Shown piece after piece: positions 1 to 64,000 of a stretch of DNA of 64,000 bases. This stretch comes from Fictibacillus nanhaiensis (GTDB lineage: Bacteria; Bacillota; Bacilli; Bacillales; Fictibacillaceae): positions 372,001 to 436,000 of the forward strand of contig JAEACG010000002.1 in the NCBI GenBank assembly GCA_016401345.1, in the 5' to 3' direction. The position numbers were made by a program, and so were the translations under genes. Every line of letters begins with the position of its first letter. The first letter of the stretch is position 1. Below the pieces are notes generated by a model, which ran no database searches, was not told where the DNA came from, and was given only the letters and a program-made list of their open reading frames with translations.

Positions 1-315
1 TTTATTGGTGATCGAGGAACAGTTGCCAGGTATGGTGGAGAGGAGTTTATTATCTTGCTACCTGAATCAGGAGATAGAGCGGGTATCCAATTAGCTGAAC
101 AGCTTCGTTCTGTAATTTCTGATCAAGGATTTGATATACATAATGACCTCACCGACCAATGCAGACATACGATCTACATAACTGCAAGTATCGGGGTTGC
201 AACCGCTCCTCATCAAGGAGAAGATGCACTTACATTAGTACGAAACGCAGATCGTGCCATGTATACAGGTGCAAAACAACAAGGAAGAAATAAAGTCGCC
301 GCTTATATCGGATAA
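1..315 (+). CDS. GGDEF-domain protein (probable diguanylate cyclase), C-terminal part
   Basis: The gene is cut by the left edge, and reading frame 1 is open from base 1. The visible 104 residues contain RYGGEEF, the GGEEF active-site signature of diguanylate cyclases, which make cyclic di-GMP from two GTP. They also contain the conserved tail ITASIGVA and ADRAMYTGAKQQGRNKV typical of the end of the domain. The signature is intact, so the domain is probably catalytically active. Any N-terminal sensor or membrane region is outside the window. A hairpin terminator follows directly, so this is the last gene of its transcript. It is not part of the spoIIB-maf unit. Confidence 0.9.
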   Translation, partial: FIGDRGTVARYGGEEFIILLPESGDRAGIQLAEQLRSVISDQGFDIHNDLTDQCRHTIYITASIGVATAPHQGEDALTLVRNADRAMYTGAKQQGRNKVAAYIG

Positions 316-349
316 AAATCTAGGCAGTTTCACGCCTGGATTTTTTTTG
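316..349 (+). terminator. Intrinsic terminator after the GGDEF gene
   Basis: A 9-bp stem (AATCTAGGC at 317-325 with GCCTGGATT at 334-342, one T-G pair) closes an 8-base loop and runs into eight T residues. Confidence 0.8.
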
Positions 350-425
350 TGTTCCTATCTTTTTCTTGTTCTATTAAAACAAAAATAGCATATGTTTTAG
401 TAGATGATAGAGAGGAGCGGATGAA

Positions 426-1421
426 ATGAAACAAGAGATATCCATCTTGATCAATGGTAAAGAAAAGAACTATAGTGAAGATCAAACATCTGTTAAAGAG
501 CAGCCCGCTCATAATGAGGTTGCTGCTGCCATCGAGGAAGTGAACAGAGGCGGATATACGATTCTGGCAACTTCTCTTAAGAAACGTGAAAACTTCTTTA
601 AAAGAAAGAACGGACATGTGTTGAACAAGAGGACAAGCTTCCTTGTTCCGAATAATGGGAAAGGCTTTCCTAAGCAAATTGTTGCAGCGATTATAGGAGC
701 TATCGTTACAGGAACAATTTTAGGAGTATTAGTCTTAACGGTATTCTCTTCCGATATCACGGAAGCTGGAGATAAAGTGACAGAAGCATCAACAGTTGCT
801 ACAGAAAAAGTAGCTGACTCTGGTAAATCCGTAACGATCAGGCCGATCAAATTAGATTTTTCAGCACTTCAAGCGGGTGTCTTCTCATCAAAAGATCGAG
901 CTGAAGGAGCTGTTAAAACCATAGAAGATAAAGGTTTTTCAGCAGTTGTCTTTAAAGCTGAAGAAGAAAAGTATTCTGTTATCGTAGGCATTGGAAATGA
1001 TAAGCATCAATTAGATAAATTTAATGAAGCTTATCAAAAAGAAATGGATAAGCCACTTTTTAAATCGCTCTCTTTTTCTTTTGATCAATTAAAAACACCA
1101 TCAAAGCTAGATGAAACCTATTTTACGAATGGTCAGATTCTACTTCAAAATACGCTTACCCTTTCTCAGATGCCAGACATAAGTGGATCAGGTCTTGATC
1201 GGACACTGAGCGATTTTAACAAGTGGAAAGAGTATGGAAAAGGGCAGAAGGGCAAGTGGAGTGAAAGTACAACGAAAGCAGCTTCAGATTTTGAAAAGCA
1301 GCTTGAAGGTGCCTTTCTAGCGTTAAAGGATTCGAAAAAAGGAGAACTTAACTGGGCTTTTCAGCAAAAAGTAATGGATAGCTTACAGTCTTATACGAAG
1401 CTGCTTGCAACATTAAAATAA
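426..1421 (+). CDS. spoIIB: Stage II sporulation protein B (SPOR-domain membrane protein)
   Basis: The protein has 331 residues, close to the roughly 332 of B. subtilis SpoIIB. It has the same plan: a charged cytoplasmic N-terminus containing ILINGKEKNY, one membrane segment at about residues 78-104, a linker, and a SPOR-like peptidoglycan-binding domain at about 138-195 (LQAGVFSSKDRAEGAVKTI). A long charged helical tail follows. In B. subtilis the gene lies just upstream of maf, as here. The known protein localises to the polar septum and helps thin septal peptidoglycan before engulfment. The start at 426 follows GAGAGGAGCGG; the ATG at 421 is in another frame and stops at once. Sequence similarity is low outside the SPOR domain, so the call rests on architecture plus synteny. 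Confidence 0.82.
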   Translation: MKQEISILINGKEKNYSEDQTSVKEQPAHNEVAAAIEEVNRGGYTILATSLKKRENFFKRKNGHVLNKRTSFLVPNNGKGFPKQIVAAIIGAIVTGTILGVLVLTVFSSDITEAGDKVTEASTVATEKVADSGKSVTIRPIKLDFSALQAGVFSSKDRAEGAVKTIEDKGFSAVVFKAEEEKYSVIVGIGNDKHQLDKFNEAYQKEMDKPLFKSLSFSFDQLKTPSKLDETYFTNGQILLQNTLTLSQMPDISGSGLDRTLSDFNKWKEYGKGQKGKWSESTTKAASDFEKQLEGAFLALKDSKKGELNWAFQQKVMDSLQSYTKLLATLK

Positions 1422-1466
1422 TTAAAATAAAAAGCCTGTTTGCTTATTCATTGCTCTTTGAAAGTA

Positions 1467-1722
1467 GTTGATTTCCGCTCCAAGTTGATCGCTCTCCATG
1501 AGGAGACAGGTGAGCGCCTTGCCGCTTTGCGTCATTAAGGGACTCACCTGTCTAGATGCAGTGGCTAGCCCCTCGAGGACAAAGGTTATACGGTCTGTGA
1601 TGAGCAAAGTGCTCCTTCATAGCCCATTCAACTTTTGCTTGTCAGGCCTTAACGAGCCACTTCTACTTTTAGGATTGACCGCTCGTCCCATAGGAGTCGG
1701 CAACCCTCCACTCTGATCAACT
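1467..1722 (-). repeat. Interspersed hairpin repeat, long composite form (copy A)
   Basis: Read on the minus strand it starts GTTGAT and ends with the family's GGAAATCAACT. It matches copy F at 56321-56574 over almost its full length, including the internal stretch with AGCAAAAGTTGAATGG and CTCGAGGGGCTAG that the 127-bp copies lack. The apical stem GGTGAG/CTCACC around GACGCAAAGCGGC is present. It lies between the spoIIB stop codon and a terminator, and contains no credible gene. Confidence 0.85.
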
Positions 1723-1964
1723 TGCATTAAAAGAAAAGTAACATTCTTAGAAATGAAGAAACTAAAGGAGTTTAGGGTATGGCTCGATTGTTGAGTCATA
1801 CTTTTTTAGTTTGCAACAAGATTGATTGTGAAAGCGTAAAACAAAAACTTGATTGATAGGTTTTTAAGAATTTTGTCGGAATTCGTCAATGAATTTAATC
1901 ATTTGCCCTCATAAAATGCAGTAAAGAACCGAAAAACTAATAGAAGTATGTTTTTCGGCGTGAT
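1723..1964. other. Gene-free stretch between repeat A and the maf promoter
   Basis: AT-rich sequence with one intrinsic terminator (1777-1808). A 13-codon ORF preceding that hairpin (ATG 1753) has no clear ribosome binding site. I see no gene or RNA element here. Confidence 0.6.
1777..1808 (+). terminator. Intrinsic terminator, probably the displaced spoIIB terminator
   Basis: GTATGGCTC (1777-1785) pairs with GAGTCATAC (1793-1801) with one G-T pair around a 7-base loop, followed by TTTTTT. It is 355 bases past the spoIIB stop, with repeat A in between. This fits insertion of the repeat between the gene and its terminator. Confidence 0.7.
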
Positions 1965-1993
1965 TTGTCTAATTTTTACAAGTTTGCTATTGT
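1965..1993 (+). promoter_or_regulatory. Candidate sigma-A promoter for maf-radC
   Basis: TTGTCT (1965-1970) and TATTGT (1988-1993) are separated by 17 bases, about 50 bases before the maf start. Each box is a moderate match. Confidence 0.45.
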
Positions 1994-2041
1994 AAATCTA
2001 TACGAAACTATACATCAAAGAATTAGATGAAAGGTGATTAC

Positions 2042-2632
2042 ATGAAACGCCTCATATTAGCCTCTGCTTCACCTCGAAGATATGAACTTCTGTCATTAAC
2101 GCTTCTTCCATTTGAAACGTATCCAAGTACACTTGAAGAAAAAATGGATCATTCCCTTACTCCAAGTCGATTGGTAGAATCACTTGCTGAGCAGAAAGCT
2201 GCAGACATTTTTACTCAAAAACCAGAGTGTGTGATCTTAGGTGCAGATACAATCGTATCTTATCAAAATAATCGTCTTGGCAAACCTAAGAATCGAATTG
2301 AAGCTGCCGAAATGTTAAGGATGCTCTCAGGTCAAACACATGAAGTTTACACGGGGGTCTGTTTAATAGATCAAACAAAAAAAGTGATTTTCTCTGTTAA
2401 GACAAGTGTTACTTTCTACACTTTAGATGAAAATACAATTGATTGGTACTTAAACACTGGTGAACCTTTTGATAAAGCTGGCAGTTATGGAATCCAAGGC
2501 TCAGGATCGCTATTAGTTGAGAAAATCGAAGGCGATTACTTCAATGTTGTAGGATTACCGATCTCTAAGGTGGTTCGATCACTAAAAGATTTCGGGTTTT
2601 CATTCACCGAGTCAGTCACGAAGACTGAATAA
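2042..2632 (+). CDS. maf: Maf nucleotide pyrophosphatase
   Basis: Maf-family enzymes hydrolyse non-canonical nucleoside triphosphates or dTTP/UTP to monophosphates and are linked to division arrest and competence. The N-terminal signature LASASPRR, the GADTIV motif and the KPKN segment are present. I place the start at the second ATG (2042, protein begins MKRLILASASPRR) because AAAGGTGAT at 2030-2038 is correctly spaced for it. The ATG at 2027 precedes that Shine-Dalgarno sequence and would add only five residues. The protein is 196 residues, normal for the family. radC follows after 14 bases, and the spoIIB-maf-radC-mreB order is that of B. subtilis. Confidence 0.93.
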   Translation: MKRLILASASPRRYELLSLTLLPFETYPSTLEEKMDHSLTPSRLVESLAEQKAADIFTQKPECVILGADTIVSYQNNRLGKPKNRIEAAEMLRMLSGQTHEVYTGVCLIDQTKKVIFSVKTSVTFYTLDENTIDWYLNTGEPFDKAGSYGIQGSGSLLVEKIEGDYFNVVGLPISKVVRSLKDFGFSFTESVTKTE

Positions 2633-2646
2633 TAGGGGGGACGTAA

Positions 2647-3336
2647 GTGGTAACCAAGCCGCTTATGATAAAAGATTACCCATTACAGGAGAGGCCGCGA
2701 GAAAGACTTTTAAATGATGGTCCTGAAGCGCTCTCTAACTATGAATTGTTAGCTATTCTTTTAAGAACGGGTACGAAGCAATTGTCAGCTATCCAGCTTG
2801 CCCATCATATCATTCAGCAATTTGAAGGATTAAGGCATCTTAAAGAAGCAACAATTGGTGAACTGAAAGAGATCAACGGTATAGGATCAGCAAAAGCAGT
2901 GGAACTGATGGCTGCCATAGAAATCGGAAAACGGATCAGCCGTCTTCAGTTTGAGGAAAGGTACACGATACGTTCACCTGAAGATGGTGCTAGGTATCTG
3001 ATGGATGAGCTGCGTTTTTTACAGCAAGAACACTTCGTTTGTTTATATTTAAATACAAAAAATCAAGTGCTTTATAAAAAAACGGTTTTTATCGGAAGTC
3101 TAAATACGTCTATCGTACATCCGCGAGAAGTATTTAAAGAAGGCTTCAAACGCTCAAGTGCTTCAATCATCTGTTTTCATAATCATCCCAGCGGTGACCC
3201 TGCTCCGAGCAGGGAAGATATTGAAGTGACAAAAAGATTAGTAGAATGCGGAAAAATGTTAGGAATTGAAGTGTTGGATCACATCATAATAGGTGATCAA
3301 AGATACGTAAGTTTAAAAGAAAAAGGATATGTTTAA
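2647..3336 (+). CDS. radC: RadC family protein (JAB1/MPN domain)
   Basis: This 229-residue protein has an N-terminal helix-hairpin-helix region (about 25-95; INGIGSAKAVELMAAIEIG) and a C-terminal JAMM/MPN+ domain with HNHPSGDPAPSREDIE, the metal-binding HxHPSGx7D motif. RadC was once called a DNA-repair protein, but that role is doubtful and its true function is unknown. The GTG start at 2647 follows TAGGGGGGAC. The gene is probably co-transcribed with maf. mreB has its own promoter just after the stop. Confidence 0.93.
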   Translation: MVTKPLMIKDYPLQERPRERLLNDGPEALSNYELLAILLRTGTKQLSAIQLAHHIIQQFEGLRHLKEATIGELKEINGIGSAKAVELMAAIEIGKRISRLQFEERYTIRSPEDGARYLMDELRFLQQEHFVCLYLNTKNQVLYKKTVFIGSLNTSIVHPREVFKEGFKRSSASIICFHNHPSGDPAPSREDIEVTKRLVECGKMLGIEVLDHIIIGDQRYVSLKEKGYV

Positions 3337-3338
3337 CA

Positions 3339-3368
3339 TTGTCTTTTGTTTCTTTTTTAGCGTATAAT
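3339..3368 (+). promoter_or_regulatory. Candidate sigma-A promoter for mreBCD
   Basis: TTGTCT (3339-3344), an 18-base spacer and a perfect TATAAT (3363-3368) lie 40 bases before mreB, directly after the radC stop codon. Confidence 0.65.
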
Positions 3369-3408
3369 CAAACTTATGAGTTTTGCTTGATGAAAGGAGT
3401 CTACATAA

Positions 3409-4446
3409 ATGTTTGGTGGATTTTCAAGAGATTTAGGAATTGATTTAGGAACTGCAAACACACTTGTTTACGTGAAGGGCAAGGGTGTTGTTGTGCGTGA
3501 ACCTTCCGTTGTTGCTTTGCGTACTGACACAGGTTCAATTGAAGCGGTAGGTAATGCTGCTAAGAATATGATTGGACGTACTCCTGGTAATATCGTTGCC
3601 GTACGACCTATGAAAGATGGAGTTATTGCTGATTTTGAAACAACAGCTACAATGATGAAATACTTTATTCAGCAAGCCCAAAAAAACCGTTCTGTTTTTG
3701 CACGTAAACCTTATGTCATGGTATGTGTACCATCAGGAATTACTGCAGTGGAAAAGCGTGCGGTTGAAGATGCGACTAAACAAGCGGGAGCTCGTGAAGC
3801 TTACACGATCGAAGAACCTTTTGCTGCTGCAATCGGTGCTGATCTTCCTGTATGGGAACCAACAGGCAGCATGGTCGTTGATATCGGTGGAGGAACGACT
3901 GAAGTTGCGATCATCTCTTTAGGTGGTATCGTTACAAGCCAGTCAATCCGTATTGCTGGTGATGAGATGGACGATGCAATCATTGCTTATATTAAGAAGA
4001 CTTATAATCTTATGATCGGTGAAAGAACGGCTGAAACTCTTAAGCTAGAAGTCGGTTCAGCTGGTGCGCCGGATGGAATTGAAGATATGGATATCCGTGG
4101 TAGAGATTTGTTGACAGGTCTTCCAAAAACGATTACGATTACGGCGGAAGAAGTTTCCAGTGCGTTGCGTGATACTGTTAATAGCATTATGGATGCCGTT
4201 AAAGTAACTCTTGAGAAAACACCACCAGAACTTGCTGCTGACATTATGGATCGTGGTATTGTTTTAACTGGTGGCGGTGCTTTATTACGAAACTTGGATA
4301 AAGTAATCAGTGAAGAGACGAAGATGCCTGTTATTGTGGCTGAGAACGCGTTGGATTGTGTAGCAGTTGGAACTGGCCGTGCGCTTGAAAACCTGCACCT
4401 CTTTAAATCCAAGGCTGGTATAACTTCTAGATCTAAATCCAAGTAA
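3409..4446 (+). CDS. mreB: Rod shape-determining protein MreB
   Basis: MreB is the bacterial actin that forms membrane-associated filaments guiding the cell-wall elongation machinery. The protein (345 residues) begins [20 protein letters not shown], with the phosphate-1 motif DLGTANT. It contains the second phosphate loop [14 protein letters not shown] near residue 155 and the adenosine motif [11 protein letters not shown] near 285. The start follows GAAAGGAG. mreC and mreD follow, as in the canonical mreBCD operon, and minCD lies downstream. Confidence 0.98.
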
Positions 4447-4460
4447 GTAGGTGTATTTTC

Positions 4461-5333
4461 ATGCCACAATTTTTTTCGAACAAACGCCTTATCATTCTGC
4501 TAGTCAGCATTATCATTCTAGTAGCTCTGATTGGTTTTTCGATGAAAAAAAGGGAAAGCCTAACCTTACCTGAACAGTTTTTAAAAGATTCTGCAGGACT
4601 AACACAAACGATTTTCTATAAACCCGCTAATACACTAGCGGGTTTCTTTGAGAATTTAGCTGAAATGAAGCAGCTCTACAAAGAGAATCAAATGTTAAAA
4701 GCTAGGTTAGATGAGTACGCAAAACTTTATGTACAGTATGAGGAAGTTAAAAAAACAAACGAAACACTTAAAGCGCAATTAGACAAAGAAGAAGATCTTA
4801 CCGATTTTAAAGTGAGAGAAGGTACTGTGATCGGACGCTCCCCTGATCAGTGGAATCAATTTATCTACATCAACAAAGGGGAAAAAGATGGTATCAAACC
4901 GAAGATGGCAGTCATTTCACCACAAGGATTTATTGGGAAAGTCACGAATGTTTCCTTGTTTCAGTCAACCGTTCAGTTGATCAGTGACAATGATCGTACG
5001 AATCGTTTCTCTGCTATCGTTCAAGGTGAGAAGAACATCTTTGGAACGATCGAAGGTTATGATGCAAAAAAACAAGCTTTGGTGTTTAAGAAGATTCCGG
5101 TAGATGCAAAGATTAAGAAAGGCCAAAAGGTTATTACCTCTGGTCTAGGAGATGTCTTTCCGCCTAACCTGCTCATCGGAGAAGTAATTGATATTGAACC
5201 AGATGAAGTGGGATTGACACAAACTGCTTATTTAAAGCCTTCAGCAGATCTTTATGATATTGATCATGTGATGGTACTTGAACGAGAAATGCCTGCAGTG
5301 GATGAAAGTTTAAGAGAAAAGGAGGAAGAATGA
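4461..5333 (+). CDS. mreC: Rod shape-determining protein MreC
   Basis: The 290-residue protein has a short cytoplasmic tail and one membrane segment (about residues 9-27, LIILLVSIIILVALIGFSM). A coiled coil at about 65-105 and an extracytoplasmic beta-rich domain with DQWNQFIYINKGEKDGI follow. MreC links MreB filaments to the wall-synthesis enzymes outside the membrane. The ribosome binding site (TAGGTG) is weak, so translation may be coupled to mreB, which ends 14 bases upstream. The end overlaps mreD by 4 bases. Confidence 0.96.
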   Translation: MPQFFSNKRLIILLVSIIILVALIGFSMKKRESLTLPEQFLKDSAGLTQTIFYKPANTLAGFFENLAEMKQLYKENQMLKARLDEYAKLYVQYEEVKKTNETLKAQLDKEEDLTDFKVREGTVIGRSPDQWNQFIYINKGEKDGIKPKMAVISPQGFIGKVTNVSLFQSTVQLISDNDRTNRFSAIVQGEKNIFGTIEGYDAKKQALVFKKIPVDAKIKKGQKVITSGLGDVFPPNLLIGEVIDIEPDEVGLTQTAYLKPSADLYDIDHVMVLEREMPAVDESLREKEEE

Positions 5334-5851
5334 TGAAAAAAGTCTTTCTTCCTTTTCTTATCTATCTAGCTTTTATTAGTGAGAGTTCATTAGTACAAGC
5401 TTTCTTGCCTCATGATAATAGTATGGATTGGCAGCTGGTCCCCCGTTTTTCAATGGTATTAATCTTATTTGTTGCCATGTATGTAAACACCACATACGGG
5501 CTTTTGTACGGACTTGCTTTTGGTTTGCTCACTGATCTTCTCTATACAGACATCATTGGTGTTTATTTGTTCTCTATGGCAGCTACTGCCTATATTACAT
5601 CAATCTTTTCAAGGTATTTATTTGGAAACTTGATCGTGACTTTACTTCTGTCCGTAGTAGGGGTTTCCATATTAGAGTTTTTTGTATACGGTTTGAACAG
5701 TCTTATAGGAATCAGTACTCAGATGTTAGATGTATTCCTGTATAAAAGATTGTTGCCTACCCTCATCTTAAACGGTTTCTTTGCGATACTCATTTATTAT
5801 CCGTTTGTAAAGCAGTTGAACCAAATAAAGGATACTTTAAAAGAAAACTAA
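5330..5851 (+). CDS. mreD: Rod shape-determining protein MreD
   Basis: A 173-residue integral membrane protein with five or six hydrophobic segments, third partner of the MreBCD complex. It overlaps mreC by the ATGA arrangement. AAAAGGAGGAAG lies directly upstream, and ATG 5330 or 5333 could serve as start. Sequence conservation of MreD is low, so position in the operon and membrane topology carry the call. Confidence 0.94.
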   Translation: MMKKVFLPFLIYLAFISESSLVQAFLPHDNSMDWQLVPRFSMVLILFVAMYVNTTYGLLYGLAFGLLTDLLYTDIIGVYLFSMAATAYITSIFSRYLFGNLIVTLLLSVVGVSILEFFVYGLNSLIGISTQMLDVFLYKRLLPTLILNGFFAILIYYPFVKQLNQIKDTLKEN

Positions 5852-5908
5852 CTTTTGCAAAGAGGAATTTAGACCTAGCTGTCGAATGTTAGTACGTTGA
5901 GGTGAACA

Positions 5909-6592
5909 ATGGCAATGGTACAAAAACTCCAGCACAACGTAACAATTAAAGGAACAAAAGACGGCCTCGTTTTATTGTTGGATGATAAGTGTTCCTTCGA
6001 TCTATTAGTCGAGGAGCTTAATGATAAATTAACCGCCGGAAGCAGCCAAATGTTAAGCGGACCTGTAATTTCCGTTAAAGTAAAAGCAGGAAACCGTTAT
6101 TTGACTGCTGAACAAGAAGAAAAGTTAATAGAAGTTCTTAAACAAAAAGAAAATCTTATCCTAGATCATATTGAGTCAGATGTTATCACAAAAGCTGAAG
6201 CCGAAGAGATGAGAAAAGATGCTCAAGTTGTTACTGTATCTAAAGTCGTCAGATCAGGTCAGGTTCTTGATATACAAGGAGACCTGCTTCTGGTCGGCGA
6301 TGTAAATCCTGGAGCAACTGTGATGGCGACAGGGAATATTTATATTCTCGGTTCGCTAAAAGGAATCGCTCACTGCGGCACGAAAGGTAACGAAGAAGCG
6401 ATCATTGCAGCATCCGTAATGAAGCCTTCGCAACTTAGGATTGCTCACCATATTAATAGAGCACCAGACTCTTATCCCGAACTAGGAAATGAGATGGAGT
6501 TTGCTTACATATCCAATGAAGAAAAACAGATTCGTATTGATCGAATCAGTGCTGTTCATCGATTAAGACCGAAACTGAACAGTTTGCTATAG
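5909..6592 (+). CDS. minC: Septum site-determining protein MinC
   Basis: MinC inhibits FtsZ ring assembly away from midcell. The 227-residue protein has the N-terminal domain (about 1-100, starting with VTIKGTKDGLVLLLDD) and the beta-helical C-terminal domain (about 105-210) with the repeated glycine-rich segment GDLLLVGDVNPGATVMATGNIYILG. GAGGTGA at 5899-5905 fits ATG 5909, though ATG 5915 is possible. minD follows after 15 bases. No divIVA or minJ is adjacent, as in B. subtilis. Confidence 0.96.
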   Translation: MAMVQKLQHNVTIKGTKDGLVLLLDDKCSFDLLVEELNDKLTAGSSQMLSGPVISVKVKAGNRYLTAEQEEKLIEVLKQKENLILDHIESDVITKAEAEEMRKDAQVVTVSKVVRSGQVLDIQGDLLLVGDVNPGATVMATGNIYILGSLKGIAHCGTKGNEEAIIAASVMKPSQLRIAHHINRAPDSYPELGNEMEFAYISNEEKQIRIDRISAVHRLRPKLNSLL

Positions 6593-6607
6593 AAAGGGGA
6601 ATGAAGC

Positions 6608-7402
6608 ATGGGAGAAGCAATAGTCATAACGTCTGGGAAAGGTGGAGTCGGTAAAACGACGACTTCTGCCAATTTAGGGACTGCTCTAGCTCTTTCTGGA
6701 AAAAAAGTATGTCTTGTAGATACTGATATCGGGTTGAGAAACTTGGATGTATTGATGGGACTTGAGAACCGCATCATCTATGATCTTGTTGATGTAGCAG
6801 AAGAACGCTGCAAACTTAAACAAGCATTGATAAAAGATAAGCGTTTTGAGTGTTTGTACCTGCTCCCAGCAGCTCAAACAAAAGATAAATCTTCCATTAC
6901 CCCTGAACAAGTAAAAACAATCGTTCAGGAATTAAAGCAAGATTACGATTATGTCATTATTGATTGTCCTGCAGGCATTGAGCAAGGCTTTAAAAATGCC
7001 ATTGCAGGTGCGGATAAATCAATCGTAGTAACCAATCCTGAAACTGCTTCTATGCGTGATGCTGATCGCATTATCGGGCTGTTAGAACAAGAGGATATGG
7101 AACCGCCTAAACTGATTGTAAATCGTCTTCGTAATCATCTGGCTAAGAACGGTGATATGTTAGATGTTGATGAGATCGTTTCCGTGCTTTCTATCGAGCT
7201 TCTTGGAGTCGTGATCGACGATGAGAACGTGATAAAAGCTGCAAACAAAGGTGAACCAGTTGCGTTACAGCCTGACTCGAAAGCTTCTATCGCATACCGG
7301 AATATTGCGAGAAGAATTTTAGGTGAGTCTGTTCCGCTTCTGTCACTAGAAGAAGAAAAAGGTTTCTTTGGAAAGATCAAAACATTATTAGGTATGAAAT
7401 AA
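6608..7402 (+). CDS. minD: Septum site-determining protein MinD (ATPase)
   Basis: This 264-residue ParA-family ATPase recruits MinC to the membrane. The deviant Walker A motif GKGGVGKTT lies at residues 10-18, with DTDIGLRNLDVLMG and DCPAGIEQGF following. The C-terminal amphipathic helix (KGFFGKIKTLLGMK) is the membrane-targeting sequence. AAAGGGGAATG precedes the start. A terminator follows immediately, so spoIVFA is transcribed separately. Confidence 0.98.
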   Translation: MGEAIVITSGKGGVGKTTTSANLGTALALSGKKVCLVDTDIGLRNLDVLMGLENRIIYDLVDVAEERCKLKQALIKDKRFECLYLLPAAQTKDKSSITPEQVKTIVQELKQDYDYVIIDCPAGIEQGFKNAIAGADKSIVVTNPETASMRDADRIIGLLEQEDMEPPKLIVNRLRNHLAKNGDMLDVDEIVSVLSIELLGVVIDDENVIKAANKGEPVALQPDSKASIAYRNIARRILGESVPLLSLEEEKGFFGKIKTLLGMK

Positions 7403-7431
7403 GCATCGGCTACGCGCTGATGCTTTTTTTT
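7402..7431 (+). terminator. Intrinsic terminator after minD
   Basis: AGCATCGGC pairs with GCTGATGCT (one G-T pair) around a 5-base loop, then eight T residues. The 5' arm begins in the stop codon of minD. Confidence 0.85.
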
Positions 7432-7460
7432 GAGCTTTTTACTCTGAAGGTTTTGAAAGT

Positions 7461-7592
7461 GGTTAATTTCCGTTCCAGGATGCTCGCTTTCCGGGGGGCG
7501 TGCGGTGAGCCACCTCGACACTTTGTGTCCTTAGGTGTCTCACCTGTCCCGCTGATCCCCCAGGAGTCTCGCACCTTGCACTCCAATCAACA
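7461..7592 (-). repeat. Interspersed hairpin repeat, short form (copy B)
   Basis: Read on the minus strand it runs GTTGATTGGAGTGCAAGGTG to CCTGGAACGGAAATTAACC. Its apical stem is GGTGAGACACCT/AGGTGGCTCACC, which differs from the CCCTT/AAGGG of copy C but still pairs. It is in inverted orientation to copy C, 250 bases away. Confidence 0.85.
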
Positions 7593-7840
7593 AACCAAAG
7601 ATGTATTTTACAAAGCTATTTCATAGGCGTTCTTGAAGTCGGTTATTGACTTTCATGATGCTTGTTTTTTAGATTTGATCATTTCACGCTTAGTCAAAAG
7701 CAACTGTGCTTCCTTTGTTTACTAGTAAACCTACCGTATAGTCTTTATTGTCGTTTGCTCGGTGAGAAGCTTGTAAGGTGTTGCACTATTCAATTTGTCT
7801 TTGGAGCTTTTGGATTTTTTCTTTTTGCTACATTTGCAAG
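7593..7840. other. Unassigned sequence between two inverted repeat copies
   Basis: AT-rich, no convincing ORF with a ribosome binding site and no hairpin plus T-run. I see nothing assignable in it. Confidence 0.5.
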
Positions 7841-7968
7841 TTGATTGGAGTGGAGGATGCGAGACTCCTGCGGGACGAGCGGTCAGGTGAGACCCTTAAT
7901 GGCGCAAAGCGGCAAGGGGCTCACCGGTCGCCCCGCGGAAAGCGAGCACCTGTAACGGAAATCAACCA
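7841..7968 (+). repeat. Interspersed hairpin repeat, short form (copy C)
   Basis: Starts TTGATTGGAGTGGAGGATGC and ends AGCACCTGTAACGGAAATCAACC. Contains GGTGAGACCCTT, the loop GGCGCAAAGCGGC and AAGGGGCTCACC, the best-conserved hairpin of the family. It is a near-twin of copy D at 36891. Confidence 0.88.
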
Positions 7969-8034
7969 CTTACGAATACAACAGAGCTTATGTAAAACTT
8001 TATTTTCAGCTGTACAAATCAACAAACCATTTAC

Positions 8035-8063
8035 TCATATCTCCAACGGACAAGTCATAGGAT
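8035..8063 (+). promoter_or_regulatory. Candidate sigma-E promoter for spoIVFAB
   Basis: TCATATC (8035-8041), a 14-base spacer and CATAGGAT (8056-8063) match the mother-cell sigma-E pattern (ATATT-like -35, CATAnnnT -10). The site lies 31 bases before the spoIVFA start. The spoIVF operon of B. subtilis is sigma-E dependent; assigning this site is inference. Confidence 0.5.
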
Positions 8064-8094
8064 GTACATATATGAGAAAAATGGAGGAACGGTT

Positions 8095-8823
8095 ATGAAA
8101 AATAGAGCAGATGAAATCCGAAAGAAGTACGGTAATATTTCTAAGAACGGCAGCTCAAAAGAAAGTAGCTCGGTTATCACATCCAGGGACGAACCGGAGA
8201 AATCTCATCCTCTATTCAACCGTCATGCTATGTTAATGCAGATTATGTTTTCCATTATCTTATTTTTAATTGTAGGAATCGCATTTAAGAATAATAATGA
8301 TCATACGGTTCAGGCGCAAAACTTTATCAAACATGTATATCAAGATGAGTTTCAGTTTGCTGCAGCAAAAGATTGGTATGAAGATAAGTTCGGAAAACCA
8401 TTAGCTTTATTTCCAAAAGATAAGTTGCAGAAAGAAAAGAAAACGGAAGAAGTCAGTGAAGTATTTGCTGTTCCTGCTGATGGAAAGGTGTATGAGACGT
8501 TCAGTACAAACGGCAAGGGAATCGTAATTGAAACGGGCAAAGAGGAAGATGTAGAAACGTCGAAAAGTGGTTACATTGTTTATGCTGGAAAAAAGGATGA
8601 CTTGGGTTATACCGTAATCATTCAACACTCGGACGAACAAGAATCGTGGTATGGAGACTTAAAGGAAATTGATAAGTCCATTAAGCTATATAATTATGTA
8701 GAAAGCGGTACTCGATTAGGTAAAGTATCGGGAAGTAAGGATGGGAAGTCCGGTAAATTTTATTTTGCGATAAAAAAAGACAAGAGTTTCATTGATCCTA
8801 GCAAGGTGATTGATATTGATTAA
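8095..8823 (+). CDS. spoIVFA: Stage IV sporulation protein FA (regulator of SpoIVFB)
   Basis: SpoIVFA anchors and inhibits the intramembrane protease SpoIVFB in the outer forespore membrane until a forespore signal arrives. The 242-residue protein has a basic N-terminus, one membrane segment (about residues 42-65, MLMQIMFSIILFLIVGIAF) and a C-terminal LytM/M23-like fold (about 130-240). That fold lacks the usual HxH zinc residues, so it is a degenerate, non-catalytic peptidase domain. The start is ATG 8095, because GGAGGAACGG lies just upstream; an in-frame ATG at 8062 lacks a ribosome binding site. The end overlaps spoIVFB by 8 bases. Confidence 0.93.
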   Translation: MKNRADEIRKKYGNISKNGSSKESSSVITSRDEPEKSHPLFNRHAMLMQIMFSIILFLIVGIAFKNNNDHTVQAQNFIKHVYQDEFQFAAAKDWYEDKFGKPLALFPKDKLQKEKKTEEVSEVFAVPADGKVYETFSTNGKGIVIETGKEEDVETSKSGYIVYAGKKDDLGYTVIIQHSDEQESWYGDLKEIDKSIKLYNYVESGTRLGKVSGSKDGKSGKFYFAIKKDKSFIDPSKVIDID

Positions 8824-9667
8824 ATTAATAATAGAATTCATACGAAAAATAAAGATTAATCCCGCCTTTTGGGTCGTCATTTTCGGTGCGGTCTATACGG
8901 GGCATTTTAGGGAGATTATCGTCTGGTTTTTCGTCGTTCTAATTCATGAGATGGGTCATTTTGCTGGTGCCCGTCTTTTTAATTGGAGAGTTTCAAGAAT
9001 AGATCTTCTCCCTTTTGGAGGTGCAGCCGTAGTTGAAGAACATGGCACACGTCCGATTCACGAAGAGGTTTGGGTAGCTGTTCTTGGTCCGTTACAACAC
9101 ATTTGGCTTACCGGAGTCGCATATTTCTTAAGTCAGACTAACCTCATCTCTGCGAATGATTTTTATTGGTTTTTTATTTTGAATCTTACCTTATTTTTAT
9201 TTAACCTTCTTCCGATATGGCCACTCGATGGTGGAAAAGTTTTATTTGCTCTAGTATCCAAATGGATCCCATTCAAAGAAGCACAGCAGAAGTTTTTAAT
9301 AGGATCCGGTGCTTTGTTGGTCATAGGCAGTGCATGGCAGCTCTCTTTACAGCCATCGCATTTGAACCTTTGGGTAATCTGTCTTTTCCTAGGCTTAGCT
9401 CATATTCTCGAATGGCGCAGCAGACATTATGTGTTCATACGGTTCTTGCTGAACAGAATGAAGCAATCAAGCATAAAAGGTACTCGTACGATTATCGTAC
9501 CTCCAACATGGTCACTTTCAAAAGTCACTCATCACTTGGTAAAAGGTGTTTCCCATTCTATTGTTATTAAGAATTTTAATCCTATTACGATCAATGAAAA
9601 GCAACTCTTAGAAGCTTATTTTCATAATCATTCTCCCGAGTGTGCAATTGGAAAAGTTTTTCGTTAG
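8816..9667 (+). CDS. spoIVFB: Stage IV sporulation protein FB (site-2 type intramembrane metalloprotease)
   Basis: SpoIVFB cleaves pro-sigma-K in the mother cell. The roughly 283-residue protein has several membrane segments, the zinc motif HEMGH near residue 43 (VLIHEMGHFAGARLF) and the third zinc ligand in NLLPIWPLDGGK near residue 136, both diagnostic of site-2 proteases. A C-terminal CBS-like region follows. Starts are TTG only: AAGGTGAT at 8803-8810 fits TTG 8816 better than TTG 8810, but the choice is not certain. The gene overlaps spoIVFA by 8 bases, so the two are translationally coupled. Confidence 0.94.
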   Translation: MIKLIIEFIRKIKINPAFWVVIFGAVYTGHFREIIVWFFVVLIHEMGHFAGARLFNWRVSRIDLLPFGGAAVVEEHGTRPIHEEVWVAVLGPLQHIWLTGVAYFLSQTNLISANDFYWFFILNLTLFLFNLLPIWPLDGGKVLFALVSKWIPFKEAQQKFLIGSGALLVIGSAWQLSLQPSHLNLWVICLFLGLAHILEWRSRHYVFIRFLLNRMKQSSIKGTRTIIVPPTWSLSKVTHHLVKGVSHSIVIKNFNPITINEKQLLEAYFHNHSPECAIGKVFR

Positions 9668-9697
9668 AATAGGATACAGAGCAAAAAACAGGGAGAT

Positions 9698-11185
9698 GTG
9701 AATGGAACGATGCAGCGCGTAGTAATCAATGCAGTAGGAATGGAAAAACGTACAGCGTTATTGGAGAATGAAAAACTTATAGAATGTGCGGTCCATAGGC
9801 CGACTAAAAGTCCGTTAACAGGAAACATCTATAAAGGAAAAGTTCAAAAGGTTTTGCCTGGCATGCAAGCTGTGTTTGTAGATATTGGAACGAGCAAGAA
9901 CGGCTTTCTTCATAAAGACGATTTGCCTGCTTATCAACAACTTTCTGGTGAGGCACAAAAGAAAGTATCCATCTCAAGCCTTATTAAAGAAGGAGAATCG
10001 ATACTTGTTCAAGTCGTTAAAGAAGAGACTGGAGATAAAGGTGCAAAATTAACAGCCCTTATTTCGTTTACTGGCCATCTGCTCGTTTATTTTCCATTCA
10101 CTCCTCACGTTGGAATATCCAAAAAGATAAAAGAATCTCAACGCGCAATGCTACAAGACTGGGGAGATTGTGTTATAAATAATCAAGAAGGTCTGATCAT
10201 TCGGACAGGTTGCGAAGATTTTCCTGAGCGCGAAATGAATCAAGAACTTGAAAGTCTTAGAAGACAATTGAACGAAGTGCAAAAATGCTCAGATGGTAAA
10301 AAAGCACCTGATCTAATCGTGCAACCTCCATTTTTTTATCCACTCTTAGAGAGATGGATAAATCATAACGTAGAAGAAATTATAGTTGATGATTATGAAA
10401 CGTATCAGCATGTCAAAGAGTATGCGGCTTCCTTTCAGAATCCATTTTCTGTTAAACTGTACAATGAAAAAGAGCCTCTTTTTCGTAAATTAGGAATTGA
10501 CACAGACATTGAAAAAGCACTTTCTCCGTTAGTATGGTTAAAGAATGGGTCTTCGCTTTATTTTAATGTGACAGAAGCGTTAACAGCGATCGATGTGAAT
10601 ACGGGTAAATTCACTGGAAAAAAAGATCGGTCTAAGACTGTTGTTGAGGCAAATAAGATAGCTGCAAAAGAAATAATGAAACAGCTTCGTTTGCGTAATA
10701 TTGCCGGCATGATCGTCATTGACTTTATAACGATGCAGTCAAACGAAGACAAAGAACTAATCAACAAGGTTATGCGAGAAGCATTAAAGAATGATTCTGC
10801 TACCATGATTTTGCATGGTTTTACGAAAATGGGCTTGTTTGAAATGACTAGAAAAAAAGAAAGGCCTTCATTACTTGAGACTCTTGCTACAAGGTTCGAT
10901 CGCCATATGATGGATGGGTATATCCTGCGCCAGGAAACGTTGTATTATGAGATGGATCGGATAATGAAAGAATACACATACGAAGATGACGAGGCTTTAT
11001 GGATGGAAGTGCCACAACACTTTTCTGAATGGCTGAAAAAGAATCCTGACAAGCTGAAACTTTTAGAGAAACAGCATGATATTAAAGTGGTTGTATCTAT
11101 CGGTTCGTCAAACAGAGAAATGGCAGTCAGACAATCAGGAAAAATAGATGAAATAAGAATCAGGATGTTAAAAGATTCACATTGA
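9698..11185 (+). CDS. RNase E/G family ribonuclease lacking the zinc-link
   Basis: The 495-residue protein begins with an S1-like RNA-binding domain (about 35-120; GNIYKGKVQKVLPGMQAVFVDIG). It has both metal-binding aspartate motifs of RNase E/G, TAIDVNTGKFTGK near 292 and IVIDFITM near 347. The family fold continues to about 420. In E. coli RNase E and G a CPxCxG zinc-link follows the MTRKRxRxSL segment. Here MTRKKERPSLLETLATRFDR has no cysteines, so zinc-mediated dimerisation seems lost. B. subtilis 168 lacks this family, but several other Bacillaceae carry it between spoIVFB and rplU. GTG 9698 or ATG 9710 could be the start; the ribosome binding site AGGGAGA is badly spaced for both. Confidence 0.85.
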   Translation: MNGTMQRVVINAVGMEKRTALLENEKLIECAVHRPTKSPLTGNIYKGKVQKVLPGMQAVFVDIGTSKNGFLHKDDLPAYQQLSGEAQKKVSISSLIKEGESILVQVVKEETGDKGAKLTALISFTGHLLVYFPFTPHVGISKKIKESQRAMLQDWGDCVINNQEGLIIRTGCEDFPEREMNQELESLRRQLNEVQKCSDGKKAPDLIVQPPFFYPLLERWINHNVEEIIVDDYETYQHVKEYAASFQNPFSVKLYNEKEPLFRKLGIDTDIEKALSPLVWLKNGSSLYFNVTEALTAIDVNTGKFTGKKDRSKTVVEANKIAAKEIMKQLRLRNIAGMIVIDFITMQSNEDKELINKVMREALKNDSATMILHGFTKMGLFEMTRKKERPSLLETLATRFDRHMMDGYILRQETLYYEMDRIMKEYTYEDDEALWMEVPQHFSEWLKKNPDKLKLLEKQHDIKVVVSIGSSNREMAVRQSGKIDEIRIRMLKDSH

Positions 11186-11211
11186 CATAAGGGTGCCAAA
11201 CATGGTATCCT
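11182..11211 (+). promoter_or_regulatory. Sigma-A promoter for rplU-prp-rpmA
   Basis: TTGACA (11182-11187) and TATCCT (11206-11211) have an 18-base spacer. The TGA stop codon of the RNase gene (11183-11185) lies inside the -35 box. Confidence 0.65.
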
Positions 11212-11212
11212 T

Positions 11213-11318
11213 TTTTCGTTAGTGTTTGGAGCACCCGCTCCAACCGCACAGACCAGGTTTTAAGTATTTTATATACACCTGGGATGGCGAGTCTGAGTAT
11301 AAGAGGAGGTGCACGTTG
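11213..11318 (+). ncRNA. Ribosomal protein L21 leader
   Basis: The roughly 105-base untranslated leader of rplU contains GTTTGGAGCACCCGCTCCAACCGC, in which GGAGC/GCTCC form a hairpin, and CCAGGTTTTAAG...ACACCTGGGATGG, in which CCAGGT pairs with ACCTGG, just before AGGAGGTGC. Position, hairpins and the CACCC...CCGCACAG segment fit the L21 leader family of Bacillales, which is thought to give feedback control by L21. Ends are approximate. Confidence 0.7.
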
Positions 11319-11627
11319 ATGTACGCAATTATTCAAACTGGTGGTAAGCAAGTTCGAGTTGAAGAAGGTCAAGCGATCTATGTTGAAAAACTAGATGTTG
11401 AAGCTGGAGCGTCAGTAACATTTGAGGATGTATTGATGGTAGGTGGAGATAGCTTGAAAGTAGGAGCTCCTTTAGTTGAAGGTGCTACAGTTACGGCAAC
11501 AGTTGAAAAACATGGCCGTGGCGAAAAAGTGGTTGTCTACAAGTTTAAGGCGAAGAAGAACTATCGTCGTAAGCAAGGACACCGTCAACCATACACAAAA
11601 GTTGTGATTGAAAAAATTAACGGGTAA
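11319..11627 (+). CDS. rplU: 50S ribosomal protein L21
   Basis: This 102-residue protein begins [18 protein letters not shown], the usual L21 N-terminus, and ends in the basic [19 protein letters not shown] tail that contacts 23S rRNA. The start is ATG 11319, preceded by AAGAGGAGGTGC; an in-frame ATG at 11226 lies in the leader RNA and has no ribosome binding site. prp follows after 5 bases and rpmA overlaps prp. Confidence 0.98.
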
Positions 11628-11632
11628 TTCTC

Positions 11633-11986
11633 ATGATTCTAGTTTCTATATACAGGAACAACGATCAAGACATACTTTCGTTTACGATGGAAGGACATGC
11701 TGATTATGCTCCACATGGCCAAGACTTGGTTTGCGCAGCAGCTACAGCGGTGTCATTCGGTACGATCAATGCGATAGAAAAGCTTTGCGGCTATGAGCCA
11801 GAAGTAACTACTCATGAAGATGGTGGTTTTCTAACGTTAACCGTACCGGGTAATCTTAATGATTCTATACATCAAAAAACACAGTGGCTTTTGGAAGGCA
11901 TGGTTGTATCCCTTGCTTCAATTGAAGAAGGATACAGCGAGTATATAAAATTGACTGAACATGAAGGAGGTGCAACGAATGCTTAA
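11633..11986 (+). CDS. prp: Ribosomal-processing cysteine protease Prp
   Basis: Prp (YsxB family, 117 residues) removes the short N-terminal extension of Firmicute ribosomal protein L27. The catalytic histidine lies in [12 protein letters not shown] (His-22 region) and the cysteine in [11 protein letters not shown] (Cys-34 region). Both are present. It sits between rplU and its substrate gene rpmA, overlapping the latter by 8 bases. The L27 precursor made here carries the matching cleavage site. Confidence 0.95.
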
Positions 11987-12269
11987 ATTAAACCTTCAAT
12001 ACTTTGCCTCTAAAAAAGGGGTAGGTAGCACAAAGAATGGTCGTGACTCACAGTCTAAGCGTCTAGGCGCTAAGCGTGCTGATGGACAATTCGTTTCTGG
12101 TGGTTCAATTCTTTACCGTCAACGTGGTACTAAGATCTATCCTGGTACAAACGTAGGTAAAGGCGGAGATGACACACTATTTGCTAAGGTAGACGGAGTT
12201 GTACGTTTCGAACGTTATGGCCGTGACCGCAAAAAGGTAAGTGTTTACCCAATCGCGCAAGAAGCGTAA
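11979..12269 (+). CDS. rpmA: 50S ribosomal protein L27 (with Prp-cleaved extension)
   Basis: This 96-residue protein begins [20 protein letters not shown]. The first nine residues form the Firmicute-type extension with the LQYFA cleavage motif, and Prp would expose the mature start [10 protein letters not shown] that reaches the peptidyl transferase centre. The start is ATG 11979, preceded by GAAGGAGGTGC. It is the last gene of the L21 operon, since a strong terminator follows. Confidence 0.98.
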
Positions 12270-12280
12270 GAGGGAGATGA

Positions 12281-12313
12281 AAACTCTAACCAGATTGGTT
12301 AGAGTTTTTTCTT
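12281..12313 (+). terminator. Intrinsic terminator after rpmA
   Basis: An 11-bp perfect stem (AAACTCTAACC with GGTTAGAGTTT) with a 5-base loop, followed by TTTTTT. Confidence 0.9.
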
Positions 12314-12394
12314 TGCTTTGTGAGAGTATTAAGTACTGCGCTAAATTTGTTGGTGTAAGGTATAGCCCTATTAAAAGGAAAGGCTAGGAGTGCG

Positions 12395-12934
12395 ATGATG
12401 TCAAACAAATGGACAACTGTCGATCTTTTGCGCCACGCCAGGCATGACTGGCTAAACCAGCTACAGCTTATTAAAGCAAACCTATCACTTGGCCGCACAG
12501 AGCGGGCAAAAGAGATTATGAATGAAGTTATTGAACTATCACGGGAAGAATCAAGAATCTCTAACCTGAAAACCCCGAATTTATCGGAGTACTTATTAAC
12601 ATATAACTGGTTGAAGCATCCGGTGAAATTGTATGGAAAAGTAAATGGTGAAAGCGGGGATTTCAGCTTATTTGAAGAGGAATTGTTACATACGACGAAA
12701 GAAGTATGTGATGTGTTGAATAATTCCATTTCGGGTTATGATGAATACTCACTTACTGTTACATTTGATCCTGCAGCTCTTCGAGTTTGTTATACCTTTC
12801 AAGGGATGCTAACAGATGAGAAGGATACGTATGAAGTATTGAGAAATATTTTTTCAACACATAAAAGCATGTTACTCATCGAAAGCTATAATCAGGAAAA
12901 TAAGTGTTATTTTGATATTCAGTTAACTTCCTAA
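12395..12934 (+). CDS. spo0B: Sporulation phosphotransferase Spo0B
   Basis: Spo0B passes phosphate from Spo0F to Spo0A in the sporulation phosphorelay. The 179-residue protein has the phospho-accepting histidine in LLRHARHDWLNQLQLIKANL (second histidine, near residue 18). That segment begins the helical hairpin used for dimerisation. The remainder resembles a degenerate histidine-kinase ATPase domain without nucleotide-binding boxes. TAGGAGTGCG precedes ATG 12395/12398. It lies upstream of obgE as in B. subtilis, and Obg itself is required for the phosphorelay. Confidence 0.94.
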   Translation: MMSNKWTTVDLLRHARHDWLNQLQLIKANLSLGRTERAKEIMNEVIELSREESRISNLKTPNLSEYLLTYNWLKHPVKLYGKVNGESGDFSLFEEELLHTTKEVCDVLNNSISGYDEYSLTVTFDPAALRVCYTFQGMLTDEKDTYEVLRNIFSTHKSMLLIESYNQENKCYFDIQLTS

Positions 12935-12952
12935 TGGAAGGAGGAGAATGAA

Positions 12953-14239
12953 ATGTTTGTCGATCAGGTCAAGATTTATTTAAAAGCAGGTGACGGCGGA
13001 AACGGAATGGTTGCATTTCGCCGTGAAAAATACGTTCCAGATGGTGGTCCTGCTGGTGGTGACGGAGGAAAAGGAGCAAACGTGATCTTTGAAGTTGAAG
13101 AAGGTTTACGAACGCTTATGGACTTCCGTTACAATCGTCATTTTAAAGCCCCTCGAGGTGAACATGGTATGTCTAAGGGCATGCATGGAAAAAAAGCGAA
13201 CGATATGATTGTTAAAGTTCCTCCAGGTACTGTCGTGACAGATGCTAATACAGGAGAGACAATTGCTGACCTCGTACATCATCAGCAGCAAGCGATCATC
13301 GCTAAAGGCGGTCGAGGCGGCCGTGGAAACACTCGTTTTGCTACTCCTGCAAACCCGGCTCCAGAAATTGCTGAGAACGGAGAACCAGGTGAAGAACGAG
13401 AAGTAACATTAGAATTGAAAGTCTTAGCTGACGTAGGATTAGTAGGATTTCCGAGTGTAGGGAAATCAACCTTCTTATCGATCGTTTCAGCTGCTAAGCC
13501 AAAAATTGCTGAGTACCATTTTACAACAATCACTCCTAACTTAGGAGTTGTTGCGGTAGAGGATGGAAGAAGCTTTGTAATGGCTGACCTTCCAGGTTTG
13601 ATCGAAGGTGCTCACGAAGGAATTGGACTCGGTCATCAATTCTTAAGACATATCGAACGAACACGTGTTATTCTACATGTTATCGACATGTCTGGAATGG
13701 AAGGCAGAGATCCTTATGATGATTTCGTGAAAATAAACGATGAGCTTAATCAGTACAACATGCGTTTAATGGAACGTCCTCAAATTGTACTAGCTAACAA
13801 AATGGACATTCCAGGTGCTGAAGAAAACCTTGAAACGTTTAAAGAAAAAGTGGGAGAAGATGTAAAAGTATTCCCAATTTCTGCGATTTCTCGTCAAGGT
13901 ATTAGAGAAGTGCTTTTCACAACAGCAGATACTCTTGAAGTAACACCTGAGTTCCCTCTTATTCATGATGATGGTGGAGAACAACAAAGGGTTCTATATA
14001 AGCACGAAAAAGAAGATGCTGGCTTCTATATTACTCGTGACCCTGCAGGTGTTTTTGTTATCAATGGTCCGAAGATTGAAAAGTTGTTCAAGATGACAGA
14101 CTTTTCTCGAGAAGAAGCAACAAAGCGTTTTGCAAGACAAATGCGTACTCTTGGTGTAGACCAAGCATTGCGTGATCGTGGAGCAGAGCATGGTGATGTT
14201 GTTCGAATCCTAAAATATGAGTTCGAATTTATCGATTAA
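12953..14239 (+). CDS. obgE: GTPase ObgE/CgtA
   Basis: The 428-residue protein has the glycine-rich Obg fold (1-158; [21 protein letters not shown]) and a G domain from about 159 with G1 [10 protein letters not shown]3 DLPGLIEGA and G4 NKMD. The OCT domain follows at about 345-428. Obg acts in late 50S assembly and stress or sporulation signalling. AAGGAGGAGAATGAA precedes the start. It probably forms an operon with spo0B, 18 bases upstream. Confidence 0.98.
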
Positions 14240-14243
14240 AAGA

Positions 14244-14275
14244 AGGCAGCCTATTCTGTAGGCTGTCTTTATTTT
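14244..14275 (+). terminator. Intrinsic terminator after obgE
   Basis: GGCAGCCTA pairs with TAGGCTGTC (one G-T pair), then TTTATTTT. Confidence 0.75.
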
Positions 14276-14354
14276 ATACAAATGTCCGTGTGAGATAGAC
14301 ACGAAAGGTAAATCCTATTATAATAAAGGTAAGAAAGTCACCGGAGGAAGCTAA

Positions 14355-14801
14355 ATGAAAAATGATCAGCAATACTACATGGTAAGAGAAGATGTGTTGT
14401 CCGAATCTATGCAAAAAGCATTGGAAGCAAAGTCTCTCTTAGATCGAGGAAAAGTTAAAACAGTCGCAGAAGCTGCAGAGAAAGTTGGATTGAGCAGAAG
14501 TGCATTTTATAAATACCGTGATGGGATCTTTCCGTTTCATACGATGGTTAAAGAAAAAATTATAACACTATCCATTCACCTTGAAGACAGATCCGGTGCC
14601 CTGTCGAGTCTGTTAACAGTTGTTGCTTCCCAAGGATGCAACGTATTAACGATTAATCAGACGATTCCCTTACAAGGACGTGCACATATTACATTGACGA
14701 TTGAAACCAACATGCTTCAAGGAGATATGAAGGACTTGTTAAGCACATTGAACCGTATGGAAACGGTAGAACGAGTGGAAGTAGTAGGAACCGGCGCATA
14801 A
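14355..14801 (+). CDS. pheB: ACT domain-containing protein PheB (UPF0735)
   Basis: The 148-residue protein has an N-terminal helix-turn-helix-like part (about 25-60; [26 protein letters not shown]) and a C-terminal ACT domain (about 70-145; [29 protein letters not shown]). The family name comes from its place next to pheA in B. subtilis. It is not a chorismate mutase by sequence, and its function is unknown, perhaps amino-acid sensing. CCGGAGGAAGC precedes the start, and TATTATAAT lies about 40 bases upstream as a possible -10. pheA does not follow here; the next genes face it. Confidence 0.9.
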
Positions 14802-14802
14802 A

Positions 14803-14836
14803 GAAATCCCTGGCTGTTACAGCTAGGGATTTTTTT
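14803..14836. terminator. Terminator between pheB and niaR, possibly bidirectional
   Basis: AAATCCCTGGCTG pairs with CAGCTAGGGATTT (one G-T pair) around TTA, followed by seven T on the plus strand. The facing genes end on either side of it. Confidence 0.85.
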
Positions 14837-14839
14837 GGC

Positions 14840-15367
14840 TTATAATAAGAATCCTTTTTCCTTTAAAGCACCGCAAACTTTATCGAGCTTCTCCTCTGAG
14901 TCTGATGAGAGAGTGTGCATGTGAATACCTTCTGTTAATTCACTTAGAAGGCTAGCATTCGTATCTTTAAGCCGTTGGATCAGATCTTCAACATCTTTTC
15001 GCGTGGAGAGTTTAAGTGAAGCCTTAATATCACCATAAACAGGGTGTTCAACGGTAACATCTTCAACTGTAACGCCATAATCCACAATCGTTATTAGTTC
15101 ACTCGTTGTTTCTTCTGGAGAATGATTTGCTGCAATCACACGAGAGAATTGTTTTTTTGAGTCGTCCTTTAAGTAAATATAGCCTTGAGCTGTTGCCATG
15201 ATCGGCTCACCGCTTGCTTTTAATAGTGACATGTCTTGTACGATAACCTGTCTGCTAACATTCGTTTTAGTGGCGAGAATCGAACCACTAAGCGGCTTAT
15301 CAGCTTTCATCAGCCAGGCTATGAGCTGCGAACGTCTGTCTTCACCTTTTAATTTATCGTTGCTCAT
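14840..15367 (-). CDS. niaR: NAD biosynthesis repressor NiaR
   Basis: NiaR (YrxA) represses de novo NAD genes when nicotinic acid is present. The 175-residue protein has an N-terminal helix-turn-helix (about 10-60; LSGSILATKTNVSRQVIVQDMSLL) and a C-terminal 3H domain. The three conserved histidines appear in AANHS, EHPVYG and GIHMHTL and bind metal and ligand. It overlaps the end of nifS by 4 bases, and the pair is divergent from nadBCA, so the regulator sits next to its likely operator. Confidence 0.95.
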   Translation of the reverse strand: MSNDKLKGEDRRSQLIAWLMKADKPLSGSILATKTNVSRQVIVQDMSLLKASGEPIMATAQGYIYLKDDSKKQFSRVIAANHSPEETTSELITIVDYGVTVEDVTVEHPVYGDIKASLKLSTRKDVEDLIQRLKDTNASLLSELTEGIHMHTLSSDSEEKLDKVCGALKEKGFLL

Positions 15368-16515
15368 CTTGTTATTACCTCACTAACAGATCTGAATGTA
15401 TTTGTTATTTCAATAAGTGCTTTTCCAAGTAAAGCAATTTCTGCAGAAGTCGTTTGATGACTGGTCGAGATTCTAACCAATTCATGAGCTTCACTTTCTG
15501 TTCTTCCGATGGCCAGTAAAGTTTTAGAAGGTGCTTGTTGTCCGTTCTTGCAGGCTGACCCTGTTGAAACAGCGATTTTTAATCGATCCAGCTCTTGCAT
15601 CACGATTTGACCTTCCATTCCTTTTGCGCGGATTGGAATGATAAATGGAGAGCTGTCGTCATTGTCTTCAAAGATTATATTCCTATCTTTAAGTATAGAC
15701 GATTTTAGTTGTTTTCGCATGTCAATGGCATGCAGATAGCGATCTTGCTGTAAATGGAATGCCTCTTCTGCTGCTGTTACGAATGCGACGATTGATGGGA
15801 GATCAACAGTACCAGCACGGAATCCACGTTCATGTGTGACTTCTGAAAGAAGAGGAGCTATATGAATAGATGGTGATACATATACAGCACCCGTTCCCTT
15901 TGGTCCGTTTATCTTGTGAGCAGACATTGTAAAAGCATCTATGTTCAAAGAATGAAAATAATCTTTTTCCCATTTTCCGAAGGATTGAACACAATCACTG
16001 TGAAACAAAACACCTCGATTTTTTAAATGTTCACCGATTTCTTTGATATCCTGAACGATTCCCGTTTCACTGTTCACATGCTGAATGGTGACGAGAATAG
16101 TATCTGGACGAATTGAGGACAGCAGTGTATGGATCGAGATCTTCCCATTTTTTTGTATGGGTATTCTTGTTATCTCATAACCACTTTCCTCTAAAAATCT
16201 AAGCACATAATCAATAGAGGGGTGTTCAACATTTGAAGAGATAATGTGTTTTCCTTTATAGTTTGCTCCATTCGCTAATGAAGTAATAGCTAGAAAATTG
16301 CCATCAGAACCCCCGCCTGTAAAATAGATCCCTTCACTTTCTTTATTTAACAACTCAGCTAAAGAACACCGAGCATGTTCTAATAGATCACGAGCTGCTT
16401 GGCCTCCCTCGTGAAGACTTTCTGTGTTTTGAAAATACATTTTTGAAGTTTGAACAAAAGCATTCACTGCCGATTCTGACAGGGGTGTAGTTGCTGCATA
16501 ATCAAGATATATCAA
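15364..16515 (-). CDS. nifS: Cysteine desulfurase NifS (NAD-linked)
   Basis: PLP enzyme that takes sulfur from cysteine, in this context to build the 4Fe-4S cluster of quinolinate synthase NadA. It has the PLP lysine in MSAHKINGPKGTG and the reactive cysteine in STGSACKNGQQAPS. I choose the TTG start at 16515 (protein MIYLDYAATTP, 383 residues) because GAGGTGG is 8 bases upstream of it; the GTG at 16524 lies inside that binding site. It is distinct from the IscS paralogue at 48699. Divergent pairing with nadB matches B. subtilis. Confidence 0.94.
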   Translation of the reverse strand: MIYLDYAATTPLSESAVNAFVQTSKMYFQNTESLHEGGQAARDLLEHARCSLAELLNKESEGIYFTGGGSDGNFLAITSLANGANYKGKHIISSNVEHPSIDYVLRFLEESGYEITRIPIQKNGKISIHTLLSSIRPDTILVTIQHVNSETGIVQDIKEIGEHLKNRGVLFHSDCVQSFGKWEKDYFHSLNIDAFTMSAHKINGPKGTGAVYVSPSIHIAPLLSEVTHERGFRAGTVDLPSIVAFVTAAEEAFHLQQDRYLHAIDMRKQLKSSILKDRNIIFEDNDDSSPFIIPIRAKGMEGQIVMQELDRLKIAVSTGSACKNGQQAPSKTLLAIGRTESEAHELVRISTSHQTTSAEIALLGKALIEITNTFRSVSEVITR

Positions 16516-16571
16516 GGTTTCCACCTCAGTTTTAATAAAATAGTTGTATCTAGTTTAAATCTATGTAAATA

Positions 16572-16589
16572 TAGGTGTCAAGACACGTG
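16572..16589. promoter_or_regulatory. Candidate NiaR operator between nifS and nadB
   Basis: GGTGTCAAGACACG (16574-16587) is a near-perfect palindrome (GTGTC-AA-GACAC) in the 91-base gap between the divergent starts. It resembles the TGTC-GACA core I recall for NiaR sites. Binding was not tested. Confidence 0.55.
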
Positions 16590-16606
16590 TAAAGTTGAGG
16601 TGTTTT

Positions 16607-18193
16607 GTGTATATGAAACATAAAGAGGCAGATGTTCTAATTATCGGCGGAGGAATCGCTGGTTTGATGGCTGCTGAATATTTAAGTTCGCATAAGAATG
16701 TGATAGTTATCACAAAGTTTTCTGCAGAAAAATCAAATTCGTTTTTAGCTCAAGGTGGAATTTCTGCAGCAATAGATGAAGAGGACTCTTGGGCAGAGCA
16801 CTTTTTAGATACGCTAAAGGCAGGGCGCCATCATAATGATCAAGAATCGGTCAAACAACTTGTGAAAGAAGGCGAAAGTGTCGTTCGTACTCTTACAGAG
16901 TGGGGAGTGAACTTTGACAGACACGAGAACGGTTCTTTTATCTTAGGTAAAGAAGGCGGACATAATCGGAATCGCATCGTTCATGCTGGAGGAGATCAGA
17001 CAGGTAAGAAAGTGATTGAAGCCTTAATACGAAGAGTAAGTAAAAACGTTAAGATCGTCATTCACCAATATGCAGTGGACTTAATTATTCAAGATCATAA
17101 ATGTATCGGTGTGTCTTGTAAAGATGATGAAAATCAAACCACTATCTTTCAAGCGAAAAATACCATATTGGCAGGTGGTGGATATGCAGGGATATATGGA
17201 ACGACTTCTAATGCGTTCGGATCGGATGGGAGCGTTCTATGCATGGCGTACCGAGCAGGTGTTGAACTCTCGGACTTAGAGTTTGTTCAATTCCACCCAA
17301 CCCTTTTATCAGATAAAGTGCCAGCAGGATTGATCACTGAAGCGGTGCGAGGACAAGGTGGAATATTGATCAATTCAAGTGGAGTCCCTTTTATGGAGGA
17401 TGTTCATCCGTTAAAAGACCTTGCACCGAGAGATATCGTATCGAAGAGACTGTTTCAAGAGATTCATGAACACGGTGAGAAGGTGTTCTTAGATATATCT
17501 TCGATTAAAGATTTTAGAAGTAAATTTCCTGGAGTAACAATGCTTTGCGAGAATGCTGGTATCGATTTAGATAAAGGGCTGATTCCAGTATCTCCTGGTG
17601 CTCATTTTACGATGGGTGGAATCGTTACAGATCAAAGCGGTAAGACCTCGTTGAGAGGGCTTTATGCGGTTGGAGAGTGTGCGAATACAGGTGTACATGG
17701 TGCAAATCGATTAGCGAGTAATTCTCTCCTTGAAGGAGCTGTATTTGCAAAAAAGGTGGCAAACAGTATTCTTTCATCAGAGATAACGGATATGAAGCCT
17801 GCGACTTTTAAGAGAAAGAAGAATCTTGAACATAAATCAATACAGATTGACAGTCTCTTGCAAGAAAGCGAGATTCATCTTCTTATGGATAAATACGCGG
17901 GAATCGTCAGAAGTAAAAAAGAATTGATGAGTGCCGCAAAAACCCTAAACCTACCTTCATGGAGACCTGATCTGATCAAAGAACCACTATCTGTTATCAA
18001 GAGGTTCAATATGCAAACAATCGCATGGTTGACGGTAACAAGTTGTCTTAAGCGTGAAGAAAGCAGAGGCAGCCATTATCGAAAAGATTTTCCATCCCAG
18101 AGAAAAGAGTGGGACTCAAAAAAAATTATAAGGAGTTTGTGGCATGATGAATCCATTATTGCTGAAAAAACAGCTGCAGGAATTTTTAATTGA
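16607..18193 (+). CDS. nadB: L-aspartate oxidase NadB
   Basis: The first de novo NAD step, oxidising L-aspartate to iminoaspartate with FAD. The protein has the FAD-binding ADVLIIGGGIAGLMAAEYL at the N-terminus, SFLAQGGISAA, the active-site EFVQFHPT region and TMGGIVTDQSG. It is about 528 residues, normal length. GAGG at 16597-16600 best fits GTG 16607, and ATG 16613 is the alternative. The 3' end overlaps nadC by 50 bases in a different frame, unusually long for this operon. Confidence 0.96.
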   Translation: MYMKHKEADVLIIGGGIAGLMAAEYLSSHKNVIVITKFSAEKSNSFLAQGGISAAIDEEDSWAEHFLDTLKAGRHHNDQESVKQLVKEGESVVRTLTEWGVNFDRHENGSFILGKEGGHNRNRIVHAGGDQTGKKVIEALIRRVSKNVKIVIHQYAVDLIIQDHKCIGVSCKDDENQTTIFQAKNTILAGGGYAGIYGTTSNAFGSDGSVLCMAYRAGVELSDLEFVQFHPTLLSDKVPAGLITEAVRGQGGILINSSGVPFMEDVHPLKDLAPRDIVSKRLFQEIHEHGEKVFLDISSIKDFRSKFPGVTMLCENAGIDLDKGLIPVSPGAHFTMGGIVTDQSGKTSLRGLYAVGECANTGVHGANRLASNSLLEGAVFAKKVANSILSSEITDMKPATFKRKKNLEHKSIQIDSLLQESEIHLLMDKYAGIVRSKKELMSAAKTLNLPSWRPDLIKEPLSVIKRFNMQTIAWLTVTSCLKREESRGSHYRKDFPSQRKEWDSKKIIRSLWHDESIIAEKTAAGIFN

Positions 18194-19007
18194 AGATATT
18201 GGATCTGGAGACTTGTCAGCGTCTCTCTTTGAAGATCATACAGAAGTGACCGCCACCATTATAGCCAAAGAAAATGGTGTATTTGCAGGTGGTCAAATCT
18301 TGTCTATAGGGTATGAATTGATAGATAGAACCGTGCAAACGAGCATTTTCGTAAACGAAGGAGAACAGTTTGAGGCAGGAGCAGTGTTAGCTGAGATAAC
18401 AGGTAGAAGACAAAGTGTTTTATCTGGTGAAAGAGTAATCCTGAACCTTTTGCAGCGGCTCTCAGGTATAGCGACGGTAACAGCTAAAGCAGTTTCTTAT
18501 TGTGAAGGTGGAACTCGTATTTGTGATACACGAAAAACGACACCGGGTCTTAGGATGTTTGAGAAGTATGCAGTTCGATGTGGAGGAGGATACAACCACA
18601 GGTTCGGGCTGTACGATACGGTAATGTTAAAGGATAACCATTTAGCAGGATTTCCTTCTATTAAGGAAGCGGTTGAAACGGCGCGTAAAAAGTGTGGACA
18701 CACCGTGAAGATAGAAGTTGAAACAGAGACGGAAGAACAAGTGATCGAAGCAGTCTTAGCTGGAGTAGACATAATCATGTTTGATAACTGTAGTCCTGAA
18801 GAGATTAAACAAAGACTTACGCATGTACCTTCGAGTATTATTACCGAAGCTTCTGGAGGAATTGCTCCCGATGAGATCAAGGAATATAGTCGAGCAGGTG
18901 TTGATTATATTTCTCTCGGTTACTTAACTCACTCTTATAAAGCACTGGATATTAGCATGAATGTTAAAGGAGTTGTAAAACATGAGTTTACTAAAAACTT
19001 TTTCTAA
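18144..19007 (+). CDS. nadC: Nicotinate-nucleotide pyrophosphorylase (quinolinate phosphoribosyltransferase)
   Basis: Converts quinolinate and PRPP to nicotinate mononucleotide. In the 287-residue protein the signatures EDIGSGDLS, the long active-site segment with [11 protein letters not shown] and [18 protein letters not shown], and VMLKDNHL are all intact. ATAAGGAG upstream supports ATG 18144/18147. The start lies inside nadB and the end overlaps nadA by 26 bases, giving a tightly coupled nadB-nadC-nadA operon. Confidence 0.97.
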
Positions 19008-20079
19008 AACAAATACATTACCAGATCGATATAGCTCAATGTCAGTTGAAGAGATGGAAGCTAGGGTTCACGAGATTAAAAGCAGTTTAGGTACGCGTTT
19101 ATTCCTCCCAGCCCATCATTATCAAAAAGATGAAATCGTTCAATTCGCAGATGTTACAGGTGATTCTCTTCAGCTTGCCAAAATTTCAGCAGAGAACAAA
19201 GATGCTGATTTTATCGTATTCTGTGGTGTTCATTTTATGGCCGAAACAGCTGACATGTTGAGCACTGACAACCAAACTGTAATTCTTCCAGATTTGAAAG
19301 CTGGTTGTTCTATGGCGGATATGGCGAATATTCATCAAACAGAAAGAGCTTGGATCGAACTTCAAAAGCTCTTTGGTGATACGATTCTGCCATTGACTTA
19401 TGTGAACTCAACAGCGGAGATAAAAGCATTTTGTGGAAAAAATGGTGGTGCTACAGTTACTTCTTCAAATGCTAAAGAGATGGTAAGCTGGGCTTTTGAT
19501 CAAAAAGAGAGATTACTTTTTCTCCCTGATCAGCATCTTGGGAGAAACACTGCTTTTGATCTAGGGATACCACTTGAAGATATGGCGATCTGGGATCCAA
19601 ATTCAAACAAATTAATCTATGATGGAACGAACATCGACCAAATCAAAGTGATTCTTTGGAAGGGGCATTGTTCAGTCCATGAAAAGTTTACAGTAGAACA
19701 GATTGCCGACTTCAGAGAGAACCATTCGGAGTTCCAAATTATTGTTCATCCAGAATGTACGCATGAAGTTGTAAGAGCAAGTGATTTAAACGGATCTACA
19801 CATTTTATTATTGAGACGATCAAACATGCAGAACCAGGAACAAGCTGGGCTGTAGGAACTGAAATGAATCTTGTAAACCGGTTAGCTCAACAGTTCAGTG
19901 ACAAGAAAATCGTCTCATTAAACCCTCATCTATGCCCTTGCCTTACGATGAACCGAATTGATCTGCCACATCTGCTGTGGTCGCTAGAAAATATTATTGA
20001 TGGAAACCTTGAAAACGTAATTAAGGTAGATGAAGAAACAAAAAAATATGCAATCACAGCTTTGAACCGGATGATGTAG
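18982..20079 (+). CDS. nadA: Quinolinate synthase NadA (4Fe-4S)
   Basis: Condenses iminoaspartate with dihydroxyacetone phosphate to quinolinate. The 365-residue protein carries conserved cysteines in [23 protein letters not shown] and [11 protein letters not shown]; three of these are the cluster ligands in the B. subtilis enzyme. AAAGGAG precedes ATG 18982. It depends on the NifS encoded divergently. It is the last gene of the NAD operon; no obvious terminator lies between it and safA. Confidence 0.97.
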
Positions 20080-20215
20080 TGTTTCTCCCCCTGTCATAAC
20101 CTTCTTTTATGAGGCATAAATTGATAAAGGAATAATGTCACTTCTAATACGATGTAGCAATATGCCCAAATGTTCATATACTGTAAGGAAATTTGGCAGG
20201 AGGGAGTTTTGCAGC

Positions 20216-21844
20216 GTGAGAATACACATTGTGCAAAAAGGGGACACACTCGACAAAATTGCTGAAAAATACGATGTACCAGTGAATGAATTAAGAAAAG
20301 CAAATCCGGGTTTCTCCAAAACAGATGTAATTGAACGGGGGGAAAAGATTAAAATCCCGATCAAGATGCCTGGTATGAAAAAAGAACAGCCTATTGTACC
20401 GGTTAAAGAAAAACCGGTTGCACCTGTACAAGAGGCTCCGAAGCCAGCACCGGTTAAGCCTGCTCCAAAGAAACCAGCTCCAATAAAACAAGAAAAGAAA
20501 CCAGCTCCAATGAAGCCGGCACCATTAAAACCTGCACCAACCAAGATGGAAAAGAAAGATGCACCAATGAAGAAAGACGCACCAATGAAAAAAGATGTTC
20601 CAATGAAAAAAGATATGCCAATGAAAAAAGATGTACCTATGTTAAAAGATCAACCGATGAAAGCACCGATGAAGCAGCCCATGGCCCCTATTCATGACAA
20701 GGACTTTGCAGGGATGGTGGAGTCGTCAAATCTTGGACATTATGTGCCAATGGGGTACCCAAATCAACAACCAAACATAGCGAACATGCCAAATATGGCA
20801 AATCAACCAAACATAGCGAACATGCCAAATATGGCGAATCAACCAAACATGGCAAACCAGCCGAATATGGCAAACCAGCCGAACGTGGCGAGCAAGCATG
20901 GGATCTATGCAGGAAAAGATGGCTATGCGCCAAATAAACATCCATTTTTGATGGAAGAATCATCTGGAATGATGCAGAACATGTATGGTTCTATGCCGCC
21001 AATGTTTCCAAAACCACAAACCTATTCTCAAATGCCACAGGGATATGGAATGATGCCTCCACAAGGGTTCAGCGGAATGCCTCAACTCTATGGTGGCGGA
21101 TATCCACAAAGTGGGCAACAAGGTGGAGGTGGCATGCAGCAAGGAGGATCTATGCCTTTTGGTGAATATCCTGATTCTGATATGGACCAGATGCCTTCAG
21201 GAGAATACACACCTGGTGGGCAACAACAAGGTATGCAGGATATGCAAATGGGTATGCAGCAGCCAGGTTCAATGAGTATGATGCCTATGGGTATGCCGCA
21301 AGGATTTAGCGGAATGCCGCAGATGGGTCAAATGGGAATGGGTATGATGCCACAAGGCGGCGGAATGCCGGGAATGACCCCGATGGGTATGATGCCACAA
21401 GGCGGCGGAATGCCAGGAATGACCCAGATGGGTATGATGCCACAAGGCGGTGGAATGCCACAGATGGGTCAGATGGGTATGATGCCACAAGGCGGCGGAA
21501 TGCCACAGATGGGTCAGATGGGTATGATGCCACAAGGCGGCGGAATGCCGGGAATGGGTCAGATGGGTATGATGCCACAAGGCGGAGGAATGCCACAGAT
21601 GGGTCAGATGGGTATGATGCCACAAGGTGGAGGAATGCCACAGATGGGTCAGATGGGTATGATGCCACAAGGCGGAGGAATGCCAGGAATGGGTCAGATG
21701 GGCATGATGCCGCAGGGTGGAGGAATGCCAGGAATGCCTGGGATGCCTCAACAGATGCAACAAGGTATGCCAAACCCATATTCACAAGCACAATCTCGTG
21801 AAATAGATGAGAATGTTACGGAAGAAACGGAAGAAGATGAATAG
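20216..21844 (+). CDS. safA: SafA-like LysM spore coat morphogenetic protein with Met/Gly-rich repeats
   Basis: SafA directs coat and cortex attachment in sporulating bacilli. The start is GTG 20216, giving MRIHIVQKGDTLDKIAEKYDVP, a LysM domain at residues 1-50 that begins like B. subtilis SafA; AGGAGGGAG lies upstream. After it come lysine/proline/alanine-rich repeats (about 60-140, with repeated APMKKD units), NQPNMA-type repeats (about 180-220) and a 3' part of nine 15-residue MGMMPQGGGMP units. Only the LysM domain aligns clearly; the rest is low complexity. Position after nadA matches B. subtilis. CATATACT at 20175-20182 resembles a sigma-E -10 box, but no good -35 is seen. Confidence 0.88.
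   Translation: MRIHIVQKGDTLDKIAEKYDVPVNELRKANPGFSKTDVIERGEKIKIPIKMPGMKKEQPIVPVKEKPVAPVQEAPKPAPVKPAPKKPAPIKQEKKPAPMKPAPLKPAPTKMEKKDAPMKKDAPMKKDVPMKKDMPMKKDVPMLKDQPMKAPMKQPMAPIHDKDFAGMVESSNLGHYVPMGYPNQQPNIANMPNMANQPNIANMPNMANQPNMANQPNMANQPNVASKHGIYAGKDGYAPNKHPFLMEESSGMMQNMYGSMPPMFPKPQTYSQMPQGYGMMPPQGFSGMPQLYGGGYPQSGQQGGGGMQQGGSMPFGEYPDSDMDQMPSGEYTPGGQQQGMQDMQMGMQQPGSMSMMPMGMPQGFSGMPQMGQMGMGMMPQGGGMPGMTPMGMMPQGGGMPGMTQMGMMPQGGGMPQMGQMGMMPQGGGMPQMGQMGMMPQGGGMPGMGQMGMMPQGGGMPQMGQMGMMPQGGGMPQMGQMGMMPQGGGMPGMGQMGMMPQGGGMPGMPGMPQQMQQGMPNPYSQAQSREIDENVTEETEEDE
21331..21741 (+). repeat. 45-bp tandem repeat inside safA
   Basis: Nine head-to-tail units of 45 bases encode MGMMPQGGGMP followed by GMTP, GMTQ, QMGQ, GMGQ or GMPG. 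Third-position changes (GGCGGC, GGCGGA, GGTGGA) and two alternating unit types (GMGQ and QMGQ) indicate block duplication. The copy number is likely to vary between strains. Confidence 0.93.
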
Positions 21845-22817
21845 GGACGTAAGGGACGATTTCCAAGGGGATCGTCTTTTTTTGAAAAAGATGAATGAAC
21901 TGGGTCTTGAAGTGATCGACTTTGGCTTTTTTCGAGAGAACGTTATCTGGATTAAGACTAAACAAGGTAAATATGTTTTAAAAGGTTTTAACAGATCAGA
22001 AACCTGTAACAAGCAATTAAAGCTTTCAAAACTGTATCATGGACAAAAGCCAAGAATTATGGGTACTTATACGGTATTTCCGAATCAGAAAAAAACAGTA
22101 CAATTCGGGAAATATATTTGGGCGATCATGCCATTCTATAAAGGAGAAGGTCTTCATTTTGGTAAAAAAGACGACGTTAAAGCGGGGATAGATGCAATCA
22201 GTCGTTTTCATTCTTTTTCAAAGCATATACCAGATTCCTTATATGAACAGCTGAATTCATACTCATTATTTAAAAAGTGGAGTGACAGACTTGATGCTTT
22301 TAAATTTCATGCAAGATCAGCAAATTGGAATCATCAGATGCGTCCTTTAATTTCAGAAATAATCATGTGGGGAGAATGGAGTTTAAACCACTTTGATCAT
22401 GAAGCTGTTGAAAAGCTAGAGAATAAAGCGTACAAGAAGAAAGAGATCACACATGGGGATGTTGCTCCGCATAATTTTGTGAAACATAAAGAAAAAGATA
22501 CGTATCTGATTGATTTTGATCTTTTTGCAGCAGTTCCTCAAGCATTTGACTGGTTACAGTACGCCAATCGTATCTTGCCGTTTTGGCATTGGTCGTATGA
22601 AAAGATGGAAGAGGTAGGGAATGAAGATTTCTTAAAATGGTTTACCAAAAGATGGTTTGTGATAAGTCTGGTATTTCCCACGGATCTCTATCGAGAATGG
22701 AATAGGGCCCTTAAAACGGGGGACAAGGAAATGATTGATGCCGTTACAAGATTTACATTGCGTGATTTTTCCCACAGGAAAAAATTTGTTGAAAAAATAA
22801 TGAAGAGGATGAGTTAA
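21837..22817 (+). CDS. CotS-like spore coat kinase/phosphotransferase
   Basis: The 326-residue protein has a kinase-like (APH/CotS) fold. The N-lobe contains KGKYVLKGF, a candidate ATP lysine, the catalytic loop is HGDVAPHNFV (Brenner-type HxDxxxxN), and the metal aspartate follows in LIDFDLF. CotS, YutH and YsxE of bacilli belong to this group and associate with the spore coat; the substrate is unknown. The start is ATG 21837, overlapping the safA stop by 8 bases, with GGAAGAAG upstream. It therefore appears co-translated with safA. In B. subtilis safA is followed directly by coxA, so this gene is an addition. Coat function is inferred from context. Confidence 0.8.
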   Translation: MNRDVRDDFQGDRLFLKKMNELGLEVIDFGFFRENVIWIKTKQGKYVLKGFNRSETCNKQLKLSKLYHGQKPRIMGTYTVFPNQKKTVQFGKYIWAIMPFYKGEGLHFGKKDDVKAGIDAISRFHSFSKHIPDSLYEQLNSYSLFKKWSDRLDAFKFHARSANWNHQMRPLISEIIMWGEWSLNHFDHEAVEKLENKAYKKKEITHGDVAPHNFVKHKEKDTYLIDFDLFAAVPQAFDWLQYANRILPFWHWSYEKMEEVGNEDFLKWFTKRWFVISLVFPTDLYREWNRALKTGDKEMIDAVTRFTLRDFSHRKKFVEKIMKRMS

Positions 22818-22889
22818 CGATCATCCTACATTTAACAGATTATTTAGAGCCTTCTTCTGCCAAGCTAATGGTGAAAGGAGGTTTTTCCA

Positions 22890-23477
22890 TTGAACTTTTT
22901 AGGGAAATCACTTACTGTAACAATCCTAGCTGTAGGTCTTGTAGGCTGTAATGGTGTAAATGAATCTCAGGATAAGAATGACAACGACGTTCGACCGATT
23001 GGATACTACTCCAATGAGGGAGATAATCGTGGTGATCTTGACCGTGGTAAGGGATTCATTTCTGATATGGCTGATCGAGATGTAAATGATCATACTGCCA
23101 CTTACCATGAAGATTATGATGGTAAACTTGCTGAACGAATTGCGAAAAATGTCAACGACATCCGGGGTGTAGACGATGCTCACGTTATTCTTGAGGATAA
23201 CAACGTCATTGTAGGAATAGACACGGATAATAAGAAGAAGACAGAACTAACTAACAAAGTTAGAGAGATCACTTCTAAATTGGCACCAAATCGTGATGTG
23301 AAAATTGTAGCTGATCAAAATATGGTTAACCGCATTGAGAACGTTGATAACGATCTGCGAGATGGCCGTGCTTACACGGAAGTTGAATCAGATGTTCGCG
23401 GAATCAGCAACGATATCGTAAATGCCGGCAGTGACCTTGGAAATGCGATAAAACGTCCTTTCGAAAACAACCGCTAG
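22890..23477 (+). CDS. coxA: YhcN/YlaJ-family sporulation lipoprotein, CoxA-like
   Basis: This 195-residue protein has a lipoprotein signal peptide with lipobox LVGC near residue 20. The mature chain contains the family core ERIAKNVNDIRGVDDAHVILEDNNVIVGID, typical of YhcN/YlaJ sporulation lipoproteins. The TTG start at 22890 follows AAAGGAGG. B. subtilis has CoxA (YrbB), a spore cortex protein of this family, directly after safA; synteny suggests the same here with one gene inserted. The symbol is given on family plus position, not full alignment. Confidence 0.75.
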   Translation: MNFLGKSLTVTILAVGLVGCNGVNESQDKNDNDVRPIGYYSNEGDNRGDLDRGKGFISDMADRDVNDHTATYHEDYDGKLAERIAKNVNDIRGVDDAHVILEDNNVIVGIDTDNKKKTELTNKVREITSKLAPNRDVKIVADQNMVNRIENVDNDLRDGRAYTEVESDVRGISNDIVNAGSDLGNAIKRPFENNR

Positions 23478-23482
23478 TATGA

Positions 23483-23528
23483 AAGAACTGTCAGAAGTTG
23501 AATCAACTTTTGAACAGTTCTTTTTTAC
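23483..23528 (+). terminator. Intrinsic terminator after the coxA-like gene
   Basis: An imperfect long stem, GAACTGT...AAGTTGA with TCAACTT...ACAGTTC, followed by TTTTTT. Confidence 0.8.
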
Positions 23529-23762
23529 TGTGAATTTAATTACTTAAGTGGAGCGTATGTATAGTGGTCCAGCGTAGAAAGCGGGTAGCCTTGGAAAATA
23601 TAAAAAGCAACATCGAATTTCGTAAACAGCCTTTAAATAAGGTATGTCATATGATGCTTTTAAAGAAATCAAATTCACTTTTTATAAGGAATTAAGGGGG
23701 AGCCTATGATACAATAAGCAATAGAAACATACGCTCGTGTTTAGCGTTAGGGAGAGAAGAAT

Positions 23763-24356
23763 TTGATTGAAAGCATTTCTGGAAATGTAGATTACATAAC
23801 GGCAGAATATATTGTTATCAACAATAATGGAATCGGATATAAAGTTTTATGTCCAAATCCTTTTATTTATAAATTGAACGATCAAAAAACGGTATATACG
23901 TATCAATATGTTCGTGAGGATATACTGGCACTTTATGGTTTTAAGAATAGAAAAGAACGCGACTTGTTCTTAAAACTATTGAACGTGTCTGGAATCGGTC
24001 CAAAGGGAGCGTTAGCGATCGTTGCCTTCGGTCAACCTGAGCAAGTCGTCAATGCGATCGAACAGGAAGATGAAAAGTTCCTTACGAAATTTCCTGGTGT
24101 AGGAAAGAAGACCGCACGTCAGATGATCTTGGATCTGAAAGGTAAGATCTCAATCTTTGCAGATGTAGAGTTCACGGATGGACTATTCGCAGATGTGGAA
24201 CCAGAGAGTGATGAACTTGACGAAGCACTTGAGGCTCTTGCAGTCTTAGGATATGGCAGAAAAGAAATCCAAAAAATTCTTCCGGATCTGAAAAAAGAAA
24301 AGATGTCAGCAAACGAATATGTTAAAGCGGCATTAAAGAAGTTAATGAATTCATAA
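23763..24356 (+). CDS. ruvA: Holliday junction DNA helicase subunit RuvA
   Basis: RuvA binds four-way junctions and loads RuvB. The 197-residue protein has an N-terminal OB domain (1-63), a helix-hairpin-helix pair ([16 protein letters not shown] and [18 protein letters not shown]) and a C-terminal RuvB-interacting domain (about 150-197). The TTG start at 23763 is preceded by AGGGAGAGAAG. bofC and csbX, found just upstream in B. subtilis, are absent. ruvB follows after 14 bases. Confidence 0.97.
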
Positions 24357-24370
24357 GGACGTGAGGATGT

Positions 24371-25372
24371 ATGGAAGAGAGAATTGTTTCTTCAGAGGAA
24401 CGTCAAGATGAAGCAAATATCGAGTTAAGCCTGCGCCCTGAACTATTAGACGAGTATATTGGACAAACCTCCGTAAAGGACAATTTGCGGATATTTATTA
24501 AAGCTGCAAAACTTCGCAACGAACCTCTTGATCATGTCCTGTTGTACGGACCTCCTGGTTTAGGGAAGACAACGTTGGGAGCGATCATTGCAAACGAGAT
24601 GGAAGTTAACTTGAGGACAACAAGCGGACCAGCTATTGAACGGCCTGGGGACTTGGCAGCAATCCTAACTTCGTTAGAACCAGGTGATGTATTATTTATC
24701 GATGAAATCCATCGATTGTCCCGTGCCATAGAAGAGATTTTATATTCGGCAATGGAGGACTTTTGCTTAGATATCGTAATCGGGAAAGGAGAGGTTGCAA
24801 GGTCTGTGAGACTAGACTTGCCTCCTTTCACATTGATTGGTGCGACTACAAGAGCGGGTTCTTTATCGGCTCCTCTTCGAGATCGTTTCGGCGTGCTCGC
24901 AAGGCTAGAATATTATAAGCCGGATGAGTTAGGTGAGATCGTAAGGCGTACAGGTGATGTCTTTGGGGTAAGAGTAGATGATCTATCAGCAGAAGAGATC
25001 GCGAGAAGATCAAGAGGTACACCGAGGATCGCAAACCGATTGTTACGTCGAGTGAGGGATTTTGTGCAGGTTGAAGGCAAGGATACGATTTCTTTGCCGA
25101 TCTGCCAAAAAGCCTTGGAGCTTCTGCAAGTAGACCGTTTAGGTTTAGACCATATTGACCATAAATTATTACTAGGGATCATTCACACGTATAAAGGCGG
25201 TCCTGTAGGTCTAGAAACCATTTCGGCTACAATAGGTGAAGAATCCATGACGATTGAAGATGTATATGAGCCATATCTTCTTCAGATTGGCTTTTTACAA
25301 CGTACTCCACGCGGACGAATGGTAACAGAACAGGCCTACCATTATTTTGGACTGGAGGCTTCCGCAGATTGA
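24371..25372 (+). CDS. ruvB: Holliday junction branch migration ATPase RuvB
   Basis: The hexameric AAA+ motor of branch migration. In the 333-residue protein Walker A is GPPGLGKTT, Walker B is LFIDEIHRL, sensor 1 lies at GATTRAG, and the C-terminal winged helix ends with [20 protein letters not shown]. Its end overlaps the next small gene by 4 bases. Confidence 0.98.
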
Positions 25373-25560
25373 ACAAACTGTTAATCGTTGCAGGAATCGT
25401 TCTCATTATTATAGGATTAGTAGGGACGTATATAGGTAAACTTCCTGGAGATATGGTATGGAAAAAAGGAAACACAACTGTGTATTTTCCAATCGTGACG
25501 TCCATTATCGTTAGTATTGTACTTTCCTTGATCTTCATGATCATAGGTCGATTTAAATAG
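25369..25560 (+). CDS. DUF2905 small membrane protein
   Basis: A 63-residue protein with two hydrophobic segments (about 3-20 and 40-60) separated by [19 protein letters not shown], the signature of DUF2905. The TTG start overlaps the ruvB stop, and ACTGGAGGC lies upstream. Function unknown; the family is often found beside ruvB in Firmicutes. Confidence 0.88.
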
Positions 25561-25578
25561 AAAGCAGGAATACATGAC

Positions 25579-27767
<2,189 letters not shown>

Positions 27768-27811
27768 AATGTACAAATCCATTTTTAACTTATAGAAAGG
27801 GGTGAATTAGT

Positions 27812-28081
27812 ATGGGAAACCTTGGAGGAATATTACCGATTATCTTGATGTTTGCGATTTTTTATTTTCTATTGATTAGACCGCAGCAAAAAAGACAAAA
27901 AGCGGTTCGTGAGATGCAGTCTAACCTAAAAAAAGGCGACAAAGTTGTAACGATCGGTGGATTACACGGAACACTTGATAGCATCGATGATGACATCGCT
28001 GTAATCCGTTCGAACGATGGCGCAAAGTTAACTTTCGATCGTAATGCGATCCGTGAAGTAAAAGAAGAAGCAGCACTATAA
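27812..28081 (+). CDS. yajC: Preprotein translocase subunit YajC
   Basis: An 89-residue protein with one N-terminal membrane segment (about 4-23, ILPIILMFAIFYFLLIRPQQ) and a soluble domain with KKGDKVVTIGGLHGTL. It associates with SecDF at the translocon. AAAGGGGTGAATTAGT precedes the start. secD and secF lie 3.5 kb downstream with other genes between, as in B. subtilis. Confidence 0.96.
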   Translation: MGNLGGILPIILMFAIFYFLLIRPQQKRQKAVREMQSNLKKGDKVVTIGGLHGTLDSIDDDIAVIRSNDGAKLTFDRNAIREVKEEAAL

Positions 28082-28112
28082 CAAAAAGACCCGTTCATAC
28101 GGGTCTTATTTA
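28082..28112. terminator. Terminator between yajC and the facing membrane-protein gene
   Basis: AAGACCCGT and ACGGGTCTT form a 9-bp stem with a 4-base loop, with a short T-rich tail. It reaches into the stop codon region of the minus-strand gene. Confidence 0.7.
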
Positions 28113-28495
28113 TATGTTTGTTTATGACTGCTTAAGTTTACTCCCATAATTCCACCGATGATCGCTAATAAAAGAAAAAGAGCATGATACATATACTGAG
28201 ATGAGTTGAACGTACTTTGGTAGCCTAAGTATTGAACAAGAAAAACAATAAAAGAAAACAAAAGACTTGTACCGCCACCTAACAACCAACCTTTACTCTG
28301 TCCTTTCTTTCCAGATATCATTCCACCTATAAACAATGATAAAAAAGAAAGACCCACTGTTACCCATTTCAACGACGCTTCAGTCAATCCTGTAAACCGC
28401 AACAATAGTGAGAGTACTAAACTGCAGAGCATGATCATTAGTAGAACTGCAATCAAACCCCGTCCCATAGAAGAAGCCATATGTTTAATCCCCAT
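28106..28495 (-). CDS. TIGR04086-type membrane protein (YrzE-like)
   Basis: A 129-residue protein with four hydrophobic helices and the segment SGKKGQSKGWLLGGGTSLLFSF between the second and third. It resembles the Firmicute family TIGR04086 (YrzE), whose function is unknown. On the minus strand AAGGAGGATC lies just upstream of the start at 28495. Position next to a yrbG-like gene matches B. subtilis. Confidence 0.8.
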   Translation of the reverse strand: MGIKHMASSMGRGLIAVLLMIMLCSLVLSLLLRFTGLTEASLKWVTVGLSFLSLFIGGMISGKKGQSKGWLLGGGTSLLFSFIVFLVQYLGYQSTFNSSQYMYHALFLLLAIIGGIMGVNLSSHKQTYK

Positions 28496-28691
28496 CCTTG
28501 ATCCTCCTTATCCCTAGAAGCTTTCTATATACTTTATTCAGACACTGAAAAAAATAGAAGTACAAGCAAGCATTTTCCCTTTCGTTTCCATTGGTTTATA
28601 TTTGGCAAAACCTGCGTAACATGTTTTTTCATATCTGTGCAACACTAACTAATGGAATGATCAGAGAACGTATTATGGAAGGAGGGGAATC

Positions 28692-29351
28692 GTGGAACTA
28701 TATACCGTTATATTTAGAACGCTTTTTATTTACTTTTTAATCATGGTTATCTTTCGAATGATGGGGAAGCGCGAGATGGGACAATTATCCATCATAGATT
28801 TTGTTGTTTCAATCATGGTCGCAGAATTAGCTGTTATCTCAATCGAAGATCCTACGATTCCCATGTTGAATTCACTCGCGTCCATTTTTGTCTTGTTGGG
28901 TATCCAGCTTATATTAGCCCTCGTCTCTTTAAAGAGCAGAAGGATGAGAGAGATCGTTGACGGTAAACCTTCACTAATTATTAAAGAAGGTCAAGTGGAT
29001 GAACATGAGATGAAAAAGCAGCGTTACAACTTTGATGATTTATTAACACAATTACGTGAAAACAATATAAGAAGCTTGAACGAAGTTGAATTTGGAATTT
29101 TAGAAACAACGGGTAAGCTTTCCATTATAAAAAAAGATGAGGAATCCGAAAATACACCGATTCAAATGATTATGCCTCTCATTTTGGACGGGAAGATCTT
29201 AGAAGACAATCTTGAAAAGATGGATAAGACATCCTTTTGGTTAAGACAAGAGTTAAAGAAGGTAGGTTTTAAAGAAATAAAAAATATTTCGTTCTGTACA
29301 CTTAATGAGGATGGAACACTGTATGTCGACGAATTAAATAGCAAAAAATAA
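28692..29351 (+). CDS. DUF421 membrane protein (YetF/YrbG family)
   Basis: This 219-residue protein has three N-terminal membrane segments (about 5-85; FRMMGKREMGQLSIIDFVVSIMVAELAV is characteristic) and a soluble C-terminal DUF421 domain containing KPSLIIKEGQ and FDDLLTQLRENNIRSLNEVEF. YetF-type proteins occur in spores, and some family members affect germination. The GTG start at 28692 follows GGAAGGAGGGGAA. B. subtilis YrbG occupies this place. Confidence 0.88.
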   Translation: MELYTVIFRTLFIYFLIMVIFRMMGKREMGQLSIIDFVVSIMVAELAVISIEDPTIPMLNSLASIFVLLGIQLILALVSLKSRRMREIVDGKPSLIIKEGQVDEHEMKKQRYNFDDLLTQLRENNIRSLNEVEFGILETTGKLSIIKKDEESENTPIQMIMPLILDGKILEDNLEKMDKTSFWLRQELKKVGFKEIKNISFCTLNEDGTLYVDELNSKK

Positions 29352-29376
29352 AACAGCCGATCAGGCTGTTTTACAT
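29351..29376. terminator. Terminator shared by the yrbG-like gene and spoVB
   Basis: AAACAGCC and GGCTGTTT form the stem between convergent genes. T runs are short on both strands. Confidence 0.65.
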
Positions 29377-30921
29377 CCATTTTTTTATGATAGGTATGTG
29401 TTTAAGGTCTTCCTTGCCTAGGAGCTTAAAGAATATGAGAACAAACAAATAGATTCCGCATGTTGCAGATACACATATGGTCAGACCTTGTAATGGAGAA
29501 AATTGAGGCATCATGTACCTATACAGATAAACCGCCCCTCCTCCTGTAATGAAAATGGAAAGCAAGCATAAGACAAAATCTTTTACTACGATTGTGTAAC
29601 TGATGGCTTTGATCACTGTAGCGAAATGCAGCAAGGTAACCACTACTATACTAATAACGATTCCGAGTGCTGCTCCCATGATTCCGAACTCAGGTCGTGT
29701 AGCTAGAACGAATATGGCTGTTAATTTTACAAGAGCACCAATAAGGCTGTTGATCATGGCTGAGCGTGCAAGATTTAACGCTTGAAGCACAGCTTGTAAT
29801 GGACCTTGGAAGTAAAGGAAAAAGAAAAAAGGTGTCATGATTTTCACATATGATGCGGATGCAGGTGAATCATACATCAAGTCCATGATTGGGACCGCAT
29901 ATACATACATAATTACAGCCGCAATACCACCTGATAACATCGAGAGTCTGAGTGCTTGATTCAAGCGATGCTCAATCAAATGGTATTTTTTTTGTGCGTT
30001 CGCTTCACTGATGGCAGGTACTAAAGATATAGAAAGCGAATACGTAATGAACGTTGGCAGAAACAATAGTGGGATAACATAGCCTGCGAGTTCTCCATAT
30101 TGTGCGGTGGCCACAGCTGTAGTGATACCAGCAATCGCTAAACTATTTGCCACAACAATGGGTTCAAAAAAGTAGGAAACAGAACCGATCAATTGACTTC
30201 CAGTAGTTGGTAGTGCAATGTTCAGGAGATCTTTCATCGTTTCATGACCTTGCTTCAACTGCTTGAAAAAACCTTTTCGGATGCGCATCTTCTTTTTCAC
30301 TTTAAACATGGAAAACATATAAAGAAGTGAAGCGAGCTCACCGATAATAACAGAGATCATCGCGCCAGCTGCCGCGTATTCTACGCCATATGGTAGGAAC
30401 AAACCTGTCAATAATGCGACGAGAGCAATTCTGACCACTTGTTCGATGACCTGTGAATAAGCAGACGGTCTCATGTTCTGCAGACCTTGAAAATACCCTC
30501 TCAAGACCGAGGAGACTGCTATGACAGGAACTACGGGTGCGATGGCGAGCAACGGCCAAATCGTACGATCATCTGTAAAGAAGTATTCAGCTAATAACGG
30601 AGCTGCGATAAACAAAGCGATTGTGATCACAATGCTCAAAATTCCAGTGATGGCTAAAGATACGATCAATATTTTTCTTACTTTAGAACGATCTCCAGTT
30701 GCGTCTGCTTCTGCAACAAGTTTTGATATGGCGATCGGCAGACCAAGTCTTGTTAAAGTTACAGCTAATAAGAAGGTAGGGACTGCCATCATATAAAGGC
30801 CAACACCTTCGTGACCCATGACACGAGCCATGACGATACGATTAACGAAACCGAGTATTTTGGTTACAAGTCCTGCTAATATGAGCAGGATCGTTCCTTG
30901 CACGAGTGTTTGTTTTGTCAT
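29371..30921 (-). CDS. spoVB: Stage V sporulation protein B (MurJ/MOP-type flippase)
   Basis: This 516-residue polytopic protein of the MATE/MOP superfamily has about 14 membrane segments and the conserved GFVNRIVMARVMGHEGVGLY near the N-terminus. SpoVB is needed for spore cortex synthesis and is thought to flip lipid-linked cortex precursors. I start at ATG 30921 (MTKQTLVQGT), because GGACAGGTAAAG is upstream and B. subtilis SpoVB begins there; an upstream ATG at 30945 is possible. CATATAGT at 30957-30964 (minus strand) could be a sigma-E -10, with a poor -35. Confidence 0.93.
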   Translation of the reverse strand: MTKQTLVQGTILLILAGLVTKILGFVNRIVMARVMGHEGVGLYMMAVPTFLLAVTLTRLGLPIAISKLVAEADATGDRSKVRKILIVSLAITGILSIVITIALFIAAPLLAEYFFTDDRTIWPLLAIAPVVPVIAVSSVLRGYFQGLQNMRPSAYSQVIEQVVRIALVALLTGLFLPYGVEYAAAGAMISVIIGELASLLYMFSMFKVKKKMRIRKGFFKQLKQGHETMKDLLNIALPTTGSQLIGSVSYFFEPIVVANSLAIAGITTAVATAQYGELAGYVIPLLFLPTFITYSLSISLVPAISEANAQKKYHLIEHRLNQALRLSMLSGGIAAVIMYVYAVPIMDLMYDSPASASYVKIMTPFFFFLYFQGPLQAVLQALNLARSAMINSLIGALVKLTAIFVLATRPEFGIMGAALGIVISIVVVTLLHFATVIKAISYTIVVKDFVLCLLSIFITGGGAVYLYRYMMPQFSPLQGLTICVSATCGIYLFVLIFFKLLGKEDLKHIPIIKKWM

Positions 30922-31020
30922 CTTTACCTGTCCTTTCTTGGACAATCTTATATATCACTATATGCAAGTACATTGAACAGTCATGACAGCTTGTTTCATC
31001 TCGAAAGGAGAGAGATATAG

Positions 31021-31281
31021 ATGGAGAATACACATTTTTCGGAATGGAAAAGAGAAGTGAAGCCAGCGGTACAGAGTAAAAAAGAAGAATTTCATTACTT
31101 GGGGTATGAAAGTGTAACAGAAGAGGAAATATGGGAATGTGTGCAATCAAAATTAAAGAAAAAGAAAGTTGAGCCTCGTCTCTACGCGTTGGTTGACACA
31201 ATTTTAGCTCTTTCGCTAAATGATTTTATGACGTGGCTAACGATACGCTCATATAAAGAAGAGGGGCTGACCCAAGAGTAG
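31021..31281 (+). CDS. comN: Post-transcriptional regulator ComN
   Basis: An 86-residue protein of the ComN (YrzD) family with KKEEFHYLGYESVTEEEIWECV and the C-terminal LSLNDFMTWLTIRSY motif. In B. subtilis ComN controls comE mRNA through a 5' element and associates with DivIVA. CGAAAGGAGAGAG precedes the start. Its place between spoVB and secD is conserved. Confidence 0.9.
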   Translation: MENTHFSEWKREVKPAVQSKKEEFHYLGYESVTEEEIWECVQSKLKKKKVEPRLYALVDTILALSLNDFMTWLTIRSYKEEGLTQE

Positions 31282-31310
31282 AACTTACTTTTGGGCAGCC
31301 TTGTTCTTTT
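31262..31310 (+). terminator. Likely terminator after comN
   Basis: GGCTGACCCAA pairs with TTGGGCAGCC (one bulge) around a loop containing GAGTAGAACTTACTT. A weak T-rich tract follows, and the 5' arm overlaps the end of comN. Confidence 0.6.
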
Positions 31311-31377
31311 TGTTGATCCTAGGCTTGTTTTATCTTGGGAGTTTTTCTGAAAGGTCGTTGTTTAAAATAGCAGCTTT

Positions 31378-31457
31378 GAAGTTGTAAGGTGCTGTACTCG
31401 TGGAGACTAATCGCACGCTCCATGGTAAATGTGCAACATGGAGCCGAAATCAACTTC
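31378..31457 (+). repeat. Degenerate remnant of the interspersed hairpin repeat (copy G)
   Basis: About 80 bases retain AAGGTGCTGTACTCGTGG near the left end and ATGGAGCCGAAATCAACTT at the right end, matching the family termini with the central hairpin deleted. Flanking TTTTTCTGAAAG and CTTTCAGAAGAAAA are complementary to each other. Confidence 0.6.
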
Positions 31458-31530
31458 TTTCAGAAGAAAAATGGATACGAAAAACAACTTAAGTTTATTA
31501 TGTTTTATTTATGAACATTCACAGGACAAA

Positions 31531-31560
31531 TTGACAGAAAAAAACAACAATCGCTATAAT
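31531..31560 (+). promoter_or_regulatory. Sigma-A promoter for secD-secF
   Basis: TTGACA (31531-31536) and TATAAT (31555-31560) are both consensus, with an 18-base spacer, about 70 bases before secD. Confidence 0.75.
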
Positions 31561-31629
31561 GGGAAGGGTTAGTATTCGTACTTATACATAGTGTTGTCTT
31601 TTGATACAGCATGAAGGAGGTTTCTTGAA

Positions 31630-32946
31630 GTGGTAAAAAGGAGTAAGATCGTCATCTTTTTTGTTGTGCTTATCATGTTCGCAGCACTCATTGGGCTTAC
31701 AACAGAAAAGATTGTAAAAGGTACAAAGCTTGGACTAGATCTCCAAGGAGGATTTGAAGTACTTTACGATGTTGAACCTGTGAAAAAAGGTCAAAAAATT
31801 ACACAGGAAACATTGAAGAGTACGGTTGAAGCATTAAACAGCCGTATCAACGTATTAGGTGTCTCTGAGCCGGATATTCAAATCGAAGGAGACAACAGAA
31901 TTCGTGTTCAGCTTGCTGGAGTAACCGATCAGAACAAAGCACGTGAACTATTATCTACACAAGCTGAGTTAACATTCCGAGATGTGGACGATAAGGTGCT
32001 TTTAGATGGATCAGATCTAGAAGGAAATGGTGCAAAACAAACGTTTGAGTCTCAAAACAATAAGCCGATTGTTTCACTTAAGCTTAAAGACGCAGATAAG
32101 TTCGCTAAGATTACTGAAGAAGTTCTTCAGCGTCAGCCGCAAGGTGAAAACATCATGGTTATTTGGTTAGATTATGAAAAAGGTGACTCATTTAAAGAAG
32201 AACAGAAGAAAGAACTTGCTGGAAAACAGCCAAAGTATATTTCTGCACCTTATGTAAGAGAAAAACTTACTCAAAAAGATGTAACCATCACAGGTCAGTT
32301 CTCTGTTGAAGAAGCACAGAGCTTAGCTAAAATTTTAAATGCTGGAGCTCTACCCGTTAAACTTGATGAAGTGTATTCTACATCAGTTGGAGCGAAGTTC
32401 GGAGAGAAAGCATTAAATGAAACGGTATTTGCTGGCTTTATTGGAATTGCCGTAATCTTTTTATTCATGCTGATTTTCTATCGTGTGCCAGGAATCATTG
32501 CAGTCTTTACGCTTTCTATCTATATTTGGTTGATCCTAGCCATCTTCTATCTGATGAACGGGGTATTAACGCTGCCAGGTATCGCAGCTCTTATTCTTGG
32601 AGTGGGTATGGCGGTTGACGCTAACATCATCACGTATGAACGAATCAAAGAGGAACTAAGAAGCGGAAAATCTGTATTAAGTGCGTTTAAAGCCGGAAAT
32701 CGTCGTTCATTTACTACGATTTTTGATGCAAATATTACGACTATCCTTGCAGCCGCTGTTTTGTTCGCATATGGAACAAGCTCAGTAAAAGGATTCGCGT
32801 TGGTTTTAATTATTTCAGTACTGGCAAGTTTCATCACAGCCGTGTTTGGCTCAAGGCTTTTCCTAGGCTTATGGGTACAGTCACGTGTAATGGATAAGAA
32901 GCCAGGTTTGTTTGGTGTAAAGGAGAGTGACATACGTGAGCTTTAA
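31630..32946 (+). CDS. secD: Protein translocase subunit SecD
   Basis: SecD with SecF uses the proton gradient to complete protein export. The 438-residue protein has one N-terminal membrane segment, LGLDLQGGFEVLYDV, a P1 periplasmic-type domain, and five C-terminal membrane segments starting near 265 with GVGMAVDANIITYERI. The GTG start at 31630 follows AAGGAGG. B. subtilis has one fused SecDF polypeptide. Here SecD ends with its own stop and secF starts in another frame, overlapping by 11 bases. Confidence 0.97.
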   Translation: MVKRSKIVIFFVVLIMFAALIGLTTEKIVKGTKLGLDLQGGFEVLYDVEPVKKGQKITQETLKSTVEALNSRINVLGVSEPDIQIEGDNRIRVQLAGVTDQNKARELLSTQAELTFRDVDDKVLLDGSDLEGNGAKQTFESQNNKPIVSLKLKDADKFAKITEEVLQRQPQGENIMVIWLDYEKGDSFKEEQKKELAGKQPKYISAPYVREKLTQKDVTITGQFSVEEAQSLAKILNAGALPVKLDEVYSTSVGAKFGEKALNETVFAGFIGIAVIFLFMLIFYRVPGIIAVFTLSIYIWLILAIFYLMNGVLTLPGIAALILGVGMAVDANIITYERIKEELRSGKSVLSAFKAGNRRSFTTIFDANITTILAAAVLFAYGTSSVKGFALVLIISVLASFITAVFGSRLFLGLWVQSRVMDKKPGLFGVKESDIREL

Positions 32947-33844
32947 ATACGACTTTGTAAAAAACAGAAACCTTTACTTCATCATCTCGACTCTCCTTAC
33001 GGTTATTGGAATTGTATTCTTGCTTACAGCTGGATTAAAGCTAGGTATTGATTTTGATAGTGGATCGCGTGTAAATATACAAGCGAATGAAACACTTACC
33101 AATGAAAGTGTAGAAGAAGAGTTTAAGTCTCTTGGACTTGAACCTGAAGCTGTCGTTCTTGCAGGAAAAAATGATCAAGCGAATGTATCCTTTAAAGGGG
33201 CACTATCAAAGGACGAAGTTGTGAAGATCAACGCTCACTTTGAAGAGAAATATGGTGAAACGCCGAGTATCAGTACTGTTACGCCCACGGTTGGCCGTGA
33301 GTTAGCACAGAATGCGTTTTTTGCCGTGCTGATTGCTTCTGTTGGTATCATCATCTATGTAGCGTTCCGTTTTGAATGGAGCATGGCTGTTGCATCCGTA
33401 GTTGCTTTATTACATGATGCTTTTATGATCATTGCCGTATTCAGCATCTTCAGGATAGAAGTAGACCTTCCATTCATTGCAGCAGTTCTAACGATTGTTG
33501 GTTATTCGATTAACGACACGATCGTTACGTTTGACCGGATTCGAGAGAACATGAGACTTGAAAAAGTAAGAACACAAGAAAAACTGGCAGAAATCGTAAA
33601 CAGAAGTATTTTTGAAACGTTGGGTCGTTCGATCAATACCGTTCTAACGGTTATTATCGCAGCAGTAGCGCTATTGATCTTTGGAGCTGATTCAATCAGA
33701 AACTTCTCGATCGCCTTGCTGATCGGTTTAACATTTGGTGCATATTCTTCCATCTTTATCGCTTCTCAGTTGTGGTACGTTATGAAATCAAGACAGATGA
33801 AATCAAAAAAGACACGACCAGTTGAAGCGGAGCCAGAAATTTAA
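32936..33844 (+). CDS. secF: Protein translocase subunit SecF
   Basis: A 302-residue partner of SecD with KLGIDFDSGSRVNI near the N-terminus and the conserved FIAAVLTIVGYSINDTIVTFDRIREN. The start is GTG 32936 (MSFKYDF): AAAGGAG at 32919-32925 is about 10 bases upstream, too close to the other in-frame GTG at 32927. Overlap with secD by 11 bases suggests coupling. The yrvC/yrvD genes that precede recJ in B. subtilis are absent. Confidence 0.96.
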   Translation: MSFKYDFVKNRNLYFIISTLLTVIGIVFLLTAGLKLGIDFDSGSRVNIQANETLTNESVEEEFKSLGLEPEAVVLAGKNDQANVSFKGALSKDEVVKINAHFEEKYGETPSISTVTPTVGRELAQNAFFAVLIASVGIIIYVAFRFEWSMAVASVVALLHDAFMIIAVFSIFRIEVDLPFIAAVLTIVGYSINDTIVTFDRIRENMRLEKVRTQEKLAEIVNRSIFETLGRSINTVLTVIIAAVALLIFGADSIRNFSIALLIGLTFGAYSSIFIASQLWYVMKSRQMKSKKTRPVEAEPEI

Positions 33845-33863
33845 AGTAAATATCATTCATAAA

Positions 33864-33892
33864 TTGTCACCTCTTATCCTGTTTTGTATAAT
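33864..33892 (+). promoter_or_regulatory. Candidate sigma-A promoter for recJ
   Basis: TTGTCA (33864-33869), a 17-base spacer and TATAAT (33887-33892) lie 23 bases before the recJ start. AAGAGGTGA then serves as ribosome binding site. Confidence 0.65.
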
Positions 33893-33915
33893 GAATAGGT
33901 TAAGAGGTGATTTTT

Positions 33916-36267
33916 ATGTTGGAGCCTAGAACTAGGTGGGAGATTCAAGAACCATCCGAAGACAAGGTAAAATGGTTGTCACAAGAATTAGATATCCCTC
34001 TTCTGATCGCGAATCTATTGGTTGTCAGAGGAATTGAAACGATAGAAAAAGCAGAAGCATTTTTAAAAATAGATACTGATCAATTTCATGATCCTTTCTT
34101 GATGGATGGGATGACAGAGAGCGTTGAGCGGATACATAGAGCTATAGAATCTAATGAAAAGATTTTAATTTTTGGCGATTATGATGCTGATGGTGTAAGT
34201 AGTACGACGGTAATGTACTATGCACTGAAAGAACTCGGTGCACAGTTTGACTATTATATTCCTAACCGTTTTACAGAAGGCTATGGTCCGAATGAGCCTG
34301 CATTAAGAAAAGCGAAAGAGGATGGTTATTCTCTCGTTGTAACCGTTGATACAGGAATCTCAGCTGTACATGAAGCAAATATCGCAAAAGAGATCGGGTT
34401 AGACTTTATCATCACGGACCACCACGAGGCACCTCCTGTATTGCCGGATGCTTATAGCATTATCAATCCTAAGAAACCAGGTTGCACTTATCCATTCTCT
34501 GGACTCGCAGGTGTAGGTGTAGCATTTAAAGTAGCACATGCCCTTCATGGTAAGCCACCGCTACATTTGCTTGATTATGCATGCATTGGAACAATAGCGG
34601 ACCTTGTTCCGCTTGTTGATGAAAATAGGGTAATCGCAAAACTTGGGATAGAAGCACTCTCGAAAACGGATAAGATCGGATTGCAAGAACTGCTAAAAGT
34701 AGCGGGTCTTTATGAAAAAGAACTTACAGCTGAAGATGTAGGATTCGCGATCGGACCGCGAGTGAATGCAGCAGGAAGACTTGGTTCAGCGATGCCGGTG
34801 GTGGAGTTGTTTACTTCAACTGATCGAGACGAATCAGCCATGTTGTCACAAGAGATCGATTCCGTAAACAAGGAACGTCAAGGAATCGTAAACGAGATTA
34901 CAAAAGAAGCGATCGCGATGGTCGAAGAAAGTTATCTTCCTGATGAGAATGAAGTGCTAGTCCTTGCCAAAGAGGGCTGGAATCCTGGGGTTATTGGGAT
35001 TGTTGCTTCACGATTGGTTGAAAAATTTTATCGTCCTACGATCGTTCTATGTTTAGACCCTGAAAAGGAAACAGCAAAAGGATCAGCGCGTAGCATCAAA
35101 GGGTTTGATATGTTTGAGAATCTTTCAGGATCTAGAGACATTCTACCTCATTTCGGTGGACATCCAATGGCAGCAGGAATGACCCTTTCTATGCATGATG
35201 TCGATGAATTACGAAGTAGGCTAAACCGGCAAGCTAAGGATTGTTTAAAACCAGAAGATTATCTGCCGGTTACAACGGTTGATCTTACAGCTAGATTAAA
35301 TGAGATCTCACTAGAAACGGTTGAGCTTTTAAGTACATTAGCTCCTTTCGGTGTTGGAAATCCATCGCCTCGCGTAATGGTTGAAGAAGTTCCAATCCGT
35401 GAGATGAAAAAGATTGGGAGTCAATCAAACCACCTCAAACTGCAAGTGGGCAATGGTGAGCTTTCGGTTTTAGATTGCATCGGTTTTCAAAAAGGTAGCT
35501 TGTTAGAAGAGATGACGCCATATTCATTGATTTCAATCGTGGGTCAGATCCAACTGAACGAATGGAACGGCTATAGAAAACCTCAGCTTCTTCTTGAAGA
35601 TCTTTCTGTAAATCATTTTCAGCTGTTTGATTATCGAGGTCTGAAAGATGCTGCAAAACGGTTGATCGGACTGCCGTACTCGAAAACATGTTTTATCGCG
35701 TTTGAAGAAGAAACAGTAAAGCATAAAGATTTTGAAGCGCTATCTGACCAAGTGATTGGTGAAGACGAGTTATTGACTCTACCGGAGGATTATTTTAAAG
35801 AAAAGAATTTAGTTTTCTTAGATGTTCCTCCTTCTCTCACGCGCTTTTCAGAATGGCTGGAAACTATCGGTGAACCTTCAAGAATCTACGCAGTGTTCCA
35901 TCAGAGTACAGAACACTTTTTCACGACTTTACCGACCAGAGAACACTTCAAATGGTTTTATGGGTTTCTTGCTAAAAGAAAAACCTTTAATGTCAAAAGG
36001 GATGGTGCAGAACTAGCCAAATGGAAAGGCTGGTCGAAAGAAACAATAGATTTCATGTCAAAGGTGTTTTTTGAGCTGGATTTTGTTACAATAGACGATG
36101 GTGTTATTTTCATTAACAAAGAACCTAGCAAAAGAGAATTAGAAAGTTCTGAAACGTATCAGAAAAAGTTTGAACAAGCAGACATTGAAAATCAGCTCGT
36201 TTACTCTTCTTATCATTCTTTAAAAAGCTGGTTTACAGAACAAACACGGCCAAAAGCCAGTTTGTAA
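33916..36267 (+). CDS. recJ: Single-stranded-DNA-specific exonuclease RecJ
   Basis: This 783-residue 5'-3' exonuclease has DHH-family motifs [26 protein letters not shown] and ITDHHEAPP in the first 175 residues, DHHA1 at about 350-460 with [12 protein letters not shown], and an OB-like region. A Bacillus-type C-terminal extension completes the usual length. ATG 33916 is used because AAGAGGTGATTTTT precedes it; the GTG at 33907 lies in that site. Confidence 0.96.
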
Positions 36268-36287
36268 TTTTCAGGAGGCAAAGATTC

Positions 36288-36800
36288 ATGGATTATAAGC
36301 CGTTTATTTCAGTAGTAGAGAATTTCCCAATCGAAGGCATTCGTTTTAAAGATATTACTTCACTTATGTCTGATGGTGCAGTATATAAACAAGCAATGGA
36401 TGATATTGCTGTATACGCAAAAGAAAAACAGGTAGACGTGATCGTCGGACCTGAAGCACGTGGGTTTATCGTAGGTTGCCCGGTCGCTTACACGTTAGGA
36501 TTAGGATTTGTCCCTGTTCGTAAAGAAGGTAAACTTCCTCGTGAAGTAATTAAAGTTGATTACGGTCTTGAGTATGGTAAAGATGTATTAACGATGCATA
36601 AAGACGCGATCAAACCAGGACAAAGAGTCTTGATCACAGACGACCTACTCGCAACAGGTGGAACGATCGAAGCAACGATCAAGCTTGTAGAAGAGCTTGG
36701 CGGAGTAGTTGTAGGAATCGCATTCATGATTGAACTTACTTACCTAGATGGCCGTAAAAAACTTTCAGGTTATGATATCTTCACTTTAACTCAATACTAA
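36288..36800 (+). CDS. apt: Adenine phosphoribosyltransferase
   Basis: Salvages adenine to AMP with PRPP. In the 170-residue protein the PRPP-binding loop is [16 protein letters not shown] near 120, and [10 protein letters not shown] and [10 protein letters not shown] are typical. TTCAGGAGGCAAAG precedes the start. The recJ-apt-relA order is conserved in Bacillaceae and joins purine salvage to (p)ppGpp metabolism. Confidence 0.98.
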
Positions 36801-36806
36801 AACGAT

Positions 36807-36839
36807 GAAAGAGTTCCTTTTGAAGGGGCTCTTTTTTAG
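36807..36839 (+). terminator. Likely intrinsic terminator after apt
   Basis: AAGAGTTCC and GGGGCTCTT form a mostly paired stem with an 8-base loop, followed by TTTTTT. Confidence 0.7.
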
Positions 36840-36890
36840 TGTTTTTACTAAAAGAAGGATTGCTATAAATTCTTTTCTTCATTGTAAATT

Positions 36891-37021
36891 TTGATTGGAG
36901 CGGAAGGTGCAAGACTCTCGGCTAGGACAAGCGGTCAGGTGAGACCCTTAAAGGCGCAAAGCGGCAAGGGGCTCACCGCCTGCCCCGCGGAAAGCGAAGC
37001 ACCTGGAGCGGAAATCAACCA
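36891..37021 (+). repeat. Interspersed hairpin repeat, short form (copy D)
   Basis: Runs TTGATTGGAGCGGAAGGTGC to GAAGCACCTGGAGCGGAAATCAACC. GGTGAGACCCTT and AAGGGGCTCACC enclose GGCGCAAAGCGGC. Closest to copy C. It lies upstream of the relA promoter. Confidence 0.9.
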
Positions 37022-37095
37022 CCCTCTAAAAAATTGTTTTTTTTACAATCCTGTCACAAAATCTGCTCAATCATTCGACAAATTTCGTTTTTTGC

Positions 37096-37124
37096 TTTAC
37101 ATGAAGGGTCAATTTAACGATAAT
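37096..37124 (+). promoter_or_regulatory. Candidate sigma-A promoter for relA
   Basis: TTTACA (37096-37101), a 17-base spacer and GATAAT (37119-37124) lie 36 bases before relA, downstream of repeat D. Confidence 0.45.
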
Positions 37125-37159
37125 AGAAGCAATATACAATGACAACGTAAGGTGATTCC

Positions 37160-39343
37160 ATGACGATTGAGGAAGTATTGCAAAAAGCGGAGAGCTATCT
37201 TTCAAAAGACGACTTAAGCTTCATCACGAAGGCTTATGAATACGCAAGAAATGCACACGAGGGACAGTTCCGTAAATCGGGAGAGCCCTATATTCATCAT
37301 CCTGTTGAAGTAGCAGCCATTCTGGTGAATCTCCAGATGGATCCTGTAACTGTAGCAGCAGGGTTTCTTCATGATGTAGTTGAAGATACACCGATAACAC
37401 TCAAAGATATTTCCACTCAGTTCAATGAAGAAGTGGCAATGCTTGTTGATGGTGTAACGAAGCTTAAGAAGATCAAATTCAAGTCTAAAGAAGAACAGCA
37501 GGCTGAGAACCACCGGAAGATGTTCGTCGCTATGGCACAAGATATTCGTTGTATCTTGATCAAGCTGGCAGACCGTCTTCACAATATGCGCACATTAAAG
37601 CATATGCCAAAAGAAAAGCAGATACAAAAAGCGAATGAGACACTTGAAATCTTCGCTCCGCTTGCCCATCGCCTTGGGATTTCGACAATAAAGTGGGAGC
37701 TTGAAGATGTTTCTTTAAGATACCTAAATCCACAGCAATACTACAGAATCGTTAACTTGATGCAGCAAAAGCGTGCTGAACGGGAAGAGTATGTTCATCA
37801 AGTGATGGATGAGATGAAGAGTAAGCTTAAAGAAGTAAACATTCAGGTAGATATCTCTGGAAGACCGAAACATATCTATAGCATCTATCGAAAAATGGCT
37901 AAACAAGGAAAGCAGTTCAATGAGATCTATGACCTTTTAGCTGTTCGAATCATCGTACAGAATATTAAAGACTGTTATGCAGCTCTTGGTATTATTCATA
38001 CAGCCTATAAGCCGATGCCTGGGCGATTTAAAGATTATATCGCCATGCCAAAGGCAAATATGTACCAGTCCCTTCATACGACGGTAATCGGACCAAAAGG
38101 CGATCCTCTCGAGGTCCAGATCAGAACGTCTGATATGCATCGCGTTGCTGAATACGGGATTGCAGCACACTGGGCATACAAAGAAGGAGCAACGAAAGCC
38201 CCTGTTAGCTCATTTGAAAATAAATTAACTTGGTTCCGTGAAATTCTAGAATGGCAAAATGATGTTGTGGATGCGGAAGAATTTATGGAATCACTTAAGG
38301 TCGACCTTTTTTCTGATATGGTGTTCGTGTTCACTCCAAAAGGAGATGTTTATGAGCTGCCGTTTGGATCGGTTCCTATTGATTTTGCATACCGCATTCA
38401 TACCGAGATTGGTAACAGATGTATTGGTGCAAAAGTGAATGGAAAGATGGTCACGTTAGACTATCGTTTGAAAACGGGAGATATTATCGAGATCTTAACG
38501 AGCAAACATTCCTACGGACCGAGTCAGGATTGGCTGAAGATCACACAGAGTTCTCATGCGAAAAACAAGATTCGCCAATGGTTTAAGCGCGAGAGAAGAG
38601 AAGAGAATGTCGCAAAAGGCAAAGAGCTTGTTGAAAAAGAGATCAAGAATCGTGGATACGATCTGAAAGACATCTTTACGAACGACAACATTCAATATGT
38701 CGCTCAAAAGTATAACTTTGCAGGCGAAGAAGATATGTACGCTGCTGTAGGGTATAACGGTATTACGGCTGCACAGATTGCCACTCGATTAACGGATAAA
38801 GTTAGACGCAAAAAAGAACAGGACCCGGATAATTCCGAGCTGCTTGATGCGATAAGAGATTCTGCTGAAAAACCTGAACCAAAGCGAAGAACAGATTCTG
38901 GTATCGTAGTTAAAGGCATCGATAATATGCTGATTCGTTTATCTAAATGCTGTAATCCAGTTCCTGGAGATGACATTGTCGGTTATATCACAAAAGGTCG
39001 TGGTGTATCTGTTCACCGTGAGGATTGTGTCAACGTACACAACGAAGATGCCCAAGTACGTCTCTTACCTGTTGAATGGGAAGGGAATCTGGAGCAACCG
39101 AAAAATTATAATGTGGACATTGAGATCAACGGATTTGATCGTCGTGGCCTTCTAAATGAGGTTCTGCATGCAGTTGCAGAAACGAAAACGAATATTACAG
39201 CAGTAAGCGGCAAGTCAGATCGCAACAAGATGGCTACCATCAGTATGTCAATCTCGATCCACAACGTAAGTCATCTTCAAAAAGTGGTCGAACGAATTAA
39301 AAGAATTCCTGACATATATGCGGTTAGAAGATTGATGCAATAG
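37160..39343 (+). CDS. relA: Bifunctional (p)ppGpp synthetase/hydrolase RelA/SpoT (Rel)
   Basis: The 727-residue long Rel protein has an HD hydrolase domain (about 40-150; [10 protein letters not shown] and HDVVEDT), a synthetase domain (about 235-350; [12 protein letters not shown] and [10 protein letters not shown]), a TGS domain (about 390-450) and a C-terminal ACT domain (about 650-727). The hydrolase metal residues are intact, so both activities are expected. AAGGTGATTCC precedes ATG 37160. dtd follows after 22 bases. Confidence 0.98.
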
Positions 39344-39365
39344 GATTTAAGGAAGTGATTCTGCA

Positions 39366-39809
39366 ATGAAAGTAGTATTACAGCGTGCTAAAGAGGCGAA
39401 GGTCTTAGTCGATTCTGATGTTAAGGGCAGAATTGACAAAGGGCTTGTCCTCTTAGTTGGTGTTACACATGAAGATACAGAGAAAGATGCCGATTATTTA
39501 GCCGAAAAGATCGTAAATCTTCGTATATTTGAAGATGAAAATGAAAAGATGAATCATTCATTAAAAGATAAAGAGGGAAGCATCCTTTCTATTTCACAGT
39601 TCACGTTATATGGAGATACAAAAAAGGGAAGACGTCCAAACTTCATGGACGCCGCTAAACCTGATCACGCCATTACTATGTATGACTATTTTAACGACAA
39701 GCTTAAAAGCTTAGGAGTACATGTGGAGACAGGTGTATTCGGTGCGATGATGGATGTTTCGTTTACGAATGATGGACCAGTAACCTTAATCTTGGACTCT
39801 AAAATATAA
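39366..39809 (+). CDS. dtd: D-aminoacyl-tRNA deacylase
   Basis: Removes D-amino acids and mischarged glycine from tRNA. In the 147-residue protein [19 protein letters not shown] is the active-site segment and [19 protein letters not shown] contains the cross-subunit Gly-Pro-like region. Co-directional with relA. In B. subtilis yrvJ follows; it is missing here and a terminator comes next. Confidence 0.97.
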
Positions 39810-39824
39810 ATTGAACATGAATGA

Positions 39825-39875
39825 AACCTCCGCCTTGATGGAAAGACTAAATCAAAAAAAGGTGGAGGTTTTTTT
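39825..39875 (+). terminator. Intrinsic terminator after dtd, overlapping the next gene's ribosome binding site
   Basis: A 12-bp stem (AACCTCCGCCTT at 39825-39836 with AAGGTGGAGGTT at 39859-39870, one G-T pair) is followed by TTTTTTT. The 3' arm contains GGTGGAGG, the only ribosome binding site for the small gene that starts at 39876. Confidence 0.85.
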
Positions 39876-40049
39876 ATGAGGCAGAACCGGAAAGGCATAG
39901 AAGGGATCCCTCAATGGAAGCAGCTGAGCTTTCATGATTTTCTTTCTCTCGAAAAATCAGCAAACGATATGGAGCTTGCTGAAGAATTTGGAATGAATCT
40001 ATATCAAGTCAATCAGTTAAAGAAAAAAATAAAACGCGAAAACTATTGA
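39876..40049 (+). CDS. Small protein with HTH-like C-terminal half (YrzK position)
   Basis: A 57-residue ORF beginning MRQNRKGIEGIPQWKQLSFH. The second half, DMELAEEFGMNLYQVNQLKKKI, looks like a helix-turn-helix of the kind seen in small regulators. GTGGAGG is 7 bases upstream of the ATG, so translation is credible. B. subtilis has the small gene yrzK between yrvJ and hisS; I take this as its positional counterpart without sequence proof. No function is known. Its TGA stop lies in the -35 box of the hisS promoter. Confidence 0.7.
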   Translation: MRQNRKGIEGIPQWKQLSFHDFLSLEKSANDMELAEEFGMNLYQVNQLKKKIKRENY

Positions 40050-40075
40050 CATCACACCCCATCTAAAAGTATGAT
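40046..40075 (+). promoter_or_regulatory. Sigma-A promoter of the hisS-aspS T-box operon
   Basis: TTGACA (40046-40051), an 18-base spacer and TATGAT (40070-40075). The stop codon of the small gene (40047-40049) is inside the -35 box. Confidence 0.7.
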
Positions 40076-40081
40076 AATCTA

Positions 40082-40361
40082 CAATTCCAAAATGAAAACT
40101 GATGACGAAGAAAAGTAGCTTTACCCCACAGGGTTAGAGATGAGATACCATGGCTGAAAGTATTTCTCCCTGATGATAAAGTGAAAGACACTTCATAGGT
40201 TTTAATTCGAACGGTTAAGTTTTGACCTCAGTAGAGTTACACGTGGGCAATCGTTACTTGCATAATGAGGAAGCTTTTTATAGCTTCGAAACAGGGTGGC
40301 ACCGCGGGAAAATCCCGTCCCTTATGAAATGACTGATTTCATAAGGGACGGGATTTTTTTA
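40082..40361 (+). ncRNA. T-box leader upstream of hisS-aspS
   Basis: The T-box sequence AGGGTGGCACCGCGG lies at 40293-40307. A terminator follows, with a 19-bp perfect stem (40312-40330 with 40336-40354) and seven T. The T-box segment and the 5' arm can form the competing antiterminator when uncharged tRNA binds. A CAT triplet at 40149-40151 (in ATACCATGGCTG) is a plausible histidine specifier; the loop assignment is by eye. hisS is the first gene, which fits tRNA-His sensing. Confidence 0.93.
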
Positions 40362-40425
40362 TTTGTTTTTTTATAAAAGGCTATCTTCTAAAGGGTTGTT
40401 TCTATTTTAATCTTCGCTGACTTCG

Positions 40426-40552
40426 TTGATTGTAGTGAAAGGTGCGAGACTCCTGCGGGACAGGTGGGCAGGTGAGACACTTAAAAGTGAAACTTACGAA
40501 TGTGGCTCACCGCCTGCCCCGCGGAAAGCGAGCACCTGTAATGGAAATCAAC
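40426..40552 (+). repeat. Interspersed hairpin repeat, short form (copy E)
   Basis: Runs TTGATTGTAGTGAAAGGTGC to GAGCACCTGTAATGGAAATCAAC. Its apical stem is GGTGAGACAC/GTGGCTCACC with a changed loop. It lies in the transcribed leader between the T-box terminator and hisS. Confidence 0.88.
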
Positions 40553-40629
40553 ACTTACAAGAGCAACATTGAGAAGAGAACAGCCTTTTATCTTTAACGA
40601 ACAACCAAAAAACGGGAGGATGAAAGAAA

Positions 40630-41898
40630 ATGAGTATTAACATTCCAAGGGGAACAAAAGATATACTCCCAGGAGAAGTAGAAAAATGGCAGCTGATCGA
40701 ACAAAAAGCAAAAGAAGTATCAGCTCGATTCAATTATAAAGAGATTCGAACACCGATCTTTGAGCACACTGATCTGTTTCAACGCGGTGTAGGAGACTCA
40801 ACAGATATCGTTCAAAAAGAGATGTATACGTTCAATGATCGAGGTGACCGCAGCTTAACTCTTCGACCAGAAGGAACAGCGCCTGTAACTCGCTCTTATG
40901 TTGAAAATAAATTGTTTGGATTACCAGGTCAGCCTGTAAAACTCTTTTACATTCAACCTATGTTTCGATACGAAAGACCTCAAGCAGGTCGATATCGTCA
41001 ATTTGTACAGTTTGGTATTGAGGCGATGGGTTCCGCCGATCCTGCCATCGATGCAGAGGTAATTTCACTTGCGATGACGGTATACAAAGAGCTCGGCTTG
41101 AATAAGCTCCGTCTTGTGTTGAATACGTTAGGTGATGCTGAGAGTCGCAAATCTCATAAGGAAGCTTTGATCGCACACTTTGAACCTAGAATCGAGGAAT
41201 TCTGTTCCGATTGCCAAAATCGTTTATTGAAGAATCCTTTAAGAATTTTAGATTGTAAAAAAGATCGAGATCATGAGCTCATGAAGAGTGCTCCTTCAAT
41301 TCTTGAACACTTAAACGAAGAATCAAAAACGTATTTTGAAGAAGTGAAAACGAGCTTAGATGCGATGAACATCGAGTATGTGATCGATCCAACACTCGTA
41401 CGTGGACTTGATTATTATAACCATACTGCTTTCGAGATCATGAGTGAGGCTGAAGGGTTTGGAGCCATCACAACACTTAGTGGGGGCGGTAGATACAATG
41501 GTCTTGTTGAGGACCTTGGAGGACCAGCTACGCCAAGCATAGGATTTGCGATGAGCTTAGAACGCTTGTTATTAGCACTTGAAGCAGAAGGTGTCACACT
41601 TGAAACAGAAGAAGAATTAGATTGTTACGTTGTTGCACTTGGTGATGAAGCGAAACAAAAATCAGTAGCGATCTTAAGTCAGCTTCGTCAAGCAGGGATA
41701 AAGAGTGACAAAGATTATTTAGATAAAAAGATGAAAGCACAATTTAAAGCAGCTGACCGATTGAAGGCGAAGTTTGTAGCTATTTTAGGTGAAGAAGAAC
41801 TTTCAAAAGGAATCATCAACGTGAAGAATATGGATTCTGGAGAACAATCAGAAGTAGCGATCGAGAAGTTGAGCACATTTTTGAAGCAAGGCAAATAA
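40630..41898 (+). CDS. hisS: Histidyl-tRNA synthetase
   Basis: A class II synthetase of 422 residues. Motif 2 is [15 protein letters not shown], the histidine A motif is [14 protein letters not shown] near 258, and motif 3 is [15 protein letters not shown]. The C-terminal anticodon domain runs from about 325. GGGAGGATGAAAG precedes the start. aspS follows after 14 bases, so both enzymes share the T-box leader. Confidence 0.98.
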
Positions 41899-41912
41899 GG
41901 AGGACACATCTC

Positions 41913-43691
41913 ATGGAATATCGCACACATCAATGCGGAAAGATTACAGAACAATATATCGGTGAAAAAGTAACAATAACAGGATGGGTACAAAAAAGAC
42001 GTGACTTAGGTGGACTGATCTTTATCGACCTGCGTGACCGTTCTGGAGTTGTTCAGATCGTATTCTCACCAGAAGTTTCATCTGAAGCATTAGAAACGGC
42101 TGAAAAAGTAAGAAGTGAATATGTTTTAACGATCACAGGAAAAGTGCTTGAGCGTGATCCAAGCACGGTAAACCCAGCTATGAATACGGGTAAGATTGAA
42201 ATCTCTGGAGAAGAAGTTAAGATTTTAAACAGTGCAAAAACACCACCTTTCTCCATCAGCGAAGATATGGACATTACAGAAGACATTCGATTGAAGTATC
42301 GCTATCTAGATCTTCGCCGTCCGATCATGCAGGAAACGTTGAAGATGAGACATGAAGTAACTCGCTATATCCGTAACTTCCTAGAGAACGATGAATTTAT
42401 GGAGATGGAAACGCCGATGCTTACGAAGAGCACGCCTGAAGGAGCGCGTGACTATCTAGTACCGAGCCGTGTGCACCCTGGCGAATTCTATGCATTGCCG
42501 CAATCTCCACAATTATTTAAACAGCTTTTGATGGTTTCAGGTTTTGAAAAATACTATCAGATCGTTCGCTGTTTCAGAGACGAAGATCTGCGCGCAGACC
42601 GTCAGCCAGAATTTACACAAGTCGATATCGAAACTTCTTTCATGGGTCAAGAACCTCTTTTAGCTATGATGGAAGAGATGATGACAGGGCTCGTTAAAAA
42701 AGTAAAAGGTGTAGAGATTCCAAAGCCATTCCCAAGAATGACTTATAAAGAAGCAATGGATCGTTATGGTTCAGATAAACCGGATACGCGTTTCGGCCTA
42801 GAGCTTATCAACGTATCAGAAATCGTTAAGGATTCTGGATTTAAAGTATTTGCAGCAGCGGTTGAAAACGGCGGTCAGGTTAAAGCGATCAACGTTAAAG
42901 GCAAGGCAGCAAATTATTCTAGAAAAGATATTGATGGTTTGACTGAATTCACTGCTCGATATGGAGCGAAAGGCCTTGCTTGGATGAAAGTCGAAGCAGA
43001 AGGGTTAAAAGGACCTATTTCAAAGTTCTTTAACGAAGAAGATGCAGCTAACTTAACACATGCACTACAAGCAGAAGAGGGAGATCTGTTGTTGTTTGTA
43101 GCAGATAAGCCGTCCGTTGTAGCAGACAGCCTAGGTGCGTTAAGACAAAAGCTAGCAAAAGATTTAGATCTGATCGATCAATCAAAACACAATTTCTTAT
43201 GGGTCGTTGATTTCCCTCTTGTGGAATACGTTGAGGAAGCAGATCGTTTTGTGGCGCTGCACCATCCATTCACGATGCCGAAGATAGAAGATCTTCACTT
43301 AATGGATTCCAATCCTGCTGAAGTAAGAGCGCAAGCGTACGACTTAGTTCTTAACGGTTATGAGCTAGGTGGCGGGTCTCAGCGTATCTACCAACGTGAT
43401 GTTCAAGAAAAAATGTTTAAAACATTAGGATTCACCGAGGAGGCAGCGCGTGAGGAGTTTGGATTCCTTTTAGAGGCTTTTGAATATGGAACGCCTCCAC
43501 ATGGTGGAATAGCGCTAGGGCTTGATCGTATAGTGATGTTATTAGCTGGTAGAAGTAACTTAAGAGACACGATTGCTTTCCCTAAAACTGCTTCTGCATC
43601 ATGTTTACTTACGAATGCACCATCTGCTGTAAATGAAAAACAGCTTGATGAACTACACCTGTCAGTTAAAGTGAAACAAGAAACCAAGTAA
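41913..43691 (+). CDS. aspS: Aspartyl-tRNA synthetase
   Basis: The 592-residue bacterial-type AspRS has an N-terminal OB anticodon domain (1-105; [22 protein letters not shown]), class II motif 2 [19 protein letters not shown] and a GAD insertion domain (about 290-410). Motif 3 is [23 protein letters not shown] precedes the start. It is the second gene of the hisS operon, and 6S RNA follows from its own promoter. Confidence 0.98.
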
Positions 43692-43736
43692 GTGAATATT
43701 TAGAAAAATACGAATCGTCTTAAAAAGAGACACATT

Positions 43737-43765
43737 TTGTCTTGTATTTGAATTACTCGTATGAT
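43737..43765 (+). promoter_or_regulatory. Sigma-A promoter of the 6S RNA gene
   Basis: TTGTCT (43737-43742), a 17-base spacer and TATGAT (43760-43765), about 8 bases before the deduced RNA start. Confidence 0.65.
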
Positions 43766-43772
43766 AGTATGA

Positions 43773-43969
43773 ATTTAAGCGATGGGTCCTATGGTGACCG
43801 TTAACAACCCGAAAGTTTTGAGCCAACATTAAGTATTAGGGAGTTTGTGTTTTCACACAGCGTCCATGCCCTGAAAGCTAGGGGACGGACAAAATGCGAA
43901 ACAGGGCACCCACCTGCGAGAGCAGGTTCAAAACTAAGGGTATACGGCATTTTTGGGGCTCATTTTTTT
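43773..43969 (+). ncRNA. ssrS: 6S RNA (BsrA/SsrS type)
   Basis: About 197 bases between aspS and tcdA, the place of 6S-1 RNA (bsrA) in B. subtilis. A terminal stem pairs ATGGGTCC (43782-43789) with GGGCTCAT (43956-43963). The conserved right side, GGGCACCCACCTGCGAGAGC and then AGGTTCAAAACTAAGG, resembles known 6S RNAs, with the ACCTG/CAGGT hairpin next to the central bubble. The 3' stem runs into TTTTTTT as terminator. 6S RNA binds the sigma-A holoenzyme in stationary phase. Ends are estimated. Confidence 0.85.
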
Positions 43970-44080
43970 GTGCGAAAAAAACCAAGTAAGCATATTGATT
44001 TTGTTTTCAAAAGTGGATATGCTGATAAAGATGCATTTTCTTTATTTTATGTGCACGTCTGAAAGGAGATTTCGCTAAAT

Positions 44081-44848
44081 ATGCTTTATCAGTTCTCAAG
44101 AAATGAACTTGCCATTGGAAAAGATGGAATAGAGGTCTTAAAAAACTCAACTGTTGCGGTGCTTGGAATCGGGGGAGTAGGTTCCTTTTCAGCTGAAGCA
44201 CTAGCTCGCTCAGGGGTTGGACGTTTGATCCTTATCGATAAAGATGATGTCGATATCACGAACGTGAATCGTCAAATACATGCACTTGTAAATACCGTTG
44301 GACAGCCAAAAGTGGATCTTATGAAAGAAAGAATCGCGCTTATTAATCCGGAGTGTGAAGTAATCGCTCTTAAGATGTTCTATACGGAAGAAACGTATGA
44401 ACAAATCTTTGAATATGGACTTGATTTTGTAGTTGATGCTTCTGATACGATCTCCTATAAGATCCACCTCATGAAAGAATGTTTGAACCGCAAAATTCCG
44501 ATCATCTCGAGCATGGGAGTTGCGAACAAACTAGATCCAACCCGCCTTCAGATCGTTGATATCTCTAAGACGAGCTATGACCCGATCGCTAAGGTTATTC
44601 GCCAGCGTCTAAGAAAAGAAGGAATCACAAAAGGAATTCCAGTCGTATTCTCAGATGAAAAACCAATCCAGATCCGCGAAGAAATTCGTAAAGAGATCGT
44701 ACCAGAGAACGCTCCTGGCATTCGAAAAGCGAAGATGCCGCCATCTTCAAACGCATTTGTTCCATCTGTTTCAGGACTTTATATGGCAGGTTACGTGATC
44801 AACAAAATTATTGAAGATAACAATATTAAGATTGAAAGAATCCGATAA
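44081..44848 (+). CDS. tcdA: tRNA threonylcarbamoyladenosine dehydratase TcdA
   Basis: Cyclises t6A37 to ct6A in tRNA using ATP. The 255-residue E1-like enzyme has VLGIGGVGSFSAEALARSGVG, LIDKDDVDITNVNRQIHAL and DFVVDASDTI. AAAGGAGATTTCGC lies upstream with a rather long spacing. Named yrvM in B. subtilis at the same position, between 6S RNA and rarA. Confidence 0.96.
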   Translation: MLYQFSRNELAIGKDGIEVLKNSTVAVLGIGGVGSFSAEALARSGVGRLILIDKDDVDITNVNRQIHALVNTVGQPKVDLMKERIALINPECEVIALKMFYTEETYEQIFEYGLDFVVDASDTISYKIHLMKECLNRKIPIISSMGVANKLDPTRLQIVDISKTSYDPIAKVIRQRLRKEGITKGIPVVFSDEKPIQIREEIRKEIVPENAPGIRKAKMPPSSNAFVPSVSGLYMAGYVINKIIEDNNIKIERIR

Positions 44849-44863
44849 ATTTTATTGAAGAAG

Positions 44864-44896
44864 AGTCCTGACTGATCTATAGTCAGGGCTTTTTTT
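44864..44896 (+). terminator. Intrinsic terminator after tcdA
   Basis: AGTCCTGACT pairs with AGTCAGGGCT (G-T pair), followed by TTTTTTT. Confidence 0.85.
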
Positions 44897-45000
44897 CGTC
44901 TATTCATAAATTTATTATTACTTATAAATGTGGGTGAGTGGAATTGTGCTTTTCAGTAGGACGTTGCGAAGAAAATGTTCATCTTAAATGAACACTACGA

Positions 45001-45113
45001 ATTATTACGAGGTAATCTCAAATAATTCCAGGGTAATTTGAAATATATCCACGTATAAACAAAATAATTCCGCAGATAAAATAATTTATCCGATTTTAAA
45101 GCAAAAATCCACA
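45001..45113. repeat. Quasi-periodic AT-rich array between tcdA and the rsfA-like gene
   Basis: A run of roughly 20-base units, each with an AATNATTCC- or TATCC-like core (CAAATAATTCCAGGG, AAATATATCCACG, AAATAATTCCGCAG, AATTTATCCG, AAAAATCCAC). It begins near GAATTATTACGAGG. The units are degenerate, and no ORF or RNA element is evident. Confidence 0.45.
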
Positions 45114-45160
45114 CAAAAAAATGACTCACAGGGATTAAAGCTTAACCCTATGAGTCATCT
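45114..45160 (-). terminator. Terminator of the rsfA-like gene
   Basis: ATGACTCATAGGG and CCCTGTGAGTCAT (minus strand, one mismatch) form a 12-bp stem, followed by TTTTTTT on the minus strand. Confidence 0.85.
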
Positions 45161-45164
45161 ATTA

Positions 45165-46007
45165 TTATTTTGCTAGTTTTTCTAGATTTCCGTTCTTGTC
45201 CATGCGGAAGGTAACGTTCGGATTCGTATCTTCGTCTTGGAACAATACCATTTTCCTTGCGCGATCCATGATCTGAATCAATGCTTGATAATCTTCCTGA
45301 ACCGTTTGGTGCTCTTTCTCAAGAACAGAAAGCTGATCTTTCATCACTTTGTTCTGTTGCATCAACTCGTTCATCTGAAGACGAAGTTCCATGTTTTCTT
45401 GAACGAGCTTGCCACTCGAAGTACCGTTTCGCTTTAACCCACTTAAGAAATCTATGACTTCATCAAGTGTAAGACTACTTTCATTACTAGCTTGTGGCTG
45501 ACGATAGGCAATTGGTGATGAATGTTGTTGTGACCCTTGTAAGCTTGTAACTTCTGTCGCCTCTGATTCTGGTTGCTGAACAAAACTCTGTTGTTCTTGA
45601 ATTGCAGGTGTCGAAGCTACTGGAGCTGGTGCTGTTGTGTTTCTTTCATACGTAAAAGGTGTTTTGAAGAACTCTTCAGGATGATAGGTTTCATCATCAT
45701 GCATCTGTGGAGCACTATTCGATTGTACTGGCTTAGCTGCAGGTTTCGACTGTTGCTGCTGAGACCTTGCTAGTGCACGCTGACGTTCTTTTCTTTGTTT
45801 TTTAGCGATTTTTAATGCTTGTTCGTATTTTTTTCTTACGATTGCATTCCATCTGAAACCAACTGCTGCACTCGTACGCTCTAATTTATCTCCAACCTCT
45901 TCAAAAGCATGCAACTGTGTGCTTCCTTCACGGACATGGCGTAAGACCGTTTCGGCAAGCAATAGATCGTCTTCTTCTGACCAGGCGTCCTGTCTGATTT
46001 TTGACAC
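45165..46007 (-). CDS. rsfA: RsfA-family prespore-type transcriptional regulator
   Basis: The N-terminal SANT/Myb-like domain (about 1-60) reads RQDAWSEEDDLLLAETVLRH and EGSTQLHAFEEVGDKLERTSAAVGFRWN, nearly as in B. subtilis RsfA, a modulator of sigma-F genes. A long Q/P/S-rich linker (about 75-190) and a C-terminal coiled coil (about 205-260) follow. The start is GTG 46007, giving MSKIRQDAW, because AAGGAGAGG is 7 bases upstream; an ATG at 46040 has no binding site. At 280 residues it is longer than B. subtilis RsfA through the linker. B. subtilis also has paralogues of this family, so orthology is not certain. Confidence 0.8.
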   Translation of the reverse strand: MSKIRQDAWSEEDDLLLAETVLRHVREGSTQLHAFEEVGDKLERTSAAVGFRWNAIVRKKYEQALKIAKKQRKERQRALARSQQQQSKPAAKPVQSNSAPQMHDDETYHPEEFFKTPFTYERNTTAPAPVASTPAIQEQQSFVQQPESEATEVTSLQGSQQHSSPIAYRQPQASNESSLTLDEVIDFLSGLKRNGTSSGKLVQENMELRLQMNELMQQNKVMKDQLSVLEKEHQTVQEDYQALIQIMDRARKMVLFQDEDTNPNVTFRMDKNGNLEKLAK

Positions 46008-46131
46008 GGTAATCCTCTCCTTAGCTACAAAAATATTCATTTGATATTTTCATGTTTACCAATCAGAGAGAATCCTATACACACTTCTGAAGAACTTTTG
46101 CTAGTTTGCTAAGTTATAAAGTCTCATAGAT

Positions 46132-47466
46132 TTACTTTCCTTTTTTCTTACGATCATTAAAATAGTCAAGGCGCTTCTTTATATTCTTTTCAAAACCACG
46201 TTCAGTGGGCTCATAGAAAGTCTTACCTTGCAGATGTTTCGGTAGATATTCTTGAGGTACGTATCCGTCTTCGAAGTTATGTGGATATTTATAGTCCGCG
46301 CCATGTTGAAGCTGTTTTGCTCCTTTATAATGAGCATCACGAAGATGGATGGGAACGAGTCCTGTTTTTTCTTTTTTTACTGCATCAAGCGCTTTATCGA
46401 TTCCTGTTATCACTTTATTACTTTTAGGTGCAGTTGCTAGGTATAATGTTGCTTCTGCAAGTGGAATACGAGCTTCAGGCATGCCAATAAAATCAGCTGC
46501 ATAACTAGCAGCATGGGCAACCAATAACGCGTTTGGATCAGCGAGACCGACGTCTTCTGCAGCATGAACGAGCAGTCTTCGAGCAATAAAGCGAGGATCC
46601 TCGCCAGCATAAATCATTTTCGCAAGCCAATACAGAGCTGCGTCAGGATCTGATCCACGTATGCTTTTAATGAAAGCGGAGACGGTATCATAATGGTTGT
46701 CTCCTTTTTTATCATATTGAAGGACTCTTTGTTGAATAGATTCTTCAGCAATTTCTAGTGTGATCACAATGTTGCCGTCTTTATCTGGTTTGGTTGTTAA
46801 CACAGCAAGCTCTACCGCATTAAGTGCTGTTCTTGCATCTCCGTTTGAAATAGATACGATATGATCGACTGCATCTTTTTCCATGGTGATCGGATGCTTG
46901 CCATATCCTCTTTCTTTATCAGAAAGAGCTTGCGTGATCACTTTCGCTATATGTTCATCTGTTAGTGGTTCAAAGCGAAACAACCGAGACCTTGATAAGA
47001 GAGCGGGGTTGATCTCAAACATGGGACTTTCTGTTGTTGCGCCAATCAAGATAACCGATCCGTCTTCCACGTATGGAAGGAGGGCGTCTTGCTGACTTTT
47101 GTTAAAACGGTGTATCTCGTCGATAAAGAGCACCGTCTTTTTTTCTTCTAATAATAGACGTTCTCTCGCAGCTCCCATGATGACTTTAAGATCAGCCACT
47201 CCAGATGTAACTGCATTAAGTTGTTCGAACCATGCAGATGTAGAATTCGCTATGATTTTTGCTAAAGTTGTTTTGCCCGTTCCTGGAGGTCCAAAAAAGA
47301 TCATCGGTGTGAGCTGATCGGCTTCGATCGCTCGTCTTAATAGCTTACCTTCTCCAGCAATATGCTCCTGACCGATAAATTCCGTTATTTTTCTTGGGCG
47401 CATGCGGTTAGCAAGAGGTCTTTTTAAAGAATGGGAGCTTTCATCTTTATAAGAAAACAAGTCCAT
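46132..47466 (-). CDS. rarA: Replication-associated recombination protein RarA (MgsA)
   Basis: An AAA+ ATPase (about 444 residues) related to clamp loaders that acts at stalled forks. Walker A is FFGPPGTGKTT, Walker B is [10 protein letters not shown], and sensor 1 is GATTESP. The C-terminal MgsA tetramerisation region contains IRGSDPDAALYWLAKMI. The start ATG 47466 (MDLFSYKDE) has GGAAGGATGA upstream; two other in-frame ATGs lie within 21 bases before it. It is yrvN in B. subtilis. Confidence 0.96.
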   Translation of the reverse strand: MDLFSYKDESSHSLKRPLANRMRPRKITEFIGQEHIAGEGKLLRRAIEADQLTPMIFFGPPGTGKTTLAKIIANSTSAWFEQLNAVTSGVADLKVIMGAARERLLLEEKKTVLFIDEIHRFNKSQQDALLPYVEDGSVILIGATTESPMFEINPALLSRSRLFRFEPLTDEHIAKVITQALSDKERGYGKHPITMEKDAVDHIVSISNGDARTALNAVELAVLTTKPDKDGNIVITLEIAEESIQQRVLQYDKKGDNHYDTVSAFIKSIRGSDPDAALYWLAKMIYAGEDPRFIARRLLVHAAEDVGLADPNALLVAHAASYAADFIGMPEARIPLAEATLYLATAPKSNKVITGIDKALDAVKKEKTGLVPIHLRDAHYKGAKQLQHGADYKYPHNFEDGYVPQEYLPKHLQGKTFYEPTERGFEKNIKKRLDYFNDRKKKGK

Positions 47467-47621
47467 TACAATCATCCTTCCGTACACTTGTTCTAATCGT
47501 CATATGACAATACTATACAATAGTACATCATGCAAGTTGAAATGATTTCATGCTATAATAAGCTTTAGATTTATGGAATCAAACGAAATGAGACAACTTA
47601 ATAGGGGAAGGATTTTGCATA

Positions 47622-48332
47622 GTGAAAGACCAAAAGCATTCAAGATGGAACAAGTTTTTGTTTCAGTGGTCTGTATTTTTTATTGGATTATTTATTATGG
47701 CCTTTGGAATCGCCCTTATGATTAAGGCAGACCTCGGAAGTGCTCCGTGGGACGTTCTTCATATCGGACTGTTTGCACAGTTCGGACTATCGATCGGAAC
47801 ATGGTCGATCATTATGGGATTCTTCGTCATCTTAGCTACATCCTTATTAACAAAAAAGAAACCTCAATCAGGTGCCTTTTTAAATATGGTGTCTGTTGGT
47901 TTGTTTATTGACTTTTATTTATGGCTTCCTTTTTTTCATGATCCTGTAACTGATTTTGGGAAATGGATGTTCTTAATCATCGGAATCTTAATCTTAGGTT
48001 TTGGTATCGGGCTATATATTTCATCAGACTGCGGTGCAGGACCAAGAGATAGTCTGATGCTCGCTCTTACAGAAAAATCAGGAATGAAAGTTTCAAATAT
48101 TCGACTTCTAATGGAATTTGTTGTTCTGTTTTTTGGTTGGATGTTAAAAGGACCCGTTTCGTTTGGAACGATCCTTTTTTGTGTAACGATAGGAGCAATC
48201 GTGGGTAGGACCCTTCCGTATTGCCAAAAATTAGTGAAGTTTGTTTTAGAACGGAGTGAACAATATGAAGATATCAACAAAAGGTCGGTACGGATTAACC
48301 ATCATGATGGCATTAGCAAAGAGATCAGGTGA
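47622..48332 (+). CDS. YczE/YyaS/YitT-family membrane protein
   Basis: This 236-residue protein has about five or six membrane segments and the family motifs FGIALMIKADLGSAPWDVLHIGL and GLYISSDCGAGPRDSLMLAL. Function unknown; the B. subtilis YczE member is needed for surfactin or bacillaene production in some strains. The GTG start at 47622 follows GGGGAAGG at longer than usual spacing. It extends 68 bases into cymR in another frame, and B. subtilis lacks a gene of this kind at this site. Confidence 0.82.
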   Translation: MKDQKHSRWNKFLFQWSVFFIGLFIMAFGIALMIKADLGSAPWDVLHIGLFAQFGLSIGTWSIIMGFFVILATSLLTKKKPQSGAFLNMVSVGLFIDFYLWLPFFHDPVTDFGKWMFLIIGILILGFGIGLYISSDCGAGPRDSLMLALTEKSGMKVSNIRLLMEFVVLFFGWMLKGPVSFGTILFCVTIGAIVGRTLPYCQKLVKFVLERSEQYEDINKRSVRINHHDGISKEIR

Positions 48333-48684
48333 AGGTCCGATCGCATTGAAGTTAATCGCAAAAGAATATAGTCTATCCGAACATTATTTAGAGCAGCTTA
48401 TTGCTCCGCTTAGAAATGCAGGACTTGTTAAGAGTATCCGCGGTGCATATGGTGGGTATATGTTGGCAAAAGAAGCATCCACGATTACTGCTGGAGACAT
48501 CATTCGTGTACTTGAAGGACCTATCTCTCCCGTTGAAGTATTGGATGATGAAGAGCCCGCAAAAAGAAATCTTTGGATCAAAATTCGAGATGCTGTAAAA
48601 GATGTATTAGATTCTACTACACTTGAAGATTTGGCAAACTATGAAGATGAGGGCGCACAGGACGCTTACATGTTTTATATATAG
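48265..48684 (+). CDS. cymR: Cysteine metabolism repressor CymR (Rrf2 family)
   Basis: CymR represses sulfur uptake and cysteine synthesis together with CysK. The 139-residue protein starts MKISTKGRYGLTIMMALAK, the Rrf2 winged helix, with YSLSEHYLEQLIAPLRNAGLV as recognition region. It lacks the three cysteines of Fe-S-binding Rrf2 proteins such as IscR. The start is ATG 48265, with GGAGTGAA upstream; the GTG at 48256 lies in that site. The adjacent iscS and mnmA probably form an operon with it. Confidence 0.95.
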   Translation: MKISTKGRYGLTIMMALAKRSGEGPIALKLIAKEYSLSEHYLEQLIAPLRNAGLVKSIRGAYGGYMLAKEASTITAGDIIRVLEGPISPVEVLDDEEPAKRNLWIKIRDAVKDVLDSTTLEDLANYEDEGAQDAYMFYI

Positions 48685-48698
48685 GAAGGAAATGAGCA

Positions 48699-49838
48699 AT
48701 GAAAAACGTTTATTTAGATCACGCTGCAACCTCTCCTGTTCATCCTGAAGTTATAGAAGAGATGATTCCGTTTTTAACCGAACATTTTGGGAATCCTTCT
48801 AGCATCCATCAATACGGAAGACAGACTCGTAAAGCTCTTGATGATGCGAGAACCATGATTGCAACTTCTATAGGTGCTTCACGTAATGAGATCATTTTCA
48901 CAAGCGGCGGTACAGAAAGTGATAACCTTGCTATTCTTGGTACAGTCTCTGCTCTAGAGAAAAAAGGGAAGCATGTTATTACGACAGAAGTAGAGCATCA
49001 TGCTGTACTTCATACTTGTCAGGAGCTTGAAAAAAGAGGTTTTGACGTCACATATTTGTCTGTTGATGATAACGGAAGAATTTCTCTAGAAGAACTTAGG
49101 AAATCCCTTAGAGAAGATACGGTCCTCGTTTCGATCATGTTTTGTAACAATGAAACAGGGACAACACAAGACATTAAAGAAATCGGAAGCCTATTGAAGG
49201 AAAAAGAGATCTTGTTTCATACTGATGCAGTGCAAGCCTATGGCTTAATATCAATCGATGTAAATGAACTGAACATCGATCTGTTAAGTGCTTCTGGACA
49301 TAAGATCAACAGTCCAAAAGGATCTGGGTTTTTATATGTAAAAGAAGGAGTTCCTTTTCTGCCTCAAGGCTTCGGCGGTGAACAAGAGCGAAAGCGTCGT
49401 GCTGGAACGGAGAATGTAGCAGGAATCGCCGCCTTACGAAAAGCGGCTTCAATCGCTGAAAAAGAAAGAGAAGAACGCTTTAGTCAATACACGACGTTTA
49501 GAGATACGATGAAAAGAATATGGACAGAAGAAGAGATATCTTTCATAGAAAACGGAAGTCTTGATCATTTTCTGCCTCACATTCTAAATGTAAGTTTTCC
49601 AGGTGTGAAGACCGAAGTGCTTTTAGTTAATCTAGATCTTGCTGGCATAGCAGCCTCTAGCGGATCAGCTTGTACAGCTGGCTCACACGAACCTTCACAC
49701 GTTCTAAAAGCGATGTTTGGAGATGATGAACGCACAAAATCATCTGTTCGTTTTAGCTTCGGTCTAGGTAATAAATTGAAAGATATTGAACATGCTGCCC
49801 TTGAGACAGCAAAAATCGTGAAACGTTTAGCAAAATAA
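48699..49838 (+). CDS. Cysteine desulfurase IscS-type (YrvO)
   Basis: In this 379-residue protein the PLP lysine is in SASGHKINSPKGSGF and the active cysteine in SSGSACTAGSHEPSHVL near 325. In B. subtilis YrvO, encoded next to mnmA, supplies sulfur for 2-thiouridine. The pairing here with mnmA 40 bases downstream suggests the same job. It is distinct from the NAD-linked NifS at 15364. AGGAAGGAAATGAGC precedes the start. Confidence 0.95.
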   Translation: MKNVYLDHAATSPVHPEVIEEMIPFLTEHFGNPSSIHQYGRQTRKALDDARTMIATSIGASRNEIIFTSGGTESDNLAILGTVSALEKKGKHVITTEVEHHAVLHTCQELEKRGFDVTYLSVDDNGRISLEELRKSLREDTVLVSIMFCNNETGTTQDIKEIGSLLKEKEILFHTDAVQAYGLISIDVNELNIDLLSASGHKINSPKGSGFLYVKEGVPFLPQGFGGEQERKRRAGTENVAGIAALRKAASIAEKEREERFSQYTTFRDTMKRIWTEEEISFIENGSLDHFLPHILNVSFPGVKTEVLLVNLDLAGIAASSGSACTAGSHEPSHVLKAMFGDDERTKSSVRFSFGLGNKLKDIEHAALETAKIVKRLAK

Positions 49839-49863
49839 GTTACAATGTTTGTCATATGAATGA

Positions 49864-51006
<1,143 letters not shown>

Positions 51007-51014
51007 AATAATGT

Positions 51015-51067
51015 GGAAAAACTGGCTTACTAGGACGTCAAATGACCTAATGAAGCCAGTTTTTTTC
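51015..51067 (+). terminator. Intrinsic terminator after mnmA
   Basis: AAAAACTGGCTT pairs with AAGCCAGTTTTT, with an inner ACTAGG...CCTAAT partial stem, followed by a T-run. Confidence 0.8.
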
Positions 51068-51093
51068 TTTTTGAACGAATTAAGATATGATAA

Positions 51094-51187
51094 TGAGCTC
51101 GTCATAGCGGCATGAAATGCTCGCTGGACGAGCGCCATCCGAGAAATACGAGCGCCAATATAAGCATCCACAAAAAATTATGCGCCA
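51094..51187. repeat. Short CGAGCGCC-type repeats before the TPR gene
   Basis: CGAGCGCC occurs at 51129-51136 and 51149-51156 (20 bases apart). Related forms are GAGCTCGTCATAGCGG before and TGCGCCA at 51181. The block is GC-richer than its surroundings and holds no ORF. Confidence 0.4.
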
Positions 51188-51240
51188 GCTACCTTCATTT
51201 GTTATACTTTTGAAGGAAATTAAAAGTGGGGGTAATGAAG

Positions 51241-51900
51241 ATGGAACCTTCAAAGGGTCTTGAATATTTACAAAAAGGAAAGTTTGAGGAAGCTGCAAAA
51301 AGTCTGGAATCTATGATTGAGACAGATCCAGTAAATCCAGTACATTATATTAACTTCGGAAATCTGCTTTCTGCTGTTCATGAACATGAAAAAGCGATTC
51401 AGTTTTTTGATAAAGCTCTATCACTCGATGAAAATGCTGTAGCTGCATACTATGGTGCGGGTATTGCCTGCTATCATCTGGAAGAATTCTCCAAGAGTGC
51501 AAAACTGTTTCAAGAAGCCATCAAAGGCGGGCTGCAAGATAGTGACACTCATTTTATGACAGGAATGTCGTTTGTTTCACTCGGTGAGAATAAGCTTGCT
51601 TTTCCTTACTTAATGAGAGCTATTGAGCTCAACGAACAAGATCATGAAGCACTTTTTCAGTTTGGTCTTTGTCAAGCGAGAACAGGCGATATTGAATCGG
51701 CATCCACAACATTTGAAAAAGTAGTTGAACGGGATGAGACACATGCCGATGCATGGTATAACTTAGGCGTGACGTATAGTTATTTTGACAAAAACGTAGA
51801 AGCACTTAAAGCCTTTCAAAAAGCGTTAGACATTCAGCCTGATCATTATTTGGCAGGGAATGGGAAGCGAAATATAGAAAGTAAAAACACAAACCATTAA
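51241..51900 (+). CDS. TPR-repeat protein (YrrB-like)
   Basis: This 219-residue protein is made of about six tetratricopeptide repeats, for example AIQFFDKALSLDENAVAAYYGAGIACYHLEEF and ALKAFQKALDIQPDH. TPR proteins mediate protein contacts; the partner is unknown. GTGGGGG at 51226-51232 fits ATG 51241 (MEPSKGLEYL) rather than ATG 51235. B. subtilis yrrB, also a TPR protein, lies between trmU and recD2, as here. Confidence 0.9.
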   Translation: MEPSKGLEYLQKGKFEEAAKSLESMIETDPVNPVHYINFGNLLSAVHEHEKAIQFFDKALSLDENAVAAYYGAGIACYHLEEFSKSAKLFQEAIKGGLQDSDTHFMTGMSFVSLGENKLAFPYLMRAIELNEQDHEALFQFGLCQARTGDIESASTTFEKVVERDETHADAWYNLGVTYSYFDKNVEALKAFQKALDIQPDHYLAGNGKRNIESKNTNH

Positions 51901-51912
51901 AGGGGGTGCTTT

Positions 51913-54243
51913 ATGGCACAGCAGCCTTCTTTTCATTTAGAAGATGAGACGTCAGAAATAACAAAATTTATCAAAGGTACGTTGATCTCTACTGTTTATC
52001 ATCAAACAGAGAGTCTCTATACAGTCGCCAGAATAAGGGTGAAAGAGACGAACGAAAATTATAATGAAAAAGAAGTCATGATAACAGGCATCCTTCCCCC
52101 GCTAAGAGAAGATGAACTTTATGTGTTTTATGGAAAATTTAAAGACCACCCGAAATACGGTAAGCAATATGAGGTTGAACTGTTTCAAAAAGAGATGCCT
52201 CAATCAAAAGAGGCCATGATTCAATATCTTTCAAGTGATCTGTTTAAAGGAATCGGAAAGAAAACAGCCGAGCATATCGTTGAGGTCATGGGAAATGATG
52301 CGATCACAAAGCTTTTAGAATCACCGGAATACATCAGTCAGATTCCAAAGCTAACAGAAGAGCAAGCTCAAAGTTTGCAGAAGTCACTCATGCAGAATCG
52401 AGGGTTAGATCAAGTGATGATGGTCGTACAACCCTATGGTATCGGGCCGCAGCTAGCGATGAAGATCTTCCAAACGTATCAAGATGATGCTGTAAAGGTC
52501 ATTAAGGACGAGCCGTATCGACTGATAGAGGACGTTTCTGGAATTGGATTTCACCGAGCTGATGAAATCGCAAAAGGAAATGGCATGCAAGTCAATCATC
52601 CAAAACGAATTCAAGCTGCCTGTCAGTTCGTGCTTCGTGATCAAGGTACAGACCTTGGGCACTCCTATCTACCGATGGACGAACTGTTAGAAGGCGTTAG
52701 AAAGCTTTTAGCCGATGGAAAGAATACGGTTGATGAGATGAGTATTTTTAGAGAGATTCAAGATATGGAGACAGAGCAGCGATTGATCATAAAAGAGAAC
52801 GTTGTATATTTGCCGTCTCTCTATTTTGCAGAGCGTGGATTTGCTCAAAAGATGAACCTATTATTACATAGTCAGAAAAACGATTATCACATTGAGGATG
52901 CAAAATTGGAGTCTGAGCTAACAGCGCTCGAAAAAAGACTCAACATGACATATGCGAACAGTCAAAAAGATGCGATTAAAAAGGCTTTAACGTCTTCTTT
53001 AATGGTCTTAACAGGAGGACCTGGAACAGGGAAAACGACCGTAATTAAAGGAATCGTTGAACTGTACAGTGAGATTCATGGTGTTAGTCTAAATCCTGAC
53101 GATTACAGAGGAAAGAAAGAATCCTTTCCCGTTTTACTCGTTGCTCCAACAGGACGAGCGGCTAAACGTATGACAGAGTCAACAGGGATACCGGCTCACA
53201 CGATCCATCGCTTGTTAGGATGGAAGGGTGGCGGGACATTCGAAAAAAATGAAGATGAACAGATCGATGGGAAATTACTGATCGTCGATGAAATGTCGAT
53301 GGTGGATATATGGCTAGCACATTCTTTAGCAAAAGCTCTGCCACCTCACATCCAGATCATTTTTGTTGGGGATGAAGATCAATTACCGTCCGTTGGCCCT
53401 GGTCAAGTTTTAAAAGATCTTCTGCAAGCAGAGCATGTTCCACAATCTCGGTTAGTGGATATCTATAGACAAGCAGAAGGTTCTTCCATCATTCGGTTAG
53501 CTCATGAGATGAAGAATGGAAAAGTCCCGCAAGATCTGCTCGTTCCTCAGAATGACAGACGATTCTTTGCATGTTCAGGTGAACAGGTGTTTCAGGCTAT
53601 CCTTCAGGTTTGTGAAAATGCGATTAAAAAAGGATATAGCTCTAGGGATATTCAAGTGTTAGCCCCAATGTACAAAGGACCGGTCGGAATTGATCGATTA
53701 AATCTGGAGCTTCAGCGTCTGTTTAACCCAGAGAAACAAAAACAACGTCAGCTGCAGGTTGCAAATGTGTTTTATCGAAAAGGCGATAAGGTGCTTCAGC
53801 TCGTCAATCAACCCGAAGATCAGGTTTTCAACGGTGATATCGGTGAAATCGTGGCCGTTATCTATGCAAGAGAAAACACAGATAAAGAAGATCAGATCGT
53901 CATCAGTTTTGATGAGATAGAGGTTACATATAAAAGAAGTGAATTTCATCATTTTACTCACGCTTTTTGCTGTTCGATCCATAAGTCGCAGGGCAGTGAG
54001 TATCCGATCGTCGTTCTCCCTGTCTTAAAAAGCTACTACCGAATGTTAAAAAGGAACTTATTATATACAGCAATAACGAGAAGTAAAGAATATTTGATCC
54101 TGTGTGGAGAACAAGAAGCGTTTACTTGGGCTGTTGAACGATCCGATGAAACTGAACGATACTCGGGTCTTAGTTCACGTCTTCAAGAGACCATACTGGA
54201 AAAAGATTTAATGAATGATTCCCTTCTAAACGAAACAAACTAG
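51913..54243 (+). CDS. recD2: ATP-dependent 5'-3' DNA helicase RecD2
   Basis: The 776-residue superfamily 1B helicase has an N-terminal OB/HhH extension (1-330; KGIGKKTAEHIVEVMG and VSGIGFHRADEIAKG), then motif I LTGGPGTGKTTVIKGI, motif II LIVDEMSMVD, motif III GDEDQLPSVGPGQ and motif VI YTAITRSKEYLI. No recB/recC are near, as expected for RecD2. In B. subtilis it limits recombination and aids mismatch repair. TAAAGGGGGTGCTT precedes the start. Confidence 0.97.
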   Translation: MAQQPSFHLEDETSEITKFIKGTLISTVYHQTESLYTVARIRVKETNENYNEKEVMITGILPPLREDELYVFYGKFKDHPKYGKQYEVELFQKEMPQSKEAMIQYLSSDLFKGIGKKTAEHIVEVMGNDAITKLLESPEYISQIPKLTEEQAQSLQKSLMQNRGLDQVMMVVQPYGIGPQLAMKIFQTYQDDAVKVIKDEPYRLIEDVSGIGFHRADEIAKGNGMQVNHPKRIQAACQFVLRDQGTDLGHSYLPMDELLEGVRKLLADGKNTVDEMSIFREIQDMETEQRLIIKENVVYLPSLYFAERGFAQKMNLLLHSQKNDYHIEDAKLESELTALEKRLNMTYANSQKDAIKKALTSSLMVLTGGPGTGKTTVIKGIVELYSEIHGVSLNPDDYRGKKESFPVLLVAPTGRAAKRMTESTGIPAHTIHRLLGWKGGGTFEKNEDEQIDGKLLIVDEMSMVDIWLAHSLAKALPPHIQIIFVGDEDQLPSVGPGQVLKDLLQAEHVPQSRLVDIYRQAEGSSIIRLAHEMKNGKVPQDLLVPQNDRRFFACSGEQVFQAILQVCENAIKKGYSSRDIQVLAPMYKGPVGIDRLNLELQRLFNPEKQKQRQLQVANVFYRKGDKVLQLVNQPEDQVFNGDIGEIVAVIYARENTDKEDQIVISFDEIEVTYKRSEFHHFTHAFCCSIHKSQGSEYPIVVLPVLKSYYRMLKRNLLYTAITRSKEYLILCGEQEAFTWAVERSDETERYSGLSSRLQETILEKDLMNDSLLNETN

Positions 54244-54294
54244 AAATGTTCGAGAGATGTAAGATGTCATCTTGTCGGACATTTCTTTTTTGTT
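54244..54294 (+). terminator. Intrinsic terminator after recD2
   Basis: AAATGTTCGAGAGATG pairs with CATCTTGTCGGACATTT with small bulges, followed by CTTTTTTG. Confidence 0.8.
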
Positions 54295-54390
54295 TTTCTA
54301 AAAGTCATGATCCTTCAAATATTGATTTCTGTATATTTTCTACAAATTCAGGACACCCTTGTAAAAGTAAATTTAAAGGAGAGAGAGCAA

Positions 54391-54588
54391 GTGGAATGTC
54401 CGAACTGCAGTAGAAAAGATATTGGTAAAATCGGGGTGAACCAGTATTATTGCTGGAACTGTTTTATTGAGCTTTCCATTGTTAAAGGAAGACTGTCCCT
54501 TCATCAGGTGGAAGAAGACGGCTCTCTAACATCACTCGATGATTTATTTGAAGATCAAGATCTGACTTATAGAGAAAGCACATCATAA
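54391..54588 (+). CDS. Small zinc-ribbon protein of unknown function
   Basis: A 65-residue protein starting at GTG 54391 (MECPNCSRKDIGKIGVNQYY), with AAAGGAGAGAGAG upstream. CPNC and CWNC form a C-x2-C / C-x2-C zinc ribbon (residues 3-6 and about 22-25). An acidic tail, DDLFEDQDL, ends the chain. No recognised function. An in-frame ATG at 54307 would add a hydrophobic stretch, but has no ribosome binding site and overlaps the terminator region. Confidence 0.75.
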   Translation: MECPNCSRKDIGKIGVNQYYCWNCFIELSIVKGRLSLHQVEEDGSLTSLDDLFEDQDLTYRESTS

Positions 54589-54623
54589 AAGAAAACAAAT
54601 CTCTGATGTCGAGGTGATCTAGC

Positions 54624-54803
54624 ATGAGCAGGACGATGAGTTCTCTTTTCGCACTTGGTATTGGAGCGGCAACATATGCGATGAGAAATAAGAGGATGTC
54701 AAGAATGTCTAAGATGAACTATAATCTTTCGGATCTTAGTGATCTTTGGACATCACGACGTGTTAAAAAGATCCGTAAAAAGGTCGCAAAAGCCATTTAT
54801 TAA
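54624..54803 (+). CDS. DUF3918 small protein (YrzQ-like)
   Basis: A 59-residue ORF beginning MSRTMSSLFALGIGAATYAM, with a hydrophobic N-terminal stretch and a basic tail RRVKKIRKKVAKAIY. The layout matches small DUF3918/YrzQ proteins found near alaS in bacilli. TCGAGGTGATC lies upstream. Function unknown. A terminator follows directly. Confidence 0.72.
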   Translation: MSRTMSSLFALGIGAATYAMRNKRMSRMSKMNYNLSDLSDLWTSRRVKKIRKKVAKAIY

Positions 54804-54810
54804 AGAAAGC

Positions 54811-54842
54811 ATACCCCGTCTCAAATAAAGACGGGGTTTTTT
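54811..54842 (+). terminator. Intrinsic terminator before the AI-2E-type permease gene
   Basis: CCCCGTCT pairs with AGACGGGG around CAAATAA, then TTTTTT. Confidence 0.88.
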
Positions 54843-54859
54843 AAGAAAAGGGTGAAGAG

Positions 54860-55933
54860 ATGACAAAAGACATTCGAATGAAGTGGGTTTATAGGCTTGC
54901 CCTTTCTTTATTATTGTTTTTATGTTTGTTTCTCTTGATGAAACTTTACCCTCTTTACGAGCCATTATGGAGTGCGATCAAAGGGGTCTTTCTGCCTTTT
55001 TTTCTTGCTGCTCTAATTACATATCTACTCCATCCAGTCGTGGAATACGTACATGAAAAAGGATTACCTCGCTTTGTTGCGATCTTAAGTATATACATCC
55101 TTTTCTTTGGTGGTATCAGTTTTGCTGCAGTAAAAGGGTTTCCTTATTTCATCGTACAGATGAAGCAGCTGTTAGTTAACGTACCTGTACTTGCTGAGGA
55201 TTATAAGGAACTATTGTATAAAGTGGACCGTGGAACATCTGCACTTCCGTATTCGGTTCATTCTAAAATAGAAAATTATATCGTGAAAATGGAAAGCAAC
55301 GCACAGGATGTATTGACCAATGCGATCTTTTCTTTAAGAAAAATTGTAGATTATTTCTTTGTTATCATCGTTGTACCTTTCTTAGTGTTTTATTTTCTAA
55401 ACGATTTTGAAAAGCTGAAAAAAGCTCTCTGGTATCTGACACCAAGAAAATACCGTTATGAAGGAAAGCACTTAATAAAAGATATTGACCAATCACTTGG
55501 AGGATATATCCGAGGACAGTTATTTGTAGGTGCTATATTAGGAGCTGCAGCAATGGTTGCTTTGTGGGTGGTGGGAATGCCGTATCCCATTCTTTTAGGA
55601 CTGGTGATCGCGATAACGGATATCATCCCTTACTTTGGTCCGATCTTAGGAGCGATCCCCGTCGTGTTGATCGCATTAACAATCTCTTGGAAGATGGTAT
55701 GGATCACTGTTGGCATCATGCTTGTTTTGCAGTTTATTGAAGGTAACATCCTTGGTCCGTTTATCGTCGGCAAGAATCTGCACATCCATCCTGTATTTAT
55801 CATTTTTTCATTATTATTTGGGGGAGAACTGGCTGGTGTACCAGGTATGATCTTGGCTGTTCCAATCTTCAGTGTGATTAAAGTCATTATCATTCATATC
55901 AGGGAACATCGACTTCAATCATCATCCGATTGA
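54860..55933 (+). CDS. AI-2E family transporter (YrrI-like)
   Basis: This 357-residue permease has about eight membrane segments. The family motifs are GYIRGQLFVGAILGAAAM near 213, ITDIIPYFGPILGAIPVVLIAL near 250 and EGNILGPFIVGKNLHIHPVFIIFSLLFGG near 295. Named after E. coli TqsA, but substrates vary and include sodium or hydrophobic compounds. B. subtilis YrrI occupies the same place before alaS. Its TGA stop lies within the alaS -35 box. Confidence 0.9.
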   Translation: MTKDIRMKWVYRLALSLLLFLCLFLLMKLYPLYEPLWSAIKGVFLPFFLAALITYLLHPVVEYVHEKGLPRFVAILSIYILFFGGISFAAVKGFPYFIVQMKQLLVNVPVLAEDYKELLYKVDRGTSALPYSVHSKIENYIVKMESNAQDVLTNAIFSLRKIVDYFFVIIVVPFLVFYFLNDFEKLKKALWYLTPRKYRYEGKHLIKDIDQSLGGYIRGQLFVGAILGAAAMVALWVVGMPYPILLGLVIAITDIIPYFGPILGAIPVVLIALTISWKMVWITVGIMLVLQFIEGNILGPFIVGKNLHIHPVFIIFSLLFGGELAGVPGMILAVPIFSVIKVIIIHIREHRLQSSSD

Positions 55934-55959
55934 CAAGTAAGAATGAATAAACGTATACT
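55930..55959 (+). promoter_or_regulatory. Sigma-A promoter of the alaS T-box transcript
   Basis: TTGACA (55930-55935) and TATACT (55954-55959) with an 18-base spacer. The stop codon of the preceding gene (55931-55933) is inside the -35 box. Confidence 0.72.
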
Positions 55960-55966
55960 AACGCTA

Positions 55967-56219
55967 GAAGATCAAAAATCGCTGAAAGAGAAAAGTACGT
56001 TTCAGTCCTTCCAAAAGAGAGAAACATCCATCGGCTGAAAGATGTTTTAGGAAGAAGAGAGACAGAAAGCTACTCTGGAGTGCAGAAGGAAAATCTGCCG
56101 TTATGCCGCGTTAAGGCTTTAATCAAGGTGATATGCTTATTTAAAAGCGTATAACCAGGGTGGTACCGCGTGAATTCAAACTCTCGTCCCTGTATTTTTT
56201 ATAGGGATGGGAGTTTTTT
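55967..56219 (+). ncRNA. T-box leader upstream of alaS
   Basis: AACCAGGGTGGTACCGCG at 56153-56170 is a textbook T-box sequence. The terminator pairs AAACTCTCGTCCCTGT (56178-56193) with ATAGGGATGGGAGTTT, followed by TTTTT. A GCT triplet at 56069-56071 (in GAAAGCTACTC) is a plausible alanine specifier by eye. It should raise alaS expression when tRNA-Ala is uncharged. Confidence 0.93.
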
Positions 56220-56320
56220 ATTTTGCCACATGCCATAAGTTTGTAGGTTTAGAATTGATTTTGTACCTCATAGTTCTTATAAAAGATTGTTGCTTTGAAT
56301 TTTTTTCCTTCTTATGCAAG

Positions 56321-56574
56321 TTGATTGCAGCGGAAGGTGGCGAGACTCCTATGGGACGAGCGGTCAGTCCGAAAAGTGGAAGTGGCTCGTTCAGCCCCGA
56401 CTAGCAAAAGTTGAATGGTTTATGAAGGCGTATTTTGCCTTCTTAACCGTTTAACTTTTGACCTCGAGGGGCTAGCCACTGCAACTAGACAGGTGGAGAC
56501 TCCTAATGGCGCATAGCGGCAGGAAGCTCACCGCACGCCCCATGGAAAGCGAGCGACCTGGAGCGGAAATCAAC
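56321..56574 (+). repeat. Interspersed hairpin repeat, long composite form (copy F)
   Basis: Begins TTGATTGCAGCGGAAGGTGG and ends CGACCTGGAGCGGAAATCAAC. The middle holds a second hairpin (CAAAAGTTGAAT...GAAGGC with GCCTTC...TTTAACTTTTG) that the short copies lack. It lies between the T-box terminator and alaS, inside the transcribed leader, and is the inverted counterpart of copy A. Confidence 0.87.
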
Positions 56575-56640
56575 TAGCTTTCATAGCAATGAATACGAAA
56601 TCAGTCTTAATATTTATTTAAAAAAAGGAGAATGAAAACG

Positions 56641-59277
56641 ATGAAAAATTTGACTTCAGCTCAAGTTAGACAGATGTTCCTTGATTTTTTCCAAGAAAAA
56701 GGCCATGGTGTAGAACCTAGCGCTTCCTTAGTACCTCATGAGGATCCTACACTTTTATGGATCAACAGTGGCGTTGCAACACTGAAAAAATATTTTGACG
56801 GCCGCGTGATTCCTGAGAACCCTCGTATCACAAACGCACAAAAATCAATCCGTACGAACGATATTGAGAATGTTGGTATCACAGCAAGGCACCATACGTT
56901 CTTTGAGATGTTAGGAAACTTCTCGATCGGTGATTATTTTAAAGTGGAAGCTATTCTTTGGGCATGGGAGTTCTTAACGAGTGAAAAATGGATCGGCTTT
57001 GATCCTGAGAAACTTTCTGTAACGATCCACCCAGAAGACGATGAAGCATTTGATATTTGGACAAAACAAGTAGGGTTACCTGAAGAGCGTATCATTCGTT
57101 TGGAAGGAAACTTCTGGGATATCGGTGAAGGGCCAAGTGGACCTAACACAGAAATCTTCTATGACCGCGGTGAAGCTTACGGCAACGATCTATCTGATCC
57201 TGAACTATATCCAGGTGGGGAGAATGACAGATATCTTGAAGTATGGAACCTGGTGTTCTCTCAGTTCAACCACAACCCGGATGGCACATATACGCCACTT
57301 CCTAAGAAGAACATCGATACAGGTATGGGACTTGAGAGAATGGTTTGTGTGATCCAAGACACGAAGACGAACTTTGAAACAGATCTATTCATGCCGATCA
57401 TTAAAGAAACAGAAAAGCTTTCTGATACGTCTTATGGCTTGAGTACAGAAACCGATACTGCGTTTAAAGTAATCGCTGACCATGTACGTACGGTAAGTTT
57501 TGCGATCGGTGATAGTGCTCTACCATCAAATGAGGGAAGAGGGTATATCCTTCGACGTTTGATCCGAAGAGCGATTCGTTTTGCGAAAAAGATCAACATC
57601 AACAAGCCGTTCATGTATGAACTCGTTCCAACTGTTGCAGACATCATGGTAGACTTCTACCCGGAAGTAAAAGAAAAAGTTCCGTTCATCCAAAAAGTCA
57701 TCAAGACGGAAGAAGAGCGTTTTCATGAAACGATCAACGAAGGTCTTGCTATCTTAGAAGATGTTATGGCAAAAGAAAAAGAAGAAGGAAGAAAAGTCAT
57801 CTCTGGTAAAGACGCATTCAAGCTTTACGATACATTTGGTTTCCCATTTGAGCTTACACAAGAGTATGCAGCTGAAAACGGAATGGATGTAGATTTAGAA
57901 GGCTTCGAAAACGAGATGAAGGCTCAACGTGAACGTGCGCGTGCAGCAAGACAAGAAGTAGACAGCATGCAAGTTCAAGGTGGAATTCTTTCTGATATCA
58001 CCGTGAAAAGTGAATTCAGAGGATATGACAGCTTAACAGGAGAAGCGAAAATTTTAGAAGTACTACAAAACGGTGAGCGAGTGGCGATGGTCGCTTCTGG
58101 AGAAGAAGCTCAAGTCATCCTAGATGTGACACCTTTCTACGCTGAGAGCGGTGGACAGATCGCTGACCAAGGAACGATAAAAGGTAAAGAGCTTTTACTT
58201 AGAGTGAAGGATGTTCAAAAAGCACCTAACGGACAAAATCTTCATACCGTAGTTGTTGAAAAAGGTGTTCTTGAAAACAATATAGAAGTTTCTGTCGAGG
58301 TTGACCCTGAGATTCGTGCAAAAGTAGTAAAGAACCATACTGCTACTCACCTTCTTCACCAAGCATTAAAAGATGTGCTAGGAACGCACGTAAATCAGGC
58401 TGGATCTCTTGTACAAGAAGGTCGTTTGCGTTTTGACTTCACACATTTTGGAAGCATTTCTTCAGAAGAGCTTGAGAAGATCGAAGAGATCGTTAACGAA
58501 AAAGTATGGGGTAACATTCCTGTTGAAAAGATGGTTAAGAACATTACCGAAGCAAAAGCGATGGGTGCAATGGCACTATTCGGTGAGAAATACGGTGAAA
58601 CGGTACGCGTTGTAAAAGTAGGAGACTATAGTCTTGAGCTTTGCGGTGGGTGTCATGTTAATAACACTTCAGAGATCGGTTTGTTTAAGATCGTATCAGA
58701 GTCTGGTATCGGTGCAGGAACACGTCGTATTGAAGCTGTTACAGGTGAGAACGCGTACCGCTTGATGAACGGCCAAGTCCAGCTATTAAAAGACACGGCA
58801 GCTAAGTTGAAAACAAATCTTAAGGACGTGCCACAGCGTATAGACGCATTAAACGAACAAATTCGTGAGTTGCAAAAAGAGAAAGAATCTCTTGCAGCTA
58901 AGATTGGAAACATGGAAGCAGGTAGCCTTGTTGATGAGGTTCAAACGATCAACGGAGTTTCTGTTATCGCTAAAAAAGTGAACGGTATGGATATGAATGG
59001 TTTGCGTTCGATCGTAGATGACTTAAAGAATAAACTACAAAGTGGAGTTGTTATTCTTGGTGCGGAAAACGGTGGTAAAGTAAATATCGTAGCGGGAGTA
59101 ACAAAAGATTTAGTGACAAAAGGTTATCATGCGGGTAACCTAGTAAAAGAAGTGGCTGTCCGTTGCGGCGGAGGCGGTGGTGGCCGTCCTGATATGGCTC
59201 AAGCTGGAGGTAAAGATCCCGAAAAGCTGCAAGAAGGTATAGATTCTGCAGTTGAATTGATCAAAACCGTTTCCTAA
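56641..59277 (+). CDS. alaS: Alanyl-tRNA synthetase
   Basis: An 878-residue enzyme of the expected length. The class II core is at the N-terminus (RTNDIENVG and [18 protein letters not shown]). The editing domain has the zinc motif HTATHLLH plus CGGCH near 666, and the C-Ala domain ends [18 protein letters not shown] start at ATG 56641, since AAAGGAG is 10 bases upstream and the protein then begins [14 protein letters not shown] 56632 is only one base from that site. Confidence 0.98.
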
Positions 59278-59355
59278 GCTTTCATCTTTCATGTACAATA
59301 GAGACAAGAACTAATTTGTCCCTTAAGGGAGATCTTCAGAAAGAGGTGTTCGCCA

Positions 59356-59631
59356 GTGAGTTCAATGGACAAAACGATGAAGTTTAACTTCAACGAAGAA
59401 GATGCTTATAAGACGAATGTAGAAACTGTCCTGTTTTCTGTTTATGACGCCCTGCAGGATAAAGGATACAACCCTATCAATCAGATTGTAGGTTATTTGC
59501 TTTCAGGGGATCCGGCTTATATTCCTCGTCATAATGATGCGAGAAGCATGATTAGAAAACTGGAGCGAGATGAGCTTATTGAGGAGCTTGTAAAATCATA
59601 TCTATCCACTCAAAAAGAAGGAAGTCGTTAA
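59356..59631 (+). CDS. IreB-family regulatory phosphoprotein (YrzL)
   Basis: A 91-residue protein, [12 protein letters not shown] followed by the highly conserved [24 protein letters not shown]. In Enterococcus IreB is phosphorylated by the kinase IreK and affects cephalosporin resistance. The GTG start at 59356 follows AGAGGTG. Forms a tight operon with ruvX and the DUF1292 gene. Confidence 0.95.
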
Positions 59632-59632
59632 T

Positions 59633-60052
59633 TTGACAAAAACACTCGGACTGGATGTTGGAACGAAGACAATAGGTGTTGCCGTCTCAGATGCATTGGG
59701 ATGGACAGCACAAGGAGTCGAAACGATCCGACGCCGTCCTAACAAGCCCCAAGAAGACTATGCAAGGATCCAAGAGCTGATTCAGTTGCATGATATCAGT
59801 AAGATCGTAGTAGGTCTTCCAAAGAACATGAATGGTACGATCGGTCCCAGCGGAGAAGCTTGTCAAAACTTTGCAAAAGATATTGAAAGTCTGACAGGTC
59901 TTTCGGTTATCCTATGGGATGAGAGGCTGACCACCATGGCAGCTGAAAGAACATTGATTTCAGCTGACGTGAGCCGAAAGAAACGAAAACAGGTGATCGA
60001 TAAGCTAGCAGCTTCGATCATTCTGCAAGGTTTTTTGGACAGCCAACAATAA
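59633..60052 (+). CDS. ruvX: RuvX/YqgF-type Holliday junction resolvase-like protein
   Basis: A 139-residue RNase H-fold protein. [26 protein letters not shown] and [12 protein letters not shown] carry the expected acidic residues. Family members take part in pre-16S rRNA 5' processing and possibly in junction resolution. The TTG start lies one base after the preceding stop codon, with GAAGGAAG upstream. It is yrrK in B. subtilis. Confidence 0.94.
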
Positions 60053-60074
60053 GAAAAGTAGAGGTGAGCCAATT

Positions 60075-60374
60075 ATGGCAAAAGAAGAACGTGAACGCAT
60101 CGTTATTCCAGACGAGAATGGAGACGAAAATCTATTTGAAGTTCTATTCAAATTTGATGTGGATCAAACTGGAAAATCATACATGGTGACTATTCCTGTA
60201 GCTGATTCAGAAGATGATGATACGGATGAAGTAGAAGTTTTCCCTTTCCGTTATGAAGAAAATGGAGAAGAAGACGATCTTGCTCTATTCCCACTTGAGT
60301 CAGATGAAGAATGGGACATGATTGAAGAAATGCTAAACACATTTCAAGATGACGAGTACGAAACAGAACAATAG
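60075..60374 (+). CDS. DUF1292 protein (YrzB)
   Basis: A 99-residue, strongly acidic protein with the DUF1292 core RIVIPDENGDENLFEVLFKFD and ALFPLESDEEWDMIEEMLNTF. Function unknown; it is conserved next to ruvX across Firmicutes. GTAGAGGTGAGCC precedes the start. A terminator follows. Confidence 0.92.
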   Translation: MAKEERERIVIPDENGDENLFEVLFKFDVDQTGKSYMVTIPVADSEDDDTDEVEVFPFRYEENGEEDDLALFPLESDEEWDMIEEMLNTFQDDEYETEQ

Positions 60375-60385
60375 ATGAAACAAAA

Positions 60386-60419
60386 CGGAAGTTGGTTTTC
60401 TAACCAACTTCTTTTTTTA
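60386..60419 (+). terminator. Intrinsic terminator after the DUF1292 gene
   Basis: GAAGTTGGTT pairs with AACCAACTTC around a 4-base loop, then TTTTTTT. Confidence 0.9.
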
Positions 60420-60493
60420 TTCCATTTTACGGCCAATCTCGACAATTTCTGCTAGTAAACGTATAATTAAACAGGTGGAAAGGGGGAAATATC

Positions 60494-61630
60494 ATGTTAC
60501 ATCTCCAGTCATCTGGGAATTACATAAATGAAAATAAAAGTAAAAAGCGTACCAAAACGATAGTTCTATCCATTTTGTTTCTAATTGTTGCTCTAATCAT
60601 TGCTGTGGCTATAGGTGCATATTATTATTACAATAAAAATATTGGACCGGTCGATTCAGCTAATAATGAAAAAATTACGGTGGAAATTCCAATTGGTTCT
60701 TCCTCTTCAAAAATAGGGCAAGAGCTTGAAAATAAAGGGTTGATCAACAACGGTGATTTCTTCAGACTCTACACAAGAGTTAAAGGAGAAGGCAACTTTC
60801 AAGCGGGCATTTACGAACTAACTCCTTCCATGAACCTTTCTGAAATTATTTCAGCACTTAAAGACGGAAAGATGTTTAAGAAGCCAGCTCTAACATTAAC
60901 GATTCCTGAAGGATATAATGTTCCACAGATCGCAAAATTAATCAGTCAGAAAACGGGTTATAGTGAAGCAGATATTATCAAAAAAATGACTGATAAATCT
61001 TATCTGAAACAGCTTCAAGAAAAGTACCCGATCTTACCTGATGATTTGATGAAGGAGGGACTTTATTACCCTCTAGAAGGATTTTTGTTTCCTGCAACTT
61101 ACGATTTTGATGTAAAAAAACCGGAACTAACAGATCTGATTGATAAGATGGTCGAACAATCTTCTGTTGTTTTAACTAAACATGAAACAGAAATAAAGAA
61201 TAGCGGTTATTCCCTTTTTCAAATCATTACGTTGTCCTCTCTTATAGAAGAAGAATCTCAGCGTGAAGAAGATCGAAAAAAAATTGCAGGTGTTTTTTAT
61301 AATCGCTTAAGTAAAGATATGAAACTAGACTCCGATCCAACTGTTAAATACGCAAGAAAGAATTTTGATGTGCAAGTCTTATACGAACATTTAAAGTATG
61401 ATTCAAAGTACAATACGTATCTTTATAAAGGTATTCCGATTGGACCTATCACTTCACCTGGTGAAAAAGCGATTGAAGCTGCATTGAAACCTGTTAAGAT
61501 GGAGGAGCTGTTCTTTTATGCAAGACCCAACGGCGAAGTCATCTACACAAAAACATTAAGCGAACATAATGCTGTATATAAAAAATACAGAGACGAATGG
61601 AAGGTTTGGCAAGAAAAAGACAATAATTAG
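60494..61630 (+). CDS. mltG: Endolytic murein transglycosylase MltG (YceG-like)
   Basis: This membrane-anchored lytic enzyme cuts nascent glycan strands. The 378-residue protein has one membrane segment (about residues 22-46), a LysM-like part with IPEGYNVPQIAKLI near 140, and the catalytic region SSLIEEESQREEDRKKIAGVFYNRL near 255. That region contains the conserved glutamate and is followed by LDSDPTVKYA. AAAGGGGGAAATATC precedes the start. It is yrrL in B. subtilis. Confidence 0.95.
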   Translation: MLHLQSSGNYINENKSKKRTKTIVLSILFLIVALIIAVAIGAYYYYNKNIGPVDSANNEKITVEIPIGSSSSKIGQELENKGLINNGDFFRLYTRVKGEGNFQAGIYELTPSMNLSEIISALKDGKMFKKPALTLTIPEGYNVPQIAKLISQKTGYSEADIIKKMTDKSYLKQLQEKYPILPDDLMKEGLYYPLEGFLFPATYDFDVKKPELTDLIDKMVEQSSVVLTKHETEIKNSGYSLFQIITLSSLIEEESQREEDRKKIAGVFYNRLSKDMKLDSDPTVKYARKNFDVQVLYEHLKYDSKYNTYLYKGIPIGPITSPGEKAIEAALKPVKMEELFFYARPNGEVIYTKTLSEHNAVYKKYRDEWKVWQEKDNN

Positions 61631-61634
61631 GAAT

Positions 61635-61668
61635 GTTTCTGAGGATACTAGTAGGTATTCTCTTTTTT
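61635..61668 (+). terminator. Intrinsic terminator after mltG
   Basis: GAGGATAC pairs with GTATTCTC (one G-T pair) around a 6-base loop, then eight T. Confidence 0.75.
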
Positions 61669-61817
61669 TTATGCTGTACGATCAACTTGTTAAGAAAGCC
61701 TATGAAGAGTGTACGATCTTTAATTCCATAGAAAACACTCATAAAGAAATAGGACTCTCGCCTTCAAATAAAGATTATGTTACAATATACCGGTTAGTGT
61801 GAAGGAGGCGTGTTACT

Positions 61818-62462
61818 TTGGTCTCAAAAGAATTGAACCAATATATCGAAAAAATTATTCCAACGCGCTCTGAACAAGTACTAAAAATGGAGCAATACGC
61901 GAAAGAGCATAATGTGCCGATCATGGATCTAACAGGTATGGAGACGCTTTTGTCTTATGTTAGATTAAAAAAACCGAAACGTATATTAGAAGTAGGAACA
62001 GCGATTGGATATTCCGCCATCCGAATGGCTCTTGCATGTGAGAATGCTGAAGTTATTAGTATTGAAAGAGATGAAGAACGGTACAATATAGCAAAAGATA
62101 ATGTCAGATCCTTTCATCTAGAGAGCAGAATTACCTTGTTATTTGGAGATGCGAATGAATTGCAGAGCCAAGTAGAAAACTATGCCCCATATGACTTTAT
62201 TTTTATAGATGCAGCAAAAGGACAATATCAAAACTTTTTTGATCATTATTCCTCCATGCTGTCTCCTGATGGCATCATCGTCACAGATAATGTTCTCTTT
62301 AGAGGGTATGTCGCTGATGAAAGCGGCTTAGAGAGTAGAAGACTTCGTTCTCTAGTAAAAAAAATTAGAAGTTTTAACGAATACATGATGCAGCATCCTG
62401 ACTATCAGTCTTCAATCTTACCGGTTGGAGATGGAATGATGGTGAGTATTAGAAATTCTTAA
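61818..62462 (+). CDS. trmR: tRNA 5-hydroxyuridine methyltransferase TrmR (YrrM)
   Basis: A 214-residue class I SAM methyltransferase of the caffeoyl-CoA OMT type. The SAM site is ILEVGTAIGYSAIRMA, the metal-binding segment is FIFIDAAKGQYQNFFD, and DNVLFRGYV follows. B. subtilis TrmR makes 5-methoxyuridine at tRNA U34. The TTG start at 61818 follows AAGGAGG. The hydroxylation genes trhP1/trhP2 that follow it in B. subtilis are not here. Confidence 0.9.
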   Translation: MVSKELNQYIEKIIPTRSEQVLKMEQYAKEHNVPIMDLTGMETLLSYVRLKKPKRILEVGTAIGYSAIRMALACENAEVISIERDEERYNIAKDNVRSFHLESRITLLFGDANELQSQVENYAPYDFIFIDAAKGQYQNFFDHYSSMLSPDGIIVTDNVLFRGYVADESGLESRRLRSLVKKIRSFNEYMMQHPDYQSSILPVGDGMMVSIRNS

Positions 62463-62492
62463 TGGGACATGCAGTTTGGAGGAGTAATCAAA

Positions 62493-63134
62493 ATGGCACA
62501 AAAACCAATAGTAATTGGGGTTGCAGGTGGATCTGGATCAGGTAAGACGACGGTAGCGAAAGAAATTTACAGGCAGTTTGCTAACCAATCCATCTTAATC
62601 ATAGAGCAAGATGCGTATTACAGAGATCAATCAGAAAAATCGATGGAAGAACGATTGGATACGAACTATGATCATCCTCTTGCTTTCGATAATGATCTGT
62701 TAATCCAGCACATTTCTTCACTTCTAAAATACGATTCCATCGAAAAACCAGTGTACGACTATACAGCACATACAAGAAGTGATAAAATTATCCCAGTTGA
62801 TGCTAAAGATGTCATTATACTGGAAGGTATTTTGATCCTTGAAGACGAACGACTACGTGATTTGATGGACATCAAGCTGTTTGTAGACACGGATGCAGAT
62901 GTTCGTATTATTAGAAGGATGGTTCGAGATATCCGAGACCGTGGAAGAACACTTGAATCTGTTATCGATCAATATACTGCAGTGGTTCGGCCGATGCATA
63001 ATCAATTCATAGAGCCAACGAAACGATATGCGGATATCATTATCCCAGAAGGCGGTCAGAATCTTGTAGCGATCGACTTAATGGTAACAAAGATTAAGAC
63101 GATATTGGAAGACAAAGCATTATTGAAAAAATGA
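62493..63134 (+). CDS. udk: Uridine kinase
   Basis: Phosphorylates uridine and cytidine. The 213-residue protein has the P-loop [30 protein letters not shown], the substrate region YDYTAHTR and [19 protein letters not shown], all as in B. subtilis Udk. ATG 62493 fits TTTGGAGGAG; the ATG at 62469 precedes that site. Confidence 0.97.
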
Positions 63135-63157
63135 GGAACATCATCCTCATTTTTTCG
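63125..63157 (+). terminator. Intrinsic terminator after udk
   Basis: AAAAAATGAGGA pairs with TCCTCATTTTTT around a short loop. The 5' arm includes the stop codon. Confidence 0.85.
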
Positions 63158-63285
63158 GTATACAGTGACAAATTTCAGTTTTAAGCCATTTGGCAATCAA
63201 CTAATAACCCATATTTTATACATACCCTAGCCGAATTATCATATAACGTAACAAGGGTACTGATTATTTAAGGAGTGAAAAAACA

Positions 63286-63762
63286 ATGGCAGACGAGAAA
63301 AAACACTATATGACCTTAGAAGGTAAAGAGAAGTTAGAGAACGAACTAGAGTTTCTAAAAACAGAACGAAGAAAAGAAGTTGTTGAACGAATTAAAGTAG
63401 CTCGTAGTTTTGGAGACCTTTCCGAGAACTCTGAGTATGATGCAGCAAAGGACGAGCAGGCATTTGTAGAAGCTCGTATCGTTCAATTAGAAAAAATGAT
63501 TCGTGATTCTGTTATTATTGAAGATAATAAAGACCAATCTGATAACGTTTCCATCGGGAAAACAGTTAAGTTTAAAGAGCTTCCAGACGGTGACGAAGAA
63601 ACTTACATCATCGTAGGTAGTGCAGAAGCGGATCCGTTTGAAGGGAAGATTTCTAACGATTCTCCGATGGCAAAAAGTCTTCTAGGTAAAAAACCGGGAG
63701 ATAAAGTTTCTGTTCAAACGCCTGGTGGGGAAATCAGTGTTGTTATATTAGAAGTAAAATAA
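63286..63762 (+). CDS. greA: Transcription elongation factor GreA
   Basis: Rescues backtracked RNA polymerase. In the 158-residue protein the N-terminal coiled coil (about 1-75) includes [17 protein letters not shown], whose acidic tip residues act in the polymerase secondary channel. The C-terminal FKBP-like domain holds [29 protein letters not shown] precedes the start. Confidence 0.98.
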
Positions 63763-63778
63763 ACGTTTCAACCTATTG

Positions 63779-63815
63779 GAAGACTTGCAGAAATATGCAA
63801 GTCTTCTTTTTTTGC
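63779..63815 (+). terminator. Intrinsic terminator after greA
   Basis: GAAGACTTGCA pairs with TGCAAGTCTTC around a 6-base loop, then TTTTTTT. Confidence 0.9.
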
Positions 63816-63868
63816 AGCCGTTTAGGATCAAAACGACTGGGTGAGAATAGGTGTAAGGTGGTGAGTGT

Positions 63869-64000
63869 GTGTTATCGAAGAAAAGAACGATGGTAGTAGC
63901 ACTTTTTTTCCTATTCCTTATCCTTTTTCTCACATATCGGTTAGCTGATATACAGCTGATTTCGACTACTTCCTTTTCCAAGAATAAAGTGAATCTCATA
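63869..64000 (+). CDS. Class B penicillin-binding protein (PbpI/YrrR-like), N-terminal fragment
   Basis: GTG 63869 opens a frame that runs off the window. The 44 residues have a basic start (MLSKKR), one membrane helix (about 7-23) and YRLADIQLISTTSFSKNKVNLI, the usual junction between the signal anchor and the pedestal domain of class B PBPs. AAGGTGGTGAG lies upstream. In B. subtilis yrrS and pbpI follow greA, which supports PbpI. The transpeptidase domain is outside the window. Confidence 0.7.
   Translation, partial: MLSKKRTMVVALFFLFLILFLTYRLADIQLISTTSFSKNKVNLI

Follow-up and report, generated by a model that had tools for sequence, protein, structure and literature searches.

The BOX, RUP and SPRITE elements of pneumococcus are described, in the available text of the source, as short palindromic repeats that occur in many copies, carry inverted ends and are located largely between genes, and target duplications have been reported there for BOX and RUP (PMC3049150). 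Likewise, the available text of a second source presents bcr1 as a repeat of the Bacillus cereus group and Bhal-1 as an intergenic stem-loop repeat of Bacillus halodurans, of which 36 copies are listed (PMC2267715). Here, we describe a repeat family in Fictibacillus, two copies of which (E and F) are located in the leaders of the genes hisS and alaS within the window, that is, the whole 64-kb stretch of DNA that was analyzed. Compared by description, as far as the available text of these sources goes, and not by sequence, the family is likewise a MITE-like palindromic repeat, as are BOX, RUP, SPRITE and bcr1, and likewise an intergenic stem-loop repeat, as is Bhal-1. Copies E and F are probably short palindromic mobile elements of the MITE type, carried as tolerated passengers behind terminators and forming no part of the T-box switch.

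Two copies behind T-box terminators

Exactly two T-box leaders were identified in the window by Rfam, both with scores above the gathering score of 93 for RF00230 (Table 1), and both copies are located between the T-box terminator and the start codon of their gene, just as the preliminary description had stated. The distances of 65 and 102 bases given there refer to the core and not to the whole element, a larger unit in which outer arms flank the core on both sides. The whole of copy E starts about 13 nt past the end of the hisS U-tract, with T-rich bases in between, and copy F starts about 48 nt past the alaS U-tract, i.e. not at the U-tract itself. A simple consensus scan identified no promoter-like site between the terminator and the start codon in either leader, and the copies are thus presumably contained in the mRNA only upon antitermination, as had been proposed. 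The common orientation of the two copies relative to transcription also held for E and F, but did not extend beyond this pair, with a reversed copy at valS.

Table 1. Features of the window, with positions counted from its first nucleotide.
Feature	Positions	Strand	Basis or remark
hisS T-box leader	40093-40325	+	Rfam RF00230, 120.2 bits
hisS T-box terminator, stem 40310-40356 plus U-tract	40310-40366	+	terminator scan, sequence
copy E, left 8-bp flank TTATAAAA	40371-40378
copy E, complete element including outer arms	~40379-40585	+	ends GGCTATCTTC / GAGAACAGCC
copy E, 128-nt core	40425-40552	+	portion noted first
copy E, right 8-bp flank TTTTATCT	40586-40593
hisS, histidine--tRNA ligase	40630-41898	+	NCBIfam TIGR00442
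alaS T-box leader	55973-56194	+	Rfam RF00230, 105 bits
alaS T-box terminator, stem 56178-56216 plus U-tract	56178-56224	+	terminator scan, sequence
copy F, whole element, long form	~56273-56606	+	left end from comparison with relatives
copy F, core	56320-56574	+	same orientation as alaS
second repeat-like module within copy F	approx. 56361-56500		matches to hisS leader L083, weakly L065
alaS, alanine--tRNA ligase	56641-59277	+	NCBIfam TIGR00344
further family copy, long form	1457-1726	-
further family copy, close to terminator	7462-7591	-
further family copy	7840-7966	+
further family copy, behind ordinary co-directional terminator	36891-37019	+
empty site, filled in five relatives (element or deleted form)	25549-25568	+	ATAGAAAG or close variants on both sides

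The structure of the 128-nt core is a long hairpin (z -5.9), the pairing of which has been maintained by compensatory changes. The 43 full cores of a 1.256-Mb portion of the genome, most of them away from T-box genes, were aligned; 19 of the 32 base pairs showed such changes, a number that none of 500 shuffles attained, and 96.6% of the cells paired, compared to 89.3% after shuffling and less than 48% when the alignment was slid. Copy E with its arms is predicted to form one long hairpin, separate from the T-box terminator, which stays intact in the predicted fold. In its short form the element measures 207-223 bp with inverted ends, as judged from the element records with recognizable ends, and its length alone argues against an encoded transposase. 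Among 151 element records, in which some copies are recorded twice, 25 distinct cases, some of them orthologous, showed terminal inverted repeats with GGCTGTTTTC-like sequences at either end; in the remaining records, i.e. most of the 151, the ends were degenerate or not recognized. No Rfam family scored above its gathering score at 40426-40552, and the sub-threshold overlaps at the repeat (two microRNA models, tsr24 and HgcG) were far below theirs. Copy F contains a second repeat-like module, pieces of which matched the repeat in hisS leader L083 (85% over 33 nt and 81% over 37 nt), with a weak match of the module to L065 (E=0.05).

The foot of the stem, GCC followed by duplicated U-rich bases, raises the question of whether the inserted element could terminate or pause transcription a second time, downstream of the T-box terminator. 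Right ends of this form were observed at leuS of G014 (..AAAGCC-TTTTATTT) and at a copy on contig C20 (..CAGCC-TTTTATTT), and the foot of copy E is predicted to pair ATAAAAGGCT with AGCCTTTTAT. However, the run of U-rich bases is short, and some of it is paired in the predicted structure. A simple terminator scan identified no terminator where E or F ends, and selection should act against a strong terminator fixed upstream of essential genes, yet the copies persist. We therefore consider a second terminator very improbable.

Mobility and landing sites

The family is abundant and mobile, with 8-bp repeats at the readable ends, a hairpin kept by compensatory changes, and copies that abut terminator tails. 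A covariance model, which misses copy F, yielded at least 145 repeat matches in the 4.28-Mb genome, a lower bound because only 150 of 1438 candidates were scored. Judged by hisS, this genome belongs to Fictibacillus, the sixteen closest named loci being 73-97% identical and loci L039-L048, at 88-97%, all coming from this genus. The core was matched in all 18 Fictibacillus genomes and in 41 of 60 genomes overall (18 of the genus and 42 outside it), representing 16 of 30 genera.

The cleanest empty site, at about 25.56 kb, coincides with a stop codon: five relatives are filled there with the element or a deleted form, flanked by the sequence listed in Table 1 or a close variant of it, whereas the source genome and five other genomes are empty. 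At valS, six of the nine relatives that were read share one uninterrupted sequence at the point where G000, G010 and G014 carry a reversed copy, and the leader of G004 differs in sequence and has no family match. Across the 25 distinct cases, the 8-bp flanks matched at 4.16 of 8 positions on average, compared to 3.15 in shuffled pairs (0 of 5000 as high), and six cases were alike at six or more positions, compared to 2.2 expected (p=0.005). Two pairs were perfect, one of which, TTCTCAAA, is not a T-run. The flanks of copy E agree at only four of eight positions, so that a target duplication is not readable at the hisS site.

The content of individual sites has also turned over. The best match to copy E at another site of its own genome is 94% identical; at hisS itself, identity is 76-78% to the copies of five relatives and 93% to that of G015, and the copy of G005 is alignable only piecewise. 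That copy E is nearer to a copy in its own genome than to the hisS copies of five relatives indicates re-insertion or conversion at this site. Furthermore, the alaS leader of G015 contains a reversed copy followed by what appears, by eye, to be the right arm of an older forward copy, and one element thus seems to have landed in another.

A genome-wide pattern search for element ends gave 45 end-like matches compared to 19 in a backwards control, and no autonomous partner in the form of an end pair more than 600 bp apart (up to 2.5 kb) was identified in 1.256 Mb of the genome and ten 65-kb regions. The 8-bp duplication and the GGCT ends of the element had pointed to the ISL3 family, of which both are traits. 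The ISL3 transposase domain (PF01610, DDE_Tnp_ISL3) was absent from all 18 genomes, and mobilization of the ISL3 type is thus unsupported in the genus.

The landing sites were studied in a 1.256-Mb sample (positions 1-856000 of contig C12 and 1-400000 of contig C20) with 1299 called genes, using simple scripts of our own to call genes and terminators. Of 68 elements kept, 43 were located in 929 co-directional gaps, 18 in 184 convergent gaps and 7 in 184 divergent gaps; for 30 of the 68 elements, and for 21 of the 43 full cores, the gap contained no predicted terminator. Among the full cores that were alone in a terminator-bearing gap, 14 of 22 started within 15 nt of the terminator tail (all 14 within 10 nt), compared to 4.5 (sd 1.6) expected from random placement in the same gaps, a number that none of 3000 simulations raised to 14. 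Without the two T-box gaps, 12 of 20 abutted the tail (4.3 expected; 2 of 3000 simulations), and in co-directional gaps only, 8 of 14 did so (2.1 expected). These tests were based on core positions extended by a fixed 50-nt arm, with the distance set to 0 where arm and tail overlapped; a first abutment test (p=0.0025) used model ends that are AT-rich and may have crept into the U-tracts.

The preliminary description had alternatively suggested that the repeat inserts near strong terminators. Proximity to terminators is borne out by these results, while a preference for strong ones was rejected, with only 3 of 84 stronger co-directional terminators filled as compared to 14 of 225 among all. Relative to the terminator that it followed, the element occurred in both orientations (19 same and 17 opposite among 36 terminator records). 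Nor were T-box tails with the word TTT[TG]ATTT filled more often than tails without it (4 of 26 versus 19 of 94), and this short motif thus does not explain the choice of site.

We hypothesize that the insertions are the work of a transposase supplied in trans that favors T-rich tails, so that the element would enter the tail of an intrinsic terminator or the position right beside it, as well as other sites, and duplicate eight AT-rich target bases. More tentatively, and in our view rather unlikely, the insertion machinery could read the U-tract itself, or the hairpin together with the U-tract, which would make T-box and attenuator leaders recurrent landing sites in many Bacillales lineages; an insertion would then duplicate the U-tract and could give the switch a second hairpin-plus-U unit downstream of it.

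Several other repeats and RNAs were observed in the course of this work. Degenerate family-like remnants, recognized by eye, are located behind ordinary terminators at ~23530-23660 and 31311-31494 and are variably present in relatives. A tandem repeat with a unit of ~20 nt (GAGCGATTCCAGAGATTTAT in several relatives) is located behind a terminator at ~51000-51226 and in the same gap in ten relatives; its copy number varies widely between species, and in one relative the gap includes a run of N. Another tandem array, at 21293-21787, has a 45-nt period with units that are 68-92% alike. Finally, a gene for OLE RNA (497 bits) was identified at positions 9531-10169 of locus L216 on contig C12 of the same genome.

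T-box leaders among other terminators and among relatives

The covariance search identified 22 T-box matches in the genome, 21 of them over the cut-off. Five of the 22 leaders carry a copy, in gene sense at hisS, alaS and cysE, reversed at valS and as a half copy at serS, and the other 17 are without the repeat. For ordinary co-directional terminators, a copy within 120 nt was found at 14 of 225 in the same genome and at 8 of 69 in G010, the latter from a spread 400-kb sample. By the standard set in the preliminary description, its idea would fall if copies were no commoner behind T-box terminators than in other co-directional gaps, and an enrichment was obtained only just. The genome taken alone gave 5 of 22 T-box leaders compared to 22 of 294 ordinary terminators (p=0.03), but without the two discovery genes hisS and alaS the comparison fell to 3 of 20, with no significant excess (p=0.21). 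In ten relatives, 13 of 80 T-box leaders were filled (serS 7, valS 2, leuS 2, tyrS 1 and ileS 1), these 80 being the best-scoring of the 87 T-box matches listed once two hisS matches had been set aside, with the 7 lowest-scoring ones left out and hisS and alaS not included. For the eleven genomes together, 16 of 100 T-box leaders among the matches listed were filled, compared to 22 of 294 ordinary terminators (Fisher p=0.018, uncorrected for relatedness), a value that overstates the evidence because the seven serS cases are orthologs.

By contrast, 17 of 105 ordinary co-directional terminators, at three orthologous sites, were filled in the 65-kb regions around hisS in the source genome and ten related genomes, a result that speaks against a T-box excess; it was left unpooled because these are mostly orthologs of the copies in the window. 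Furthermore, two of 17 other regulatory leaders have a copy, one behind a SAM riboswitch and one behind a pan motif. Here, 17 of 18 leaders were assessed, a glycine leader being outside the called gap, and nine of the 17 have a predicted terminator after the leader. The rule is thus a location behind terminators, though not only there, and a roughly two-fold T-box excess is possible but not established.

Could the two filled leaders then be a coincidence, in a window that happened to hold two filled T-box genes and was noted for this reason? The loss of significance once the two discovery genes are removed, and the many filled ordinary terminators in the 65-kb regions, would fit such an absence of any rule. 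However, the abutment to terminator tails is far above random placement, also when the T-box gaps are left out, and insertions have occurred repeatedly in separate lineages at hisS, alaS and valS, and at hisS in other genera. A mere coincidence of ascertainment is therefore highly improbable.

The recurrence at these sites is evident from the relatives. Leaders with the element were identified, by eye, in 12 of 18 genomes for hisS (with G013, which has an unexplained extra stretch, counted as empty) and in 11 of 18 for alaS, and in 3 of 10 for valS among the matches listed. On a tree of the genus built from hisS plus part of alaS, the presence of the element requires at least two changes at hisS and three at alaS (six when orientation is counted), three at valS in ten genomes, and one each at serS and tyrS in eleven genomes. 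Partial copies have been retained, as a half copy at serS in G000 and as deleted forms at hisS in G002 and G005. Beyond Fictibacillus, a family-like element directly behind the U-tract was found at no fewer than 2 of 64 named hisS loci, one from an Alkalihalobacillus macyae MAG and one from Halalkalibacter alkaliphilus; the model missed the latter element, which was recognized by its arms on visual inspection, and this inspection covered the longer leaders only.

In five hisS leaders from other genera (L060, L063, L083, L095 and L097), 241-314 nt follow the T-box motif and the family model finds nothing; at least L083 holds a different repeat. The hisS T-box site may attract several repeat families. 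In G016, the leader at L339 has an unusually long distance of 437 nt from the T-box tail to the called start codon, with no family match.

We also considered the possibility that the hairpin is a functional part of the 5' UTR of T-box genes, serving in mRNA protection, in processing by RNase III or RNase Y, or in the tuning of translation, which the preliminary description had in part suggested as a role in mRNA processing or stability. The stability of the hairpin and its maintenance by covariation, the repeated insertion at the hisS and alaS sites, and the approximately two-fold higher filling of T-box leaders among the matches listed are what such a function would lead one to expect. However, the covariation was measured on cores that are mostly away from T-box genes, the presence of the element varies among the orthologous leaders, many of which lack it, copies occur in both orientations, half and deleted copies persist, and copies are also found at other regulatory leaders. 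The suggested role is thus unsupported and, in our estimate, improbable, and the comparative pattern of the sequences speaks against a regulatory role of any kind.

We favor the explanation that E and F are mobile passengers. Copies may survive behind T-box terminators because this interval has no promoter or coding sequence, and an insertion there would only extend the 5' UTR of the mRNA produced upon antitermination. The association with T-boxes would then reflect a general terminator rule combined with tolerance, and not a regulatory partnership. What seemed to be a possible partnership of this kind has thereby been turned into a testable rule on where small mobile repeats land, and terminators, including those of the riboswitch type, look like havens for insertion. 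Since empty and filled orthologous leaders coexist in one genus, any effect of the element on the expression of tRNA synthetases is directly measurable.

Relationship to known elements

The family is short, dispersed and present in high copy number, with terminal inverted repeats and, at the readable sites, target-site duplication, all of which are features of MITEs. Strings of the core sequence were not found in the open-access papers searched, and no description of the element or of its place behind T-boxes was found in the titles and abstract starts of the open-access literature. Palindromic repeats of this small, interspersed type, with BOX and RUP as examples, are a known kind of element, and this particular family appears, from the sequence strings and texts searched, not to have been described. 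It may coincide with Bhal-1, with which it was compared by description alone on the basis of the available text of the source (PMC2267715).

The two leaders are full-length matches to the T-box model RF00230 with their terminators, and the repeat is located outside of this model. Compared with BOX, RUP, SPRITE and bcr1, as far as these are characterized in the available text of the sources, the difference is that insertion is here tied to terminator tails and recurrent behind T-box terminators.

In this respect, another class of mobile element is relevant. Group IIC introns also insert behind intrinsic terminator hairpins; these introns are ribozymes of greater size, encode a reverse transcriptase and are not known to duplicate their target. 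The identity of the element with such an intron was rejected, since it is only ~220 bp long and none of the four Rfam matches in the window belongs to an intron family. Both land directly behind terminators, but the element described here is a palindrome of ~220 bp with 8-bp duplications. If its insertion machinery truly reads terminator tails, it would represent a DNA element that follows a landing rule similar to the one of the group IIC introns.
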